DNA of 64,000 nucleotides from NCBI RefSeq assembly GCF_000153185.1, contig NZ_CH724149.1, forward strand, positions 1,004,071-1,068,070, read 5' to 3'. The notes below the pieces were generated by a model, which worked only from the letters and a program-made list of their open reading frames with translations, made no database searches and was not told the origin of the DNA. Shown piece by piece: positions 1 to 64,000 of this stretch (its first letter is position 1; each line of letters opens with the position of its first letter). This stretch comes from Reinekea blandensis MED297. Lineage in GTDB: Bacteria; Pseudomonadota; Gammaproteobacteria; Pseudomonadales; Natronospirillaceae. The translations under genes were made by a program, and so were the position numbers.

Positions 1-30
1 GGCCCAGTTGCTTGAGTGTTTATCGTGCAT
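1..30 (-). CDS. gatA: GatA, N-terminal fragment (Glu/Asp-tRNA amidotransferase subunit A)
   Basis: Only the first ten codons (M-H-D-K-H-S-S-N-W-A) are inside the window; the gene runs off the left edge. The start lies 10 bp downstream of the gatC stop on the same strand, the normal gatCAB order, and a Met-His-x-Lys beginning is common in GatA. The assignment rests mainly on position, because no amidase motif is visible. Confidence 0.5.
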   Translation of the reverse strand, partial: MHDKHSSNWA

Positions 31-40
31 GATCCGAACC

Positions 41-328
41 TCAGTCAATGACTTTAGGGACAAGGAACAGGCCTGCTTCGGCCTGTGGCGCATTTTTCTG
101 CAGCTTTTCGCGCTGATTGGTTTCTGTCACCGTATCGGGGCGCAGGCGAGCAGTGGCGTCCAGTGGGTTGGCCAGAGGTTCAACACCCTCGGTATCCACA
201 GCCTGCAGCTGATCGGCCAGATCGAGTATGCTGTTGAGACTGTTGACGTAGTTGTCCAGTTCCTGGTCTTCAACTTTTAAACGCGCCAGCTTGGCGACCG
301 TTTCAACCTGAGAGCGGTCTAGGCTCAT
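41..328 (-). CDS. gatC: Glutamyl/aspartyl-tRNA amidotransferase subunit C
   Basis: GatC is the small subunit that clamps GatA to GatB in the complex converting Glu-tRNA(Gln) or Asp-tRNA(Asn) to the amidated form. The 95-residue product is full length. It shows the family pattern: an N-terminal helix with V-x-x-V-A-x-L-A-R-L, a central segment around the tripeptide Glu-Pro-Leu, and a C-terminal V-P-K-V-I-D. An AGGAGA ribosome site lies about 10 nt upstream of the ATG. It is divergent from mreB, an arrangement also found in pseudomonads. Confidence 0.95.
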
Positions 329-521
329 GGTTTGTTGTCTCCTAAAGTCATAATCTGAGCAAACAGAGCGGCTCGAAGCCGATCCGATGACTTTTTGCTC
401 AGGAAAGATAGTGGTTTGAGGTCCGGTTCATCACGGATTGAATGAAAACTGCGCAATTGCCGGAAAAACCGTGATAAGGGCATACGTTATCACATTTACT
501 CCTTGCTCAAAAACCCCGCCG

Positions 522-550
522 TTGATACATTGCAGGGCTGTTTCTATGCC
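522..550 (+). promoter_or_regulatory. Candidate sigma70 promoter of mreB
   Basis: TTGATA (522-527) and TATGCC (545-550) are separated by 17 bp and lie about 30 bp before the mreB start. The match is moderate and was found by eye. The rest of the 250-bp gatC-mreB gap shows no other clear feature. Confidence 0.4.
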
Positions 551-575
551 AGTTACCAAGGTTCAAAGCGGTTAA

Positions 576-1616
<1,041 letters not shown>

Positions 1617-1629
1617 GGTCTGACCCTGA

Positions 1630-1658
1630 CCCCAGTGCGAAGCAGCCTTGCACTGGGG
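1630..1658 (+). terminator. Stem-loop between mreB and mreC (possible attenuator)
   Basis: CCCCAGTGC (1630-1638) pairs perfectly with GCACTGGGG (1650-1658) around an 11-nt loop, 14 bp after the mreB stop. No U-tract follows, so complete termination is doubtful. Partial termination, or an mRNA end protecting mreB message, would fit the higher amount of MreB than MreC/D needed by the cell. Confidence 0.45.
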
Positions 1659-1687
1659 TAATTCGCTAGTCAACTGGAGACATTGCC

Positions 1688-2515
1688 ATCAAATCTTTAT
1701 TTGCCGTCGGTCCACAGCATGGGTATCGGTTTGCTGTTGCCATTGCAATATCGATCATGCTGATGTTTCTGGATCACCGCTTTACCCAGACTGACCGCCT
1801 TCGACAGGCGGTCTCTTATGTTATCTCGCCGGTTCAATCTTTGGTGTCGCTGCCGTCTGACCTGCTTTCCTGGACGTCGGAAACCTTTTCCGAACGTAAT
1901 GAACTGCTTGAATCGAACCGAACCTTACGCAGTCAGCTGATCGTCCTGCAGCAAAAAGCACAGCAGCTCGCGGTGTTGGAAGCTGAGAACGATCGGCTTC
2001 GACGCTTGCTTGATGCCACCGCCCGTTTGGAATCGACCTACATCAGTGCGGAACTGGTCAGCGTTGATCCTGATCCATTCAGCATTCAGGTCATACTTAA
2101 CCGCGGCGCCCAGGATGGCGTTTACGTCGGGCAGTCAGTTGTTGATGCCGATGGCTTGTTCGGTTTGGTTGTTCAGGTGGATTCGTTGACGTCACGAGTT
2201 GCGCTGGTGGCCGATGTGAATCTCGCGGTGCCGGTTTATGTTAACCGCAATGGTATGCGCAGCGTTGTAGTGGGGACGGGCGATCTGACCAGTCTGGAAA
2301 TGGAATATGTGCCTGATACGGCCGACATCCGGGTGGGCGATCTGTTGGTGACATCTGGCTTGGCAAATCGATTTCCGCCGGGGTACCCGGTCGCTGAGGT
2401 CGTCGCCATTGAACATGACCCGGGTGAGCCTTTTGCCCGGATCCGGGCCCGGCCATTGGCTGAACTGGGTCGATCCCGCAATCTGCTGATGGTGTTTCAG
2501 GAGGAGGCTTCGTGA
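1688..2515 (+). CDS. mreC: Rod-shape determining protein MreC, apparent AUC start
   Basis: MreC is a bitopic inner-membrane protein that links MreB and MreD to the periplasmic peptidoglycan synthases. The first ATG in frame (1757) would cut off the conserved N-terminal motif and most of the single membrane helix. Reading upstream restores K-S-L-F-A-V-G-P-Q-H-G-Y-R, which matches the typical MreC beginning K-P-[IL]-F-x-x-G-P. No ATG, GTG or TTG occurs between the upstream stop (1667) and 1757. A GGAG at 1676-1679 is 8 nt before ATC at 1688, so ATC is the best start (275 residues). After the helix come a coiled coil (about residues 70-105) and the beta-domain. Confidence 0.85.
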   Translation: MKSLFAVGPQHGYRFAVAIAISIMLMFLDHRFTQTDRLRQAVSYVISPVQSLVSLPSDLLSWTSETFSERNELLESNRTLRSQLIVLQQKAQQLAVLEAENDRLRRLLDATARLESTYISAELVSVDPDPFSIQVILNRGAQDGVYVGQSVVDADGLFGLVVQVDSLTSRVALVADVNLAVPVYVNRNGMRSVVVGTGDLTSLEMEYVPDTADIRVGDLLVTSGLANRFPPGYPVAEVVAIEHDPGEPFARIRARPLAELGRSRNLLMVFQEEAS

Positions 2516-2997
2516 AACAGAAACCACCGCATGGGCTTTGGCTGATCATTATTACCTTCTTTGTCGGTTTTTTTCTTGCTGCGATACCGATGGGGCGGTT
2601 CGAAATTGCTCGTCCGGATTGGGTGGGCATGCTGATCATTTTCTGGGTATTGGTGTTGCCGGAACGCTTCGGCATCTTCGTCTCCTTTGGGGTCGGTATC
2701 CTGTTTGATACGTTGGCCGGCACGACGCTCGGGCTCTATGCCTTTGTGTATTCCGGTCTGGCCTATACCGTTTTGTTGTTACATGCGCGTCTGAGAATGT
2801 ATCCATTAGGGCAACAGGCCATGGTGGTGTTTCTCATTTTAGGTGTGACGCACATTGTCGCGCAGTGGCTGAAGGTCTGGCTGATGTCCGTGGTCTCGGG
2901 TGAGCTACATATCTGGCCCGCACTCACCTCGGCCGTCGTATGGCCCTGGGTCTATGGCTTGCTGCGAACGCTACAGATCAAGTTCCGGGTGCAATAA
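2512..2997 (+). CDS. mreD: Rod-shape determining protein MreD
   Basis: MreD is a small polytopic membrane protein of the elongasome. The 161-residue product is very hydrophobic with about five predicted membrane segments and has the family phrase around P-D-W-V-G-M-L. It starts with GTG, which overlaps the mreC stop (GTGA), indicating translational coupling; an AGGAGG lies just upstream inside mreC. Its stop overlaps the maf start by one base (TAATG). Confidence 0.95.
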   Translation: MKQKPPHGLWLIIITFFVGFFLAAIPMGRFEIARPDWVGMLIIFWVLVLPERFGIFVSFGVGILFDTLAGTTLGLYAFVYSGLAYTVLLLHARLRMYPLGQQAMVVFLILGVTHIVAQWLKVWLMSVVSGELHIWPALTSAVVWPWVYGLLRTLQIKFRVQ

Positions 2998-3599
2998 TGT
3001 TAGTTTTAGCTTCTCAATCACCTCGTCGCCGCGAACTGCTGGCTTCCCTGGGTGTGGATTTTCAGACGCATTCCGTTGACATTGTCGAATCGGTTCGCAG
3101 CAGCGAAGCCGCCGATCGTTATGTGTCTCGCCTGGCGCTGGAAAAGGCCCAGGCTGGCCTGGCTCAGCGTAGCGATGCTCAGTGGGTATTGGGTTCGGAC
3201 ACCACGGTCGCCATCGACGGTCAGATTCTGGTGAAACCGGAGTCCGAGGCTGATTATCAGGCGATGATGCGCACGCTGTCTGGTCGTACACACCAAGTCT
3301 TTACCGCTGTGGCGTTGGTCAGCCAGCAGACACTGTTCGAAACACGTGTCTGTACCGACGTCACCTTTACAGAACTGACGGAAGACTATATTCAACATTA
3401 CTGGCAGACCGGAGAACCAGCCGACAAAGCCGGTGGCTATGGTATTCAAGGGCTGGGCGCCATCTTTGTGGAAGAAATCCGTGGCAGTTACAGTAATGTT
3501 GTGGGTCTTCCTTTACATGAAACCGCCCGACTGCTGGGCCAGGCGGGCTTGCCGATCTGGCAGGGTCGCTTACGCTTAGTACCATCTAACGAACAGTGA
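2997..3599 (+). CDS. maf: Maf-family nucleoside triphosphate pyrophosphatase (YhdE type, dTTP/UTP)
   Basis: Maf proteins hydrolyse non-canonical or excess nucleotides (YhdE subfamily: dTTP, UTP) to the monophosphate and pyrophosphate. The 200-residue protein begins M-L-V-L-A-S-Q-S-P-R-R-R-E-L-L, the nucleotide-binding S-x-S-P-R-R motif. It also contains the conserved catalytic G-S-D-T-T-V near residue 67, L-S-G-R-T-H-Q-V-F-T, and D-K-A-G-G-Y-G-I-Q-G. I chose ATG at 2997, which overlaps the mreD stop, over an in-frame ATG 57 bp upstream because the family N-terminus starts exactly here. Position after mreD matches yhdE of E. coli. Confidence 0.95.
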   Translation: MLVLASQSPRRRELLASLGVDFQTHSVDIVESVRSSEAADRYVSRLALEKAQAGLAQRSDAQWVLGSDTTVAIDGQILVKPESEADYQAMMRTLSGRTHQVFTAVALVSQQTLFETRVCTDVTFTELTEDYIQHYWQTGEPADKAGGYGIQGLGAIFVEEIRGSYSNVVGLPLHETARLLGQAGLPIWQGRLRLVPSNEQ

Positions 3600-3612
3600 A
3601 CGCGAGAATCGA

Positions 3613-5073
3613 ATGACGTCTGAAATACTGGTCAATGTCACCCCCATGGAAACCCGCGTAGCGCTGGTTGAAAACGGCGCCGTGCAGGAAGTCTATATCG
3701 AACGCAGTCAGACCCGCGGCATCGTCGGGAATATCTATAAAGGTAAGGTAGTCCGGGTGTTGCCCGGAATGCAGGCGGCCTTTGTTGATATCGGCCTGGA
3801 ACGGGCGGCGTTTATTCATGCGTCTGATATTGATCATGACCGTACAGACCATGAGTCGCATAAGCCGATTCAATCATTGGTTCGTGAAGGACAAGCCCTG
3901 GTGGTTCAGGTGATTAAAGATCCTATCGGGACTAAAGGCGCACGGTTGACCACGGCGTTGTCCATTCCTTCGCGTTATCTGGTGTTCATGCCGGCGTCAA
4001 ATCACATCGGGGTCTCTCAGCGCATTGATGGAGAAGAAGAACGCGATCGTCTGAAAAAACTGGTGGACCATACCAAGACGCTGGAAGAGATTGAGCAGGG
4101 TGGTTTTATTCTGCGCACAGCGGCCGAGGGTGTGGGTGAGGGTGAGATTCGCTCGGACATGAATTATCTGAAGCGGGTTTTCCGGGTTCTGCAGGAGCGA
4201 ATGACGGAAAACGAACCGGCCACCATGATTTATGAAGATCTGCCGCTTTTTCTGCGGGTTGCGCGCGATATGATCCGAGTCGATGTTGAAAAAATCCGTA
4301 TCGACTCGAAAGAGACCTTTGTCAAAGTGCAGGATTTTGTCACCAAGTACACACCGGAAGTGGTTGACCTGTTTGAGTATTATCCCGGTGAGCGACCGGT
4401 GTTTGACCTGTTTGCTGTCGAAGATGAAATATCCCGGGCGCTGTCGCGCAAGGTGGAGCTGAAATCCGGTGGCTATCTGATTATTGATCAAACCGAGGCG
4501 ATGACCACCATTGACGTGAATACCGGGGCGTTTGTCGGGCATCGGAATCTCGAAGAAACCATCTTTAAAACCAATCTCGAAGCGGTTTCGGCGATTTGCC
4601 GACAACTTCGTCTGCGTAATCTGGGTGGCATCATTATCCTGGACTTTATTGATATGGAAGACGAGGAGCACCGTCGACAGGTTCACCGGATGTTGGAGAA
4701 GCACCTCGAACGGGATCATGCGAAAAGCAAAGTGACCGGCGTGTCGGAACTTGGGCTGGTTGAAATGACCCGCAAACGGACTCGTGAAAGCCTGGAGCAT
4801 GTGCTGACGGAAAACTGCAGTGTCTGCCAGGGTAAGGGACGTCAGAAAACGGCGCAGACCATCTGTTATGAAGTCTTCCGTGAAATCCTCCGCGAAGAAC
4901 GTGCCTATAATAACGACCAGTATCTGGTGCTCGCCTCTCAGTCGGTGGTCGATCGTTTGCTCGACGAAGAGTCTTCGAATGTTGCCGATCTCGAGGAGTT
5001 TATCGGTAAGCCGATCCGATTCCAGGTGGAGCCGATGTACACTCAGGAGCAGTTCGATGTCATTCTGCAATAG
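3613..5073 (+). CDS. rng: Ribonuclease G
   Basis: RNase G is the cytoplasmic paralogue of RNase E; it trims the 5' end of 16S rRNA and degrades some mRNAs. The 486 residues match the E. coli length (489). An S1 domain lies near residues 35-125. The DNase I-like catalytic region has T-I-D-V-N-T-G and D-F-I-D-M, which carry the two metal-binding aspartates. The zinc-link C-S-V-C sits near residue 407. The RNase E C-terminal scaffold is missing, as expected for RNase G. The gap to maf is 13 bp, so the genes are probably co-transcribed. Confidence 0.97.
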   Translation: MTSEILVNVTPMETRVALVENGAVQEVYIERSQTRGIVGNIYKGKVVRVLPGMQAAFVDIGLERAAFIHASDIDHDRTDHESHKPIQSLVREGQALVVQVIKDPIGTKGARLTTALSIPSRYLVFMPASNHIGVSQRIDGEEERDRLKKLVDHTKTLEEIEQGGFILRTAAEGVGEGEIRSDMNYLKRVFRVLQERMTENEPATMIYEDLPLFLRVARDMIRVDVEKIRIDSKETFVKVQDFVTKYTPEVVDLFEYYPGERPVFDLFAVEDEISRALSRKVELKSGGYLIIDQTEAMTTIDVNTGAFVGHRNLEETIFKTNLEAVSAICRQLRLRNLGGIIILDFIDMEDEEHRRQVHRMLEKHLERDHAKSKVTGVSELGLVEMTRKRTRESLEHVLTENCSVCQGKGRQKTAQTICYEVFREILREERAYNNDQYLVLASQSVVDRLLDEESSNVADLEEFIGKPIRFQVEPMYTQEQFDVILQ

Positions 5074-5101
5074 TCAGCCGGCCGACTGACGGCGCACAGG
5101 C

Positions 5102-8100
5102 ATGGCCAGCATGTTCCAATCTCGATTCTGGACAGCCGCGCGAAACGCGCTGCTCAAAGTTGCCGCTTTCTGGGTTCTGGTGTTGGCGGCTTACCTCGCT
5201 CTGGGTCGACAATTTTTCCCCTATATCGATCGCATTCAGCCGGAAATCGAAGTCTGGTTGTCCGGACAGCTCGGCACCCCGGTCACCATCGGAGAGTTGC
5301 ATGGGGAGTGGGTGCGCTTCAATCCGGTTGTTCATTTGTCCGATGTGACGCTGGGTGATGACATCCGAGTTGCCCAAATGACGCTGGCGCCGGGCATTTA
5401 CGAGTCGATTTCACGCGGCGGTTTATCCTTTATCCGTTTTGAGTTGACCGACTTTCAGGCTGAGTTGATTGAAACACGCGAAGGCTGGTCGCTGCAGGGG
5501 TTAAGCGGCAGTGGCGGCCGGGTCGAGCTGAGCGAGTTGCTGGCGCTGCTTCAGCGGCAGCAGGAAGTGAATTTCGTTAATACCCGGCTTGCGGTCCGTC
5601 CGTTAGAGCTGCCGCGTTTTGAGCTGATTCTGCACGATGGGCAATTGGCGGGCTATGGCAGTGAGAACTTTCTGGTGGCTCGCGCAAGTATCCGGGCCAA
5701 TCAGATCGACGTGCCGATCGAGTTACAGCTCGAGACCAGTCAGATTCAGAACACCAAAAACCGGTTGTATCTGCGCCATGGCACAATCGATTTATCCCCT
5801 TGGCTGCAAGAGGTGGCCGACGGTATCGGGCGCGCTGAAATGGCGGGCGAGTACTGGTTAAACCTGGACGGTAGTCAATGGCGGGATCTGACGGTGCGTT
5901 TGACGACCGAGTCTTTGACCTATGCAGGCACTTACGACGTCATTGAGCTGAATGGTGCGCATTTCGAAGGCTATGTCGAACGACGGGAAAATGGCATCGA
6001 AACCTGGTTAAACCTGTCCGATTACCAGATAGGTGATCGTGAGTTTGAAACCACTCAGGCCAAGTTGGACTATCGTGCTGATCGACTGAAAGTGGAGTGG
6101 GACTCATTGCCAGCTGATCTGGTGGGAGCCTTTCTCGCATTGGACGATCCTAACGGCTTCTGGCGAAACCTGGCGCCGCAGGGGTTTGTCGAGCAAGGGG
6201 TGATGACCATGACCGGCGGCAACGCCGAGTCTCTGAAATTGAGTGCTCAAATTGACGATCTGCGCTTCCAGGCGCACAAAGGGGTGCCCGGTCTTCAGCA
6301 ACTCTCCGGAAATATCCGCGTCGAAGGTTCTCGTGGGCGCTTACAGGCGACTTCACCGAATGCGCAACTGCATTTACCGGGTCTCTACGCAGAGCCGTTC
6401 GACAGTGAAGTCACCGCTGCTGAACTGGAATGGTCCAGCGCGCCGGGTCAGGGCTTGTTTGCCCGCGGGGCGGGTGAGGTGATCCTGAAGTCAGGGCGTT
6501 CAGCGGTTGACGGGCGTACTGGCACGCCTCAGTCCGTTCAGGTCAACTGGTCATCAATTTCCCCGTTTCTGGTCAATCGGCAAGCCGGTCGGGAGGCGTT
6601 GGTCGACGTCCAGTTGACGGCACAGGACGTATCGTACCCGTGGGCACTCGCGTTAGCGGACAACGCCAATGTTGCAGAATCGACACTGAGTTGGATGAGC
6701 AACCGGATTGAGCAGGCCCGCTTTCCGCTGGTTCATTTGAACTATCTGTCGGCCGTCGATGTGAACGGCCGGAACCGGAGTCAGTTCTTTCTGGAATCAG
6801 AGGTTCAGCAGGGCCAGGTTCGGTTTCTGGATGACTGGGCGTCAGCCTTCAATTTAAATGGCCAGCTCAGCCTGGACCGTCAGGGGTTGGCGGTCAGTGG
6901 TCAAGCGGGTGAGTACCCGGGTTTCCTGATTTCTGATTACCATCTTAATTTGCCGTTTGCGACGAATGTCCTGTCTTTGGACCTCGCGCTCTCGGCCGAT
7001 GCTTCAGACACTCTGGGTTTTCTGCAGCGTGGTCCGTTGAGTTCGAACCTGAATGGTCTGCTCGATACCTGGACCGCGCAGGGGCCGCTATCCGGGAACC
7101 TGCAGTTGTCGGTACCGTTATCCGCCCCTGAAGACTTTCAGGTGGCCATCGAATCCCGATTAGAAGGGGTGTCCGCCGACCTCGGGAACTTAGACCTGAC
7201 TTTGACTGAAATAGCGGGACCGCTGTCGTTCAATCTCGAACAGGGCTTACAAAGCCAGGGCTTACAGCTGAAGCACGATGGGCTGGTACAACGTGTTGGG
7301 TTTCAGGCGCCACTGGGTGGCGACGGCGCGCAATTGGACCTGACCGTAACCGGAGAGACTGCCATTCGTTACTGGGGCGAACGCTTCTCAGACGCCTACC
7401 TGACTGATAACCCGGCCATTGTCTCACATGACACTACCGTGGAGGTGAACAATGGCCGAACGCTGATTCGATCCAAAAGTGATCTGTCGACGATGGCTCT
7501 GGACTTTCCTGAACCGATGAACAAATCGGCAGGCATGGACTGGCCTTTGAGCCTCGAGGTGGTTCTTGATGAACGGAACTGGACAATGATCAAAGCGTCG
7601 GCCGATGAGCGGCTTCAGAGTTATTTTGAACTGGATCAGAATCGCGCCATACGGCGTGGAACCGTGGCTTATCAACGCCCCTTAAACGTTAGGGGGGATG
7701 AGGGTGTGTATTTTGATATTCGCTCGGACAATCTTGATGCGAGTGCCTGGTGGCAAGCCATTCAACAGACTCGGGAGCTCTACCAACAATCGAATGCCGA
7801 TGACGCCCAGGTTTCATTCGAAGCGCTGATTCAGGCTGTCGACATCCGGTCAGACCGGTTGAGCTATCTGGCGCAAGACTGGGGTAATGCGCATCTGACC
7901 TTGTTGCGTAATGACGATGCCTGGTTAACGGAGTTTGATGCCAATGAAGGGCAGGGTCAGGTGCTGATACCCCATGACGATGCGGAACTGTTTGTCGACG
8001 TTGATTGGCTGAACCTGACCACAGAGCCGTCAACGGTCGCTTTTGAAGATGAACTCGACCCATTGAAGGCATTTCGTCCGACCGATGTCCCGCCCATGCA

Positions 8101-8977
8101 GGTTCAGATTAACAAGCTCATCTGGAATCAGCGCGATCTGGGCAGTTGGCGCGGCGAAGTGCAACGCCAGGACAGTGCCATGGTCGTCCAGAATGTGACC
8201 GGAGAAATGACCGGCGCGGAACTGACCGGGCAACTGGTGTGGTCATTCTCTGACGGTGAACACCTGTCCCGATATACCGGACGGGTCGCTGTAGGTGATA
8301 TACAGCAGGTCTTGAATACCTGGGGATATGCTCCGGTTCTGTCCAGCACCAGCGGCTGGTTTGATATGGCCATCGACTGGCAGGGCTCGCCCGCCTTTTT
8401 TGATTTCAAACGCATCCGCGGTGGCATTGATCTGCGGTTGAACCGGGGCTCTATCGTCCAGATCGATGATTATGAAGGTCTGAAACTGATCGGCCTGCTG
8501 AACTTTACCCGGGTGATTCAGCGGCTGGCCTTGGATTTCTCCGATCTGTTGCAGTCTGGTATCACCTTTGACATGGTAGAAGGCGAGCTGATTTTTGATC
8601 GCGGTTTTGCCCGTGTTGGTGAAAAGCTCATTATTGATGGTTCCGCGACAAAGTTTAAGTTCAGTGGGGACGCGGACCTGTTAGCGGACGAAGTCGACAT
8701 CGATATGGTCTTTACGGTGCCGCTATCGTCCACTTTCCCTCTGGTGGCGTTGTTGGCGGGTGTATCACCACAGGCAGCGGCGGCCATCTATGTGACTGAA
8801 CGGGTATTTAATAATGAGCTGGAGCGGCTCAGTTCCGCTCGAATGCACATTACCGGATCCTTTAATGACCCGGTCACCCGGTTTTACCGCGTGTTCGACA
8901 ACAATCTTGGAGAAGACGGTCCCTCTGTGACTGACCGGGTCAATCAGGTGGTACCGGATGGAGTGGTGACACCATGA
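5102..8977 (+). CDS. yhdP: YhdP family AsmA-like phospholipid transport protein (TIGR02099)
   Basis: YhdP is a very long periplasm-spanning protein with one N-terminal membrane helix. It helps move phospholipids from inner to outer membrane together with TamB and YdbH (known for E. coli). The 1291-residue product has a helix at about residues 17-38 (W-V-L-V-L-A-A-Y-L-A-L) and then a long beta-rich repetitive body. Its AsmA-like C-terminus contains F-D-M-V-E-G and the L-x-G-V-S-P-Q-A-A-A-A segment typical of the family. Downstream of rng, as in E. coli. Its last codons overlap the next gene (ATGA). Confidence 0.93.
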   Translation: MASMFQSRFWTAARNALLKVAAFWVLVLAAYLALGRQFFPYIDRIQPEIEVWLSGQLGTPVTIGELHGEWVRFNPVVHLSDVTLGDDIRVAQMTLAPGIYESISRGGLSFIRFELTDFQAELIETREGWSLQGLSGSGGRVELSELLALLQRQQEVNFVNTRLAVRPLELPRFELILHDGQLAGYGSENFLVARASIRANQIDVPIELQLETSQIQNTKNRLYLRHGTIDLSPWLQEVADGIGRAEMAGEYWLNLDGSQWRDLTVRLTTESLTYAGTYDVIELNGAHFEGYVERRENGIETWLNLSDYQIGDREFETTQAKLDYRADRLKVEWDSLPADLVGAFLALDDPNGFWRNLAPQGFVEQGVMTMTGGNAESLKLSAQIDDLRFQAHKGVPGLQQLSGNIRVEGSRGRLQATSPNAQLHLPGLYAEPFDSEVTAAELEWSSAPGQGLFARGAGEVILKSGRSAVDGRTGTPQSVQVNWSSISPFLVNRQAGREALVDVQLTAQDVSYPWALALADNANVAESTLSWMSNRIEQARFPLVHLNYLSAVDVNGRNRSQFFLESEVQQGQVRFLDDWASAFNLNGQLSLDRQGLAVSGQAGEYPGFLISDYHLNLPFATNVLSLDLALSADASDTLGFLQRGPLSSNLNGLLDTWTAQGPLSGNLQLSVPLSAPEDFQVAIESRLEGVSADLGNLDLTLTEIAGPLSFNLEQGLQSQGLQLKHDGLVQRVGFQAPLGGDGAQLDLTVTGETAIRYWGERFSDAYLTDNPAIVSHDTTVEVNNGRTLIRSKSDLSTMALDFPEPMNKSAGMDWPLSLEVVLDERNWTMIKASADERLQSYFELDQNRAIRRGTVAYQRPLNVRGDEGVYFDIRSDNLDASAWWQAIQQTRELYQQSNADDAQVSFEALIQAVDIRSDRLSYLAQDWGNAHLTLLRNDDAWLTEFDANEGQGQVLIPHDDAELFVDVDWLNLTTEPSTVAFEDELDPLKAFRPTDVPPMQVQINKLIWNQRDLGSWRGEVQRQDSAMVVQNVTGEMTGAELTGQLVWSFSDGEHLSRYTGRVAVGDIQQVLNTWGYAPVLSSTSGWFDMAIDWQGSPAFFDFKRIRGGIDLRLNRGSIVQIDDYEGLKLIGLLNFTRVIQRLALDFSDLLQSGITFDMVEGELIFDRGFARVGEKLIIDGSATKFKFSGDADLLADEVDIDMVFTVPLSSTFPLVALLAGVSPQAAAAIYVTERVFNNELERLSSARMHITGSFNDPVTRFYRVFDNNLGEDGPSVTDRVNQVVPDGVVTP

Positions 8978-9789
8978 CACAACCTTTTACTGTTTGCGCC
9001 GTTCAGATGACCAGTACCGATAGCCTAAACGACAACCTGAACTGGATTGACCAACAACTGGCAAACGCCGATCTGCAGGATGTACAGATGCTGGTGTTGC
9101 CAGAAACCTTCGCGTTGTTCGGGGTTAAAGATCAGTCCGCCTTGGCCGATCAGGAGCGTGCCTTTGATGGTTCGGTAGGTCAGGCGGTACGTCAATGGGC
9201 AAAAGGTTATCAGGTCTGGATTGTGGCCGGGACCGTACCGGTGATGACGGATGAAGATCGGCTGCCTCGGGCGCGCTGCCATGTGGTGGATGCCGATGGT
9301 GAGTTGGTTGGCTTCTATGACAAGATTCACCTGTTTGATGCCGAGGTTGGCGACCGACAGGGCGCTTACCGGGAATCGGACAGCTACAGTGGCGGTGACA
9401 AGGTGGTCACACTGTTGACTCCCTGGGGTCGGTTAGGTTTATCCGTGTGTTACGATTTGCGTTTTCCGGAGCTTTTCAGGGCACTGAACGATCAGGGAGC
9501 CGACTTCGTCACATTGCCCTCGGCCTTCACGGCAAAAACCGGTGAGGCGCATTGGGAGCCCCTGTGCCGCGCCCGTGCCATTGAAAACGGCTATAGCCTG
9601 ATTGCAGTGAACCAATGCGGTGACCACGACGCCAAGCGTTCGACCTGGGGGCATTCCATGATCGTCGATGCCTGGGGACGTGTTGAGTCCATAGGTTTGG
9701 ATCCGGGCCTGGCTTTCTTCAAGCTTGATCCGGCGGCAGATCAGGTCATCCGCAATACACTTCCGGTCAATGCGAATCGGCGTCTGTAA
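8974..9789 (+). CDS. Carbon-nitrogen hydrolase (Nit/omega-amidase-like)
   Basis: This is a nitrilase-superfamily enzyme of the Nit1/Nit2 branch, whose members deaminate the side product deaminated glutathione or act as omega-amidases. The 271-residue product has the catalytic triad: Glu in V-L-P-E-T-F-A, Lys in Y-D-K-I-H-L-F-D, and Cys in S-V-C-Y-D-L-R-F-P-E. The start overlaps the yhdP stop by 4 bp, so the two are translationally coupled. In many gammaproteobacteria tldD follows here; in this window it does not. Exact substrate is unknown. Confidence 0.9.
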   Translation: MTQPFTVCAVQMTSTDSLNDNLNWIDQQLANADLQDVQMLVLPETFALFGVKDQSALADQERAFDGSVGQAVRQWAKGYQVWIVAGTVPVMTDEDRLPRARCHVVDADGELVGFYDKIHLFDAEVGDRQGAYRESDSYSGGDKVVTLLTPWGRLGLSVCYDLRFPELFRALNDQGADFVTLPSAFTAKTGEAHWEPLCRARAIENGYSLIAVNQCGDHDAKRSTWGHSMIVDAWGRVESIGLDPGLAFFKLDPAADQVIRNTLPVNANRRL

Positions 9790-9806
9790 AGCTATAAACG
9801 CCGATT
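9775..9806. terminator. Inverted repeat between convergent genes
   Basis: AATCGGCG (9775-9782) pairs with CGCCGATT (9799-9806). It covers the stop codon of the nitrilase gene and reaches the stop of the convergent NRDE gene. It may end transcription from both sides, but no clear U-tract follows on either strand. Confidence 0.35.
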
Positions 9807-10551
9807 AGAGGGTAAACCTTACTTCTCGTTCAGACTTTCCTGCGGTATTGAGTTGCGTCTCAATCAGCAGCGCCTGGTCGTGACTGAGTGCGAGCTGGGT
9901 GCGCGTTCGGGTGCCATAGCCTTCGCCGATGATGGTTTGTGCCGACAGGCGGGCTTCCCAGTCCGGTGGAATACCGGTGTTTGGCAAGCTGGCGATGGGG
10001 GCTGTTTGGGTTGAGCCCAGTATGGTGTGTTGAGTTGATCCCTGATCCACCTGTTGACCTTGCTGCACCATCTGCTCACGCGCCAGCTCGGTTTTCGGCC
10101 AGGGCGTGTTCAGGGCGTCGTTCGACAACGCGTGTATGCCCGGAGCCAGCCATTGACCGTCTGGATGATCGGAACTGAACCAGAACACCCGGCGTGCATC
10201 CCCGAGCAGCAGGTTGAACCCCGCATAGTTCTGAATTTCAGCGCGTATGTTGGCGTGGAAGGTTTCGATGGTATCCTGATGGGCGAGAAAACTGACCACC
10301 AGATCACCTCGGCTTCTTTCCCCCTGAACACCGACATAACCGGGTCGAATGTTGGTCAGCAGGGCAAACCGTCGATCCGTTGTTACGCCCATCCAGGTGC
10401 CTCCGGCCTTCAGGTCCTGACCGGCGACGATGGGCTGGTCCGGCCATAAATGCATATCACGGGCCGGTCGGTCGCGAAACTCATCGCGGTTGGTGACAAT
10501 GCGAACCGGTACGGTGCGATCCGGTTGATAATCAATGACAGCTAAGCACAT
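9805..10551 (-). CDS. NRDE family protein (TANGO2-like)
   Basis: The 248-residue protein starts M-C-L-A-V and has the eponymous Asn-Arg-Asp-Glu motif at residues 22-25, followed by G-G-T-W-M-G-V, the other hallmark of this family (Pfam NRDE, eukaryotic TANGO2). The conserved Cys2 recalls N-terminal nucleophile hydrolases. The biochemical role is not settled; links to haem handling have been proposed for TANGO2. It lies 18 bp after the VOC gene and is probably in one transcript with it. Confidence 0.88.
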   Translation of the reverse strand: MCLAVIDYQPDRTVPVRIVTNRDEFRDRPARDMHLWPDQPIVAGQDLKAGGTWMGVTTDRRFALLTNIRPGYVGVQGERSRGDLVVSFLAHQDTIETFHANIRAEIQNYAGFNLLLGDARRVFWFSSDHPDGQWLAPGIHALSNDALNTPWPKTELAREQMVQQGQQVDQGSTQHTILGSTQTAPIASLPNTGIPPDWEARLSAQTIIGEGYGTRTRTQLALSHDQALLIETQLNTAGKSEREVRFTL

Positions 10552-10569
10552 ATTGGATTCATACTCTCT

Positions 10570-10950
10570 TCAGGCGCTGTGCAGCGCCAATCGGTTTCCT
10601 TCAGAATCCAGTATGACGGCGCGTTCGCCAAAGGGTTCCATCGAATGCCGTTCTTTTAGGATTTTCCCCTGATGCAGGCGTACTTGAGCCAGTGCCTGAT
10701 CGAGGCGGCCATGGCAGTTCAGATAAGGTGTCACCTGAGAAGGCTCAACGCTGTCGGCTCGGATTAAGGTCAGCCCAGAGCCCTGAGGCGACAGCTGAAA
10801 GGTCGCATTGCCGGCGGTGAGATCGCGATGCAGCGGCGAGCTGTCGAGTACCGCACTGTAAAAGGCCAGGGCGCGTTCCAGATTGAGCACGGGCAGGTCG
10901 AGCCAAAGCAGGGTGTTTACCGGGGTGTAAGTCACAAGCAGTGTCTTCAA
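10570..10950 (-). CDS. VOC-fold (glyoxalase/bleomycin-resistance-like) protein
   Basis: A single-module vicinal-oxygen-chelate protein of up to 126 residues. The beta-alpha-beta-beta-beta fold shows in W-L-D-L-P-V-x-D/N-L-E-R-A-L-A-F-Y and the C-terminal I-L-D-S-E-G-N-R-L-A-L-H. Members bind a metal and act on small ligands, or are non-catalytic. The substrate cannot be told from sequence. The start is uncertain: TTG at 10950 or GTG at 10935, neither with a good ribosome site. Operon with the NRDE gene. Confidence 0.75.
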   Translation of the reverse strand: MKTLLVTYTPVNTLLWLDLPVLNLERALAFYSAVLDSSPLHRDLTAGNATFQLSPQGSGLTLIRADSVEPSQVTPYLNCHGRLDQALAQVRLHQGKILKERHSMEPFGERAVILDSEGNRLALHSA

Positions 10951-10971
10951 ACAGGAGTGTGAGGCTGAGAG

Positions 10972-11001
10972 TAAAACAGGGCGTTGATCAGCACAACGCC
11001 C
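10972..11001 (-). terminator. Rho-independent terminator of the DUF1338 gene
   Basis: GGGCGTTG (10979-10986) and CAACGCCC (10994-11001) form an 8-bp stem with a 7-nt loop. On the minus strand it is followed by TGTTTTACT. It is 26 bp after the DUF1338 stop. Confidence 0.7.
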
Positions 11002-11026
11002 AAAGGGTGGAGCATTCGGGGAAGCG

Positions 11027-11836
11027 TCAGCCGGTGGTTTTCATGTTGGTCGATTCGAAAATCTTGTCGGCGCTGGCCGCAACAAAACCTTGATACAGCT
11101 GTCCATCATGATCCAGATACCGTTTGGCAAACTCGTAATAACAGGTGGTTACCTCGTGCTGTTCACCCCCGGCAAACGTCATGGCCTGTTTGCTGGCCAT
11201 GGTGGAGGATTGCTCGAGCAGGACTTCAGGTGAGCCTTTTACCCGGCCGCCACTGTCATTAATCGAATAGCCGAGCGATTCAATCAGAGAGTTCATTTCC
11301 GATACTTCCGTAATCTGCGACAGAGCGTTGATATCAATTGTAAAGTGATTAGCCCGCAGACCAATGATGCTTAACCAGGCCGCATATTCGCTTTCTTCTG
11401 CCAGGGTCTGATAGTCAGAATAGCTCGGAACCTGCCACAGCGGGCCACGCCAGAAAATGCTGGCATCATTGATTTGCGCTTCGTCGACCTGGTCAACCAG
11501 GCCTTGGATGATCGTCTGCGAGGTTCCGCTTAACTCCTGAACCCGAAGCTCGCTGATGAAAATTCTTGGCAGGTCGTTTGACGGAGGAATATAGCCGTAG
11601 GCGTCCAGCTTTTTCGCTGGAAAATGGTAGGGCTCGTAACGTTGATACCCCAGTTCTAAGATGAAAGGCTCCAGTTTTTCAAGCCGCATCGGGCCAATAT
11701 TGAAGGTTCGAAAGGCCACGTGATCATTTCTTACCTGCTCTCCTCGATCGAGGAGCGCCTGGCGAATGGTTTCAGCCTGCGGAGTCATTTGGATGTAATC
11801 GTTCCAGAGATGTTTGTAGAAATCGTTAATAGTCAC
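11027..11836 (-). CDS. DUF1338 protein (2-oxoadipate dioxygenase/decarboxylase family)
   Basis: DUF1338 includes the Fe(II) enzyme HglS, which converts 2-oxoadipate to D-2-hydroxyglutarate in lysine catabolism. The 269-residue protein is the short form (HglS and YdcJ are about 450). It keeps the putative metal and substrate segment D-H-V-A-F-R-T-F near residue 39 and a second histidine in N-H-F-T-I-D. The family is likely. The reaction is inferred, since the short form has not, to my knowledge, been proven to have the same activity. The gene is divergent from galU and followed by a good terminator. Confidence 0.8.
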   Translation of the reverse strand: MTINDFYKHLWNDYIQMTPQAETIRQALLDRGEQVRNDHVAFRTFNIGPMRLEKLEPFILELGYQRYEPYHFPAKKLDAYGYIPPSNDLPRIFISELRVQELSGTSQTIIQGLVDQVDEAQINDASIFWRGPLWQVPSYSDYQTLAEESEYAAWLSIIGLRANHFTIDINALSQITEVSEMNSLIESLGYSINDSGGRVKGSPEVLLEQSSTMASKQAMTFAGGEQHEVTTCYYEFAKRYLDHDGQLYQGFVAASADKIFESTNMKTTG

Positions 11837-11994
11837 TCAAATCTCCCCCCATTCGGGTTTGTTTTTATGGCGCCGTTTGTTTCTCGGAATCTGCAGACAG
11901 ACTACCGAAGCGGAGGGGCTCGGCGGTAACAGCGTAACGTCAGTTTCTTTACTGAAAGGGACATGCGCTTTTCTAGTGCGACTGATTAAAATGG

Positions 11995-12012
11995 TGCACA
12001 ATGTTGCACAAT
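11995..12012. promoter_or_regulatory. Direct repeat TGCACAAT x2 upstream of galU
   Basis: Two identical octamers (11995-12002 and 12005-12012) are exactly 10 bp apart, placing them on the same DNA face. They lie in the 292-bp gap between the divergent DUF1338 and galU genes, about 117 bp before the galU start. This could be a binding site for a tandem-binding activator. No factor is recognised. Confidence 0.35.
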
Positions 12013-12128
12013 TTTAGTCATGGCTGTTGATGCCAAAGCCGTCATTCGTAAGGTGAGGGCGGATTACCCGACTTGGTTTGGGTCTTGCTAGAGTATGGTT
12101 AACCCTGAGTGAAAAAGGATAAGGAAGT

Positions 12129-12968
12129 ATGATACGAAAATGTCTATTCCCGGTAGGTGGCTATGGAACCCGGTTTCTGCCGGCGACCAAGGCTTTGCCA
12201 AAGGAAATGCTGCCGGTGGTGAACAAGCCGCTGGTTCAATACGGCGTGGAAGAGTCCATTGATGCAGGTTTGAATTATGTCGGTTTTGTCACCGGCCGGG
12301 GAAAGCGTGCCATTGCCGATCACTTCGATATTTCATATGAACTGGAGCATCAGATCTCCGGTTCTTCAAAAGAACAGTATTTAAGCTCCATCCGTCACGT
12401 GATGGACGAGGGCGTGTTTTCCTACACCCGTCAGAAAGAAATGAAGGGCCTGGGACATGCCATTCTTGCCGGTGAAACACTGGTCGGTAACGAGCCCTTT
12501 GGCGTGGTATTGGCCGATGATTTGTGCGTAAACACAGAGGGCGAAGACAGCGTGCTTGCTCAGATGGTGAAGGTGCATAAGCAGTTCCGCTGTTCCATTG
12601 TCGCGGTTATGGAAGTGCCGGAAGATGAAATTCATAAGTATGGGGTTATCGCCGGAGAAGAGATGAAGGATGGCCTCTATCGGGTCTCCGACATGGTTGA
12701 GAAACCCAAAAAAGAAGACGCTCCAAGCAACTTGGCCGTTATCGGTCGGTACATCCTGACGCCCGATATCTTCGATATCCTGAAAGTGACTCCTCCGGGT
12801 GTCAATGATGAGGTTCAGCTCACGGATGCTTTGAAAACCCAGGCTCAGGATGGTGTTGTCCTAGCTTACCGTTTTCAGGGAAAACGCTTTGATTGTGGTT
12901 CCGTTCAGGGGTTTGTTGAAGCGACTAACTTTTGTTTTGAGAACATTTATGCAGAAGGCAAAGGGTAA
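12129..12968 (+). CDS. galU: UTP-glucose-1-phosphate uridylyltransferase
   Basis: GalU makes UDP-glucose from UTP and glucose-1-phosphate, supplying LPS, exopolysaccharide and trehalose synthesis. The 279-residue product starts with the nucleotide-binding loop F-P-V-G-G-Y-G-T-R-F-L-P-A-T-K-A-L-P-K-E. It also has the family motifs G-L-G-H-A-I-L, L-A-D-D-L-C and V-E-K-P-K-K-E-D-A-P-S. AAGGAAG upstream serves as ribosome site. It is monocistronic, with its own terminator. Confidence 0.97.
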   Translation: MIRKCLFPVGGYGTRFLPATKALPKEMLPVVNKPLVQYGVEESIDAGLNYVGFVTGRGKRAIADHFDISYELEHQISGSSKEQYLSSIRHVMDEGVFSYTRQKEMKGLGHAILAGETLVGNEPFGVVLADDLCVNTEGEDSVLAQMVKVHKQFRCSIVAVMEVPEDEIHKYGVIAGEEMKDGLYRVSDMVEKPKKEDAPSNLAVIGRYILTPDIFDILKVTPPGVNDEVQLTDALKTQAQDGVVLAYRFQGKRFDCGSVQGFVEATNFCFENIYAEGKG

Positions 12969-12992
12969 TCCTTTATTTTGCTCATGACGTAC

Positions 12993-13035
12993 AGGACCCG
13001 ATTGGCAAACCGTTGATCGGGTCCTATCCTTTCTC
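12993..13035 (+). terminator. Rho-independent terminator of galU
   Basis: AGGACCCGAT (12993-13002) pairs perfectly with ATCGGGTCCT (13016-13025), followed by the pyrimidine-rich ATCCTTTCTC. Located 25 bp after the galU stop. Confidence 0.75.
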
Positions 13036-13205
13036 TCTCTCCTAGTCGGATTTATTTTAGTTTCCGCATTTTTCTTAGTCAGTGTTTAATGGCTATCGAA
13101 AATCCCCGTTGTTGAGTCAAGTAAAGGTCTAATTTCTCGTTTTTTTAGACGCTGTTTTGTTTTAAATTAGCCCATACCCTGATAACAACGATAAGAAAGC
13201 ACAGA

Positions 13206-14186
13206 ATGAGTAGAATCGATTCCATAAAACTGCTCGGCGATTCAACGGTGTCCGTTCCGCTGTTTAATCCACAAGAAATGCCTAATTTAGCATTTAAACA
13301 TACCAGCATTCTGTTAAACGGTGAGATGATGGCGGATTCGACCGACCCTGATGAACGGGAGGCTTTTGCTCAAAGTCTCGAGTCGGTGCCGAAACTGTCA
13401 TTTGACGTAAAGCAGCCGACCGTTCGTTGGGCTGACTTTTTGGCAGAACAATTTTTGACCAACGACGCCTGTTTTGTTTTCTCCCCCAGCGCTGAGCTTT
13501 ATCCCGAGTATCAATCGGAAATCCAGAAGGCACAGGTTGTTCAAAAAACACAGTACGCCGACTTTTTCGCGCAGAACAATCGGCCTACGGGAAAGCTGGT
13601 ATCGCTGGAAGTACCAACGGGAAACTGGTTATGCGGTATCAGCCTGATTATGTGGCAGGCACAAAAGCTCCTGCAGTCCAAAGATCCGGAAGAAAGTGTG
13701 TCGCTGACCAAACTCAAGGCGCTGTTTGAACAGATCTCGCAACGCACCGTTACTTTTTCTCTGATTTCTATTGCAGAGCTAAACGGCGTCGCTCGTGACG
13801 CATTACTGCATGAAAATCTGATGAGTCGTATTGGCGGAACCTTGGGTAAGTCGCAATGGTTTACTCATGAAATGTGTAAGGACAATGCTCAGATTATCGA
13901 GAAAGGCGAGTTGAGCGGATTGATCGATCAGATGTTTATCTCCCTGATGACCATCATTGAACGAAAGGCGTTGGCCTTTAACCGGATTATTATCTGCTGC
14001 ACTCATCAGCAACTTGAAATGTTAAAGGAAACTCTGGCGTTTCAACAGATTGACCAAATGCAAGGCCACTGGAATTTTAAGTGGGTGCATCAGGTTCCTT
14101 CCATAACTGCTCAGGCCCTGACTGGTAAAAGCGCGATTCATATCAGTTGCGCAAACAAAGAACTGTTATCGGCGGGACAAGAATAA
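13206..14186 (+). CDS. Divergent DegV-like protein (probable fatty-acid-binding fold)
   Basis: This 326-residue protein was recognised only by pattern. L-L-G-D-S-T at residues 9-14 fits the DegV start (x-D-S-T/S). Q-P-T-V-R-W-A-D-F-L corresponds to the T-S-Q-P-S-x-x-x-F segment, and V-F-S-P-S-A-E-L-Y-P-E-Y to the L-S-S-x-L-S-G-T-Y segment. DegV/FakB proteins carry a fatty acid to a kinase (FakA), but no fakA is nearby and two of the usual Ser/Thr ligand residues look replaced. No signal peptide or membrane helix. It stands alone between two terminators. The family is moderately likely; function unknown. Confidence 0.5.
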   Translation: MSRIDSIKLLGDSTVSVPLFNPQEMPNLAFKHTSILLNGEMMADSTDPDEREAFAQSLESVPKLSFDVKQPTVRWADFLAEQFLTNDACFVFSPSAELYPEYQSEIQKAQVVQKTQYADFFAQNNRPTGKLVSLEVPTGNWLCGISLIMWQAQKLLQSKDPEESVSLTKLKALFEQISQRTVTFSLISIAELNGVARDALLHENLMSRIGGTLGKSQWFTHEMCKDNAQIIEKGELSGLIDQMFISLMTIIERKALAFNRIIICCTHQQLEMLKETLAFQQIDQMQGHWNFKWVHQVPSITAQALTGKSAIHISCANKELLSAGQE

Positions 14187-14207
14187 GCTAGCGGCTTTCT
14201 GAACTGA

Positions 14208-14244
14208 AAAAGGGGCGAATGATTGAGTCATTCGCCCCTTTTCT
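14208..14244 (+). terminator. Rho-independent terminator after the DegV-like gene
   Basis: A 15-bp perfect stem, AAAAGGGGCGAATGA (14208-14222) with TCATTCGCCCCTTTT (14228-14242), encloses a 5-nt loop. It begins with an A-run and ends in a T-run, so it can work in both directions. Confidence 0.85.
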
Positions 14245-14329
14245 AACTGCCTTGTAAGCATCGTCCTGATGCCCATCCCTGAAGTTCCATCCGTGAAACC
14301 TGCCTTCCTTGGGCAAACAGCTCCTTTAA

Positions 14330-14593
14330 GGGCACCTCTAATAAGTCTGATGGGGCTCTGGCCTTTCAGAAAAAGTGGCTGTCTAGGCGCGGTTTGCAGT
14401 GAATGTCGGGACCTTTGCAATAACCGGAACAACGACAGGCGCTTTTTCTGAAAGCCCCTTCGGGCGGGTCTGAACAGCCCAGTGGACATCGTTATCAATA
14501 GCCGGATATAGAATAACTATTATCCAGCTATTGAACCTCACCACTGAACGGTTCAGGCTCCGCAGAGCTCCATCAGACTTATTAGAGGTGCCC
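14330..14593. mobile_element. 264-bp MITE-like element with 31-bp terminal inverted repeats
   Basis: The ends 14330-14360 and 14563-14593 are inverted copies of each other, 30 of 31 positions identical, beginning GGGCACCTCTAATAAGTC. TTAA abuts both ends (14326-14329 and 14594-14597), as expected for a 4-bp target duplication, though TTAA is itself palindromic. Inside there is no open reading frame of note. A second inverted repeat (CTTTCAGAAAAAG at 14363-14375, with its complement at 14442-14454) makes the left half foldable. The element is best explained as a non-autonomous insertion mobilised by a transposase elsewhere in the genome. Confidence 0.75.
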
Positions 14594-14597
14594 TTAA

Positions 14598-14744
14598 TTC
14601 AACTCTGTCAGACTTCATGTCTGCTGTGCGTTGAACTGATGCCTACTGTATGAGACTTCTGAAGGTCTGTTAACTGCTATCAGCAAAGTATCATCTGGAA
14701 GCACTGACGGTGTTATCTGGTGCGACGAATCAGGTTTGCGGCAT
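14598..14744. other. Gene-free stretch between the MITE and aceF
   Basis: Together with the MITE and 14245-14329 this makes a 600-bp region without genes. I see only short hairpins here, such as CAGAC-TTCAT-GTCTG at 14609-14623. There is no reading frame with a ribosome site and no recognised RNA. Confidence 0.4.
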
Positions 14745-14768
14745 AAAAAAACCGGCCGAAGCCGGTTT
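14745..14768 (-). terminator. Rho-independent terminator of aceEF
   Basis: On the minus strand AACCGGC-TTCG-GCCGGTT is followed by a run of seven T (complement of 14745-14751). It lies 22 bp beyond the aceF stop and has a very stable UUCG-type loop. Confidence 0.9.
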
Positions 14769-14789
14769 ATTGATCAGATAACGACAGGG

Positions 14790-16724
14790 TTACAGAACCA
14801 ATCGACGCACGTCCGCAAGGACAGTGGACAGATAGGTCGTGAACTTCGCAGCATCGGCGCCGTTAATCGCCCGGTGGTCATAAGAGAGCGACAACGGAGT
14901 AAAGGTACGTGGTACAAATTCCGAACCGTTCCAATGCGGTTTCACGGAGTTCTTGGAAACCCCGAGAATGGCGACTTCAGGTGTGTTCACAATCGGTGTA
15001 AAGGCCGTTCCGCCTAAGCCACCGAGACTGGAAACCGTAAAGCAGCCACCTTGCATTTCAGCAGGCTTCACCTTGCCGTCGCGACCGCGCTTGGCGAAAT
15101 CGATGATTTCCTCAGCGATCTGCCAGATCGATTTTTTATCGGCATCTTTGATGACCGGTACGATCAGACCGTTAGGCGTGTCTACGGCCACTCCGATGTT
15201 GATGTAGTGCTTCTGGACATAGCGTTTGCCATCGGCCATCAACGACACGTTAAACTTCGGAAACTCTTCGAGCGCTGAGGCACAGGCTTTGACAATAAAG
15301 GCCAACGGACTGATTTTAACACCGCGTTTTTCCATGTCAGGTTTCAGTGATTGACGGAACGCCTCGGTGTCGGTGACATCGGCTTCGTCAAACTGAGTGA
15401 CGTGTGGAACGACCAGTGTGTTACGCACCATGTTAACCGCAGTAATCTGCTGGATGCGGTTCATGTCAACGATTTCGACTTCACCGAACTTGGAGAAATC
15501 CTGATCGGGCACCGTTGGTAAACCGGCACCGGCCGCAGGCTGCTGAGGCTCTTGCAGGCGTTTCTTCACCCAACCCGCGACGTCGTCTTTCAGAATGCGA
15601 TTGCGTGGACCGCTGCCAGGCACCTTAGCCAGGTCGACACCGAACTCACGAGCCAGGCGTCTGACGGCCGGACCGGCGTGTACATTTTTGCTTGGTCGGA
15701 TCGGAGCGTCTTCGTAGGCATTCGAAATAACGGGTGCCTGAGATGACTCAGTAGCCGGTGCTGGCGCTGGTGACGATGACTTGCTGGGTTGATCAGCGGC
15801 TTCTGCCGGTGCCGCTGGTTCAGAGCCCTCGGCTTTAATCGTCAGTACAAGGGTGCCTTCGGAGACATCATCGCCTTCGTTGACCGAGACTGAGATCACT
15901 TCACCGGCGGCCGGGGAGGGGACGTCCATACTGGCTTTATCTGACTCCAGTACCACAATCGTGTCTTCTTCGGCGATAACGTCACCGGGTTTAACCGAGA
16001 CTTCGATAACTTTGGCGCTGTCCATCCCGATATCCGGTATTTTCACCTCTTCCAGCGCCGACGGAGCTTTGGGTGATGTTGCCCCAGGGGCCGCCTGAGC
16101 TGACTCTGTATTGGCCGGTTGCGCAGGAGCCTCCTCTGAACTGTCGCCGGCAGCTTTCAGTTCGATGATGACATCCCCTTCTGAGACGGAGTCACCTTCG
16201 TTAACCTTGATCGCAACGACTTCACCTGCGTCCGGAGACGGGACGTCCATTGAGGCCTTGTCGGACTCCAGAACGATCAGGGTGTCTTCTTCCGAAATGG
16301 TGTCTCCGACACTGACGGCAATTTCGATGACGCTGGCGCTGTCCATGCCAATGTCCGGTACTTTGACCGGTTTTACGCCGCCACCGGTTGCACCCGCTGG
16401 TTTTGATGCAGCCGGGGTTGGTTTAGGCTCTTCCTTGGCAGCAGGCTTGGCCTCGGACTCGTCTTGCGAGTTGTCATCGCTGCCACTGTCTGCGGTTTCA
16501 ATGTAAATCAGTTCGTCACCTTCAGCCGCACTGTCACCTTCACTGATTTTCACCTGGACGACTTTTCCGGCCATTGGGGCGGGTACGTCCATGGAGGCTT
16601 TATCGGATTCGAGTACCACGATGGTGTCATCGACTTCGATGGTATCCCCGGTTTTAACGCTCACCTCAATACAGGTGGCAGAATCCATACCGATATCGGG
16701 TACCCGGATAATTTCAGTTGTCAT
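14790..16724 (-). CDS. aceF: Pyruvate dehydrogenase E2, dihydrolipoamide acetyltransferase with three lipoyl domains
   Basis: E2 forms the core of the pyruvate dehydrogenase complex and transfers the acetyl group from lipoamide to CoA. The 644-residue protein has three lipoyl domains, each with the lipoylated Lys in D-K-A-S-M-D-V-P (about residues 42, 154, 265), joined by Ala/Pro/Ser/Glu-rich flexible linkers. A peripheral-subunit-binding domain around A-V-R-R-L-A-R-E-F-G-V-D and the acetyltransferase domain follow. The active-site signature reads D-H-R-A-I-N-G, with Asn where E. coli has Asp; the Azotobacter/Pseudomonas enzymes share this Asn. It lies 21 bp after aceE; no lpd follows. Confidence 0.97.
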   Translation of the reverse strand: MTTEIIRVPDIGMDSATCIEVSVKTGDTIEVDDTIVVLESDKASMDVPAPMAGKVVQVKISEGDSAAEGDELIYIETADSGSDDNSQDESEAKPAAKEEPKPTPAASKPAGATGGGVKPVKVPDIGMDSASVIEIAVSVGDTISEEDTLIVLESDKASMDVPSPDAGEVVAIKVNEGDSVSEGDVIIELKAAGDSSEEAPAQPANTESAQAAPGATSPKAPSALEEVKIPDIGMDSAKVIEVSVKPGDVIAEEDTIVVLESDKASMDVPSPAAGEVISVSVNEGDDVSEGTLVLTIKAEGSEPAAPAEAADQPSKSSSPAPAPATESSQAPVISNAYEDAPIRPSKNVHAGPAVRRLAREFGVDLAKVPGSGPRNRILKDDVAGWVKKRLQEPQQPAAGAGLPTVPDQDFSKFGEVEIVDMNRIQQITAVNMVRNTLVVPHVTQFDEADVTDTEAFRQSLKPDMEKRGVKISPLAFIVKACASALEEFPKFNVSLMADGKRYVQKHYINIGVAVDTPNGLIVPVIKDADKKSIWQIAEEIIDFAKRGRDGKVKPAEMQGGCFTVSSLGGLGGTAFTPIVNTPEVAILGVSKNSVKPHWNGSEFVPRTFTPLSLSYDHRAINGADAAKFTTYLSTVLADVRRLVL

Positions 16725-16745
16725 GAAAAACTCCTAATTCTGCTA

Positions 16746-19406
16746 TCACACTGTCACTGGGTTAGGTTTGTTGGTATCCAGACCGAGTTTCTCGAACGCG
16801 GCGGTGACCTCTTTCGCTTCAATGGTGCCTTCATCAGCCAGAGCCTTCAGAGCCGCGACAGTGATCCAGTTGCGGTCGACTTCGAAGAAGTGACGCAGCT
16901 GTGCACGGGAATCGGATCGGCCGAAACCGTCGGTACCCAGTACGTGATATTCCTGAGGAACCCATTTGCGAATCTGGTTCGCATAGTTCTTCATGTAGTC
17001 GCTGGCTGAAATTACCGGACCACGACGGCCTTTCATGACTTCAGTGACGTAAGATTCACGTGGTTTGGCTTCCGGGTTCAGCAGGTTTTCACGATCGGCA
17101 TCCAGTGCTTCACGCGTTAACTCGTTGTAGCTGGTCACAGCCCAGACATCGACCTGTACGCCCCAGTTGTCGCGCAGCATTTCAGCGGCGGCACGAACTT
17201 CCTGCATGATGGAGCCAGACCCCATCAGCTGAACGGTCTTTTTGCCTTTTTTCACGCCATCTTCCAGCAAGTACATGCCTTTCTTGATGCCGTCGGCCAT
17301 CTTGTCGTCAACCAGGCCCGGGTGCTGATAGTTCTCGTTCAGTGTGGTGATGTAGTAGAAGACATTTTCCTGATCTTCAACCATACGCTTCAAACCGTCC
17401 TGAACAATCGTTGCCAGTTCATAGCCATAGCTGCAATCGTAGGTAACGCAGTTCGGAATCGTGCCGGCCAGAATGTGGCTGTGACCGTCCTGGTGCTGCA
17501 AGCCTTCACCGTTCAAGGTCGTTCGACCCGACGTCGCACCGATCAGGAAGCCGCGAGCCTGTAAATCACCAGAAGCCCAAGCCAGGTCGCCGATACGCTG
17601 GAAACCAAACATGGAGTAGTACACATAGAACGGCACCAGTTGATAGTTGTAGGTGGAATAGGCCGTTGCCGCGGCAATCCAGGAGCTCATGGCGCCGGAC
17701 TCGTTAATACCTTCCTGCAGAATCTGCCCTTTGACATCTTCTTTGTACCACATGACCTGGTTCTTATCCTGCGGGATATAGGTCTGTCCCCACGGAGAAT
17801 AGATACCGAACTGGCGGAACATGCCTTCCATACCGAAGGTACGGGCTTCGTCCGGAACAATCGGCACGATACGGTTACCGATTTTCTTATCTTTCAGTAA
17901 CTGCGTCAGGACGCGGTTGAACGCCATGGTGGTGGAGATTTCACGGTCACCGGAGTCTTTGGTGACGGCACTGAAGTCTTCCAATGTCGGTACTTCCAGT
18001 TTGTCTTCCGCTTTGGCCCGTCGCATTGGCAGGTAGCCACCCAGGTTGTTGCGGTGGTTGCGGATGTACTGCATTTCCGGGCTGTTTTCGCTCGGGCGGT
18101 AGAATGGAATCTTACCGGCTTCAAGATCTTCATCGGAAATCGGCACACCACAGCGGTCACGGAAGGTTTTAAGATCGTCAACCGACAGCTTTTTCAGTGA
18201 GTGCGTCATGTTTTTCGCTTCACCGGCTTCGATGCCGTAACCTTTAACGGTATGAGCCAGAATAACGGTTGGCTGACCGTTGTTGTCGCTTACCGCCTTC
18301 TGGAAGGCCGCGTAGACTTTGTAAGGATCGTGACCACCACGGTTCAGACGGTAGATATCTTCGTCGGACAGGTCTTTGACCAGCTCTGCCAGTTCAGGGT
18401 ATTTACCGAAGAAGTGTTCACGCGTGTACGCGCCGCCGTGGGATTTATAGGCCTGCAGCTCACCATCAACCACTTCATCCATACGCTTCTGCAACAGACC
18501 TTTTTTATCCGCTGCAAACAGCTTATCCCAATGACGACCCCAGATAACTTTGACCACGTTCCAGCCAGCGCCGCGGAACATGCCTTCCAGTTCCTGAACG
18601 ATTTTACCGTTACCGCGAACCGGACCGTCCAGCCGCTGCAAGTTACAGTTAATCACGAAGTTCAGGTTGTCGAGGTGTTCACGGCCGGCCAGGGAAATGG
18701 CACCGAGCGATTCCGGTTCGTCCATTTCACCGTCACCGAGGAAGGCCCAGACACGACCGCCTTTTTCAATTTTTTCGTGGTTTTCCAGGTAGCGCATGAC
18801 GTGCGCCTGATAGATTGCCTGAATCGGGCCCAGACCCATGGAAACGGTTGGGAACTGCCAGTAATCCGGCATCAGCCATGGGTGAGGGTAGGAGGACAGA
18901 CCTTTGCCATCGACTTCACGGCGGAAATTGTCCAACTGCTCTTCGGTCAGGCGGCCTTCAACAAACGAGCGAGCATAGATGCCCGGCGCAATGTGACCCT
19001 GGAAGTACACCATGTCTCCCGGGTGAGTGGCGGTTGGCGCGCGCCAGAAATGGTTAAAGCCGATATCGTACAGGGTCGCAGATGACTGGAAACTGGAAAT
19101 GTGTCCGCCCAGATCGTCGCCGGACTTGTTGGCTCGAACCACCATGGCAACGGCGTTCCAGCGAATCATTGCGCGGATTTTGCGTTCCAGCTCATTATCG
19201 CCAGGGTATTTGGGCTCTTCATCTAAACGGATGGTATTGCGGAAAGGCGTGTTGATGGCAAAAGGTACATCTTCGCCCGAACTGGACACTTCATCTGAAA
19301 GGCGCTTCAGCAGAAATTGCGCACGGTCATTGCCTTCCTCACGAAGCACGGAAGCCAGTGCATCCAGCCATTCCTGTGTTTCAATAGGATCTATATCGTG
19401 TTCCAT
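16746..19406 (-). CDS. aceE: Pyruvate dehydrogenase E1 component (homodimeric type)
   Basis: E1 decarboxylates pyruvate with thiamine diphosphate and acetylates the E2 lipoyl group. The 886-residue length equals that of E. coli AceE. The thiamine diphosphate/Mg motif is visible as G-D-G-E-M-D-E-P-E-S followed about 28 residues later by N-C-N-L-Q-R-L-D-G-P-V-R-G. It starts M-E-H-D-I-D-P-I-E-T-Q-E-W with GGGGAAG before the ATG. First gene of the aceE-aceF operon. Two inverted repeats upstream may be operators. Confidence 0.98.
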   Translation of the reverse strand: MEHDIDPIETQEWLDALASVLREEGNDRAQFLLKRLSDEVSSSGEDVPFAINTPFRNTIRLDEEPKYPGDNELERKIRAMIRWNAVAMVVRANKSGDDLGGHISSFQSSATLYDIGFNHFWRAPTATHPGDMVYFQGHIAPGIYARSFVEGRLTEEQLDNFRREVDGKGLSSYPHPWLMPDYWQFPTVSMGLGPIQAIYQAHVMRYLENHEKIEKGGRVWAFLGDGEMDEPESLGAISLAGREHLDNLNFVINCNLQRLDGPVRGNGKIVQELEGMFRGAGWNVVKVIWGRHWDKLFAADKKGLLQKRMDEVVDGELQAYKSHGGAYTREHFFGKYPELAELVKDLSDEDIYRLNRGGHDPYKVYAAFQKAVSDNNGQPTVILAHTVKGYGIEAGEAKNMTHSLKKLSVDDLKTFRDRCGVPISDEDLEAGKIPFYRPSENSPEMQYIRNHRNNLGGYLPMRRAKAEDKLEVPTLEDFSAVTKDSGDREISTTMAFNRVLTQLLKDKKIGNRIVPIVPDEARTFGMEGMFRQFGIYSPWGQTYIPQDKNQVMWYKEDVKGQILQEGINESGAMSSWIAAATAYSTYNYQLVPFYVYYSMFGFQRIGDLAWASGDLQARGFLIGATSGRTTLNGEGLQHQDGHSHILAGTIPNCVTYDCSYGYELATIVQDGLKRMVEDQENVFYYITTLNENYQHPGLVDDKMADGIKKGMYLLEDGVKKGKKTVQLMGSGSIMQEVRAAAEMLRDNWGVQVDVWAVTSYNELTREALDADRENLLNPEAKPRESYVTEVMKGRRGPVISASDYMKNYANQIRKWVPQEYHVLGTDGFGRSDSRAQLRHFFEVDRNWITVAALKALADEGTIEAKEVTAAFEKLGLDTNKPNPVTV

Positions 19407-19424
19407 AAAGACTTCCCCAACTGA

Positions 19425-19515
19425 TAACGGATATGTAACCGTTAGTAAGTGTTAAAAAATTCAAACAAGCTTAGCAGGCTATATTGAAACTTTCTGTGTT
19501 GAATTTGGTTCAACA
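19425..19515 (-). promoter_or_regulatory. aceE upstream region with two inverted repeats
   Basis: TAACGG-N8-CCGTTA (19425-19444) lies 19 bp before the aceE start, and TGTTGAA-N5-TTCAACA (19497-19515) about 90 bp before it. The second is a 7-bp perfect palindromic pair, the size of a typical repressor site. A PdhR site (AATTGGTnnnACCAATT) is not present, so control by another regulator is possible. An AT-rich segment between the repeats probably contains the promoter. Confidence 0.4.
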
Positions 19516-19610
19516 AAACTCTGTCACTTTTTCGTTTCCAGCATGGATCCATCATCCAGCGATGTTGGCCTGTCTGGCGAAATTTCGCTTTTTTCCGGCC
19601 CTGAAACGAC

Positions 19611-19636
19611 AAACGGCAACCCATAGGCTGCCGTTT
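19611..19636 (-). terminator. Probable terminator of pyk
   Basis: AAACGGCA (19611-19618) pairs with TGCCGTTT (19629-19636). Three further positions extend the stem with one mismatch around the loop CATA. It lies 29 bp past the pyk stop. The downstream T content on the minus strand is modest. Confidence 0.55.
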
Positions 19637-19664
19637 CGTGAGATTTATAAATTGTGGCGCCTTT

Positions 19665-21113
19665 TTACAGGATATTACCGACACTTACAATCTTAAATGT
19701 ATTTGAGCCGCCATGAACACCTTGGTGATCGCCATACGCGAGAATCACCAGATCACCATCGCGGACAATACCCCGACGCTTCACTTCGTCTACGGCCAGT
19801 TTGTTAATTTGGTTCAGCGGTTCGCTGGTGTCATCAAAGCCAATGGCTTCCACACCACGGTAAAGTGAGACGCGTCGTTGAGTAGCCGCATGGCGGGTTA
19901 ACGCGTAGATCGGCAGCCCCGAACTGATGCGCGACATCCATTTGGGTGTCGAACCGGATTCGGTCATGCACAGTATGGCTTTAACGCCACGCAGATGGTT
20001 CGCCGCATACATCACCGACATGGCCATGGCCTCGTCGATGCGCTTAAACTCCGATCCGATTCGGTGCTTCGATTCGGTCGTCAATTTATGTTTTTCAGCC
20101 CCGAGACAGATGTCGCTCATGGTTTTGACGGTTTCAATCGGGTACTGGCCGGCGGCCGTTTCCGCAGAACACATGATGGCATCGGTGCCATCGAGAACCG
20201 CATTCGCAACGTCAAAGACTTCTGCACGTGTTGGGAACGGGTTGGCAATCATCGATTCCATCATCTGAGTGGCCGTGATGACAATTTTGTCGAGGCTTCG
20301 GGCACGTTTGATGATGTGCTTTTGGACACCAATCAGTTCAGGGTCTCCAATCTCAACCCCCAGATCGCCACGAGCGACCATGACAACGTCGGAAGCCAGA
20401 ATGATTCGGTCAAGATTATCGTGATCCAGTACCGCCTCGGCACGTTCGAGTTTTGCGACCAGCTCAGCGGTCGAACCGGCAGCGCGCAACAGTTCACGAG
20501 CCTGGTGCATGTCCTCAGCGCTTCTTGGGAACGACACAGCGACATAATCCACGCCGATGTCTGCAGCAATACGAATGTCTTCTTTATCTTTGGGGGTCAG
20601 CGCCGCCGCCGAAAGTCCGCCGCCGAGCTTGTTGATCCCTTTGTTGTTTGATAACACACCACCTTGAGTGACGGTCGTGTTGACGGCATTGCCTTCAACG
20701 GAGTCTACCGTCACCCGAACCCGGCCATCATCGAGCAGGTATACGTCACCCGGTTTACTGTCCTTGGCCAGCTCCGGGTAGTCGATGCCCACGCGTTCTG
20801 CAGTGCCGGAGGCTTTGTCAAAATCAACGTCCAGGACAAACGACTGACCATCCTGAAGTTCAACCTTGGCGTTGTCCTTGAAGCGCGCGATACGAATTTT
20901 GGGACCTTGCAGGTCGGCAAGGATGGCGACCGGAGGTAATCCCAGGCGTTCGGTAATTTCTCGCACGGCTTCTGCCCGTCGCCGGTGATCGGCGGCGTCT
21001 CCATGGGAGAAGTTAAGCCGGACGGTATTAGCACCGGCGAGAATCAGTTCTTCCAATACGCCGGGCCGGTCAGTGGCCGGGCCCAGAGTCGTAACAATTT
21101 TGGTTCTTCTCAT
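19665..21113 (-). CDS. pyk: Pyruvate kinase
   Basis: Transfers phosphate from phosphoenolpyruvate to ADP, the last step of glycolysis and of the Entner-Doudoroff path. Visible motifs are [13 protein letters not shown] at the start, [17 protein letters not shown], the catalytic-loop region [17 protein letters not shown] and A-T-Q-M-M-E-S-M. 482 residues from ATG at 21113; a TTG two codons upstream is less likely. Transcribed in the same direction as hexR but separated from it by a terminator. Confidence 0.97.
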
Positions 21114-21198
21114 GGTCAACCTGTGTGTTCATTAGGGTGGCGTTACTGTTTTGGGCTTCAGTCGGAGCCGAAACCCTTTTAGGGCGGACTGAAACAAT

Positions 21199-21219
21199 AA
21201 AAGCCCGTGGCGGGCTTTT
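21199..21219 (-). terminator. Rho-independent terminator of hexR
   Basis: AAAAGCCCG-TGG-CGGGCTTTT is a perfect 9-bp stem with a 3-nt loop, followed on the minus strand by ATTGTTTC. It lies 11 bp beyond the hexR stop and separates hexR from pyk. Confidence 0.85.
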
Positions 21220-21229
21220 ATGTCAGTTG

Positions 21230-22090
21230 CTACTCGTTGTTGCTGGTACTGAATCGCATTTCGGACAGTACCGACTTTATCCGCTTCAAATGGCTTTGAA
21301 ACTCAGGGCCGAGTTTCAGTGTAACTCCCGTTGCCAGAACGTCCAGTATCGTCAGATACACAATTCTGGATGTCATATTAATATAGATGTCGGTGTTTTC
21401 CTGGCTGTCCACACCCAACAGAATATGGCAGTTCTCCGATAGAGGAGAGTGAGGTGTTGTCAACGCGATCACCGTTGCCCCGGATTCTCTGGCAATTTTG
21501 GCGGTTTCTACCAGCGAAATGGTACGTCCGGTGATGGAAATGATGACCACTACGTCGCCCGGCTTTGCGGCAGCGGCGGCCATGCGCTGTTGTAAGGCAT
21601 CAGTGTAGGCCGCGCAGGGCGTATTCAGTCGGAAGAACTTATGGTGAGCATCCATAGCGACACTGCCGGAGGCGCCCAGACCGTAAAAGCCGATTCGCCG
21701 AGCCTGCGACAGGGCGTCTACGGTTCGGCTCAGCGCATTGACATCAATGGAGCGCTTGGCGTCACTAACCGCACTCATCGTGGCTTCAAAAATTTTGCTG
21801 GTGTAATCCTCAACCCGGTCGTTCGGTTCAACATTGCGGTTGACGTAAGGCGTGCCGGTAGCCAGACACTGTGCGAGTTTGAGTTTGAAATCCGGAAAGC
21901 CGGTGCATTCAAGGCTGCGACAGAAGCGATTAACCGTGGGTTCTGAAACGTCAGCGGCCTTGGCAAGACTGGCAATCGATGAGCGGATCGCTTTGTTTGG
22001 ATCGTTCAGTATCACCTGAGCAACCTTACGTTCACTCTTGCTCAGGCAGCTGGGGTTGGACTTTAAACGATCTAAAATGTTGGTGCTCAT
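21230..22090 (-). CDS. hexR: HexR, RpiR-family regulator of sugar catabolism
   Basis: HexR represses (sometimes activates) central carbohydrate genes and is released from DNA by 2-keto-3-deoxy-6-phosphogluconate in the bacteria where it was studied. The 286-residue protein has an N-terminal RpiR helix-turn-helix (residues 1-77; V-S-E-P-T-V-N-R-F-C-R-S-L) and a C-terminal SIS sugar-phosphate domain (about 120-250; F-Y-G-L-G-A-S-G-S-V and I-S-I-T-G-R-T). Context between pyk and glk supports the name. A weak HexR-like site lies 39 bp upstream, so autoregulation is possible. Confidence 0.93.
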   Translation of the reverse strand: MSTNILDRLKSNPSCLSKSERKVAQVILNDPNKAIRSSIASLAKAADVSEPTVNRFCRSLECTGFPDFKLKLAQCLATGTPYVNRNVEPNDRVEDYTSKIFEATMSAVSDAKRSIDVNALSRTVDALSQARRIGFYGLGASGSVAMDAHHKFFRLNTPCAAYTDALQQRMAAAAAKPGDVVVIISITGRTISLVETAKIARESGATVIALTTPHSPLSENCHILLGVDSQENTDIYINMTSRIVYLTILDVLATGVTLKLGPEFQSHLKRIKSVLSEMRFSTSNNE

Positions 22091-22128
22091 TGTGATTTTT
22101 TTCCAGAATAGTGTCGTTGCGTTGAGAT

Positions 22129-22143
22129 TGTAGGAAATTCACA
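22129..22143. promoter_or_regulatory. Weak HexR-like palindrome before hexR
   Basis: TGTAGGAAATTCACA resembles the TGTAATnnnATTACA consensus reported for Shewanella and enteric HexR only at its outer arms (TGTA and ACA). It may be an autoregulatory site. It is the weakest of the set. Confidence 0.3.
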
Positions 22144-22324
22144 ACTCAACGGTAAAGTGATCTGGCTTAACTTATTGACAGATTTCTCGGCGATTCGCCC
22201 CCGGTAGAGACTCTATCCCGGTCGGGGCTAATCCTCAGATCAGCTAAGATCTTGAAAGTGACGCAGTTTTAAGGCTGATTCAACCTCAATTCCAACCCTT
22301 ACCGTCTCTTGGTTTTGTCTTTTT

Positions 22325-22339
22325 TGTAGTAAAGTTACT
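22325..22339. promoter_or_regulatory. HexR-like box upstream of glk
   Basis: TGTAGTAAAGTTACT fits TGTARTnnnAYTACA in 13 of 15 positions and lies in the 456-bp gap between divergent hexR and glk, in an AT-rich stretch likely to hold the promoter. The remaining gap (22340-22546) is an untranslated leader of glk with no recognised riboswitch. Confidence 0.6.
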
Positions 22340-22546
22340 CAATAATAAAGCTTCAACCGGAAAAATCATCCTAAATGTCAGAATATTTCCCGGTGCGGCG
22401 GTGTGGGTCCGGTTCATTTGATCCGTAGCAAGCTCCGGTTTCCGCTGGCGCGGCATTATGCGAACCGATGGTCGGTGACTGGACGCTTTCGGGACCCGGT
22501 ACTAGAACGCAACAACAATAGTTAAAAAGTTATGAGGACATCAATC

Positions 22547-23545
22547 ATGGAACAGCTCGGGTTAATTGCAGACATTGGTGGTACGAATGCCCGCTTCGCC
22601 CTGACACCCATTCGCACCATTGCGCCGGGTGAGGCGCTCAAGTTAACGGAGGCCGATCTGATTGCTCCGACCGCTCTGAACGGTGCGGAGTACGCTAACA
22701 TTGCGGATGCGATCGAAGCCTATCTGGCCGGCCCTGCGGCAGACTATCCGCGTCCTGAACACTCAGTCATGGCGATTGCCTGTCCGACTGATCAGGATCA
22801 GATCACCATGACGAACCACACCTGGTCGTTCAAAGTGTCCGAACTGAAGGCGACACTGGGATTCAAAACACTCACCTTTATTAACGATTACAATGCGCTC
22901 GCCAATGCGATTCCTCAACTGGATGATGATGGCTTGATTAAGATCGGTCGTGGTGAGCCGGTGGTCGGTATGCCGATTGCTGTGACCGGACCGGGTACCG
23001 GGCTTGGACTTGCGGCATTGGCGTTCAACGATAATGAACCGGTCACCCTGGAAACCGAAGGTGGACATGCTCACTTCGCACCCACCGATGAGACTGAAAT
23101 CGGGATCTTACAGTACCTGCTGACCAAACATGATCGGGTATCCAATGAGCGTTTGATTTCCGGAATGGGTCTGGAAAACATCTACCGTGCATTGTCTTCA
23201 ATGGCTGGCGAAGAAAAAGCGTTGTCCGCGCCGGAGATTTCCAAGGCCGCACTTGATGGCAGCGATGAACTTTGCGGTGCGGCGTTAGCTCGCTTTTGCG
23301 CCATTTTGGGGAGCTATGCCGGTGATGTGGCCCTGACGCTGGGCGCAAAAGGCGGCGTTTTCATTACCGGCGGAATCGTGCCGAGGTTCATTGAGTACTT
23401 TAAATCCAGTGAGTTCAGAGCTCGGTTCGAAGATAAGGCTCGACTGGCCGGGTTTGTGCAACTCATTCCCACCTATGTCGTGGTTTCACAGCAACCGGGT
23501 CTACTTGGCTCAGCGGCTGTGCTGAATCATCGCTTGAACCATTAA
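22547..23545 (+). CDS. glk: Glucokinase
   Basis: Phosphorylates glucose with ATP (proteobacterial Glk family, Pfam PF02685). The 332-residue protein opens with the phosphate-1 motif L-I-A-D-I-G-G-T-N-A-R-F. It then has F-I-N-D-Y-N-A-L-A, the phosphate-2 motif V-T-G-P-G-T-G-L-G and the T-E-G-G-H-A-H-F substrate segment. I chose the ATG at 22547, preceded by GAGGA at 8 nt, over an in-frame ATG at 22532. First gene of the glk - phosphorylase-kinase-like - malQ row; a HexR-like box lies upstream. Confidence 0.95.
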   Translation: MEQLGLIADIGGTNARFALTPIRTIAPGEALKLTEADLIAPTALNGAEYANIADAIEAYLAGPAADYPRPEHSVMAIACPTDQDQITMTNHTWSFKVSELKATLGFKTLTFINDYNALANAIPQLDDDGLIKIGRGEPVVGMPIAVTGPGTGLGLAALAFNDNEPVTLETEGGHAHFAPTDETEIGILQYLLTKHDRVSNERLISGMGLENIYRALSSMAGEEKALSAPEISKAALDGSDELCGAALARFCAILGSYAGDVALTLGAKGGVFITGGIVPRFIEYFKSSEFRARFEDKARLAGFVQLIPTYVVVSQQPGLLGSAAVLNHRLNH

Positions 23546-23606
23546 TTGTTATCCGTTTCTTCGCAGCCGATGAACGGCTGCGAAACCCAATCCCTTAGGA
23601 ATATCC

Positions 23607-26600
23607 ATGTCCCGCAGTGAAATCGAGACCCTCACGACCGAACTGGATCAGTGGTACGAGCTGACCGAGCAAACCATTCTCTGCCGACAGGATCCGGTGT
23701 CCGGATTATTTCCTGCCAGCACCGATGTCAATGGTCATGGCGACTACACCGATGCCTGGGTCCGGGACAATGTGTATTCCATCATGGCTGTCTGGGGGTT
23801 ATGGGTCGGGTATCAGAAGTTTGATCATTTTCCATCACGCACCCAGCGCTTAGCTGACAGTGTGCATCGGCTGATGCGCGGACTGCTGACTGCCATGATG
23901 CGGCAGACGCATAAGGTCGAGCGATTCAAATACACACAAAACCCTCTGGATGCTCTGCATGCTAAATACGACACACAATCCGGTGAGGTTGTCGTAGACG
24001 ACGATAAATGGGGGCATCTGCAGTTGGACGCAACCTCATTGTTCCTGCTGATGCTGGCCCAAATGTCCCGGTCCGGTTTGTCCATTGTTTCACAACCTGA
24101 TGAAGTCAGCTTTGTGCAGAATCTGGTGTGGTATATCGGACGCGGGTATCGCACGCCGGACTATGGCATTTGGGAGCGTGGCAACAAAATCAACAACGGG
24201 CGGGTGGAGATTAATGCGTCATCCGTTGGCATGGTGAAAGCCGCACTGCAGGCGATGCAGGGTCTTAATCTGTTACCCGATAGCGAGGGGCAGATCGGCA
24301 CCATTCATGTCATGGACGATGAGATTGCCCGCTGTCGTTCGACGTTGGAAAGCTTATTGCCACGTGAATCCCTGTCTAAAGAAGTCGACGCAGCCTGTCT
24401 CTCGATCATCGGTTTTCCGGCGTTTGCCGTTGAGAAAACCGAGGTCATTGAGCAGACCCGCGCGCGGGTGCTGGATAAGTTAGCCGGACCCTACGGTTGT
24501 GCTCGCTTTTTACGCGATGGCCATCAGACCGTATTGGAAGATCATGATCGGTTGCATTACGAAAGTCATGAACTGCAGAATTTCGAAAACATCGAATCAC
24601 AATGGCCATTGTTTTATGCCTTTTTGTATCTGGATGCGTTGTTTCGTGTCGATCAGGACGAGATTCGACATTATCGGGCGTTGCTGGATGGTTTACGTGT
24701 CGAAAAAGATGGCCTGATGCTGTTGCCGGAACTGTATTTTGTGGATGCGGAACACATTGAGGCCGAGAAGGCCGCGCCGGGTTCGCAGCCACGACGAGCC
24801 AACAATAATGTGCCATTGGTCTGGACTCAGTCTCTGTATACCCTGGGTTGCCTGCTGGATGCCGGGGTTCTGTCCCCTTCGGACATTGACCCGATCAACA
24901 GTTTTGCCCGAATCGGAAAACAACCGGTCACCAACATCGGTCTGACGATTTTAGCCGAGGATGCGGACGTTCAGCGTGCGCTGGCTGAGCAGGGGGTTGA
25001 GTCCTGTCTGTCACGTGATATTGAACCGATTCGTGTCTTTGATGCCACCGAACTGAGTCGGGTGTTTCACGCCGTCGGTCAGAACCCGAAGCTCGGGTTG
25101 ACCGGTCGACCCCAGCGGAACCCGAGAGTGTTGGCAACCTCTCAACTGTATCGACTGTCTGGGGAAACGGTGGTATTCCTGCCGCAGTTCAGCAATCGCG
25201 ATCGGTTTTATCTTGCCAGTGACAACGCGCTGTTGTGCGAACTGTTGCAGTCGGAGCTTGCGTACATTTCCCGCCATTGGCAATCACCAAAAGATCCGGT
25301 CATGGTTCTGGATATTACACATGCGATGCTGTCGGCTGATGACTCGGTTCGGTTAACGCAGTTGCTCAGCGATATTCAGAATAATCGACTTTCCGGTCTG
25401 CAGTCCCGAAGCGTCCATGTTCTTGAGCAGCTGAACGAGCTGGCGATGGAGCAGATCGACGACTTACGGGACTATCAATTACCGCCTCACGGATTGGTCA
25501 TCGGAGGGCGCCGCCGTAAATGGTTGGCTTTTGATGAACAGGTGACGGTCAGTTCAGCGGAGTCAGTTCTGTCGTTACTGCAGCCGGACTGGACGACTGA
25601 GCAACTTGTTGCGACGTTGGCGCAATCGGCGAACCCTTATCAGCAGGTGGATTGCCTGGCCCGCCTAAAAGAACGTTATGGGTTGGATTTCGAAACCGGA
25701 TTGGCGCCATTAGTCAGTGTGCGGTTGTTGTCGACTGAGCTGTATGAAACCGCAACCGAGCATCAACTGTGGAGCGTCATGCGACATTGTGCGGGACTGT
25801 TGGACAAACACTGGAGTGGGTTGGAAGACAGCGTCGCCGAAATTCTTACCCGTCAGCGGATCATTGTCGTTGGGCGGGCCTTTTCTGATCAGGGGATGAT
25901 AACTACACCGCTGCAGAATCGAGAGATCCTACAGCTGATTCGCCAAAACACCGCACGCGATCCCCGAGAGGGCATTCTCAATCAGGAAATCCTGATTATG
26001 ATTGCCTCCTTAATGCGAGGTGAACCCGAACTGTTGAGCGGTATGAAAAGCATCCGTCCGGGGCATCTGGCCATGTTGATGATGGGGCAGCTTGCACACG
26101 AACGCTCGGTCGAGCCGGATGTGGCGTTTGCTGAACTGACCGCGCTATGCCCGTCTGACATTGAATCGCGTGTCCGGCGGATTCTGTCTGACTACCAATC
26201 TGAAGTTGATCGTCTGTTCAATACTGAGTCACTGCATGCACAACAAAGTCTCGTGACGCTTGATGCGTCTACCCAGGAGTCCTCTACTCTGAACGGGGCG
26301 CATAACTGGTTGCAATGGCGTGAGCAGCAAGGCGTTATGCCACGGCTTCAGGATGATTTTTACGAACAACTTTGGCGTCTACTTAAGCAATGCCGTGGCG
26401 TTGTCGTTGGCGATCGTTTCGACTCGCGCAGTCGTATTGAGTCTGACCACATACTCAGTGCCATGACCGCGGGCGAGCCCCAGTTTGCGTTGCTCATTGA
26501 GCGACTGTTAAACAAAATTGAATCACCGTCTTATCGCCAGATGACGATTGAAGCCCTCCGCGCCATCATGGCGTTAGCGCAGGCCAATCCGCAGTTAAGG

Positions 26601-26840
26601 GTGGACGATTATCTGATCGTGGAAGTGATCATTTCCCACGCGGTTCGCTTGAACTGGATTGAAAACTTTCCTGCTCGGGCTAGCCACTACAACCAGTTTC
26701 GTGGGCAGGCCTGGCAAGCCTTTTATCAGAACCCGCCGCAGCGAGTGGCCAGTCGGATTGGCGAAGCACTGAACTACCTGTTGCAGCAGGGACGTCAGGA
26801 GCAGCTGTCCGATGGTGGGTTGGGCGAGCCGGTTCATTGA
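23607..26840 (+). CDS. Phosphorylase b kinase alpha/beta-subunit homologue (GH15-like domain plus KPBB C-terminal domain)
   Basis: Homologous along most of its 1077 residues to the regulatory alpha/beta subunits of eukaryotic glycogen phosphorylase kinase. Shared blocks include D-A-W-V-R-D-N-V-Y-S (49-58), W-G-H-L-Q-L-D-A-T-S-L-F-L-L (135-148), Y-G-I-W-E-R-G (186-192), F-P-A-F-A-V-E, Y-G-C-A-R-F-L-R-D-G and Y-C-A/H-C-A-G-type segments in the C-terminal half. Residues 30-450 form the glucoamylase-like barrel; Glu190 falls near the GH15 general acid. No kinase domain, calmodulin partner or C-terminal prenylation cysteine is present. It has no signal peptide, so it is cytoplasmic. It sits between glk and malQ, suggesting a role in maltodextrin or glycogen use, as enzyme or regulator. 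Function unproven. Confidence 0.85.
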   Translation: MSRSEIETLTTELDQWYELTEQTILCRQDPVSGLFPASTDVNGHGDYTDAWVRDNVYSIMAVWGLWVGYQKFDHFPSRTQRLADSVHRLMRGLLTAMMRQTHKVERFKYTQNPLDALHAKYDTQSGEVVVDDDKWGHLQLDATSLFLLMLAQMSRSGLSIVSQPDEVSFVQNLVWYIGRGYRTPDYGIWERGNKINNGRVEINASSVGMVKAALQAMQGLNLLPDSEGQIGTIHVMDDEIARCRSTLESLLPRESLSKEVDAACLSIIGFPAFAVEKTEVIEQTRARVLDKLAGPYGCARFLRDGHQTVLEDHDRLHYESHELQNFENIESQWPLFYAFLYLDALFRVDQDEIRHYRALLDGLRVEKDGLMLLPELYFVDAEHIEAEKAAPGSQPRRANNNVPLVWTQSLYTLGCLLDAGVLSPSDIDPINSFARIGKQPVTNIGLTILAEDADVQRALAEQGVESCLSRDIEPIRVFDATELSRVFHAVGQNPKLGLTGRPQRNPRVLATSQLYRLSGETVVFLPQFSNRDRFYLASDNALLCELLQSELAYISRHWQSPKDPVMVLDITHAMLSADDSVRLTQLLSDIQNNRLSGLQSRSVHVLEQLNELAMEQIDDLRDYQLPPHGLVIGGRRRKWLAFDEQVTVSSAESVLSLLQPDWTTEQLVATLAQSANPYQQVDCLARLKERYGLDFETGLAPLVSVRLLSTELYETATEHQLWSVMRHCAGLLDKHWSGLEDSVAEILTRQRIIVVGRAFSDQGMITTPLQNREILQLIRQNTARDPREGILNQEILIMIASLMRGEPELLSGMKSIRPGHLAMLMMGQLAHERSVEPDVAFAELTALCPSDIESRVRRILSDYQSEVDRLFNTESLHAQQSLVTLDASTQESSTLNGAHNWLQWREQQGVMPRLQDDFYEQLWRLLKQCRGVVVGDRFDSRSRIESDHILSAMTAGEPQFALLIERLLNKIESPSYRQMTIEALRAIMALAQANPQLRVDDYLIVEVIISHAVRLNWIENFPARASHYNQFRGQAWQAFYQNPPQRVASRIGEALNYLLQQGRQEQLSDGGLGEPVH

Positions 26841-26926
26841 TCGTTAACTGAGCAGTGTAAGATTTTTTGTCTGGGATTACGAAGGTCTGGGTCTATTCAC
26901 CTGTGCAGTGAGGACCATTGCGCCCA

Positions 26927-26948
26927 GAGGGTGGAACTTTCCACCCTC
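26927..26948. repeat. Perfect 9-bp hairpin between the kinase-like gene and malQ
   Basis: GAGGGTGGA-ACTT-TCCACCCTC. There is no T-run on either side, so this is not a standard terminator. A second hairpin ATGCGT-CTAA-ACGCAT (26980-26995) follows. The 241-bp gap suggests that malQ has its own promoter or a processing site here. Confidence 0.4.
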
Positions 26949-27081
26949 CCTAAAATCCTTCCTGCACCGGCTTTTTCCAATGCGTCTAAACGCATGGGCT
27001 CCACTACACTGTGCGGTAATGTAAAGATTCATAAACTGGTGATCAGGTTTGCGTCTGGTCGAAACGTTAAAGGGGTTCTAA

Positions 27082-29277
27082 ATGGCGAACTATGAGCTGT
27101 CGTCTAAAGTCGCTCATCTGAGGAAGATATCGCGAAGCTTCATCGACTATCTTGGTCGTGAGGCTGAAGTGCCTTTCGAAAACATTGAATTGATCCTCCG
27201 GGCCATGGGATACGATCTGGATAATGACGATCAACTGGGACACGACGCCTGGGCACTGGATACACATCAGTGGCATGTTTTGCTGGAGCCGATTACGGTT
27301 CTGTCGCCATTGCGGGATTACTGGGGCGTTAACCTCTATGTCACCACTGAGGAACTCTGGCAGGCCGGGACCTGGGTCATTACCACCGAAACCGGTGACA
27401 AGATTGAAGGCCAGTTTAATCTGGATTTCTTGACGCAGACCGGTGATTACTGGATGGGTGAAACCCAGCATGTTCGCCGTATTCTGCCGCTGCCTAAAAC
27501 CTTGCCGCTCGGCTATCACCAACTGACCGTCACGGTAGGCGAGCGTCAGATGTCGGCACCGCTGATCTGTACGCCGAAAACCAGTTATCACAACGCACCG
27601 ATGACCCGTGGTGATAAAACCTGGGGAACCGCCATTCAGCTTTATACCTTGCGCTCTGAACGTAACTGGGGCATGGGTGACTTTTCTGATCTGGCACAGT
27701 TGATCCGGGATATGTCGGCGCAAGGTGCCGATGTGATCGGTTTGAACCCGATTCATGCGTTGTATCCAATCAGCCCGGAGCATTGCAGTCCTTACAGTCC
27801 TTCCAACCGCAGTTTTTTGAATGTGCTTTATACGGATGTCGAGGCTGTTCCGGAGTTTCAGGAATCGCCGGCGTTGAAGCGCAAAGTAGGCAGTAAAACG
27901 TTTGCAGCCCGGGTCGAGCAGCTCAGGGCGACCGACGACGTGCATTATCCGGGTGTCAGCGCGCTGAAGTTTGAATGCTTTGAAATGCTGTATTCAGTGT
28001 TCAGAAAGAACCATCTTAATCAGGGCACTGAACGGGATCAGGCGTTTAAAGCCTTTATTGAAGAGCAGGGCGAGCCACTTTACAACCAGGCATTGTTTGA
28101 CGCTTTGCTGGCTCACTTCAAGGCTCAGGATATCAATGCCTGGGGTTGGCCGGTTTGGCCGGAAGCCTATCAGGATCACAAATCTGAAGCCGTGGCGCAG
28201 TTCGCCAGTGACAATCCGGATGCCATCCATTATTGGATGTATCTGCAGTTTATTGCGGACGAACAGTTGCAAAACATTCACCAGCTCTGTCAGGAGCTGG
28301 GCATGAAGATTGGCCTGTATCGCGATCTGGCGGTCGGCGCCGATCGCGGTGGTGCGGAAGTGTGGGGGAATCGCGAGAGTTTCTGTCTCGATGCCGCCGT
28401 TGGTGCACCGCCCGATGCCTTAGGGCCGAATGGCCAGAACTGGGGGCTGCCGCCACTGGACCCGGTGAAGCTCAAGCATGAAGGTTATGAGACCTTTATA
28501 ACCCTCTTGCGCAATAACATGCGAGGCTGCGGTGCCTTACGCATCGACCATGCGCTTGGCTTGCTCCGCTTGTGGTGGTGTCCGCCGGGTAAAAGTGCGG
28601 CTTTCGGCGCTTACGTGTACAACGACCTCTTCGACATGCTGGGTATTTTGAACCTCGAGTCTCAGCGGAATGAATGTATGGTCATTGCCGAAGACCTCGG
28701 AACCGTTCCGGAAGAGGTGACCCGGTATTTCCCGGAAGCCGAGCTGTACTCGAACAAGGTGTTTTATTTTGAAATCGGGGAGCAGGGCTGTACCGAACCT
28801 CAGGATTACGCTGAAAAAGCGCTCGCCATCGTCTGTAACCATGACATGCCGACCGTGGTGGCTTACTGGAACAAGAGTGATCTGGATCTTCGCCGCCAAC
28901 TGAACATGTTTGCCAGCGATGATGATTATTTCAGTGAATGCGCGGCCCGTGAAAAAGCCAAAGGACTGATTCTTGAGGCGCTGAAACGCCATGGCCGTCT
29001 GCCCGTCGGATTATCGACGAATCCGGATGATCTGCAGGAGATGACACAGGGCCTTTGTTTTGCGATTCACGAGCATCTCGCGGCCAGCCGCTCGCAGATT
29101 ATCGCGGTGCAGCTGGAAGATATGATGTTGATTAACAAACCGGTCAATATCCCCGGAACCAGCGATGAGTATCCGAACTGGCGCCGGAAGTTGAACGAAA
29201 GCAGCAAAACGCTGTTCAAGCGCGAGGATATCCAGGCTTTCTGTCAAAGCATCAATCGCGTGCGCCAGTCGGTGTGA
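27082..29277 (+). CDS. malQ: 4-alpha-glucanotransferase (amylomaltase)
   Basis: MalQ disproportionates maltodextrins, releasing glucose and longer chains for phosphorylase. The 731-residue protein is a GH77 enzyme with an N-terminal extension of about 150 residues of the type seen in enteric MalQ. The GH77 signatures W-G-M-G-D-F-S-D-L, G-L-N-P-I-H-A-L, L-R-I-D-H-A-L-G (nucleophile Asp) and I-A-E-D-L-G-T-V-P (acid/base Glu) are visible. AAGGGG precedes the ATG. Glucose released here is the substrate of glk at the start of the row. Confidence 0.96.
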   Translation: MANYELSSKVAHLRKISRSFIDYLGREAEVPFENIELILRAMGYDLDNDDQLGHDAWALDTHQWHVLLEPITVLSPLRDYWGVNLYVTTEELWQAGTWVITTETGDKIEGQFNLDFLTQTGDYWMGETQHVRRILPLPKTLPLGYHQLTVTVGERQMSAPLICTPKTSYHNAPMTRGDKTWGTAIQLYTLRSERNWGMGDFSDLAQLIRDMSAQGADVIGLNPIHALYPISPEHCSPYSPSNRSFLNVLYTDVEAVPEFQESPALKRKVGSKTFAARVEQLRATDDVHYPGVSALKFECFEMLYSVFRKNHLNQGTERDQAFKAFIEEQGEPLYNQALFDALLAHFKAQDINAWGWPVWPEAYQDHKSEAVAQFASDNPDAIHYWMYLQFIADEQLQNIHQLCQELGMKIGLYRDLAVGADRGGAEVWGNRESFCLDAAVGAPPDALGPNGQNWGLPPLDPVKLKHEGYETFITLLRNNMRGCGALRIDHALGLLRLWWCPPGKSAAFGAYVYNDLFDMLGILNLESQRNECMVIAEDLGTVPEEVTRYFPEAELYSNKVFYFEIGEQGCTEPQDYAEKALAIVCNHDMPTVVAYWNKSDLDLRRQLNMFASDDDYFSECAAREKAKGLILEALKRHGRLPVGLSTNPDDLQEMTQGLCFAIHEHLAASRSQIIAVQLEDMMLINKPVNIPGTSDEYPNWRRKLNESSKTLFKREDIQAFCQSINRVRQSV

Positions 29278-29387
29278 AAACCGACGGGTTGAACCGTTGA
29301 ATGCAAATATGGAAAAGTCCGGCGTTTAGCCGGATTTTCACTTATACGGCCTGATGTATGTCATCTGAACCGAATTTTCACTGGACA

Positions 29388-29412
29388 TTGGTTGCATAAT
29401 TACGCGTATAAT
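29388..29412 (+). promoter_or_regulatory. Candidate promoter of the sugar ABC ATPase gene
   Basis: A perfect TATAAT at 29407-29412 is preceded by TGGACA with a long 19-bp spacer. The HexR-like box begins about 25 bp beyond the expected transcription start, a position suited to repression. Confidence 0.5.
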
Positions 29413-29443
29413 GCAGGTGATCGACTGATTTCCAGAGTAGAGC

Positions 29444-29458
29444 TGTAATAAAACTACA
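29444..29458. promoter_or_regulatory. HexR-like box upstream of the sugar ABC ATPase gene
   Basis: TGTAATAAAACTACA matches TGTAATnnnATTACA with a single change in the second arm. It is the best HexR-like site in the window and is placed just downstream of the TATAAT promoter. Confidence 0.65.
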
Positions 29459-29470
29459 ACTGCAGCAGGA

Positions 29471-29502
29471 CAGATGAAAAGACCCTGAAAGGGCGACATC
29501 TG
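29471..29502 (+). other. Nested stem-loop in the leader of the ABC ATPase mRNA
   Basis: CAGATG (29471-29476) pairs with CATCTG (29497-29502) and encloses a second stem CCCT-GAA-AGGG (29483-29493). The predicted leader is about 145 nt and ends with a 9-codon frame (29543-29572) that overlaps the ATPase start. It does not match a riboswitch class I know. Confidence 0.4.
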
Positions 29503-29564
29503 AAGGTCCCGTGACTGAGGTTTCGGGGTTTAAGTTACGATTATGACTAAACGAGTGGAAGCGA

Positions 29565-30659
29565 ATGGCTAGTATTAAGTTCGATAAAGTTATTAAAAGC
29601 TATGGTGATGTGAATATCATCAAAGGTCTTGACCTGGATATCCAGGACAAGGAATTCATGGTTCTGGTTGGCCCATCAGGCTGTGGTAAATCCACCACGC
29701 TGCGCATGATTGCCGGCCTCGAAGAAATTACCGACGGTAAACTCTATATCGGCGATCGCGTGGTTAACACCGTTCACCCGAAAGACCGCGATGTGGCCAT
29801 GGTGTTCCAGAGTTATGCTCTGTATCCGCACATGACGGTTTATGAAAACATCGCTTTCGGCCTGCGCCTGCGCAAGATGGCCAAAGACGAGATTGATCGT
29901 TTGGTAACGGAAGCTGCTGAGACTCTGGGTCTGGCTCATCTGTTGGATCGTAAGCCGAAAGCACTGTCCGGTGGTCAGCGTCAGCGTGTAGCCCTGGGTC
30001 GAGCCATTGTACGTAAGCCTTCGGTCTTCCTGTTTGACGAACCGTTGTCAAACCTTGATGCCGAGTTGCGTGTTCAAATGCGTGCGGAAATTGCAAACCT
30101 GCAGAAACGTCTGGGAATTACCTCCGTTTACGTGACGCACGACCAGGTCGAAGCGATGACCATGGGTGACCGGATTGCTGTATTGCATGACGGTGAGCTG
30201 CGTCAGGTCGGTTCTCCTCTGGATCTGTATGACTCGCCAGCCAACGTTTTTGTGGCTCAGTTCATCGGTACGCCGAACATGAACGTGGTGAAAATGACGA
30301 TCTCTGACGATGGTCAGCAGCTGGTACACCCGGATATCACCATTGCGACTCCAGCTCAGTGGAAAGAAGGCATCGATGCGCGTAAGGGCAAAGAAGTCTT
30401 TGTTGGTTTCCGTCCAGAACATGTCCGCGAAGCGGAAGAGCATGAATGGACAAATACCGCTGATATTTCTGGTGTTGTTAAGATTGTTGAAACACTGGGT
30501 CACGAAGTGGTTGTGCACATGGCTCTGGATCATGAGCAGAAAGAGTTCATCGCGAAGATGGACGTGCATAAGACGCCTCAGATTGGCAGCACCATTAATC
30601 TGCACATCAATACCGACAAGTTGCACATCTTTGACGGTGAAACTCAGGAACGTCTGTAA
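29565..30659 (+). CDS. ugpC: Sugar ABC transporter ATPase (UgpC/MalK/MsmX type), orphan
   Basis: A CUT1-type ABC ATPase that powers uptake of oligosaccharides or glycerol-3-phosphate. The 364 residues show Walker A G-P-S-G-C-G-K-S-T-T (37-46), the Q-loop, signature L-S-G-G-Q-R-Q-R, Walker B V-F-L-F-D-E-P-L-S-N-L-D, and a C-terminal TOBE/regulatory domain. No permease or binding-protein gene is adjacent, so it may serve several importers, as MsmX does in Bacillus. GGAAG precedes the ATG. The upstream HexR-like box and following terminator make it a separate transcription unit. Confidence 0.9.
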   Translation: MASIKFDKVIKSYGDVNIIKGLDLDIQDKEFMVLVGPSGCGKSTTLRMIAGLEEITDGKLYIGDRVVNTVHPKDRDVAMVFQSYALYPHMTVYENIAFGLRLRKMAKDEIDRLVTEAAETLGLAHLLDRKPKALSGGQRQRVALGRAIVRKPSVFLFDEPLSNLDAELRVQMRAEIANLQKRLGITSVYVTHDQVEAMTMGDRIAVLHDGELRQVGSPLDLYDSPANVFVAQFIGTPNMNVVKMTISDDGQQLVHPDITIATPAQWKEGIDARKGKEVFVGFRPEHVREAEEHEWTNTADISGVVKIVETLGHEVVVHMALDHEQKEFIAKMDVHKTPQIGSTINLHINTDKLHIFDGETQERL

Positions 30660-30677
30660 ACTTAGGGCGTTACCGTT

Positions 30678-30704
30678 AAAAGCCGGCTTTATGCCGGCTT
30701 TTTT
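30678..30704 (+). terminator. Rho-independent terminator of the ABC ATPase gene
   Basis: AAAGCCGGC (30679-30687) and GCCGGCTTT (30693-30701) form a perfect stem, followed by further T residues. It lies 19 bp after the stop codon. Confidence 0.9.
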
Positions 30705-30805
30705 GTGCGCGCGATCAGCTCGAGTGGTAAAAAACTGAGAAATACCCATCGGTATTTATGGTTGCCGCCGTTACACTAGTCGGATTGTAAATTAATGAGT
30801 CAGCT

Positions 30806-32035
30806 ATGAAATTTCAGATTGCTTCTCCGAGTCACTATTTCACCGATTTGCGTCTTCCCTGGTCGCGTCATTTAAATGAATGGCCGGAAGAATACTTTGT
30901 CGAAGTAGCCCGCGGTATTCACCGCAATGTGGTTAAGTTTATTTCGCACAGAGATCAGGTGTATGCGTTAAAAGAGCTGGCGACACCGATTGCTCAAAAA
31001 GAGTATCGCGTGTTACGAGAGTTGGAAGAGCTCGGATTGCCGGTGGTGGAACCGGTTGGGTTGGTGACTCATCGGGATGAAAACGTCGGTGCGGCGCAAA
31101 AAGACCGGAACGATGACGCGATGAGCATGGAAAACCGCGGCTTATTGATAACGAACTACATGGTCGGTGCGCTGCCATATCGGATCATTATCCAGCAGGG
31201 ATTTCCAAAGAGCAGATGTACCAGATGCTGGATGCCTTGGCTGAGCTGTTAGTGCGCTTCACTTATCCGGTTTTACTGGGGGGACTGTTCCTTTTCCAAC
31301 GCCTTGTTCCGCCGTGATGCCGGACTGATGGCCGCTTACCTGGTGGATGCCGAAACCGGTGAGTTATTGGACGATTTGACGGATCACCGCCGAGAGTTTG
31401 ATCTGGAACTGGCGCACACCAATATCGCCGGGGATTTGATGGACCTTGATGCCTCTGTGGGATTGCCAGGACAACTGGATCCTATTGATCTGGCAGATTC
31501 ATTGTTAGTTCGATATGAAAATCTCTGGGCAGAACTGACCCGTTCGGATGTGTTTGATCCTGAAGATCAGTATCTGATCGAAAAACGCATCGGTCGATTG
31601 AATGAACTGGGATTTGACGTTGAAGAAATGGAAATTACCACCGTTGATAATGGTAAGCAGGTTAAGATGGTGCCGCGGGTGGTGGAACATTGGCATCACA
31701 AACGTCGTTTGGCTTCTTTGACAGGGCTGCAGGTTCAGGAAAACCAGGCGCGTCGTCTGTTAAACAGCCTTAACCGCTATCGCATTATCCTTTCTGAACA
31801 AGAAGGACGTGATGTGCCACTGCCAGTCGCCGCCTACCGATGGATTTCAGAGGTGTTTAACCCGTCAGTACAGATTATCCCTCATGATTTGAAGGGTGGG
31901 CTGGACGACGCCGAACTCTTCCACGAGATTCTTGAGCATCGATGGTATCTCAGTGAAGAACGCCACCAGGATGTGGGGATGCCCTATGCCGCCCAGTCCT
32001 ATGTCGATAATGTCCTGCGTCAACGTCATCACTGA
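30806..32035 (+). pseudogene. DUF4032 protein (lipopolysaccharide-kinase-like), frame broken by three apparent 1-base deletions
   Basis: Two open stretches in the same frame (30806-31252 and 31304-32035) together give a DUF4032 protein, a kinase-like family of unknown role. Between them the expected protein can be read only by adding one base at each of three points. These are in the GGG near 31200 (restores G-I-S-K-E-Q-M-Y-Q), at C/TT near 31257 (restores L-V-R-L-H-L), and in the TTTT run near 31274 (restores G-F-Y-W-G-D-C-S). Each gap sits in or next to a short homopolymer and the three sum to one codon. Either the gene is newly dead or the read has clustered errors. The C-terminal DUF4032 part is intact. 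Confidence 0.8.
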
Positions 32036-32043
32036 CCTGAACA

Positions 32044-32931
32044 TCAGGCTGGAAATGGCAGGTCTGCCAGCGATGCATTCAAGGTTGGGTATTGGAACTC
32101 ATACCCGAGTTTGAGCAAATGGCTGGGCGCGGCCTTTTGGCCATCGATCAGCAGCGTTTTCATTTCACCCAAGGGGTAGAACACAAAACGCGGTAAGGGA
32201 ATGGGGATGGCAACCGGACGATTTGCCACTAACGTCTTACTAAAGCCAGCCTGTCGCTCCGGTTCCGGAGCCGTCAGATTGAAGGTGCCGCGGGCGTGTT
32301 TTTCAATGATGAACTCAAGGGCACAGAGCCAATCCCGGTAATCAATCCAGGACAGCCATTGTTGTCCGTCGCCAAAGACCATACGCATCCCGCATCGGGT
32401 TGGCAGTCGAAAGGGTTCCAGAAACCCTCCGGTTTTGGATAAGACTAGACCGGTACGGACGATGGTGACGATAGCCCCCAGCTTTTCAGCGGTCTTAGCT
32501 GCCTGTTCCCAATCGGCGCACAGTCGGGCGCTGAAATCGTCACCGGCAGGTTGATCCTCGTGGCAGTCTTCTTCGGTAGCGCCATAATAACCAATGGCTG
32601 ATCCTGAAATGAAATGGTCGCAAGTAATGCCTTGTTGGTGTAACGCGCCAATCAGATGCTCGGTCAACCCGATTCTTGATTCACGCAGGCGGGATTTGTA
32701 ACCCCGGGTCCATGGTCGCCCCATGATGGGCAGGCCGGCCAGGTTCACGACCAGGTGCAAATGCTGGCTGATGTCAGCCACTTCAGCAGGGTCGTTGATC
32801 ACGACATCGGTGTCGGGTCTGTGCTGATGCGCCAGTCCAATGACTGTGTAACCCCGGTTTTTCAGTACCGGGATGAGTTGCGTGCCCAACAGCCCTGACG
32901 CGCCGGTGACCAGTGCATAACGTTTTGACAT
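32044..32931 (-). CDS. TIGR01777 family NAD-dependent epimerase-like protein (YfcH)
   Basis: An extended short-chain dehydrogenase-like protein of 295 residues with the dinucleotide motif G-A-S-G-L-L-G-T-Q-L (10-19). The catalytic-type S-A-x-G-Y-Y-G (S-G-S-A-I-G-Y-Y-G) and the C-terminal DUF1731 segment L-x-x-G-Y-x-F-x-Y-P complete the family pattern. Substrate is unknown; the E. coli homologue is YfcH. Convergent with the broken DUF4032 gene, with only 8 bp between stops. Confidence 0.9.
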   Translation of the reverse strand: MSKRYALVTGASGLLGTQLIPVLKNRGYTVIGLAHQHRPDTDVVINDPAEVADISQHLHLVVNLAGLPIMGRPWTRGYKSRLRESRIGLTEHLIGALHQQGITCDHFISGSAIGYYGATEEDCHEDQPAGDDFSARLCADWEQAAKTAEKLGAIVTIVRTGLVLSKTGGFLEPFRLPTRCGMRMVFGDGQQWLSWIDYRDWLCALEFIIEKHARGTFNLTAPEPERQAGFSKTLVANRPVAIPIPLPRFVFYPLGEMKTLLIDGQKAAPSHLLKLGYEFQYPTLNASLADLPFPA

Positions 32932-33003
32932 TGAAATTCTCCTGTTTGCACATACCTATACGGGCCTGACGGCAAATTATCTCAATAGTAAGGCTATATC
33001 GAT

Positions 33004-33927
33004 ATGGCGAATGCCCTGGAAATATCCAATCTGGTGAAAGTCTATGACAACGGTTTTAAAGCACTCAATGGTATCGATCTAACCGTCCCCCAAGGGGACT
33101 TTTTCGCGTTGCTTGGCCCTAATGGCGCAGGCAAGTCGACGTCACTGGGGATTGTATCGTCATTGGTGAACAAAACCTCAGGAACCGTCAAAGTTAACGG
33201 GTTCGATCTGGATTCCCAGCGGGAGCAGGTGAAACGCTCGCTGGGTGTCGTGCCTCAGGAGTTTAACTTTAATGCTTTTGAGAAAGTGCTGGACATCGTT
33301 GTTCAACAAGCCGGGTATTATGGATTACCTCGTAAGCTGGCACTGACTCGCGCAGAGACCTATCTGAAGCAGCTCGATCTGTGGGAGAAGCGGGACACGG
33401 CAGCGCGCATGCTGTCCGGTGGGATGAAACGACGCTTGATGATTGCCCGAGCGTTGGTTCATGAGCCGAAGATACTGATTCTCGATGAGCCTACAGCCGG
33501 GGTCGATATCGAAATCCGCCGCTCTATGTGGCGCTTTCTGAATGAACTGAACCGGCAGGGCACGACGATCATTCTGACGACGCACTATCTGGAAGAGGCC
33601 GAAACCCTGTGTCCGAATCTGGCCATCATCGGTAAAGGCAATATTATTGCTCAGGGGCCGACCAAGGCCTTGTTAAAAGACAAAGACCGATCGACGTTTG
33701 TCGCGGATTTCACGGCATCGATTACTGAGCTGCCACCGACGCTGGTATCGGACTATGGCGCGACCCTGGTCGAAGGCGGCAGTATTGAGTTTCATACCCG
33801 TCAGGGACAAACCTTAAACGAAGTTTTCGCCTGCTTTAACGAGCATGACCTGGAAGCGATCAGCATCCGGCCTAAAACCAATCGGCTGGAAGAACTGTTT
33901 GTTGACCTGACAACCGAATCTGAATAA
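33004..33927 (+). CDS. ABC-2 type exporter, ATP-binding subunit (YadG-like)
   Basis: 307 residues with Walker [10 protein letters not shown] (about 38-46), signature L-S-G-G-M-K-R-R and Walker [13 protein letters not shown]. The length and the L-S-G-G-M form fit the YadG/NodI/CcmA-like export branch. The permease gene follows after 12 bp and the pair resembles E. coli yadGH. The exported compound is unknown. Confidence 0.92.
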
Positions 33928-33939
33928 CGCGAGGTATCT

Positions 33940-34710
33940 ATGACGCATCCATATTGGGTCGCTTTTACATCGATTGTCTATAAAGAAGTACGCCGATTTC
34001 TGCGCATCTGGCCTCAGACGTTGCTGCCGCCCGCCATTACCATGGTGTTGTATTTTGTCATTTTCGGAAACCTGATTGGTCGCCGTATCGGAGACATGGG
34101 CGGTTTCGACTACATGCAGTTCATTGTCCCGGGTTTGATCATGATGACGGTCATCACCAACAGTTACGGCAATGTCAGTTCCAGTTTTTTTTCCAACAAG
34201 TTTCAAAAGTCGATTGAAGAACTGTTGGTCTCGCCGGTACCAAACTGGATTATCTTGTCGGGCTTTGTCGTCGGCGGTGTCGCCCGAGGGTTGGCCTGCG
34301 GACTGATTGTTATGCTGTTAAGCCTGTGGTTTACGCATTTACCGATTTCGAACCTGGCCATCACCGTCTCGGTGATTCTGATGACCGCGGTCGTGTTTTC
34401 CATCGCCGGTTTGATCAACGCCATCTTTGCGACTAAGTTTGATGATGTCACCATTGTGCCTACTTTCATTCTTACGCCGCTGACCTACTTGGGAGGTGTG
34501 TTTTACTCGGTCAGTCTGTTGCCCGACGTTTGGCAGTGGATCAGCAAACTGAACCCGATTTTGTATATGGTGAACACCTTCCGTTACGGCATTATCGGGG
34601 TATCGGACATTCCCATCGGCTTTGCTTATTTTATGCTGTTTGTGTTTGTCGTGGTGTTAGGTGGCTGGGCGATGTACCTGCTGAATACAGGTCGAGGTCT
34701 GCGTAGCTGA
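33940..34710 (+). CDS. ABC-2 type exporter, permease subunit (YadH-like)
   Basis: 256 residues with six predicted membrane segments. The ABC-2 family pattern is visible in P-G-L-I-M-M-T-V-I-T-N-S-Y, S-I-E-E-L-L-V-S-P-V and the final L-N-P-I-L-Y-M-V-N-T-F-R-Y-G. It pairs with the preceding ATPase. GAGG lies upstream of the ATG. Confidence 0.92.
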   Translation: MTHPYWVAFTSIVYKEVRRFLRIWPQTLLPPAITMVLYFVIFGNLIGRRIGDMGGFDYMQFIVPGLIMMTVITNSYGNVSSSFFSNKFQKSIEELLVSPVPNWIILSGFVVGGVARGLACGLIVMLLSLWFTHLPISNLAITVSVILMTAVVFSIAGLINAIFATKFDDVTIVPTFILTPLTYLGGVFYSVSLLPDVWQWISKLNPILYMVNTFRYGIIGVSDIPIGFAYFMLFVFVVVLGGWAMYLLNTGRGLRS

Positions 34711-34744
34711 TCTGTGGCTGATAATTAACGATTTCGGAGTATAT

Positions 34745-35572
34745 ATGGCCTTGCCAGAACAGTCCCCACTGGGTAAACAGAGTGCTTATGTTGACACTTA
34801 CACGCCTTCATTGCTATTCCCGATCCCCCGTCAGGATAAGCGCGATGAGATTGGTGTGTCGGGTGATCTGCCGTTCCAGGGGGTTGATATCTGGAACGCT
34901 TATGAACTGTCTTGGTTAAACCAACGGGGTAAGCCCGTGGTGGCATTGGCCGAGTTTTTCATACCGGCGGACAGTAAAAATATTATTGAATCCAAGTCAT
35001 TCAAACTGTATCTGAACACCTTTAATCAGACACGATTTGCCTCTGCACGAGACGTACAGGACCGTTTAACGGAAGATCTGAGTACTGCGGCTCAGGCTCC
35101 GGTTAAGGTGACGGTCGTTGAGCTTGGTCAGGCAGGACACAGTGCCGATATTTACCAATGGAATGCACAGTGCATTGATGATCTTGATATCGACGTGACT
35201 CAGTATCATGCCGATCCGAGTATCTTGAGCATTGAAGATGGTGAACCGGTTCACGAGCGGCTGTGTTCTCATCTGCTGAAGTCAAACTGCCTGGTCACCG
35301 GCCAGCCGGATTGGGGCAGCGTGCTGATCGAATATCGGGGGCCGAAAATCAATCACGACGCGTTGCTCGCCTATCTGATTTCTTTCCGGCAGCACAATGA
35401 GTTCCATGAACAGTGCGTGGAGCGGATTTTTGTCGATCTGATGGCTCAGTGTGATTGCCAGGAACTGACGGTGTACGCGCGATATGTCCGTCGCGGCGGT
35501 CTCGATATTAATCCCTATCGATCGAACCGGCCAGACGCATACCCGGAAAACGAACGATTGGTCCGGCAGTAG
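34745..35572 (+). CDS. queF: NADPH-dependent 7-cyano-7-deazaguanine reductase
   Basis: QueF reduces preQ0 to preQ1 in queuosine synthesis, a nitrile-to-amine reduction. The 275-residue protein is the long, two-half type of gammaproteobacteria. The catalytic Cys is in S-N-C-L-V-T-G-Q-P-D-W-G-S, which also holds the catalytic Asp. The NADPH-binding E-S-K-S-F-K-L-Y segment is in the N-terminal half. It lies 34 bp after the exporter permease and is convergent with the cyclase gene. Confidence 0.97.
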   Translation: MALPEQSPLGKQSAYVDTYTPSLLFPIPRQDKRDEIGVSGDLPFQGVDIWNAYELSWLNQRGKPVVALAEFFIPADSKNIIESKSFKLYLNTFNQTRFASARDVQDRLTEDLSTAAQAPVKVTVVELGQAGHSADIYQWNAQCIDDLDIDVTQYHADPSILSIEDGEPVHERLCSHLLKSNCLVTGQPDWGSVLIEYRGPKINHDALLAYLISFRQHNEFHEQCVERIFVDLMAQCDCQELTVYARYVRRGGLDINPYRSNRPDAYPENERLVRQ

Positions 35573-35575
35573 GCT

Positions 35576-37033
35576 TTAAATCGATTTATCCGTCAGGGTG
35601 CTTTTTACCTTATCGATCATGTCGATGATCTTATCTTTGTCATACTGACGGATTTTTTCCATGTCCATGGACATGGAAAAACCCTCAAGATCCAGCTCGG
35701 TAAATGAGCGACGGGCACCCAGGTCTTTGCGGAAGTCCACCACCTGATAAACGGGGATAGGTCGGCTGAACCCTTTAGCCCGGATCTGTCCTTTTTCCCG
35801 GCACAAAATGCGATCCTTAATCAGTGAGAAGGTCTCATAGGACACCAGAATTTCGGAAGGTTCTGCGGAGGACTCCAATCGCGACGCGAGGTTGACCTCC
35901 TTGCCGAGCAGGGTGTAGTCCATTCTTGTTTCAGCACCGAAGTTTCCGACCGTACAGTATCCAGTATTAATGCCCATGCGAATTTCGAGAGGCTGTTGAA
36001 TACCTTGGGCGCGCCAGCGCTGGCGCAATACCTTCATGTGTTTGCGCATTTCGATCGCCATCGCAACACAGGCTTCGGCGTCCTGCTTTACGCCTTTGGT
36101 TTCCGGGTCACCAAAGAACACCATAATGGCATCACCAATAAACTTATCGATGGTGCCACCGTGCTTCATGACGATTTTACTCATTTCAGTCAGATAGGTG
36201 TTAATCAGCGCGGTTAATGATTCGGATTCCATCTGCTCGGACAGTTCGCTGAAACCTTTAATATCAGAGAAAAAGATCACCAGACGCTTGCGTTTGGTTT
36301 CCAGCTTAACGTCTTGTTTCCCGCTGAAGATGTTTTCCCAGACCTGGGGCGATAAATATTTGGATAGCTTGCGCGATAAGGATCGGTACTTTTCATTTTG
36401 CTTATACATTTCCAAACGCGCCGCTTTCAGACGTCTGGCCGATTGATTGGTATAGAAGGCCGTGATGGCGACGTACAAGCCGGTACCAAAGGCTGCAATC
36501 AGTGAAGTCAGCAGCGGCGGTTCGGTAATCTGAAAGTTCGGAATGAAATAGAACATCAGGAAGGCGCCTGCAGACATGAAACTCAGGCACAGCATGTAGG
36601 CCAGGGCCTGCCCCATGGCAATGAAACTGGCGTTGGCCATAATCAGTATGAAGATGGTCGGTATGATGGGCAGTCCCATGACCACCAAAACCGTACCGAT
36701 GAAGAAGGCATCAAACAGAATCAGCGTGTACCCGACTTGTTTCGGGTAGCGACGACGCAACCTAAGACTGGCAAAGCGGACTAATGTCGGGTAGGCAAGA
36801 CAAAAGGCGACCACCAGCGAGTAAAACTGAGAGATACCGCCATAGGTGATACTGCTGACCAGTGTTCCGGCAAGGGTCAGATAAATGATGGATCTGGAGT
36901 TGAATTCTGCTGAAATCGACAGCACGGTAAAGTCATCGAACAACTCAAGCTCTTGGGTGGCTGAGTGATTGCGGCTTTTCGCTGAGGGTGTCTTCCCGTT
37001 TTGTTGTTGTCGTTTGGCCGGCCGTGTCGCCAT
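35576..37033 (-). CDS. Membrane class III adenylate/guanylate cyclase
   Basis: 485 residues. About residues 45-195 contain roughly six hydrophobic segments that form a membrane input domain. A linker (200-248) with a charged helical stretch leads to the class III cyclase domain (250-430). The metal-binding aspartates are in F-F-S-D-I-K-G-F (Asp257) and F-I-G-D-A-I-M-V-F-F-G (Asp301). N-L-A-S-R-L-E-S carries the usual Asn and Arg. A 40-residue tail follows. Product (cAMP or cGMP) and signal cannot be fixed from sequence. Its stop is 3 bp from the queF stop. Confidence 0.92.
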   Translation of the reverse strand: MATRPAKRQQQNGKTPSAKSRNHSATQELELFDDFTVLSISAEFNSRSIIYLTLAGTLVSSITYGGISQFYSLVVAFCLAYPTLVRFASLRLRRRYPKQVGYTLILFDAFFIGTVLVVMGLPIIPTIFILIMANASFIAMGQALAYMLCLSFMSAGAFLMFYFIPNFQITEPPLLTSLIAAFGTGLYVAITAFYTNQSARRLKAARLEMYKQNEKYRSLSRKLSKYLSPQVWENIFSGKQDVKLETKRKRLVIFFSDIKGFSELSEQMESESLTALINTYLTEMSKIVMKHGGTIDKFIGDAIMVFFGDPETKGVKQDAEACVAMAIEMRKHMKVLRQRWRAQGIQQPLEIRMGINTGYCTVGNFGAETRMDYTLLGKEVNLASRLESSAEPSEILVSYETFSLIKDRILCREKGQIRAKGFSRPIPVYQVVDFRKDLGARRSFTELDLEGFSMSMDMEKIRQYDKDKIIDMIDKVKSTLTDKSI

Positions 37034-37130
37034 AAGAACTGGTTACCTGTATTTCCAACGGTGATGAATGGGGTGCACGTTATCGATATGATAATGTACT
37101 GCAAAACAGACTGTAAATCATGGGATTATC

Positions 37131-37724
37131 ATGACAATTAAACAGAATCCCGGGCTGGTTGATGGCCTGCGGTTTCGGGTTTCGCACCCGAAGCTGTCGG
37201 AACCGATGCCCAGCGACGAGGAACTGGCCACAGCCTATCAGGCCGCATTTAGGGCGCCGGACCACGCGTGGTTAAGGCCGTGGCGGTTTATTGAATGCCG
37301 CCATGACGAACGTGAGCGTTTAGGTGAGATGTTTGTGGAAGGATTACTGGCTGATGGCACTTCATTGCCAGAGCATAAACTGGAGAAAATCCGCAAAGGT
37401 CCCTTGCGAGCCCCGCTCGTGATTGTCTGTTACGCCCGGATCATTGACCACGTTAAAGTCCCCCGCTTGGAACAGGAAATCGCGACTGGGTGTGCCGCCA
37501 ATAATCTGGTGTCGGCGCTTTATGGTTTAGGCTATGCGGCGGTGTGGCGGAGCGGGCATCCGGCATTTTCTTCCGGGGTCAGACAGCGTTTGAACCTGGA
37601 TGAGTCATCGCAGATTGTCGGCATGCTCTATGTGGGCAGTCCCGTCGGAGATGTAAAGAAAGTGCCGGAGTTAGAGCGCGCCGATTTCGTAACGACCTTG
37701 TCTGAACAGGTCGATCTGACTTAA
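37131..37724 (+). CDS. Nitroreductase family protein (YdjA-like)
   Basis: A flavin-dependent nitroreductase-fold protein of 197 residues. Family marks are F-R-A-P-D-H-A-W-L-R-P-W-R-F, where YdjA has A-P-x-H-x-x-L-x-P-W, and the C-terminal I-V-G-M-L-Y-V-G-S-P-V-G. The small size and Trp-rich start fit the YdjA subgroup (FMN, NADPH). The physiological substrate is unknown. Confidence 0.88.
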   Translation: MTIKQNPGLVDGLRFRVSHPKLSEPMPSDEELATAYQAAFRAPDHAWLRPWRFIECRHDERERLGEMFVEGLLADGTSLPEHKLEKIRKGPLRAPLVIVCYARIIDHVKVPRLEQEIATGCAANNLVSALYGLGYAAVWRSGHPAFSSGVRQRLNLDESSQIVGMLYVGSPVGDVKKVPELERADFVTTLSEQVDLT

Positions 37725-37749
37725 AATTCTTTTCGACACAGATGAGGAT

Positions 37750-37777
37750 TTGACTCAGAGTTAACACTCGCTAAATC
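37750..37777 (+). promoter_or_regulatory. Candidate promoter of the tRNA-Ser/tRNA-Pro unit
   Basis: TTGACT (37750-37755), a 16-bp spacer and TAAATC (37772-37777), about 63 bp before the tRNA-Ser gene. Confidence 0.45.
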
Positions 37778-37839
37778 ATTGTTTTTGAAAGATAAACCTT
37801 GAAATCTTCAAAACTATCCATTAAAGTGCGCGCCTCTTC

Positions 37840-37929
37840 GGTGAGTTGTCCGAGTGGCTGAAGGAGCACGCCTGGAAAGCGTGTATACGAGAAATCGTAT
37901 CGAGAGTTCGAATCTCTCACTCACCGCCA
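37840..37929 (+). tRNA. tRNA-Ser (anticodon GGA), CCA encoded
   Basis: A 90-nt class II tRNA. The acceptor stem GGTGAG pairs with CTCACC, the anticodon loop is in CACGCCT-GGA-AAGCGTG, and there is a long variable arm and a T-arm with GTTCGAATC. The GCCA 3' end is encoded. Confidence 0.96.
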
Positions 37930-37933
37930 ACGT

Positions 37934-38010
<77 letters not shown>

Positions 38011-38330
38011 ACTTTCTGTTTTGTCAGCTTAGTATCGCCCATTTCAGGGTCGGGTCCGAAGGCGGCCCCGTTCAAATCCCTCTGCTCCGACCAACTTTCT
38101 GTTTTGTCAGCTTAGTATCGCTCATTTCAGGGTCGGGTCCGAAGGCGGCCCCGTTCGAGTCCCTCTGCTCCGGCCAACTTCCTGTTTTGTCAGCTTAGTA
38201 TCGTCCATTTCAGGGTCGTGTCCGAAGGCGGCCCCGTTCGAATCCCTCTGCTCCGACCAACTTCCTGTTTTGTCAGCTTAGTATCGCCCATTACAGGGTC
38301 GGGTCCGTTTGCTTCGATCACTTTCTTATA
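38011..38330 (+). repeat. 83-bp tandem repeats carrying the 3' end of tRNA-Pro (rtT-like)
   Basis: Units start at 38011, 38094, 38177 and 38260, with an exact 83-bp period. The first three each have about 59 bp of spacer sequence (starting ACTTTCTGTTTTGTCAGC) followed by a 24-nt copy of the tRNA-Pro 3' end at 38070-38093, 38153-38176 and 38236-38259. A fourth, shortened unit lacks the middle and ends in a decayed copy near 38310-38328. The copies differ by a few substitutions. E. coli tyrT is followed by similar repeats with tRNA-Tyr 3' ends. The region 38331-38509 shows nothing recognisable. Confidence 0.85.
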
Positions 38331-38509
38331 TCTCAGAATGACTGTCAGTTCGGTGGCTACCTTATAAAGGTTAAGTCCATGACGTATGTGCGTTGTTTTT
38401 CTGTAGGCCAATCTCCGGCTGAGAAATATCAGTAACGGCTTACCTGTTTGCGGCGAGTTTATTCGAGAAACGAGGTTTTTCAGAGGGAGGAGGAGAGAGC
38501 TAGTGGAAT

Positions 38510-38530
38510 GCCTGCCTTGGGGAGGCAGGC
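38510..38530 (-). terminator. Hairpin after comEA
   Basis: GCCTGCCT (38510-38517) pairs with AGGCAGGC (38523-38530), 16 bp past the comEA stop. There is no U-tract on the minus strand, so terminator strength is uncertain. Confidence 0.45.
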
Positions 38531-38545
38531 GGAAATGTCTGTCGG

Positions 38546-39061
<516 letters not shown>

Positions 39062-39069
39062 TTAGGCTA

Positions 39070-39144
39070 ATTGTTAACAATATAGATTGATATTCCGAGT
39101 AATCTCAGTAAAGTCACGCCAATTACTTAGGTATTGTTAACAAA
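39070..39144. promoter_or_regulatory. Two palindromic operators before the prp operon
   Basis: ATTGTTAACAAT (39070-39081) and ATTGTTAACAAA (39133-39144) share the core TTGTTAACAA. Their centres are 63 bp apart, six turns of DNA. The second ends two bases before the gntR start codon and covers its ribosome-binding region. They are probably sites for the GntR regulator encoded next, allowing a repression loop. The rest of the 286-bp gap is AT-rich with no other clear feature. Confidence 0.65.
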
Positions 39145-39146
39145 AT

Positions 39147-39794
39147 ATGACTCAAACTGAACAGGCATACCATCATTTGCTGGAAGCCATTGTTAAAGGC
39201 GACATTTTACCGGGTACCCGGTTGCGCGAAGCTGACCTCAGCCGCGAACTGGGGTTGGGTCGTGGACCTTTGCGCGACGCCTTGCATCGGCTGGAAAGCC
39301 GGAAAATGGTTAATAAAGTCCCACACGTCGGTGCCCAGGTGGTGGACTTTAATCCGGTAGAAATGATTGAAATTTATGAACTGCGTGAGCGGCTCGAAGG
39401 CATGGCGTGCGAACTGGCCGCAGAACGGATGTCAGACGATGACCTTGCCGCATTGGGCGAGTTGTTGACCACGCATCGCCAGTTCGTCGAAAAGCACAGT
39501 GGCGAAGCCTACATTCAGCAGGACACGGACCTGGATTTTCACTTCCACATTATTCAGGGCGCCGGAAATTCCTGGTTAACACAGTTGCTGTGCGATGAAC
39601 TGTATCATCGGGTGCGCATGTATCGGTATCAGTCCGCACATCAGAAAGCCCGGCCTGAACGTGCCATGAAAGAACATACTCAGATTTTCGAAGCCCTCAG
39701 TAATCGAGACGGCGAGCTGGCGGCTATGTTAATGCGACGCCACATTGCAACGGCTCGGGAAAACCTCATTCGCTACATCGCAAACACACAATAA
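39147..39794 (+). CDS. GntR-family (FCD) regulator of the methylcitrate operon
   Basis: 215 residues. A winged helix-turn-helix of GntR type (residues 1-70; G-T-R-L-R-E-A-D-L-S-R-E-L-G-L-G-R-G-P-L) is followed by an FCD ligand domain (80-205; histidines in D-F-H-F-H and R-H-I-A-T). Placed directly before prpB with a 12-bp gap, the usual position of the propionate-pathway GntR regulator in pseudomonads and Shewanella. The ligand is probably methylcitrate or methylisocitrate (inference). Confidence 0.9.
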   Translation: MTQTEQAYHHLLEAIVKGDILPGTRLREADLSRELGLGRGPLRDALHRLESRKMVNKVPHVGAQVVDFNPVEMIEIYELRERLEGMACELAAERMSDDDLAALGELLTTHRQFVEKHSGEAYIQQDTDLDFHFHIIQGAGNSWLTQLLCDELYHRVRMYRYQSAHQKARPERAMKEHTQIFEALSNRDGELAAMLMRRHIATARENLIRYIANTQ

Positions 39795-39806
39795 TGGAGA
39801 GCCGCT

Positions 39807-40676
39807 ATGAGCGCAGGTAAAGCCTTCCGACAAGCCCTGAAAGATCACACACCGTTACCAATTGTTGGCACTGTCAACGCTTACAGTGCCATGCTGGCAG
39901 AGCGAGCCGGTCATGCCGCCATTTATCTGTCCGGAGGCGGTGTTGCAAACTCCTCGTTCGGTCTGCCTGACCTTGGTGTGACCTCCATGAACGACGTTGT
40001 CGAAGATGCGCGCAGAATTACCGCCGCCTGCGATTTGCCGTTGCTGGTGGACATTGATACGGGTTGGGGCGGCGCTTTTAACATTGCCCGGACCATCATG
40101 GAAATGGAACGAGCTGGTGTTGCGGCCGTGCATATTGAAGATCAGGTGGCGCAGAAACGTTGTGGTCATCGCCCGAACAAAGAGATCGTCAGCCAGGATG
40201 AGATGGTCGATCGGGTGAAAGCCGCCGTTGATGCCCGTAAAGATGATCAGTTTTTTATCATGGCGCGCACTGACGCTTTCCAGCAGGAAGGCCTGCAGGC
40301 GGCCGTTGAACGAGCCAATGCCTGTGTTGAAGCCGGTGCTGATGGCATTTTTGCCGAAGCCGTGCACACGCTAGAAGATTATCGTGCATTCACCGACGCA
40401 TTGAACGTCCCGGTATTGGCCAACATTACCGAGTTTGGTCAGACGCCTCTGTTTAATCAGCAGGAGTTGGCTGACGCGGGTTGCGCCATGGTGTTGTATC
40501 CGTTGAGTGCGTTCCGGGCGATGAGTCAGGCGGCTCTTAACGTTTATCAGCACATCAAACGAGATGGCGATCAAAAAGCCGTTGTCGATTCCATGCAAAC
40601 CCGAATGGATCTCTACGATGTGCTGAACTACCACGATTTTGAAGAAAAACTCGATGCCTTATTTGCCAAAAAATAA
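39807..40676 (+). CDS. prpB: Methylisocitrate lyase
   Basis: Splits 2-methylisocitrate into pyruvate and succinate, the last step of the methylcitrate cycle. The 289-residue protein shows the isocitrate-lyase superfamily core: V-D-I-D-T-G-W-G-G (metal site), I-E-D-Q-V and the active-site loop K-R-C-G-H (K-K-C-G-H in E. coli PrpB). GGAGAG precedes the ATG. Confidence 0.96.
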
Positions 40677-40764
40677 GCATTGAGCAAAGCCGGTAGCGTC
40701 AAAAACAACAGCAATGAGAACGTCACCGGTTCCAGTATAAGAAAACAAGAATAAGGAGAGTACT

Positions 40765-41889
40765 ATGGTAGCCAAGTCTACGAATACCGCGGGGCTACGC
40801 GGTCAGGTCGCGGGCGACACCGCCTTATGTACCGTAGGTCAGTCCGGCAGCGGTTTGACCTATTGCGGTTATGACATTGCCGATCTCGCAGAACACGCGA
40901 GTTTTGAAGAAGTAGCGTTCCTGTTGCAATACGGTGAACTGCCGACTTCGCAGGAACTGTCCAGCTATCACGAACAACTTCAGGCCAAGCGAGAACTGCC
41001 AACTGCGGTATGCGAGATACTGGAGCGTATACCGAAAGATGCTCACCCAATGGATGTGATGCGCACGGGTTGTTCAGCACTGGGCACCATTGAGCAGGAA
41101 ATGAGCTTCGACGAGCAGGATGATCACATCGTAAACATGCTCGCTAAGTTTCCCGGCATTATGGCGTACTGGTATCACTTTCACTTCAACGGCCAGCGCA
41201 TAGCCACCACATCGGATGGACAATCGATTGCTGAGCACTGGTTGGCGCTACTGACTCAGAAGTCACCAGAGTCGCTTCATATCGATACCATGCACGCCTC
41301 GTTGATTCTGTACGCGGAACATGAGTTTAACGCGTCGACGTTTGCTGCCCGTGTTGCTGCGAGCACGTTGACGGATATCTACAGCGCGGTTACCGCTGCC
41401 ATCGGTACGCTGCGAGGACCACTGCATGGTGGAGCAAACGAAGCGGCCATGGCACTAATCAGTTCTTTTGAATCGCCAGACGATGCGGAACAGAAGCTGA
41501 TGGGGATGCTTGAACGCAAAGATAAAATCATGGGCTTTGGTCACGCGGTTTACCGCACCAGTGACCCACGAAACGTTGTGATTAAGCAATGGTCTAAAAA
41601 AATCTCGGAGGCCGTCGGGGATACCCGGCTATACGACATCTCTGAACGTTGCGAAAAAGTGATGTGGAGAGAAAAAGAACTGTTTCCAAATGCCGACTTC
41701 TATCATGCATCGACTTACCACCATATGGGCATCCCAACCGATTTGTTCACGCCCATCTTTGTGATGTCACGAGTCTCCGGATGGACAGCCCATATTAAAG
41801 AGCAACGTGCCAATAACCGCATCATCCGACCCAGTGCCGGTTACGTTGGTGCCGAGCCGCGCGCCTTTGTTGCTTTGGATGATCGATAA
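40765..41889 (+). CDS. prpC: 2-methylcitrate synthase
   Basis: Condenses propionyl-CoA with oxaloacetate. 374 residues, the length of PrpC and shorter than housekeeping citrate synthase. It has citrate-synthase family motifs G-P-L-H-G-G-A-N-E-A-A and G-F-G-H-A-V-Y-R-T-S-D-P-R with the catalytic histidines, and a catalytic Asp in the C-terminal part. AAGGAGAG lies upstream of the ATG. An 88-bp gap follows prpB. Confidence 0.95.
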   Translation: MVAKSTNTAGLRGQVAGDTALCTVGQSGSGLTYCGYDIADLAEHASFEEVAFLLQYGELPTSQELSSYHEQLQAKRELPTAVCEILERIPKDAHPMDVMRTGCSALGTIEQEMSFDEQDDHIVNMLAKFPGIMAYWYHFHFNGQRIATTSDGQSIAEHWLALLTQKSPESLHIDTMHASLILYAEHEFNASTFAARVAASTLTDIYSAVTAAIGTLRGPLHGGANEAAMALISSFESPDDAEQKLMGMLERKDKIMGFGHAVYRTSDPRNVVIKQWSKKISEAVGDTRLYDISERCEKVMWREKELFPNADFYHASTYHHMGIPTDLFTPIFVMSRVSGWTAHIKEQRANNRIIRPSAGYVGAEPRAFVALDDR

Positions 41890-41901
41890 GCAGGAGTCTT
41901 T

Positions 41902-44517
41902 ATGAACACTGATTTCCGAAAACCGCTGCCAGGTACTGAACTTGAGTTCTTTGATGCCGAAGTCGCCGTCAATGCGCTTTCTGCCGGTGCCTGGGCAGAG
42001 CTGCCCTACACCTCAAAGGTGCTTGCTGAACAGTTGGTTCGTCGCTGTGACGCTACGGATTTGAACACGGCGTTGACGCAACTGATTGAACGACGTCGTG
42101 ACCAGGATTTTCCGTGGTACCCAGCGCGTGTGGTGTGCCACGACATACTCGGGCAAACGGCTCTGGTGGATCTGGCCGGGCTTCGGGATGCGATTGCACA
42201 ACGTGGAGGTGATCCGGCAGCAGTTAACCCGGTGGTGCCGACGCAGCTGATTGTGGATCACTCCCTGGCGGTGGAACACGCCGGCTTTGAAGCGGATGCC
42301 TTTGATAAGAATCGTGCGATTGAAGAGCGTCGCAATGAAGATCGGTTTCATTTTATTGAATGGACCAAGACCGCTTTTAAAAACGTCGATGTGATTCCGG
42401 CCGGGAACGGCATCATGCACCAGATTAACCTGGAGAAAATGTCACCGGTCGTTCAACAACGCGATGGTGTGGCGTTTCCGGATACCTGTGTCGGAACCGA
42501 TTCGCATACCCCGCATGTCGATGCCCTGGGTGTGATTGCCATTGGCGTGGGTGGGTTAGAAGCTGAAACTGTTATGTTGGGACGCCCATCGATGATGCGG
42601 TTGCCCGACATTGTCGGTGTGGAACTGACGGGTAAGCGACAGCCCGGTATTACGGCAACAGACATTGTGTTGGCTTTGACGGAGTTTTTGCGTAAAGAGC
42701 GGGTTGTCTCCGCCTATCTGGAGTTCTACGGCGAGGGCGCTCGGGATCTGACCATTGGCGATCGCGCCACCATTTCTAACATGACGCCGGAGTTTGGTGC
42801 CTCGGCAGGCCTGTTTTATATCGACGAACAAACGCTGGATTATCTGACCCTGACCGGCCGTGAACCTGAGCAGGTCGCGTTGGTTGAAACTTATGCCAAG
42901 CAGATGGGGCTTTGGGCCGATGCGATGACGGGGGCTCGCTATGAGCGTGTCTTAACTTTTGATTTGTCATCGGTGGAGCGCACGATGGCCGGCCCCTCGA
43001 ACCCACATCGCCGATTACCTACGCGCTCGCTGGCAACCGAAGGACCGGCGACCGGTTTGGAACTGGCACGACAACAGGAAGCCGATGGATTGCTGCCGGA
43101 TGGTGCGGTCATCATCGCAGCCATTACGTCCTGCACAAACACATCCAATCCACGCAACGTTGTTGCCGCCGGGTTGCTGGCCAAAAAAGCCAATGAACTG
43201 GGGTTGATTCGAAAACCGTGGGTTAAGTCATCTTTTGCGCCCGGTTCACGAGTGGCGCGTCTGTATCTTGAAGAAGCCGGGTTGCTGTCGGAGCTGGAAT
43301 CACTGGGCTTTGGAATCGTCGCCTATGCCTGTACAACCTGTAATGGCATGAGTGGCGCACTGGATCCGGTCATCCAACAGGAGATCATCGACCGCGATCT
43401 TTATGCCACGGCCGTACTCTCAGGAAACCGTAACTTTGACGGTCGCATCCACCCTTACGCTAAACAGGCGTTTTTGGCGTCACCGCCGTTGGTCGTTGCC
43501 TATGCCTTGGCTGGCACCGTGCGGTTTGATATTGAACGGGATATTCTCGGGCAGGATGCACAAGGGCGCGATATCCGGCTGGCGGACCTGTGGCCGAGTG
43601 ATGAAGAAATCGATGACATAGTGCAGCGCTTTGTGAAACCGCAACAGTTTCGTGATGTGTACATTCCGATGTTTGATCTCGACCGGACCGACACTGACAC
43701 CGACCCTCTATACCCATGGCGGGAAAAGAGCACCTATATCCGGCGCCCGCCCTACTGGGAAGGGGCATTGGCTAAACCCAGAACGCTCACGGGGATGCGT
43801 CCGTTAGCGGTTCTCGGAGACAACATCACCACCGACCACCTGTCACCGTCGAACGCAATACTGGCGGACAGTGCCGCCGGTGAGTATCTGGCGAGCATGG
43901 GATTGCCTGAAGAAGATTTTAATTCTTACGCCACGCATCGTGGCGATCATCTGACTGCGCAACGTGCCACCTTTGCTAACCCGAAACTGTTGAATGAAAT
44001 GTGTCGGAACGAACAGGGTGAGATCATTCAAGGCTCACTCGCCCGATTGGAACCTGAAGGTAAAACCCTGCGCATGTGGGAAACCATTGAGTCGTACATG
44101 AACCGGGGACAGAACCTGATTATTGTCGCCGGCGCTGATTATGGTCAGGGTTCGTCGCGGGACTGGGCGGCCAAAGGGGTTCGGCTGGCCGGCGTTGAAG
44201 TCATCGTCGCTGAAGGTTTTGAGCGCATTCATCGCACCAATTTAGTGGGCATGGGCGTTTTACCATTGCAGTTCCGAGAGGGTGATACTCGCCATACTTA
44301 TGGTATCGATGGCACAGAGACCTTTGATGTGATCGGGGACATCACTCCCGGCGCGTGGTTAACCTTGGTCATTCATCGGCAGCAGGGTGATCGGGTGGAC
44401 GTTCCCGTCATCTGCCGTCTTGACACGGCCGAAGAGGTTAGGGTGTATTCTGCCGGTGGTGTATTACAACGTTTCGCGGAAGATTTTTTATCGGATAACG
44501 AACAGGTGAGTGCATGA
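41902..44517 (+). CDS. acnD: Fe-S 2-methylcitrate dehydratase AcnD
   Basis: An aconitase-family enzyme that dehydrates 2-methylcitrate. With PrpF it replaces PrpD in many gammaproteobacteria. 871 residues. Cluster cysteines are visible in S-C-T-N-T-S-N-P-R and C-T-T-C-N-G-M-S-G. The swivel-domain motif G-Q-G-S-S-R-D-W-A-A-K-G is near the C-terminus. AGGAG precedes the ATG, 12 bp after prpC. Its stop overlaps the prpF start. Confidence 0.95.
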   Translation: MNTDFRKPLPGTELEFFDAEVAVNALSAGAWAELPYTSKVLAEQLVRRCDATDLNTALTQLIERRRDQDFPWYPARVVCHDILGQTALVDLAGLRDAIAQRGGDPAAVNPVVPTQLIVDHSLAVEHAGFEADAFDKNRAIEERRNEDRFHFIEWTKTAFKNVDVIPAGNGIMHQINLEKMSPVVQQRDGVAFPDTCVGTDSHTPHVDALGVIAIGVGGLEAETVMLGRPSMMRLPDIVGVELTGKRQPGITATDIVLALTEFLRKERVVSAYLEFYGEGARDLTIGDRATISNMTPEFGASAGLFYIDEQTLDYLTLTGREPEQVALVETYAKQMGLWADAMTGARYERVLTFDLSSVERTMAGPSNPHRRLPTRSLATEGPATGLELARQQEADGLLPDGAVIIAAITSCTNTSNPRNVVAAGLLAKKANELGLIRKPWVKSSFAPGSRVARLYLEEAGLLSELESLGFGIVAYACTTCNGMSGALDPVIQQEIIDRDLYATAVLSGNRNFDGRIHPYAKQAFLASPPLVVAYALAGTVRFDIERDILGQDAQGRDIRLADLWPSDEEIDDIVQRFVKPQQFRDVYIPMFDLDRTDTDTDPLYPWREKSTYIRRPPYWEGALAKPRTLTGMRPLAVLGDNITTDHLSPSNAILADSAAGEYLASMGLPEEDFNSYATHRGDHLTAQRATFANPKLLNEMCRNEQGEIIQGSLARLEPEGKTLRMWETIESYMNRGQNLIIVAGADYGQGSSRDWAAKGVRLAGVEVIVAEGFERIHRTNLVGMGVLPLQFREGDTRHTYGIDGTETFDVIGDITPGAWLTLVIHRQQGDRVDVPVICRLDTAEEVRVYSAGGVLQRFAEDFLSDNEQVSA

Positions 44518-45695
44518 CGGGTCTACGACAGCAACAGATTCGCGCCACCTATATGCGTGGAGGTACCAGCAAAGGCGTCTTTTTTTGTCTGGATGATTTG
44601 CCGGCTTCCGCACAGGTTCCGGGTACTGAACGCGACCAACTTATGCTCCGGGTTATCGGCTCTCCTGACCCCTATCAGAAGCATACCGATGGCATGGGTG
44701 GCGCAACATCCAGCACCAGCAAAGTGGTCATTCTCTCGACGGCAGAAGATGAACAGCACGATGTGAACTATCTGTTCGGTCAGGTCAGTATCGATCAGCC
44801 GGCCGTCGATTGGAGCGGTAACTGCGGCAACCTGACGGCGGCAGTCGGCAGTTTTGCGATCGAGCAGGGGTTGATTCCCAAAACGCGGATTCCGGATCAA
44901 GGTGTCGCCGAGGTTCGGATATGGCAACAGAATATTCAGAAAACCATCGTTGCCTATGTGCCCATTGCGAATGGCGAGGTTGTCGAAACCGGGGATTTTT
45001 ATTTGGATGGCGTTACCTTTCCATCCGCTGAAATCCCCATTGAGTTTCTCGATCCGGCTGATGGCGAAGGCGCTTTGTTTCCGACCGGACATCGGGTGGA
45101 TGTACTGGAGGTTCCGACTGACATTGCAGAGACGGGCCGTGTTGATGCCACGTTGATTAATGCCGGTATTCCCACCATTTTTGTGCGTGCTGAAGACATC
45201 GGTTTCCGGGGCGATGAACATCAGGCTGATATCAATCAGGACCCCACCAAGTTGGCTCGTTTGGAAACCTTGCGAGCCCTTGGTGCTCTGAAAATGGGTT
45301 TGATTCAAAACCTTGATGAAGCCAAGAGTCGGGCTCACACGCCAAAAATTGCATTCGTCGCATCCGCGAGCGATTACGTCAGTGCCTCGGGTCAGTCTAT
45401 CGCTGCTACCGATATCGATTTGCAGGTCCGGGCCGTATCAATGGGTAAGTTACATCACGCCATGATGGGCACTGCCGCTGTAGCGATCGCTGCAGCATCC
45501 GTGATTCCGGGCACATTGGTGAACGAGGCCGCCGGTTCGGGCGAGCGCGACAGTGTCGTCTTCGGGCATCCCTCAGGCACGCTTCGGGTCGGTGCGGTGG
45601 TGCATCGTGATGGTGATCAATGGCAGGTGGAGCGTGTTCGGATGAGTCGAAGTGCACGTTTACTCATGACCGGTACGATTCGTGTTCCGGGTTAA
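44514..45695 (+). CDS. prpF: 2-methylaconitate cis-trans isomerase PrpF
   Basis: Isomerises the 2-methylaconitate made by AcnD so that ordinary aconitase can use it. 393 residues of the PrpF/DUF453 (diaminopimelate-epimerase-like) fold, with Y-M-R-G-G-T-S-K-G-V-F-F near the start and S-G-N-C-G-N-L in the middle. Starts at ATGA overlapping the acnD stop, so the two are translationally coupled. Last gene of the operon. A small hairpin (TTCAACAGACTGTTGA near 45717) follows without a clear U-tract. Confidence 0.95.
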   Translation: MTGLRQQQIRATYMRGGTSKGVFFCLDDLPASAQVPGTERDQLMLRVIGSPDPYQKHTDGMGGATSSTSKVVILSTAEDEQHDVNYLFGQVSIDQPAVDWSGNCGNLTAAVGSFAIEQGLIPKTRIPDQGVAEVRIWQQNIQKTIVAYVPIANGEVVETGDFYLDGVTFPSAEIPIEFLDPADGEGALFPTGHRVDVLEVPTDIAETGRVDATLINAGIPTIFVRAEDIGFRGDEHQADINQDPTKLARLETLRALGALKMGLIQNLDEAKSRAHTPKIAFVASASDYVSASGQSIAATDIDLQVRAVSMGKLHHAMMGTAAVAIAAASVIPGTLVNEAAGSGERDSVVFGHPSGTLRVGAVVHRDGDQWQVERVRMSRSARLLMTGTIRVPG

Positions 45696-45821
45696 TGGTT
45701 GTCGTTGTTTGGTTTAATTCAACAGACTGTTGAGTAATCTGGGCTTGAGTTTTTGCGTGCCGTGAATAAGGTTCTCTCACGGTAACGCCACCAATTGTGC
45801 AGAAAAACTCAGGAGTCTCAG

Positions 45822-46433
45822 ATGATCACTGCCACCGAAGCCCTCGATCGATTAAAAACCGGCAATCGCCGATTTGTCGAGGGACGCTCGTTATTTTCCG
45901 AAATGGTCAACGAGCAACGGCGGGAGAAACTGGTCACCGGGCAAAACCCCTGGGCCGTGATTCTGGGTTGCAGTGACTCCCGAGCGCCTGCAGAAATTCT
46001 GTTCGACTTAGGGTTGGGCGATTTGTTTGTGATTCGGGTGGCCGGCAATGTCGTGGCTCCATCGGGTGTGGGCAGTATCGAGTTTGCGGTTGAATCCTAC
46101 GGTACGCCGTTGGTGGTCGTGCTTGGGCATACGAACTGTGGTGCGATTCAAGCGACATTGGACACACTCGCCCATCCGGAACAGGCCCCCTCGACCAATC
46201 TGAACTCCATTGTTTCTCGCATACGTCCGTCTGTTGAAACGCTGATGGAAACCGACCTGGTGGATCAACCTGAAACGCTGGCGGTGAAAGCCATGCGGGC
46301 CAATGTTCGCACGTCGGTGAGTCAGATTCGTCATTCCTCTCCCATGCTTGAACAGCGTGTACAGAGCGGTCGACTCAAAGTCGTCGGCGCGCAATACTCT
46401 CTCGCTTCGGGCGAAGTCGAGTTTTTTTGCTGA
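45822..46433 (+). CDS. Beta-carbonic anhydrase
   Basis: Interconverts CO2 and bicarbonate in the cytoplasm. 203 residues from the ATG with AGGAG 6 nt upstream. Zinc ligands are visible in C-S-D-S-R (Cys, Asp-Arg pair) and H-T-N-C-G (His, Cys). The bicarbonate may feed carboxylations, but no direct tie to the preceding prp operon is shown. Confidence 0.95.
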   Translation: MITATEALDRLKTGNRRFVEGRSLFSEMVNEQRREKLVTGQNPWAVILGCSDSRAPAEILFDLGLGDLFVIRVAGNVVAPSGVGSIEFAVESYGTPLVVVLGHTNCGAIQATLDTLAHPEQAPSTNLNSIVSRIRPSVETLMETDLVDQPETLAVKAMRANVRTSVSQIRHSSPMLEQRVQSGRLKVVGAQYSLASGEVEFFC

Positions 46434-46535
46434 TCTCTCTCCAATCCGGCTAAAAACTTCAGCGGACTCAAGTTGGCTATAAAACAGTCGATATGAGCTA
46501 TAGTCAGTTGTTAACTGGTCAACTTGGAGATGATG

Positions 46536-48539
46536 ATGTCCTTTCTTAAGCGTCTGAAGGTGTCTCACGCCCTGATTTTGTCAACACTGTTGCCTATGTT
46601 GGTGGCCGTGGTTCTGCTCGTAATCCTGTTGTTTGAGTTGAACGATCGCGTCCGCAGTGCACGGCTAGTCGAAGACATCGTGACTGTTTCGGAACTGTTT
46701 GATGCCGTGGCCCATAATCATGCTGTGGAACGAGGGCTCACCGCCGGTTTTCTCGGCAGCAATGGCGCCAATGGCCGGGATCGGGTTAACACACAGCGAG
46801 CGGTTGCCGATCAGGCGTCTGTTGCCTTGTTGGAGTTTGATACGCAGCAATTGCAGACCTTTTCTGCCGAAGAGTTTGAGGCGTTAGTCGAGCCCATCCG
46901 CGAGCAGTTGGCGGAGAAATCGAGCGTGCGCAACGCAGTGGATCAACTGTCCCCCGACAATGGGGCTTTCGCTTTTTACAGTGAGCTGAATCGCCGCGCC
47001 CTGACGGCAATTGGACGCCTTGGTGTGCAGATTACGAACGCCGAAGATGGGGTACTGATGGACTCCCGTTTGCAGCTACTGTGGATGAAAGAACGGGCCG
47101 GGCAGTATCGTGGTGCACTGAATGGCATTTTCAGTTCCGGGCAGACCAATGCAATGCGGAAACAAGCCGTGTCCGGTTACATTGCGGACGAGGCGAACCG
47201 CTTAGAGGTTTTTCTTTCCGAAGCCCGACCTGCTGATGCTGATGCGTTACGTCAGTTGCGATCCAGTCCCACCTGGACACAGGTCGCCAATGCGACCGAA
47301 GCCTTTCAGTCGGCGGAAGATCTGACCAACATTCAGGGGCCGCAGAACTGGTTTGAAATGGCGACTCAGCGCATAGGCGATATCAAAGCGCTCAGTGATC
47401 GCATCGGATCGGATCTGGTTTCACAGGCGCAAGTGCATACCAGTGAGGCCTTGTGGCTCAGAAATGGCCTGGTGGTGTTATTCCTGGTGGTGATGTTGCC
47501 AGTCCTTTGGCTGGGACGAAAGGTGCGCCAGTCCATCACACAGCGTGTCGATGCCATTCAACAGTTTCTGGATAATGTGTCTGATCAGAAGTCATTTGAT
47601 CATCTTCTTGAAGACGATGCTCACGATGAAATCAGTCAGATTGTTCGTGCCCTGAACGCTCACGTACAGGAAATCAGCCGATCGTTGATGCAGATTCAGG
47701 AGCAGGCACTCTCGTCGAGCCATGTCGTGGACTCCATCCGAGAGAACAGCGTGCACATTCTGGATGACGCACGGGCGCAATATGGCAACACCGATCAGAT
47801 TGCGACGGCTATGGCTGAAATGTCTCAAACCAGCCATGTCATTGCTTCCGATATGCAAATGGCGGCCGAAGAAACGAAGACCGTGCAGGAACATGGCCAG
47901 CAAGGCTCGGCGAGAATCACGCAGATTACCAAATCCATGGGTGAACTGGATGAAGAAATTAATCAGACGTTTCGTATTGTTGAAGAGGTGTCTGAGAAAA
48001 CGTCGGGAATTAATCAGATTCTTCAGACCATTGAATCGATTGCCGAGCAAACCAATCTGTTGGCATTGAACGCCGCTATTGAGGCCGCCCGTGCGGGTGA
48101 ACAGGGTCGGGGTTTTGCCGTGGTTGCCGATGAAGTTCGCTCTCTGGCCAGTCGCACTCAAGGCTCAACAGTTGAAATTCGCGAGATGATTGAAGGTTTG
48201 CTGGAAAGTAGCGGTCGTGCCATCCGTTCCATGGATCATTGCAAGGCGTTAACCGATTCCACCGCCTCCAAAGTGACGGAAAACTCGGAAATGATCCAGG
48301 AGTTGTTCCGATCGGTGGATCGGCTGAATGAGTCCATTGAAAAAGTCGCCACGGCCGCGGAGGAGCAGTCACAGGTGTCCGAGGACATCAACCGTAATGT
48401 GCAACGTGTCGCGGATGGCTCACAGACCATTCTGGAAGCGACCGAAAACAATGATCGGTCGGTGGCTGACCTGGTCAGTGGCTTTGCTGATGTGAATCGT
48501 GAGATTTCTCAATACCGACTACAGCGGGACTCCGAATAG
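46536..48539 (+). CDS. Methyl-accepting chemotaxis protein with periplasmic NIT (nitrate/nitrite sensor) domain
   Basis: About 667 residues. A membrane helix (about 10-32) leads to a periplasmic helical domain whose start, [14 protein letters not shown], fits the NIT domain (E-R-G-x-S). A second membrane helix (around 310-330; [13 protein letters not shown]) is followed by HAMP and a long coiled-coil signalling domain with the tip [18 protein letters not shown]. Of the clustered starts TTG/ATG 46524-46536, the ATG at 46536 is best spaced from GGAG. The nap/nar genes 4-10 kb away suggest nitrate taxis (inference). Confidence 0.92.
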
Positions 48540-48555
48540 TGACGCATTAAGGCGC

Positions 48556-48798
48556 TTATCGACGTGGAACCCAGAGTCCTGCTTCGGTTAGCTCTGCATG
48601 TTCCAGTTGAAAGGTCAGTACTAACCACAACAGGACCCCCAAACCAAACAGTGTGATCAGAACGAAAACACCTCGCAGCAGGTGTCCAAGCAGCGCCACG
48701 AATCGGGATCGCTTGGGCTCCGGTTGCTGGAACAGTGATTGAATGAACTGAAACGACTCACTGAAGTGGCGGGGATCTCGCGGATCACGTGCTGGCAT
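48556..48798 (-). CDS. Small membrane protein of unknown function
   Basis: Not recognised. 80 residues from the ATG at 48798, which has GGAGA 7 nt upstream. The N-terminal half is polar (P-A-R-D-P-R-D-P-R). One strong membrane helix follows (G-V-F-V-L-I-T-L-F-G-L-G-V-L-L-W-L-V-L) and then a short tail. It stands alone between the chemoreceptor and gapA on the opposite strand. Confidence 0.6.
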   Translation of the reverse strand: MPARDPRDPRHFSESFQFIQSLFQQPEPKRSRFVALLGHLLRGVFVLITLFGLGVLLWLVLTFQLEHAELTEAGLWVPRR

Positions 48799-48948
48799 CG
48801 TTAAGTCTCCACAAATCCATTTATTGCAAAGTGTAGCCGTGATCAAACCACGGTTAAGCGATCGGGTTTTCATTTTTAACCTTGAATCGCGTTTTGCGGA
48901 ACTTTGACTACACTGGGTGGTCGGAAAATAGTCAGAAAATGGCTGTTT

Positions 48949-49039
48949 TGTAGTTTACTTTCATATATTTACTTGATTCAGGGCAATTAAAGGCGGGTAA
49001 CCGGTTGACCTTTGGCGGTAATTTTGTAATTTTACTACG
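48949..49039 (+). promoter_or_regulatory. gapA control region: promoter and HexR-like boxes
   Basis: TTGACC (49005-49010), a 16-bp spacer and TAATTT (49027-49032) form a candidate promoter. TGTAATTTTACTACG (49025-49039) overlaps the -10 element and differs from TGTAATnnnATTACA at two positions. TGTAGTTTACTTTCA (48949-48963) is a second, similar-quality candidate upstream. HexR control of gap genes is known in other gammaproteobacteria. Confidence 0.5.
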
Positions 49040-49050
49040 TAACAGCTTAA

Positions 49051-50079
<1,029 letters not shown>

Positions 50080-50100
50080 TCCGCTACATTGTTCGTAAGA

Positions 50101-50126
50101 AACCGCGCTTAGGCGCGGTTTTTTTT
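50101..50126 (+). terminator. Rho-independent terminator of gapA, overlapping the end of the convergent EAL gene
   Basis: AACCGCGC-TTAG-GCGCGGTT followed by a T-run. The loop contains the stop codon of the convergent gene (TAA on the minus strand), so the right arm and T-run of this terminator encode that protein's last residues K-K-N-R-A. Confidence 0.92.
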
Positions 50127-51833
50127 GTTCGCAGACTTTTCCAGCCAGTCTTCGAACTCGTGAAAAGCCAGTGGTTTTGAAAAATAGAAACCCTGACAAT
50201 AGTCACAACCAAGGCTGTTGAGTAACTTAAACTGTTCATTGGTTTCAACACCTTCAGCGACGACCTCCATATCCATTTTATGCGCCATCGCAATCATCGC
50301 TTCACAAAGGACCTGCATTTGTTGGTCGCTGTGGATTTGCTGAATAAACTGTCGATCAATCTTCAGAAAGCTGGCCGGAAACCGGGCCAGATACGCAAAC
50401 GAACTGTATCCCGTGCCAAAGTCATCGATGGCAAATTGAAACCCGGCCTTCTGAAAGTGATTGATCCGATTGTTGACCTCTTCAGCGGTGTCCAGCAAAA
50501 CCGACTCAGTAATTTCAATGACCAGGTTCTGGTTGTGTAAGCGCAGATTTTTCATGGCCATTGGCCACAACCGATGCGTCGGCAAACTGCCCTGAACAAA
50601 CTGCGCTCCAGATTTGTTAATGGAGATCTGAAAGTCAGGGTCAACGGATTTGGTCAGTTGGTTGAGCATCTGAGTCACTTTCGTGAACACCTGGTGACCA
50701 AGCTCGTGAATAAACTGATTATCCTCTGCAATGGGAATGAACTCCGCCGGAGATATAAAACCTTCCTCTGGCAATCGCCAGCGTGCCAGTGCTTCAGCTT
50801 TGACACAGCGGCTGTCAGAGCAGCGCACGATCGGTTGCAGAAAGACTTCAAATGAGTGATCACGCAAAGCTTGCTGCATGGCGGTCTTCAAATAACGGGT
50901 GCGCTGAATTTCGTTGTGCAGTTCTTGGGTAAAAAAATGAATGGCGCTGCGACCGGTCTGTTTTGCACGGGACAGAGCCTGATTAGCATGGCTGAGTAGA
51001 ATATCCGGTGAGTCGCTGTCGTTCGGGTAGATCGAAATGCCCATTGAACAGGTGATGGTCAGCGTTTCCTGAGCAATGTAAAACGGAGCCTCAATAGCAC
51101 TGGCCAACTTTTGCGCGAGTGTTTGCAGTTGATCGGGCTTATCAGGGTCGATGTCGCGAACCAGAATAACAAACTCATCACTGCTCATACGACCCACCAC
51201 ATCGCTATTACGAACTGATGCCTGCAGGCGAGAAGAGGTTTCGACCAGCAGTGCATCACCACAACTTTGTCCGTGATTTTCGTTAATGGACTTGAAGCTG
51301 TCGATGTTCAGAAGCACAAGCGCAAACGCTCTTTGTGCCCGGCGGCTTGTGAGTACTTCCTGGTGCAGACGTTCCGTAAAGTATTGACGGTTAGGCAGAT
51401 CTGTCAGACCATCAAAGTTGGCTTGTCGCCAAAGTCGTTGATGAAAATAAACCTGTTCCAATCGATCATCAAACGACACGACGTTCAGCGTTTGATCGCC
51501 TTGAGTGAGTTGCGTCATGCTGACTTTTGCTGCTTTGGTTTCTCCGCTTTTGCAGCGGACTTTCAGCTCAATGGGTTTGAACGGTTTGGACTTGCCGATG
51601 GAGTCTTCCATCCGGTGTTGCCAGCGGCTTTCCACGGTTTGGCGATAAGCCGGATCGGGGTAGGCCTGTTGATACCATTGTTCGAGATCAGGGATGTCTG
51701 ACATTTCATAGCCAAATACCTGCTTGAACGCTGTATTGATCATAACAACGTTTCGTCGTGCATCGCTCAGTGCAATCGGACTGGGAATAGCATCGATGAA
51801 TGCCTGGAACTGTGCGGTATCTGAAATATCCAA
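50109..51833 (-). CDS. PAS-GGDEF-EAL protein, probable c-di-GMP phosphodiesterase
   Basis: About 574 residues. A PAS-like domain (I-P-S-P-I-A-L-S-D-A-R-R-N-V-V-M-I-N) comes first. The GGDEF domain has a site reading S-S-D-E-F instead of G-G-D-E-F, so cyclase activity is unlikely. The EAL domain keeps E-A-L, I-E-I-T-E-S, D-D-F-G-T-G-Y-S-S, K-I-D and E-G-V-E-T, so phosphodiesterase activity is likely. No membrane helix. TTG at 51833 has AGGAAGG 7 nt upstream and is preferred; a GTG at 51905 would add 24 residues. Confidence 0.9.
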   Translation of the reverse strand: MDISDTAQFQAFIDAIPSPIALSDARRNVVMINTAFKQVFGYEMSDIPDLEQWYQQAYPDPAYRQTVESRWQHRMEDSIGKSKPFKPIELKVRCKSGETKAAKVSMTQLTQGDQTLNVVSFDDRLEQVYFHQRLWRQANFDGLTDLPNRQYFTERLHQEVLTSRRAQRAFALVLLNIDSFKSINENHGQSCGDALLVETSSRLQASVRNSDVVGRMSSDEFVILVRDIDPDKPDQLQTLAQKLASAIEAPFYIAQETLTITCSMGISIYPNDSDSPDILLSHANQALSRAKQTGRSAIHFFTQELHNEIQRTRYLKTAMQQALRDHSFEVFLQPIVRCSDSRCVKAEALARWRLPEEGFISPAEFIPIAEDNQFIHELGHQVFTKVTQMLNQLTKSVDPDFQISINKSGAQFVQGSLPTHRLWPMAMKNLRLHNQNLVIEITESVLLDTAEEVNNRINHFQKAGFQFAIDDFGTGYSSFAYLARFPASFLKIDRQFIQQIHSDQQMQVLCEAMIAMAHKMDMEVVAEGVETNEQFKLLNSLGCDYCQGFYFSKPLAFHEFEDWLEKSANKKNRA

Positions 51834-52019
51834 AGTGAGACCTTCCTCTGAGCGTTTCCTTATCAAAAAGAGAATAAAATCATTCTGAGGATAGTGCGTT
51901 TGCACTGTTTTGCACGGAAATTAACGGTCGAGTGTGCGCGCGTTATGAATCTCAAACAGTGAATGGCTAAGTGGTCAACGTTAAGGAATTTTCAGTGTCT
52001 CCGATGAGTCGTCAGACGT

Positions 52020-52661
52020 TCAAGGATTGACCGTCTGCCGAGGTTTGCGGCCAAAGTCGCGCCAAAGTGATACCAACAGCCATAAAGTCAGTGCACTGCC
52101 CAGCAACAGAGGGTTGTCGGTGGCCGCAATGATCTCCTCGCCGAACGCAACGGTCGTGACCACGATGAGCAGGTAGTAGGGCAGGTTCAACAGGAATGCT
52201 GCGACCAATAGCTTGGGCGTGCCTTTTTGCAGTCCCCAGTTAAATGTAAAGATGGCCAGACCACTGGAATGAATCAGTGCCGGAAGTAAGGCTTTGAAGG
52301 ACATTGGTTTTGCCTGATCCTGATCGACGTTTGACAGGAGTCGGCCAGCAACATAGTTGATCACGGAACCGAGGGTCGTCGCTATCACCATCGCGACGCT
52401 CAGCAGTACGATATCCTGCCATGAGGGTCCCGATAAAATAACCAGCAATGCCGCAATGTATTGTCCTGGGAAGTACAGACTGATGACCACCAGCGCTTCC
52501 AGGAAAATGCAGAACACCACTAACCAAAACCAGTTTTCGCCGACTTGTGCGCGCAGTTGTTCCAGCAGCGTTAACCCGCTGGGAATTAAGCCCTGTTCAC
52601 TGGCCACCGTAAAGGCGATGAAGATAGTAAGAATGATCAGGGGGAGTTTGCTGTATTTCAT
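52020..52661 (-). CDS. VTT-domain (DedA/TVP38-like) membrane protein
   Basis: 213 residues from ATG at 52661, with about five hydrophobic segments. Y-F-P-G-Q-Y-I-A-A-L-L near the first helices and W-G-L-Q-K-G-T-P-K in the second half recall SNARE-associated/VTT proteins. The well-studied DedA proteins are lipid (undecaprenyl phosphate or phospholipid) flippases. This member is divergent and its role is unknown. An in-frame TTG 42 bp upstream is an alternative start. Confidence 0.6.
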   Translation of the reverse strand: MKYSKLPLIILTIFIAFTVASEQGLIPSGLTLLEQLRAQVGENWFWLVVFCIFLEALVVISLYFPGQYIAALLVILSGPSWQDIVLLSVAMVIATTLGSVINYVAGRLLSNVDQDQAKPMSFKALLPALIHSSGLAIFTFNWGLQKGTPKLLVAAFLLNLPYYLLIVVTTVAFGEEIIAATDNPLLLGSALTLWLLVSLWRDFGRKPRQTVNP

Positions 52662-52768
52662 GGTGCTCAGATCCAAAAACGTCCCGTTGGTACGAGACGT
52701 CAACGTTGAATGGATCAGTCACCACTAGCAGCCTGTTGAAAGCGTCTTGGCGTGCTCAGGTCTTATCG

Positions 52769-53998
52769 TTAAATCAGGTCGTCAAACAGCCACAAAGTCA
52801 CCTCTTCGCCAGACAGAACCTGACCGCGTTCTTTTTCCAGTGCGATGTAGCAGTTCGCATTGGCCAGACTGGTCAGAATGTGCGAACCCTGATCGGAACG
52901 GGTCAGACGGACGTCGACACCTGTTTCAGACAGTTGCCAGTGACCCCGTTGGAAATCCATGCGCCCCGGTGCTTTGCGAATGTCATCAACACTCCGTGCT
53001 TTCAGTTGTTGCATGGGGCGATAACCAACATGCTGATGTTGACGAATGGCCTGGCTGCCAAGCACATGGAAGGTCACCATGGCTGAGACCGGATTGCCGG
53101 GCAAGCCGATAAACACGCTGTTGGGCAATTTGCCAAACGCAAAGGGTTTACCCGGTTTGATGGCCAGTTTCCAGAAACGAATATCACCGAGTTCTTCGAG
53201 CACATCCTTGGTGTAGTCGGCTTCACCAACCGAAACCCCTCCGGACGTGATGACAAAGTCGCAGGCCCGATCCGCCTCCAAAAAGGTGGTGACGAAGGTC
53301 TCCCGGTCATCGGGCAGAATGCCATAGTCGATCAGTTCGACGCCGAGTCGGTTCAGCATAGTCGTCAGAGCTGGCCCATTGGAGTTGTAGATGTCACCGA
53401 AACCTAATGGCACACCCGGCGTCTTCAGTTCGTCACCGGTAGAGATTAACGCCACCCGGGTTTTACGGAAAACGTCGACACGCTCGCGGCCAGTGGCCGC
53501 CAGTAGTGCAATGTGGGCCGCGTTCAGTCGGGTTTCGCGAGTTAGGACGGTATCGCCAATCGCAATGTCTTCTCCTGCCCGGCGGATGTTGTTGCCCGGT
53601 TCAGCCAGTTTGAGAAACCGGATAGTATCGCTCTCGGCTAGGGTGTTTTCCTGCATGATGACGCAGTCGGCTCCGTCGGGGATGGCCGCACCGGTCATAA
53701 TGCGAACGGCTTTGCCTGGTTCCAGTGGTTGCCGGAACGGAGCACCAGCGAAGGATTTTCCTTGAACGGGAATGGGCTGGTCCACAGCGATCGAGTCGAG
53801 ACGAATGGCGTATCCGTCCATGGCGGAGTTATCAAACCCGGGGACGGAGGAATCCGCGCGAATATCTTCGGCGAGCACGCGCCCGGCCGCGTCGGCCAGT
53901 GCGACCGATTCGGTTTCTGTCACCGGGATGACGCCGGCCAGCAGTTTTTCCAGGCCCTCATTTAAGGGCATAAGGCCCGGTTGATCACAGCATCCCAT
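52769..53998 (-). CDS. moeA: Molybdopterin molybdenumtransferase
   Basis: MoeA inserts molybdate into adenylylated molybdopterin. 409 residues from ATG at 53998. A-V-R-I-M-T-G-A-A-I-P-D-G-A-D, S-T-G-D-E-L, T-S-G-G-V-S-V-G-E-x-D and G-L-P-G-N-P-V-S-A are family marks. GAGGGAG precedes the ATG. The start is 1 bp after the narL stop, so it belongs to the narX-narL-moeA transcript. The nearby NapA needs this cofactor. Confidence 0.95.
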   Translation of the reverse strand: MGCCDQPGLMPLNEGLEKLLAGVIPVTETESVALADAAGRVLAEDIRADSSVPGFDNSAMDGYAIRLDSIAVDQPIPVQGKSFAGAPFRQPLEPGKAVRIMTGAAIPDGADCVIMQENTLAESDTIRFLKLAEPGNNIRRAGEDIAIGDTVLTRETRLNAAHIALLAATGRERVDVFRKTRVALISTGDELKTPGVPLGFGDIYNSNGPALTTMLNRLGVELIDYGILPDDRETFVTTFLEADRACDFVITSGGVSVGEADYTKDVLEELGDIRFWKLAIKPGKPFAFGKLPNSVFIGLPGNPVSAMVTFHVLGSQAIRQHQHVGYRPMQQLKARSVDDIRKAPGRMDFQRGHWQLSETGVDVRLTRSDQGSHILTSLANANCYIALEKERGQVLSGEEVTLWLFDDLI

Positions 53999-53999
53999 A

Positions 54000-54641
54000 T
54001 CAGAGCTCCCTCGCATGTTCGTGAGCAAAAATCGCGGCTTCAACCCGAGACCGCAGACCGAGTTTAGACAGTACCCGCTTGACGTGAACTTTGACGGTTC
54101 CTTCAGCAATATCCAGGTTCTGGCCGATGGATTTGTTGGGCAAACCGGCGGCAATCAAACGTAAAACATCTTTTTCCCGATCCGTTAAATCCCGCAACGC
54201 CGGGTGCAGGTTTTCCGGCAGACGCTTGGAAAGGGCGCTGCGCACCACATCCTGAATCCCGGGGCTGACAACCTGTTCACCTTGCATGCAGCGTTTGATG
54301 GATTCGAGAAACTCTTCCGGGTCGATGTCTTTTAGCAGATAGCCGTCGGCACCGTTGTGTATGGCACGGTGAATATCGGCCTGATCATCGGATACGGTGA
54401 ATACGATGATCCGGGCATCGACGCCGGCATCTCGCAGTTTGTTCAGTGTTTGCAGTCCGTCTTGCCCGGGCATATTCAGATCGAGCAGAATCAGATCCGG
54501 TTCGTGCTCGGTGACGATACGCACAGCGTCCTGAGCTTCCCCTACCTCGGCAACCAGATGCAAGTCGTCTTCAAGGTCCAGTAATTGAGACAGCCCCTTA
54601 CGTAACATGGGGTGATCGTCGATGATGATGATGTCAGTCAT
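54000..54641 (-). CDS. narL: Nitrate/nitrite response regulator NarL
   Basis: 213 residues. The receiver domain has the phosphoryl Asp in L-I-L-L-D-L-N-M-P-G-Q-D-G and acidic D-D at the start. The C-terminal LuxR-type helix-turn-helix (L-T-D-R-E-K-D-V-L-R-L-I-A-A-G-L-P-N-K-S-I-G) binds DNA. The 4-bp overlap with narX and a predicted target 7-2-7 heptamer pair at 56398 support NarL rather than another family member; NarP is possible. Confidence 0.92.
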   Translation of the reverse strand: MTDIIIIDDHPMLRKGLSQLLDLEDDLHLVAEVGEAQDAVRIVTEHEPDLILLDLNMPGQDGLQTLNKLRDAGVDARIIVFTVSDDQADIHRAIHNGADGYLLKDIDPEEFLESIKRCMQGEQVVSPGIQDVVRSALSKRLPENLHPALRDLTDREKDVLRLIAAGLPNKSIGQNLDIAEGTVKVHVKRVLSKLGLRSRVEAAIFAHEHAREL

Positions 54642-56326
54642 AAGCGGTCTTCTTCAGAAGCGTTAAGTGGAAAGGTGAGCGTCACACCGGCGCCACCGTG
54701 ATTCAGGTTTTTATAGTCAATGTTACCGCCAATTCGAATAGCGCGTTCTGCCATGATGTCTAAACCGTAGTGCATGGGTTTAGTCAGCGTCTCACCGAAA
54801 CCGATGCCGTCATCGTTAATCGTTACCTGAAGGGTATTCGATGGCAGCCGTTTCATCGACACAACAGCGTTCTCCGCCTTGGCGTGTTTTACGACGTTTG
54901 TTATGGCTTCGCGAATGACGTGCATGCAGTGAATCTCCTGACTGGGTGTCAGGGTTTCCGGCCAGTTATCTTCGATGTAGAGATGAATCTGACAGTTGGG
55001 CGACATCCGGTTCACGTCATCAATGGCGGCTTTGACCGACGGCAACAGCCCGGGTTCGTCCAGCTGTGATCGGAAGGTGACCAACAGTTCCCGAAGTTTG
55101 CGATAACTGGAGTTCAGCCCGTCGCGCAGTTCATCAATGATGCTGTTCAGTGTCTCCTCATCGGCTTGTCGCTCACGCAGTTTGACCAGTCGAACCACCT
55201 GAATTTTCAGATAACTGAGTTGTTGTGCCAACGAGTCGTGCAGTTCTCGGGCGATGGAAGAGCGTTCGTTTAACAGGGCGATTCGGTTCTCGTGGTCATA
55301 AGCCCCCATGCGGCTGATGGCATTGTCAAACAGGTCGCTGACGGTTTGCAGGAGTTGTTTTTGCCAAGCGGTTAAACCGTTACGTTGTTCGCAAATCAGA
55401 TAAGATTGATCCGCGTCGCAACGGACGACATAGCCTTGGGGCGATGTTTCATACATTTGCTGATGCCAGTTGATCGAATGCTCCGGACAGATCAACCGCA
55501 GCTCTTCGACGGACTGGTGTTTCAGCGCCGTAATGTCGGGTTTTTCCGTGCTCAGTCGTTGGCTGAGAGTGAACAGGAATTCCAGAATCCGATTGTTTCG
55601 GGACAGTTCCGCAGTCTGTTCCTGAATGGTGGACTCCAACGATCCATGCACTTGGGAAATTTCATCGGCCATGCGGTTCAACGTCGAGGCCAGGCGCCCG
55701 AACTCATCTCGCCCCTGAAAATCTACCCGCGCCGATCGGTCTCCCCGGCCAATGCGATGCACCGTTCTGATTAAGCGTTGTAAAGGCAACACCACCCGAC
55801 GGTTAATGATGATGGCAAACAGGATGGCGGCCAACAGAGACAGCAGAGTAATCAGGATTTGTTGTTCGCGCAGGTTCTGAACTTTGTTTTCCGACCAGCT
55901 TTCCAGTTGCGCCACCATGGTATCGATGTCTTCAACAAAGGCATCGACCTCTTGCAGGTAGATCTCCGGTGTTTCAATGGCCGCTGTATGCATTTGCTCA
56001 AAGCGTTGCTCAACGGTGGAAAACGCGGCGGTTAAGTGTGGGTGATCGGATGGAATCTGTCCCTTCAATGCCGCGGAGGTTAAGCGTTCTTCAAAGGTGT
56101 CCAGCAGCGAGGCGATGTGTTCCTGAGGCGCATCCTGTTCAAGCAGATAAGCAATGCGATAGGACTGCATGCGCAAAGAACCCGATAGGTTTACGGCTTT
56201 GGCATCGCCCGACAACACAGTGGTCATCCACAGGGTATAGAGACCGGACACCGCCGCAAGGGCGGCCAGGGTGATCAGTCCGATGATCAGCAAGCTGGCA
56301 ACAGGGTAACGGGCAAATTTCAACAT
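54638..56326 (-). CDS. narX: Nitrate/nitrite sensor histidine kinase NarX
   Basis: 562 residues. Between two membrane helices lies a periplasmic four-helix domain with the P-box N-L-S-G-S-L-R-M-Q-S-Y-R, the nitrate-binding motif of NarX/NarQ. HAMP follows the second helix, then a GAF-like region, the HisKA_3 phosphoacceptor I-A-R-E-L-H-D-S-L-A-Q-Q-L-S and an HATPase domain (N-V-V-K-H-A, D-D-G-I-G-F-G). First gene of narX-narL-moeA and divergent from napE. Confidence 0.95.
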   Translation of the reverse strand: MLKFARYPVASLLIIGLITLAALAAVSGLYTLWMTTVLSGDAKAVNLSGSLRMQSYRIAYLLEQDAPQEHIASLLDTFEERLTSAALKGQIPSDHPHLTAAFSTVEQRFEQMHTAAIETPEIYLQEVDAFVEDIDTMVAQLESWSENKVQNLREQQILITLLSLLAAILFAIIINRRVVLPLQRLIRTVHRIGRGDRSARVDFQGRDEFGRLASTLNRMADEISQVHGSLESTIQEQTAELSRNNRILEFLFTLSQRLSTEKPDITALKHQSVEELRLICPEHSINWHQQMYETSPQGYVVRCDADQSYLICEQRNGLTAWQKQLLQTVSDLFDNAISRMGAYDHENRIALLNERSSIARELHDSLAQQLSYLKIQVVRLVKLRERQADEETLNSIIDELRDGLNSSYRKLRELLVTFRSQLDEPGLLPSVKAAIDDVNRMSPNCQIHLYIEDNWPETLTPSQEIHCMHVIREAITNVVKHAKAENAVVSMKRLPSNTLQVTINDDGIGFGETLTKPMHYGLDIMAERAIRIGGNIDYKNLNHGGAGVTLTFPLNASEEDRL

Positions 56327-56377
56327 GCACTCAGTTTACTCTAATCCAAGGGCCGCTTCAGCGTAACTCATCTGAGG

Positions 56378-56441
56378 TTGATGCTGAACAATGGGGGTAC
56401 CTCCTCAGTGGTACGCAACCGTTCTCCGGGGTGACTACTAT
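56378..56441 (+). promoter_or_regulatory. nap operon promoter with FNR and NarL sites
   Basis: TTGATGCTGAACAA (56378-56391) is an FNR/Anr site with one change from TTGATnnnnATCAA. TACCTCC-TC-AGTGGTA (56398-56413) is an inverted heptamer pair with 2-bp spacing, the NarL/NarP 7-2-7 pattern. TACTAT (56436-56441) is a candidate -10. With a start near 56448 the centres lie at about -64 and -43. E. coli napF has them near -64.5 and -44.5. narX reads away on the other strand and may share the sites. Confidence 0.65.
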
Positions 56442-56481
56442 GGCCTCATAACAATTCCTTTACATAAAACAGGTGGCAAAT

Positions 56482-56622
56482 ATGTCTGATTCTCAGCGTG
56501 AAAAATCCAGTGAGCTGAAGATGTTTCTGTTTATCGTGGTGTTTCTGTTCCCGTTTCTGACTGTGGTTCTGGTTGGCGGTTACGGTTTTGCCATCTGGAT
56601 GTCACAGCTACTGTTTGGTTGA
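56482..56622 (+). CDS. napE: NapE, small membrane protein of the nap operon
   Basis: 46 residues, mostly one membrane helix (F-L-F-I-V-V-F-L-F-P-F-L-T-V) followed by G-G-Y-G-F-A-I-W-M, the NapE family pattern. Its role is not well defined. First gene of napEFDABC; AGGTGG lies upstream of the ATG. Confidence 0.88.
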   Translation: MSDSQREKSSELKMFLFIVVFLFPFLTVVLVGGYGFAIWMSQLLFG

Positions 56623-56635
56623 TCGGACGCGCGCT

Positions 56636-57184
56636 ATGGGACTACAGACCGCAACCAGTCGACGAGGCCTGTTTCGCTCCTTGGCGTCACAGGCCAGCGG
56701 CCGTGCGTCGCCGACACCGGTGCTGCGTCCGCCGGGCGCCTTGCCTGAGAGCGCCTTTGTTGACCAGTGCACACGCTGTGGCGAGTGCCAGGTTGCCTGC
56801 CCGGAAGCCATCATCGTACGTGGAGATGGCGGCTTTCCCGAACTGTCTTTTCAGAACAATGCATGCATTGGCTGCGGCGACTGCGTGGAGGCCTGTGAAC
56901 CGGGTGCATTGCAGTCAGATGCAGACCCCTGGCCGGTCGGCCAATGGCAGGTCAATGACCAATGCCTGCCGCAGCAGGGCGTCAGCTGTCGCTCTTGTCA
57001 GGATGCCTGTGAAACCAGCGCCATCCGCTTTCCGATGACCAGCGCGGTGCCCAGTCCGGAACTGGATGCCAGCCAGTGCACAGCCTGTGGCGCTTGCGTC
57101 TCGGTGTGCCCAACCGATGCGATTGCCATTCAACCCGTTAACCAAACGTCTAATGAGAGAGTGCAACATGAAGAATGCCGTTAA
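56636..57184 (+). CDS. napF: NapF, iron-sulfur protein of periplasmic nitrate reductase
   Basis: 182 residues, cytoplasmic. Three ferredoxin-type cysteine motifs are intact: C-T-R-C-G-E-C-Q-V-A-C-P, C-I-G-C-G-D-C-V-E-A-C and C-T-A-C-G-A-C-V-S-V-C-P. An extra C-R-S-C-Q-D-A-C gives further cluster ligands. NapF is thought to help assemble or activate cytoplasmic NapA. It starts 13 bp after napE and overlaps napD by 17 bp. Confidence 0.93.
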   Translation: MGLQTATSRRGLFRSLASQASGRASPTPVLRPPGALPESAFVDQCTRCGECQVACPEAIIVRGDGGFPELSFQNNACIGCGDCVEACEPGALQSDADPWPVGQWQVNDQCLPQQGVSCRSCQDACETSAIRFPMTSAVPSPELDASQCTACGACVSVCPTDAIAIQPVNQTSNERVQHEECR

Positions 57185-57500
57185 GGTCACGCCCCGCCAG
57201 GAGGAGGAACACATCGTCAGTGTCATTGTGCATGTGTTACCCGAGCATCGGCTCTCCGTCATACAGGGCATGGCGCAGCTCACTGGTGTTGAAATTGTCG
57301 CGGACGACGCGCAAGGCAAAAGTGTCTTGCTGATCAGCGCCCCGACCGCCCGAGAAGTGATGGTCCAGATTGAAATCATCCAGGCGATGGACGGCGTGTT
57401 GAGCGCCGCCATGATCGCCCATCACACCGAATCAGCCGATTCCCTGAACGAAACCATTGAGACACCCGAGGGCCTGACAGTTCAGGTCGCGGAACAATAA
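57168..57500 (+). CDS. napD: NapD, chaperone for NapA export
   Basis: 110 residues from ATG 57168 (GAGAG upstream). NapD binds the twin-arginine signal peptide of NapA and holds it until the cofactor is inserted. The family shape ([12 protein letters not shown]... with G-V-E-I near the middle) is visible. An ATG at 57153 is an alternative. Overlaps napF and is 17 bp before napA. Confidence 0.9.
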
Positions 57501-57517
57501 TAACAGGAGAAACAGAT

Positions 57518-60013
57518 ATGAAACTGACCCGTCGAGACGTGGTAAAAGCACAGGCCGCTGCCGCTGCTGCCTCGGTCGCCGGTATCTCACTGCCAACTCA
57601 GGCCACTAACCTGATTGCCAGCAGTGAAGATAACCGGATCCAATGGGATAAGGCGCCGTGCCGGTTCTGCGGTACCGGGTGCTCTGTGTCCGTGGGTACC
57701 AAGAAAGGCAAAGTCGTGGCCACCCATGGTGATCAGCTCGCGCCGGTTAACCGCGGACTGAACTGCATTAAGGGCTATTTTCTGGCCAAAATCCTATACG
57801 GCCGGGATCGTCTGACCCAGCCAATGCTGCGTAAACGCAATGGAAAATACGACAAAAACGGAGAGTTTACGCCGGTCAGCTGGGATGAAGCGTTCGACAT
57901 CATGGCTGAAAAGTGGAAAGCCACATTAAAAGCCAAAGGACCGGATGCGCTGGGCATGTTTGGCTCGGGTCAGTGGACGGTTTGGGAAGGGTACGCGGCC
58001 TCCAAATTAATGAAAGCGGGTTTCCGCACCAATAACATTGAACCCAACGCTCGCCACTGCATGGCGTCAGCCGTTGCTGGTTTCATCCGCACCTTTGGTA
58101 TTGATGAGCCAATGGGTTGTTACGACGATCTGGAGCATGCCGATGCATTTGTTCTCTGGGGTTCGAACATGGCCGAGATGCATCCGATACTGTGGACACG
58201 TTTGACCGACCGTCGTCTGTCGTATCCGCATGTGAAAGTGGCGGTACTGTCGACCTTTGAGCATCGCAGTTTCGATCTGGCCGATATCCCGATGGTTTTT
58301 AAACCACAAACCGACCTGATCATCGCAAACGCCATTGCGAACTACATTATCCAGAACAATAAAGTTAACACCGACTTTGTTCGTCAGCACGTGAACTTCC
58401 GAAAAGGAATGACAGACATTGGCTACGGTTTGCGACCTGAACACCCGCTGGAGCAGAAAGCTAAAAATGCGGCCAAAGCCGGCGCGTCTGAAGGCATCGA
58501 CTTCGATACTTACGCAGCTTACGTAGCGGATTACACTCTGGAATACGCGGCACAGGAGTCGGGTGTTCCTCTGAACCGGTTGCAGGAACTGGCTGAACTG
58601 TATGCCGATCCGAACCGCAAGGTGATGTCGTTGTGGACCATGGGCGTCAATCAGCACACCCGCGGTGTCTGGATGAACAACCTGATTTATAACCTGCACC
58701 TGCTCACCGGTAAAATTTCTGAACCCGGCAACAGTCCGTTCTCATTGACCGGCCAGCCCAGCGCCTGTGGTACCGCGCGGGAAGTCGGTACCTTTGCGCA
58801 TCGTCTGCCGGCGGATCTGGTCGTGGCCAATGAAAAACACCGTCGCTTTGCCGAAGACATCTGGCGGATTCCGGAGGGCATTATTCCGGGCAAAGTGGGT
58901 GCTCATGCCGTGCTGCACAACCGCTTGCTGAAAGATGGCGATATGAACTGCTATTGGGTTCAGGTGAACAATAATATGCAGGCTGCACCGAACATGAACG
59001 AAGAAACCTATCCGGGCTATCGCAACCCGGATAACTTCATCGTCGTATCTGATGCTTACCCAACGGTCACCTGCGAAGCGGCTGACTTGATTCTGCCAAC
59101 GGCCATGTGGGTCGAAAAAGAAGGTGCCTACGGAAACGCTGAACGTCGTACTCAGTTCTGGTATCAGCTGACTCAGGCACCTGGTGAAGCGAAATCGGAC
59201 CTGTGGCAGTTGATGGAGTTTTCCAAACGTTTCCTGACGGATGAAGTCTGGCCGCAGGACATTCTGGATGCCAATCCGGATTATCGCGGACGCACGCTCT
59301 TCGATGTGCTGTACCGCAATGGCAATGTCGATCGGTTTGGTATGGACGAAGTCAATAAAGACTACGGCAACCATGAGTCAGAAGACTTTGGCTTCTATGT
59401 GCAGAAAGGTTTATTCGAAGAGTACGCCCAGTTTGGTCGGGACCATGGGCATGACTTGGCACCGTTTGAACGTTATCACGAAACCCGTGGTCTGCGCTGG
59501 CCCGTCGTGAATGGTAAGGAAACGCAATGGCGTTATCGCGAAGGGTATGACCCCTATGTCGAGCCGGGTCGTGGCGTTCAGTTTTACGGCAAGCCCGACG
59601 GTCGCGCGATTATCTTTGCGTTGCCTTATGAGCCACCGGCGGAAAGCCCGGACGATGAATACGACCTGTGGTTGTCGACCGGTCGGGTGCTTGAGCATTG
59701 GCACTCCGGGTCGATGACTCAACGGGTTCCGGAGCTTTACAAAGCGGTGCCGGATGCACTCTGTTACATGCATCCGGAGGATGCGCGCGAGCGTGGTCTG
59801 CGACGCGGCGATGAAATCAAAGTCACTTCACGACGTGGAGAAATCCGCACACGTGTGGAAACCCGTGGCCGGAACAAGCCGCCAAAAGGTTTGGTCTTCG
59901 TTCCCTGGTTTGATGCGTCACAGCTGATTAACAAATGCACACTCGATGCCATCGATCCGATATCCAAGCAGACCGACTTCAAAAAGTGTGCGGTCAAAAT
60001 TGCGAAAGCCTAA
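57518..60013 (+). CDS. napA: Periplasmic nitrate reductase catalytic subunit NapA
   Basis: Reduces nitrate to nitrite in the periplasm. 831 residues. The twin-arginine signal is T-R-R-D-V-V-K with an Ala-rich h-region, cut near residue 29. The [4Fe-4S] ligands are in C-R-F-C-G-T-G-C followed by a fourth Cys in G-L-N-C-I-K-G. The molybdenum-binding Cys is in A-R-H-C-M-A-S-A. The bis-MGD-binding domains fill the rest. Length equals that of E. coli NapA (828). Confidence 0.98.
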
Positions 60014-60023
60014 GGAGAACATC

Positions 60024-60476
60024 ATGAAAAAACTGTTAGCTCTGTTCAGTCTGCTCGCGGTGTTCACTTTGGCCGCTGCCGAACCTCAGGTCGCCAACCT
60101 GCGCGGCCCGCTGGACTTGACCGAAGAAGAGGAAGCACCTCGCATGGCGCGGGAAGTGAACGATGACATCCGCACCGACCGCGATTATCCCATGGCGGCC
60201 CCGACGATCCCGCATAAGATCGACGGCTATCAGATTGATCTGAAAGCCAATAAGTGCCTGAGCTGTCATAACCGGCAGCGGGTCGAGGAATCTCAGGCGG
60301 TGATGGTATCGGTGACGCACTTTATGAACCGGGATGGCAACTTCCTCGCAGATGTCTCGCCGAATCGATACTTCTGTACGCAGTGCCATGCCTCACAGCT
60401 CGATGTGGATCCGCTGATCGACAATGATTTTGTCAGCATGGATGAACTGTTCGATCGTGCTGCCGAAAGCCACTAA
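60024..60476 (+). CDS. napB: NapB, dihaem cytochrome c subunit
   Basis: 150 residues with a signal peptide cut near A-A-A-E-P. Two haem sites C-L-S-C-H and C-T-Q-C-H and two distal His candidates in S-V-T-H and I-P-H are visible. It passes electrons from NapC to NapA. AAGGAG precedes the ATG; 10 bp after napA. Haem attachment genes (ccm) are not in the window. Confidence 0.95.
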
Positions 60477-60486
60477 GGAGTCCGCT

Positions 60487-61089
60487 ATGTGGAGTCGAAT
60501 GAAACAAGGGTTGGCTCGGGCCTGGAATGTTCTGGCCAAACCCTCAGTGCATTACTCGTTGGGATTTCTGACGCTGGGTGGCTTTGTGGCCGGCATTATT
60601 TTCTGGGGTGGTTTCAACACCGCCTTAGAGGCCGCCAACACCGAAGAGTTTTGCATCAGTTGCCACGAAATGCGCGAGAACGTGTATGTCGAGTTGCAGG
60701 AAACCATTCACTGGTCGAATCGCTCCGGTGTCCGGGCGACCTGTTCAGACTGTCACGTGCCGCACGACTGGACCTACAAGATTGCCCGTAAAATGCAGGC
60801 GTCCAAAGAAGTCTGGGGTAAAATTTTCGGGACGATTAACACGCCTGAAAAATTTGAGGCCAAACGGCGAACGTTGGCTGAGCATGAGTGGGCCCGCTTG
60901 AAGAAAAACGATTCTCTGGAATGTCGTAACTGTCACCAGTTTGAATCGATGGACTTCACAGCGCAAAGCCAGCGTGCCGCAGAGCAACACAGCACGGCGT
61001 TGGCCAGTGGTGAGAAGACCTGTATTGATTGTCACAAGGGCATCGCGCATCACCTGCCCGACATGACCGGCGTGCCCGGTTGGGAGTAA
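60487..61089 (+). CDS. napC: NapC, tetrahaem quinol dehydrogenase
   Basis: 200 residues. One N-terminal membrane helix ([17 protein letters not shown]) anchors a periplasmic domain with four c-type haem motifs: C-I-S-C-H, C-S-D-C-H, C-R-N-C-H and C-I-D-C-H. NapC/NirT family; oxidises membrane quinol and reduces NapB. AAGGAG lies in the gap to napB. Last gene of the operon; no napGH. Confidence 0.96.
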
Positions 61090-61106
61090 CCGAGCGTGTC
61101 CTGATA

Positions 61107-61133
61107 AAAACCCGGGCTTGTCCCGGGTTTTTT
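61107..61133 (+). terminator. Rho-independent terminator of the nap operon
   Basis: AAACCCGGG-CTTGT-CCCGGGTTT with further T residues, 18 bp after napC. Confidence 0.9.
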
Positions 61134-61204
61134 ATGCGCTTGATGGGCTGTGCGGGTTGCCTGCAACATCGTACAATGCATTTTTTTGACAGAAGATCGT
61201 GATG

Positions 61205-61684
61205 ATGACCATTCAAGCCGATACCGTTGTTGAGTTTCACTACATGCTCAGTGAAGGCGAGCGTCAGATAGAAAGCAGCCAGGGCGGCGATCCGATGCTG
61301 ATTCTCTGTGGCCACAAAAACAGCTTGCCAGCGCTGGAAGATGCCATGATGGGTAAAGTGGCCGGCGACACCTTCAGCGTGACGTTACCGCCAGAAAAAG
61401 CCTATGGCAGCCGCCGCGAAGACAGCATGCAACGGATCCCGATTAAACATCTGCAAGGCGCTAAACGCTGGAAGCCGGGTATGTTGGCCTGGGTGCAGAC
61501 GGATCAAGGTAACCGTCAGGTAACCGTTGTCAAAGTGGGTAAGTTTAACGCCGACTGTGATACCAATCATCCGCTAGCCGGTATGACACTGACGTTTGAT
61601 GTTGAGATCGTGTCTGTTCGTGATGCGACAGCCAGTGAACTGCAGCACGGGCATGCGCACGGTCGAGGCGGTGTTGAACACTGA
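61205..61684 (+). CDS. FKBP-type peptidyl-prolyl isomerase (SlyD-like)
   Basis: About 159 residues. The FKBP half-domains (V-V-E-F-H-Y-M-L near the start, V-T-L-P-P-E-K-A-Y-G) flank an inserted flap domain as in SlyD. The C-terminus is short and has only a few histidines (H-G-H-A-H-G), not the long metal-binding tail of E. coli SlyD. GTG 61199 and ATGs at 61202 and 61205 are possible starts. Role: slow folding or chaperone, perhaps metal delivery (inference). Confidence 0.88.
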   Translation: MTIQADTVVEFHYMLSEGERQIESSQGGDPMLILCGHKNSLPALEDAMMGKVAGDTFSVTLPPEKAYGSRREDSMQRIPIKHLQGAKRWKPGMLAWVQTDQGNRQVTVVKVGKFNADCDTNHPLAGMTLTFDVEIVSVRDATASELQHGHAHGRGGVEH

Positions 61685-61878
61685 TCTTATGAACCCGGCA
61701 CCGGCAACGAAATAGGTCTTGGCCTGTTTAGTTATCGCCCAATAAACACTTGCAAGTTAATAATGCCCGTTCACGTCGATGAACGGCCCAACTCGCAACA
61801 GAAACTCATTCACCCTGTACAGGCCAGGGTGAAACTCCATAGAATCGATTCTTTCTTTCAGAATTTTCAGGAACGCTT

Positions 61879-63660
61879 ATGTCTTTGACTGCACAGCGAT
61901 TGGGCCAGATCCGTGAGGTGATGGCGCAGCAGAACCTGGACGCCTTTGTGCTGTCCACTTTCGATGAATACCTCAATGAATACGTTCCCGAGCGTAACAA
62001 GCGTTTGCAATGGCTTACCGGGTTTACCGGGTCGGCCGGCGCCGCCGTCATCCTGCGCGACTCAGCGGCCATGTTTGTCGATGGTCGATACACCGTTCAG
62101 GTACGCCAGCAGGTGGATGCAGAGCAGTTTGCCTATCACCATCTGATCGAAGAACCCTACGCGCAATGGCTATCCGAACAGCTGTCAGCCGGTCAGCGAG
62201 TGGGGCTCGACAGTCGCATGTTTAATCTGGACACCTACGAGACGCTGGAAACGACCCTGAGTAAACGGGACATTGCGCTGGTGCCACTCAATGAACACCC
62301 CGTTGATGCGGTTTGGCAAGATCGACCTGAAGAGTCGATCCGTACCGGGATGGTGTTACCCGAAACGTACACCGGCGTCAGCAGTGCTGAGAAGCGACAA
62401 CAGATCGCTCAGCAGTTATCGACACAGAATGTCGACGCGGCATTGATTTTCGCACCGGATTCCGTTGCATGGCTGCTGAACATTCGCGGTCATGATATTC
62501 CGGCAACACCGGTCATACTGGGTTATGCCTTGCTGACCTCCGATGGGTCGGTGACCTGGTTTACCAATCCTGAAAAACTGCCGGAAGGGTTTTACGAGCA
62601 CGTCGGGACCGGCGTGACGGTGGTAAATGAAGCCGATGCTGCCGCTCACCTGGCTGCGTTTAACGGGCGTCGTGTGTTGGCCGATCCCAAAACGGCGAAC
62701 GCCTGGGCACAATTGACACTGAAAGAGCAGGGCGCAGAGCTGGTTGCCGGCAACGACCCGGTGCTGATCCCTAAAGCCTGTAAAAACCCGACCGAGCAAG
62801 AAGGTATGCGACAGGCACACATTCGCGATGGGGTTGCTGAAGTTAAGTTCCTTTGCTGGTTAGATCGGTCCGTTGCGTCCGGTGCTGAGCTGAATGAAGC
62901 CGCGCTTGCCGATCAGTTGTATCGCTTCCGTGCCGAACAGGATAAGTTTCAGGAAGTGTCGTTCGATACCATTTCTGCTGCCGGCTCCAATGCGGCCATG
63001 TGTCACTACAACCATATGAACGGTACTCCAGCTGAGTTGCCTGAACATGGCGTTTATCTGGTGGACAGTGGCGGTCAGTATCTCGACGGCACCACCGACA
63101 TTACCCGGACCGTCGCCATTGGCGAACCGGATGCAGAAATCCGTGAGCAGTTCACCCGGGTGTTAAAGGGTTACATCGCGCTTGAAACCGCACGTTTCCC
63201 GCACGGGACTACCGGTACCCAGCTCGATATTCTGGCCCGTCAGTATTTGTGGCAGGAAGGCTACGACTTTGACCACGGAACCGGGCACGGGGTTGGTGCT
63301 TTCCTGAGCGTACATGAAGGCCCGCAACGAATCTCCAAAGCCCTGAACCCGATCGCTTTGCAACCGGGCATGGTGGTCAGTAATGAGCCGGGCTTTTATA
63401 AAGCCGACGCTTACGGCATCCGGTGCGAAAACCTGATCATGGTCAAAGAAGCCCAGAACCTTCCGGGCAACGTGCCGATGCTGGAGTTTGAAGTACTGAC
63501 GCTGGCACCCTTCGATCTGCGATTGGTGGATGAAAAGTTACTGACCGATGGCGAAATCCAATGGTTGAACGCGTATCATCAGCGTGTTTATGACACCCTG
63601 GTGGATCGATTGGATGAGTCCGAACGACCGTGGTTGGAGCAGGCCACCCGTTCGCTTTAA
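61879..63660 (+). CDS. M24B family aminopeptidase P (Xaa-Pro aminopeptidase)
   Basis: 593 residues, the three-domain long form: two creatinase-like N-terminal domains and the C-terminal pita-bread catalytic domain. Metal ligands are visible in V-D-S-G-G-Q-Y-L-D-G-T-T-D-I-T-R (two Asp), G-H-G-V-G (His), N-E-P-G (Glu) and L-E-F-E-V-L (Glu). Removes an N-terminal residue before proline in the cytoplasm. Monocistronic, probably, with a hairpin GTCCGGC/GCCGGAC (63681-63703) after it. Confidence 0.95.
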   Translation: MSLTAQRLGQIREVMAQQNLDAFVLSTFDEYLNEYVPERNKRLQWLTGFTGSAGAAVILRDSAAMFVDGRYTVQVRQQVDAEQFAYHHLIEEPYAQWLSEQLSAGQRVGLDSRMFNLDTYETLETTLSKRDIALVPLNEHPVDAVWQDRPEESIRTGMVLPETYTGVSSAEKRQQIAQQLSTQNVDAALIFAPDSVAWLLNIRGHDIPATPVILGYALLTSDGSVTWFTNPEKLPEGFYEHVGTGVTVVNEADAAAHLAAFNGRRVLADPKTANAWAQLTLKEQGAELVAGNDPVLIPKACKNPTEQEGMRQAHIRDGVAEVKFLCWLDRSVASGAELNEAALADQLYRFRAEQDKFQEVSFDTISAAGSNAAMCHYNHMNGTPAELPEHGVYLVDSGGQYLDGTTDITRTVAIGEPDAEIREQFTRVLKGYIALETARFPHGTTGTQLDILARQYLWQEGYDFDHGTGHGVGAFLSVHEGPQRISKALNPIALQPGMVVSNEPGFYKADAYGIRCENLIMVKEAQNLPGNVPMLEFEVLTLAPFDLRLVDEKLLTDGEIQWLNAYHQRVYDTLVDRLDESERPWLEQATRSL

Positions 63661-63850
63661 ACTGAGCTTATCGTTGACGGGTCCGGCCGAGGTGTCGCCG
63701 GACTCGCCGTTTACCTGTAATCGGACTCATCTGGGTTCAGAAAAGGTTTTATCGGGCGACATAAAACTCAGTCGAATGAGACAATTCATCGCGCTATACT
63801 GCTGACGGGTCTATTCGGTATCGCCCGAATCGTTAACAAGGATGGTGTGT

Positions 63851-64000
63851 ATGACTCAGACTGCTAAACCCTTATTCTGGCGCGATTCGCGCATGCCTCA
63901 TATTGAACTTCGTCAAGTGACCGATGGTCGCCAGGTCTGTTACGCACCGCATAGCCACAGTCAATGGTCTCTGGGAGCCATTACCGATGGACAAAGCACC
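63851..64000 (+). CDS. AraC-type regulator, N-terminal fragment
   Basis: The first 50 residues are in the window and run off the right edge. The phrase V-C-Y-A-P-H-S-H-S-Q-W-S-L-G-A-I is the cupin-type ligand-binding start of a common AraC-family group. AAGGATG lies upstream of the ATG. The DNA-binding end is outside the window, so identity is provisional. A possible -10 TATACT lies 54 bp upstream. Confidence 0.65.
   Translation, partial: MTQTAKPLFWRDSRMPHIELRQVTDGRQVCYAPHSHSQWSLGAITDGQST

Follow-up and report, generated by a model that had tools for sequence, protein, structure and literature searches.

Animal phosphorylase kinase (PHK) is a holoenzyme in which the regulatory subunits PHKA and PHKB are partnered by a gamma kinase and calmodulin. 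Glucoamylase-like domains in PHK were reportedly described in a paper of 2003. According to PMC10978961, human PHKA keeps both catalytic Glu residues, glucoamylase activity was not seen in a published assay, Lys588 and Tyr593 of PHKA dock the gamma kinase, and further work is needed on what the glucoamylase-like domains of PhK mean physiologically. The other described systems are the GH15 glucohydrolases, including TtGA (1LF6), a solved bacterial glucoamylase. In PMC12446779, Tyr337 of TtGA hydrogen-bonds the general base, Asp344 belongs to the water network, and Trp390 is common to alpha-1,4-specific glucoamylases. A search of the open-access literature, judged by title and the start of the abstract, found no paper about a PHK alpha/beta homologue from bacteria.

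A PHK alpha/beta-family gene in a glk-malQ row

The window, i.e., the whole stretch of 64,000 nucleotides that was analyzed, contains an ATG-start ORF of 1,077 amino acids on the plus strand, open at exactly 23607-26840; in the one reverse-strand frame read over this interval, stops interrupt it. Pfam assigned residues 17-817 to GH15 (235.8 bits; 1.1e-69; cut-off 22) and residues 832-1065 (26100-26801, plus strand) to KPBB_C (PF19292; 303.8 bits; 8.7e-91; cut-off 27). The protein thus has a GH15-like N-terminal half followed by KPBB_C, both scoring far above cut-off, and is not an ordinary GH15 protein lacking KPBB_C, an outcome for which the preliminary description had allowed.

PHKA (661.7 bits; 1.6e-197) and PHKB (503 bits; 1.4e-149) were the sole PDB relatives by sequence among the phmmer matches to E = 10, and a profile of 28 relatives gave them 1079 and 882 bits, respectively. 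Identity over residues 1-600 is 45.7% to PHKA and 36.8% to PHKB. The top 8 Foldseek matches of the full-length AlphaFold model were PhK alpha/beta (TM to query, 0.66-0.70), which were also its sole significant full-length structural matches; since the rmsd to them is ~14 Å, domain placing in this model is uncertain. The window protein therefore shares domain order and full-length fold with PHKA/PHKB, which bears out the earlier proposal of homology over both halves, and the four motifs quoted for it (DAWVRDNVYS, WGHLQLDATSL, YGIWERG, and YGCARFLRDG) are all present in the translation. At the gamma-docking positions Lys588 and Tyr593 of PHKA, the window protein has D and R, and among 111 bacterial copies Lys occurs in 3 and Tyr in 1, in an alignment that is gapped there. 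Cys at the CaaX position (four from the end), part of the farnesylation motif of the animal subunits, was found in 0/111 bacterial copies.

Directly upstream of the KPBB gene is glk for a glucokinase (22532-23545, plus strand; PF02685, 344.5 bits; TIGR00749 above cut-off), and directly downstream is malQ for a 4-alpha-glucanotransferase of GH77 (27082-29277, plus strand; PF02446, 389.1 bits; TIGR00217 above cut-off). Beyond malQ lie genes for a sugar ABC transporter ATPase of the UgpC/MalK type (29565-30659, plus strand; NF008653, 490.9 bits, above cut-off) and for a DUF4032 protein with a kinase-like N-terminal half (30806-32035, plus strand; PF13224), the latter apparently frameshifted in the assembly, as judged by its two ORFs and a three-frame reading. 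An intact DUF4032 relative of 409 aa (locus L013) matched Kdo kinase (5.3e-9) and APH (2.7e-5). Divergent from glk is hexR, encoding the RpiR-type repressor of glucose genes (21230-22090, minus strand; NF008451, 413.4 bits, cut-off 296). A scan with a HexR box pattern gave two candidate boxes, one (22325-22339, 2 mismatches) preceding glk and the KPBB gene and one (29444-29458, exact match) preceding the ABC ATPase gene.

No gamma kinase, calmodulin, or Hanks-type kinase was found by Pfam among the seven window proteins scanned. Unlike the PHK subunits with their gamma kinase and calmodulin partners, the window protein has no such gene detected beside it. The claim of the preliminary description that these partners are missing is incomplete in one detail, the atypical kinase-like half of the DUF4032 gene. 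Rfam gave no match in 20000-33000, and promoter and terminator signals were no more numerous than in shuffles. A defence origin (no PADLOC match) and a plasmid origin (two weak plasmid matches only, covering 31% of the query at 23-24% identity) were rejected.

The GH15-like domain carries a predicted glucoamylase active site

The N-terminal GH15-like domain comprises residues about 17-435 (23655-24911, plus strand), as supported by invariant positions and the fold match of a domain model. The 111 bacterial copies share 106 invariant positions, 92 of them within residues 1-435 and 14 after residue 435. The model of residues 1-440 matched PhK D1 first and then 7c25 and 5z3a-d, annotated as Glycosidase (E, 6.4e-8 to 2.5e-7; TM to target, 0.66-0.68; 17-18% identity), which we take to be isomaltose glucohydrolase. 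Fungal glucoamylases were the next matches (E about 3e-3 and weaker). This structure search identified the (alpha/alpha)6 barrel of GH15, a fold that residues 1-440 share with TtGA, 5z3a/7c25, and the fungal enzymes. GH15 glucoamylases do not have the ~640 extra C-terminal residues of the window protein, including KPBB_C.

For active-site mapping, the protein was aligned with TtGA by MAFFT L-INS-i. Residues Y47, W51, R53, D54, W135, and Q139 correspond to TtGA Y337, W341, R343, D344, W390, and Q394, and D141, W189, E190, R300, E375, and W406 to D396, W437, E438, R575, E636, and W654; every catalytic or -1 subsite residue so aligned is the same as in GH15 glucoamylases. Apart from R300, these residues are identical in 111/111 bacterial copies. 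Alignment and invariance thus yield a predicted general acid, Glu190 (24174-24176, plus strand; PHKA Glu185), a predicted general base, Glu375 (24729-24731, plus strand; PHKA Glu371), and the -1 subsite residues of GH15. W135 stands at the place of the Trp390 common to alpha-1,4-specific glucoamylases. The earlier placing of Glu190 near the GH15 acid is supported by the alignment, and the superposition that had been proposed as a check gave PhK and then GH15 enzymes, with both catalytic Glu kept by alignment.

Pro precedes the base (P374; Pro in 110/111 bacterial copies), and the residue following it is Leu in the window protein versus Gln in TtGA. Active-site loops have pLDDT below 50 in the full model (40-46, 188-196, and 303-316) and low confidence in the domain model (41-44, 131-137, and 304-319). 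Because a profile-profile comparison of three ordinary GH15 proteins with the family was uninformative, with no credible whole-domain match, the TtGA mapping rests on the MAFFT L-INS-i alignment and the fold match.

PHKA has both catalytic Glu but is without Y47, H44-G45, E254, and H306, all kept in the window protein. Of the 11 glucoamylase-aligned residues invariant in bacteria, it misses one, the base-positioning Tyr; at Tyr47 (23745-23747, plus strand), aligned with Tyr337 of TtGA, it has Q. In PHKB the base Glu is lost as well.

The family includes many cyanobacterial proteins

The PHK alpha/beta family is not rare in bacteria: at least 585 genomic stretches were confirmed, and 75 of the 80 kept for analysis are cyanobacterial. 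Patterns derived from the single window protein found no relative in genome contigs, whereas a search with an alignment did. The gene-neighbor survey covered 75 cyanobacterial, 32 Pseudomonadota, and 4 Lentisphaera-class loci. Cyanobacterial KPBB proteins, e.g., those of Calothrix sp. PCC 7716 (L066) and locus L039, have the same domains, a similar length, the same active site, and 46-48% identity to the window protein.

As judged from sequence comparison, the cyanobacterial copies are closer to PHK than the window protein is. Their mean identity to PHKA over residues 1-600 is 54.6% (75 copies) versus 45.7%, and in a tree both PHK subunits fell on the side of the cyanobacterial copies, at a support (93/97) slightly below the program's starred level. 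The earlier idea that the window protein represents the ancestral function of the PHK subunits is plausible, but not with this protein as their closest bacterial relative.

The KPBB gene recurs near glk in Pseudomonadota

A survey of glk-PHK-malQ gene order, suggested in the preliminary description, revealed a recurrent glk linkage. In 18/32 Pseudomonadota loci, representing 6/13 labelled families, the KPBB gene has a glucokinase gene at most 1.5 kb away, which is upstream, downstream, or divergent. Outside the window's family, five of these glucokinases were confirmed by Pfam and two (L141, a fragment, and L146) were identified by BLAST only. Four further loci from three further families have glgB, glgX, or malQ within 4 kb, and the remaining 10/32 have neither glk nor these genes nearby, including L144 with 374 bases on one side. 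Near the KPBB gene glk was found in 0/75 cyanobacterial and 0/4 Lentisphaera-class loci; unlike the window locus, 0/75 cyanobacterial loci, some on short contigs, have glgB, glgX, or malQ neighbors either.

In five of seven loci of the L116-L122 set (L117-L121), all KPBB negative, glk, malQ, the ABC ATPase gene, and the DUF4032 gene stand in the same row. Since this row is intact without it, the KPBB gene is an optional module in the sugar operon. DUF4032 was found in 7/7 genomes of the genus and KPBB in 2/7; since five genomes have DUF4032 without KPBB, the idea that it is a dedicated partner kinase was rejected.

In each of 12 KPBB_C genomes the KPBB gene is the sole GH15 match. Full-length glycogen phosphorylase is present in 10/10 KPBB-negative versus 7/12 KPBB-positive genomes of the window's family (P = 0.03, or P = 0.14 if weak matches in G007 and G008 are counted as present). 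Two KPBB-positive genomes, G009 (one contig) and G016, encode glycogen synthase and keep the KPBB gene near glk, while PF00343 (phosphorylase) and PF02446 (MalQ) were undetected; G009 also keeps GlgB and GlgX.

Kinase genes were found beside the KPBB gene in two settings. A PknB-like gene lies directly upstream in 3/4 Lentisphaera-class loci (L038, L163, and L164), and in one gamma genome a Pkinase-AAA_16 gene is divergent from KPBB-glk. When the surveyed loci were screened by BLAST with both kinases, no further one turned up within 1.5 kb, apart from one weak match (21.9 bits) near the L112 gene.

An intracellular glucoamylase is the favored reading

The window gene probably encodes an active cytoplasmic GH15 exo-hydrolase of the PHK alpha/beta family that feeds glucokinase, rather than a kinase regulator. 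The protein would be an inverting, glucoamylase-type (alpha-1,4) enzyme releasing glucose from maltodextrins or glycogen at their non-reducing ends. Once phosphorylated by the neighboring glucokinase, this glucose would enter the Entner-Doudoroff pathway, presumably under HexR control. The enzyme would work beside or in place of glycogen phosphorylase and MalQ. It would not be the sole glucan route, because its own genome has glycogen phosphorylase, MalQ, and 16 PF00128 matches, and further GH13 glucosidase-like genes are present in G009. This reading is supported by the invariant TtGA-aligned active site, the GH15 fold, the constraint in residues 1-435, the glk linkage, the G009 and G016 genomes, and the optional nature of the module. 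Against it are the inactive PHKA with both Glu, the low-pLDDT loops, the Leu after the base, the cyanobacterial and Lentisphaera-class loci without glk, the 10/32 Pseudomonadota loci with neither glk nor glgB, glgX, or malQ nearby, the other glucan routes, and the dependence of the phosphorylase statistic on how weak matches are counted. Among the options of the preliminary description, an active glucan hydrolase is thus backed by the alignment and invariance of E190 and E375, with activity predicted from sequence.

That description had also offered a glucan sensor or a scaffold, in which the GH15 pocket would bind maltodextrin or glycogen uncut and the C-terminal domains would hold Glk, MalQ, or other partners. 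The large conserved C-terminal region with no known catalytic role would fit, as would PHKA, which has both catalytic Glu and in which activity was undetected (PMC10978961). We nevertheless consider this unlikely: a binding-only site need not, though it could, keep acid, base, Tyr, and water-network Asp in 111/111 copies, variability is higher elsewhere in the protein, and gene partners vary from family to family. MalQ is dispensable to the arrangement, being undetected in G009 and G016. There is a slim chance that the protein is a transglucosylase, dextran dextrinase-like, remodelling maltodextrin or glycogen ends. Retaining transglucosylation is possible for a GH15-like enzyme (PMC12446779), and the dextran dextrinase structure 9ju0 appeared as a weak structural match (E 0.015), but the same paper describes a Gly-Glu dyad at the base in the retaining cluster and Pro before the base, as at P374, in the inverting AgGD and KfIG. 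Furthermore, the glucokinase linkage points to free glucose. Very improbable, finally, is an animal-like role in which the protein would be the regulatory subunit of some bacterial kinase that targets glycogen phosphorylase or a different enzyme of glycogen metabolism. The PknB-like and Pkinase-AAA_16 neighbors and the kinase-like DUF4032 in the window row would suit it, but such kinases did not recur in the BLAST screen, DUF4032 occurs without KPBB, G009 and G016 have no detected phosphorylase, and neither the gamma-docking residues nor the CaaX Cys are conserved.

Implications for the origin of the PHK regulatory subunits

The PHK regulatory subunits may have descended from such an enzyme. 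A bolder version, which we regard as possible but doubtful, is that the bacterial proteins are active glucoamylases, forming with glucokinase a hydrolytic glycogen route able to replace phosphorylase, and that the animal subunits are inactive descendants acquired from a lineage near cyanobacteria, with loss of the base-positioning Tyr loop in PHKA and additionally of the base in PHKB. This raises the question of whether the ancestral activity was glucan hydrolysis and whether loss of one Tyr-bearing loop turned an enzyme into a regulator. With a fuller active site than PHKA and a metabolic address near glucokinase, the bacterial relative makes the role of the glucoamylase-like domains testable by enzymology. 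The many cyanobacterial genes of the family, for which no described function was found in the literature searched, would gain a candidate role. Since the Lentisphaera KPBB gene already stands beside a Ser/Thr kinase gene, the pairing of kinase and glucoamylase may have a bacterial origin, outside eukaryotes.

A bacterial homolog of the PhK alpha and beta subunits

The KPBB gene (23607-26840, plus strand) is a single open frame of 1077 aa, while the opposite strand, read in one frame, contains many stops. Pfam assigned residues 17-817 to GH15 (1.1e-69) and residues 832-1065 to KPBB_C (8.7e-91). Every PHKA/PHKB-type motif quoted in the preliminary description was found in the translation, and the proposed relation to phosphorylase kinase (PhK) was borne out: in a PDB sequence search up to E = 10, PHKA (1.6e-197) and PHKB (1.4e-149) were the sole matches. 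Searching the PDB with a profile of 28 relatives again yielded PHKA (1079 bits) and PHKB (882 bits), with one further chance-level match (E 0.19). The match is far above chance, and the homology to PHK is real. The PHK-GH15 relation was reportedly already known from a 2003 paper cited in PMC10978961; the case that our analysis adds is a prediction, that bacterial KPBB members would be complete glucoamylases coupled to glucokinase.

Modeled at full length by AlphaFold (mean pLDDT 81, pTM 0.78), the protein had PhK alpha/beta chains as its best eight structural matches (TM to query 0.66-0.70), followed by one short PhK entry and matches that were not significant. Since their rmsd was 13.8-14.9 A, the domains match PhK, but their relative placing is uncertain. 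A model of residues 1-440 (pLDDT 78) matched PhK D1 first (TM to query 0.78-0.84). The glycosidases 7c25, 7c24 and 5z3a-d came next, with E values from 6.4e-8 to 2.5e-7; fungal glucoamylases and dextran dextrinase followed with E values of 3e-3 or weaker. The structural comparison suggested earlier placed the fold with PhK and GH15 enzymes. The active-site loops were of low model confidence, and therefore no distances are claimed.

Over residues 1-600, PHKA shared a mean identity of 54.6% with cyanobacterial copies and 49.4% with two Lentisphaera-class copies (L038 and L046), compared with 45.7% for the window protein. A 53-row tree, rooted by midpoint only, grouped the two long-branched sequences PHKA and PHKB with the cyanobacterial side (support 93/97). 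These data argue that the window protein is a cousin of PHK and not its nearest bacterial relative. The idea that it may represent the ancestral function of the PHK subunits is plausible.

Conservation of the active site

In the alignment, E190 and E375 correspond to PHKA Glu185 and Glu371, which are named as the catalytic pair in PMC10978961. The preliminary assignment of Glu190 as a GH15-type acid was upheld: E190 was invariant in 111/111 bacterial copies, as were E375, W51, R53, D54, W135, Q139, D141, W189 and W406. This sample, skewed to cyanobacteria (75/111), comprised the window protein with 10 members of its family, locus L023, 78 of the 80 best loci and 21 sequences from later surveys. 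PHKA retains equivalents of all these residues; in PHKB, W51 is replaced by K, R53 by Q, W135 by Y, D141 by N and E375 by K.

Aligned with the bacterial glucoamylase TtGA (1LF6; numbering anchored at Trp390, with agreeing letters at 337, 344, 438, 635, 636 and 637), the invariant residues fall on GH15 sites. Glu438 is presumably the general acid of TtGA. As described in PMC12446779, Tyr337 hydrogen-bonds the base carboxylate, Asp344 belongs to a water network and Trp390 marks alpha-1,4-specific enzymes. Y47, the equivalent of Tyr337, is Y in 111/111 bacterial copies and Q in PHKA, where the loop at this position is six residues shorter. Furthermore, H44, G45, E254 and H306 are invariant in the bacterial copies and altered or absent in PHKA. 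Among 95 invariant positions in residues 1-600, PHKA departs at 10 and PHKB at 28. Glucoamylase activity of PhK was not detected, according to PMC10978961. We propose that this may be because active-site residues kept in bacteria are changed in PHKA/PHKB, and that the bacterial proteins may be active.

Distribution and gene neighborhood

KPBB_C was found in 12/57 relatives, 14/369 genomes of the class, 8/398 of the phylum and 4/78 in the class to which the Lentisphaera genome G797 belongs, with the center genome counted in each of these partially overlapping surveys. An alignment-based scan of genome_contigs gave at least 585 confirmed stretches, the best 80 of which included 75 cyanobacterial ones, a Saccharospirillum sp. 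MSK14-1 locus and a Gynuella MAG locus.

The gene order in the window is hexR (minus strand), glk, KPBB gene, malQ, ABC ATPase gene and DUF4032 gene. A gene of ~210 aa adjoining glk in many loci is taken as putative eda, judged by size and place. In all 11 loci of the family, glk lies on the same strand at most 1.5 kb from the KPBB gene. Among regions from 7 of the 10 KPBB-negative genomes of the family, five (L117-L121) have the glk, malQ, ABC ATPase, DUF4032 row without the KPBB gene; malQ is missing as well in L116, and DUF4032 has a different setting in L122.

Outside the family, glucokinase was within 1.5 kb in 7/21 further Pseudomonadota loci, giving 18/32 loci and 6/13 labeled families (f163 counted on 1 of 3 loci, a fragment at a contig end). 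Five of these seven glucokinases were confirmed by Pfam. A rough binomial estimate for glk linkage in 5/13 families by chance was < 1e-9; the calculation took 3500 genes, at most three glk copies and independence of the families, which does not fully hold. Four more Pseudomonadota loci (families f26, f103 and f274) have glgB, glgX or malQ within 4 kb, and 10/32 have neither a glucokinase gene nor any of these nearby. A nearby glk was found in 0/75 cyanobacterial and 0/4 Lentisphaera-class loci. In another class of the same phylum, an rpiR-type regulator gene, glgB, glgX, malQ and a shorter (983-aa) KPBB gene form a single row with a common orientation at L167:7665-17382.

Glycogen pathway genes

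All 12 KPBB_C genomes among the 57 relatives, which include the truncated G014, had a glycogen synthase match, and in each the KPBB gene was the sole GH15 match. Within the family, full-length phosphorylase was present in 10/10 genomes without the KPBB gene versus 7/12 with it: G007 and G008 gave weak matches only, and G009, G014 and G016 none. MalQ matches were also absent from G009 and G016. G009 is a single contig in which GlgB and GlgX are retained and other GH13 glucosidase-like genes occur. The association between KPBB gene and phosphorylase absence was weak (P 0.03 to 0.14). This pattern is compatible with an exo-hydrolase able to replace phosphorylase, a task that other glucosidases could share.

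Candidate regulatory sites and kinase genes

Scanning with a 15-base pattern, which we take to be the HexR site, revealed 10 matches at six places (four read on both strands; 1.39 matches expected, as many in 0/100 shuffles). Candidate boxes lie upstream of glk, with two mismatches (22325-22339), and, as an exact match, upstream of the ABC ATPase gene (29444-29458). According to PMC5489143, the Pseudomonas HexR consensus is shorter than 15 bases, and another regulator, RccR, has a very similar 15-base site; either regulator may therefore bind the boxes. A further HexR-type palindrome (49025-49039, one mismatch) is located just upstream of ORF 49084-50079.

The alignment revealed neither the kinase-docking residues of PHKA nor a CaaX motif in the window protein. 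A gene for a PknB-like Ser/Thr kinase lies immediately upstream of the KPBB gene in three genomes of the Lentisphaera class (L038:6858-7802, L163:11394-12338 and L164:11612-12556); the other two kinases are 96-97% identical to that of L038, and none was found at L046, the fourth locus of this class. The adjacency represents one lineage and may be due to chance.

At L136:11514-14813, a large Pkinase and AAA_16 protein with TPR matches is encoded divergently from a KPBB-glk pair. The frame of the window DUF4032 gene (30806-32035) is lost near 31200 and soon regained, with a stop in the interval, reflecting either an assembly error or a decayed gene. Its relative at L013:13987-15216 is intact (one 409-aa frame), with a kinase-like N-terminal half (Kdo 5.3e-9, APH 2.7e-5). 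All seven genomes of the genus (7/7) contain DUF4032, whether or not they carry the KPBB gene.
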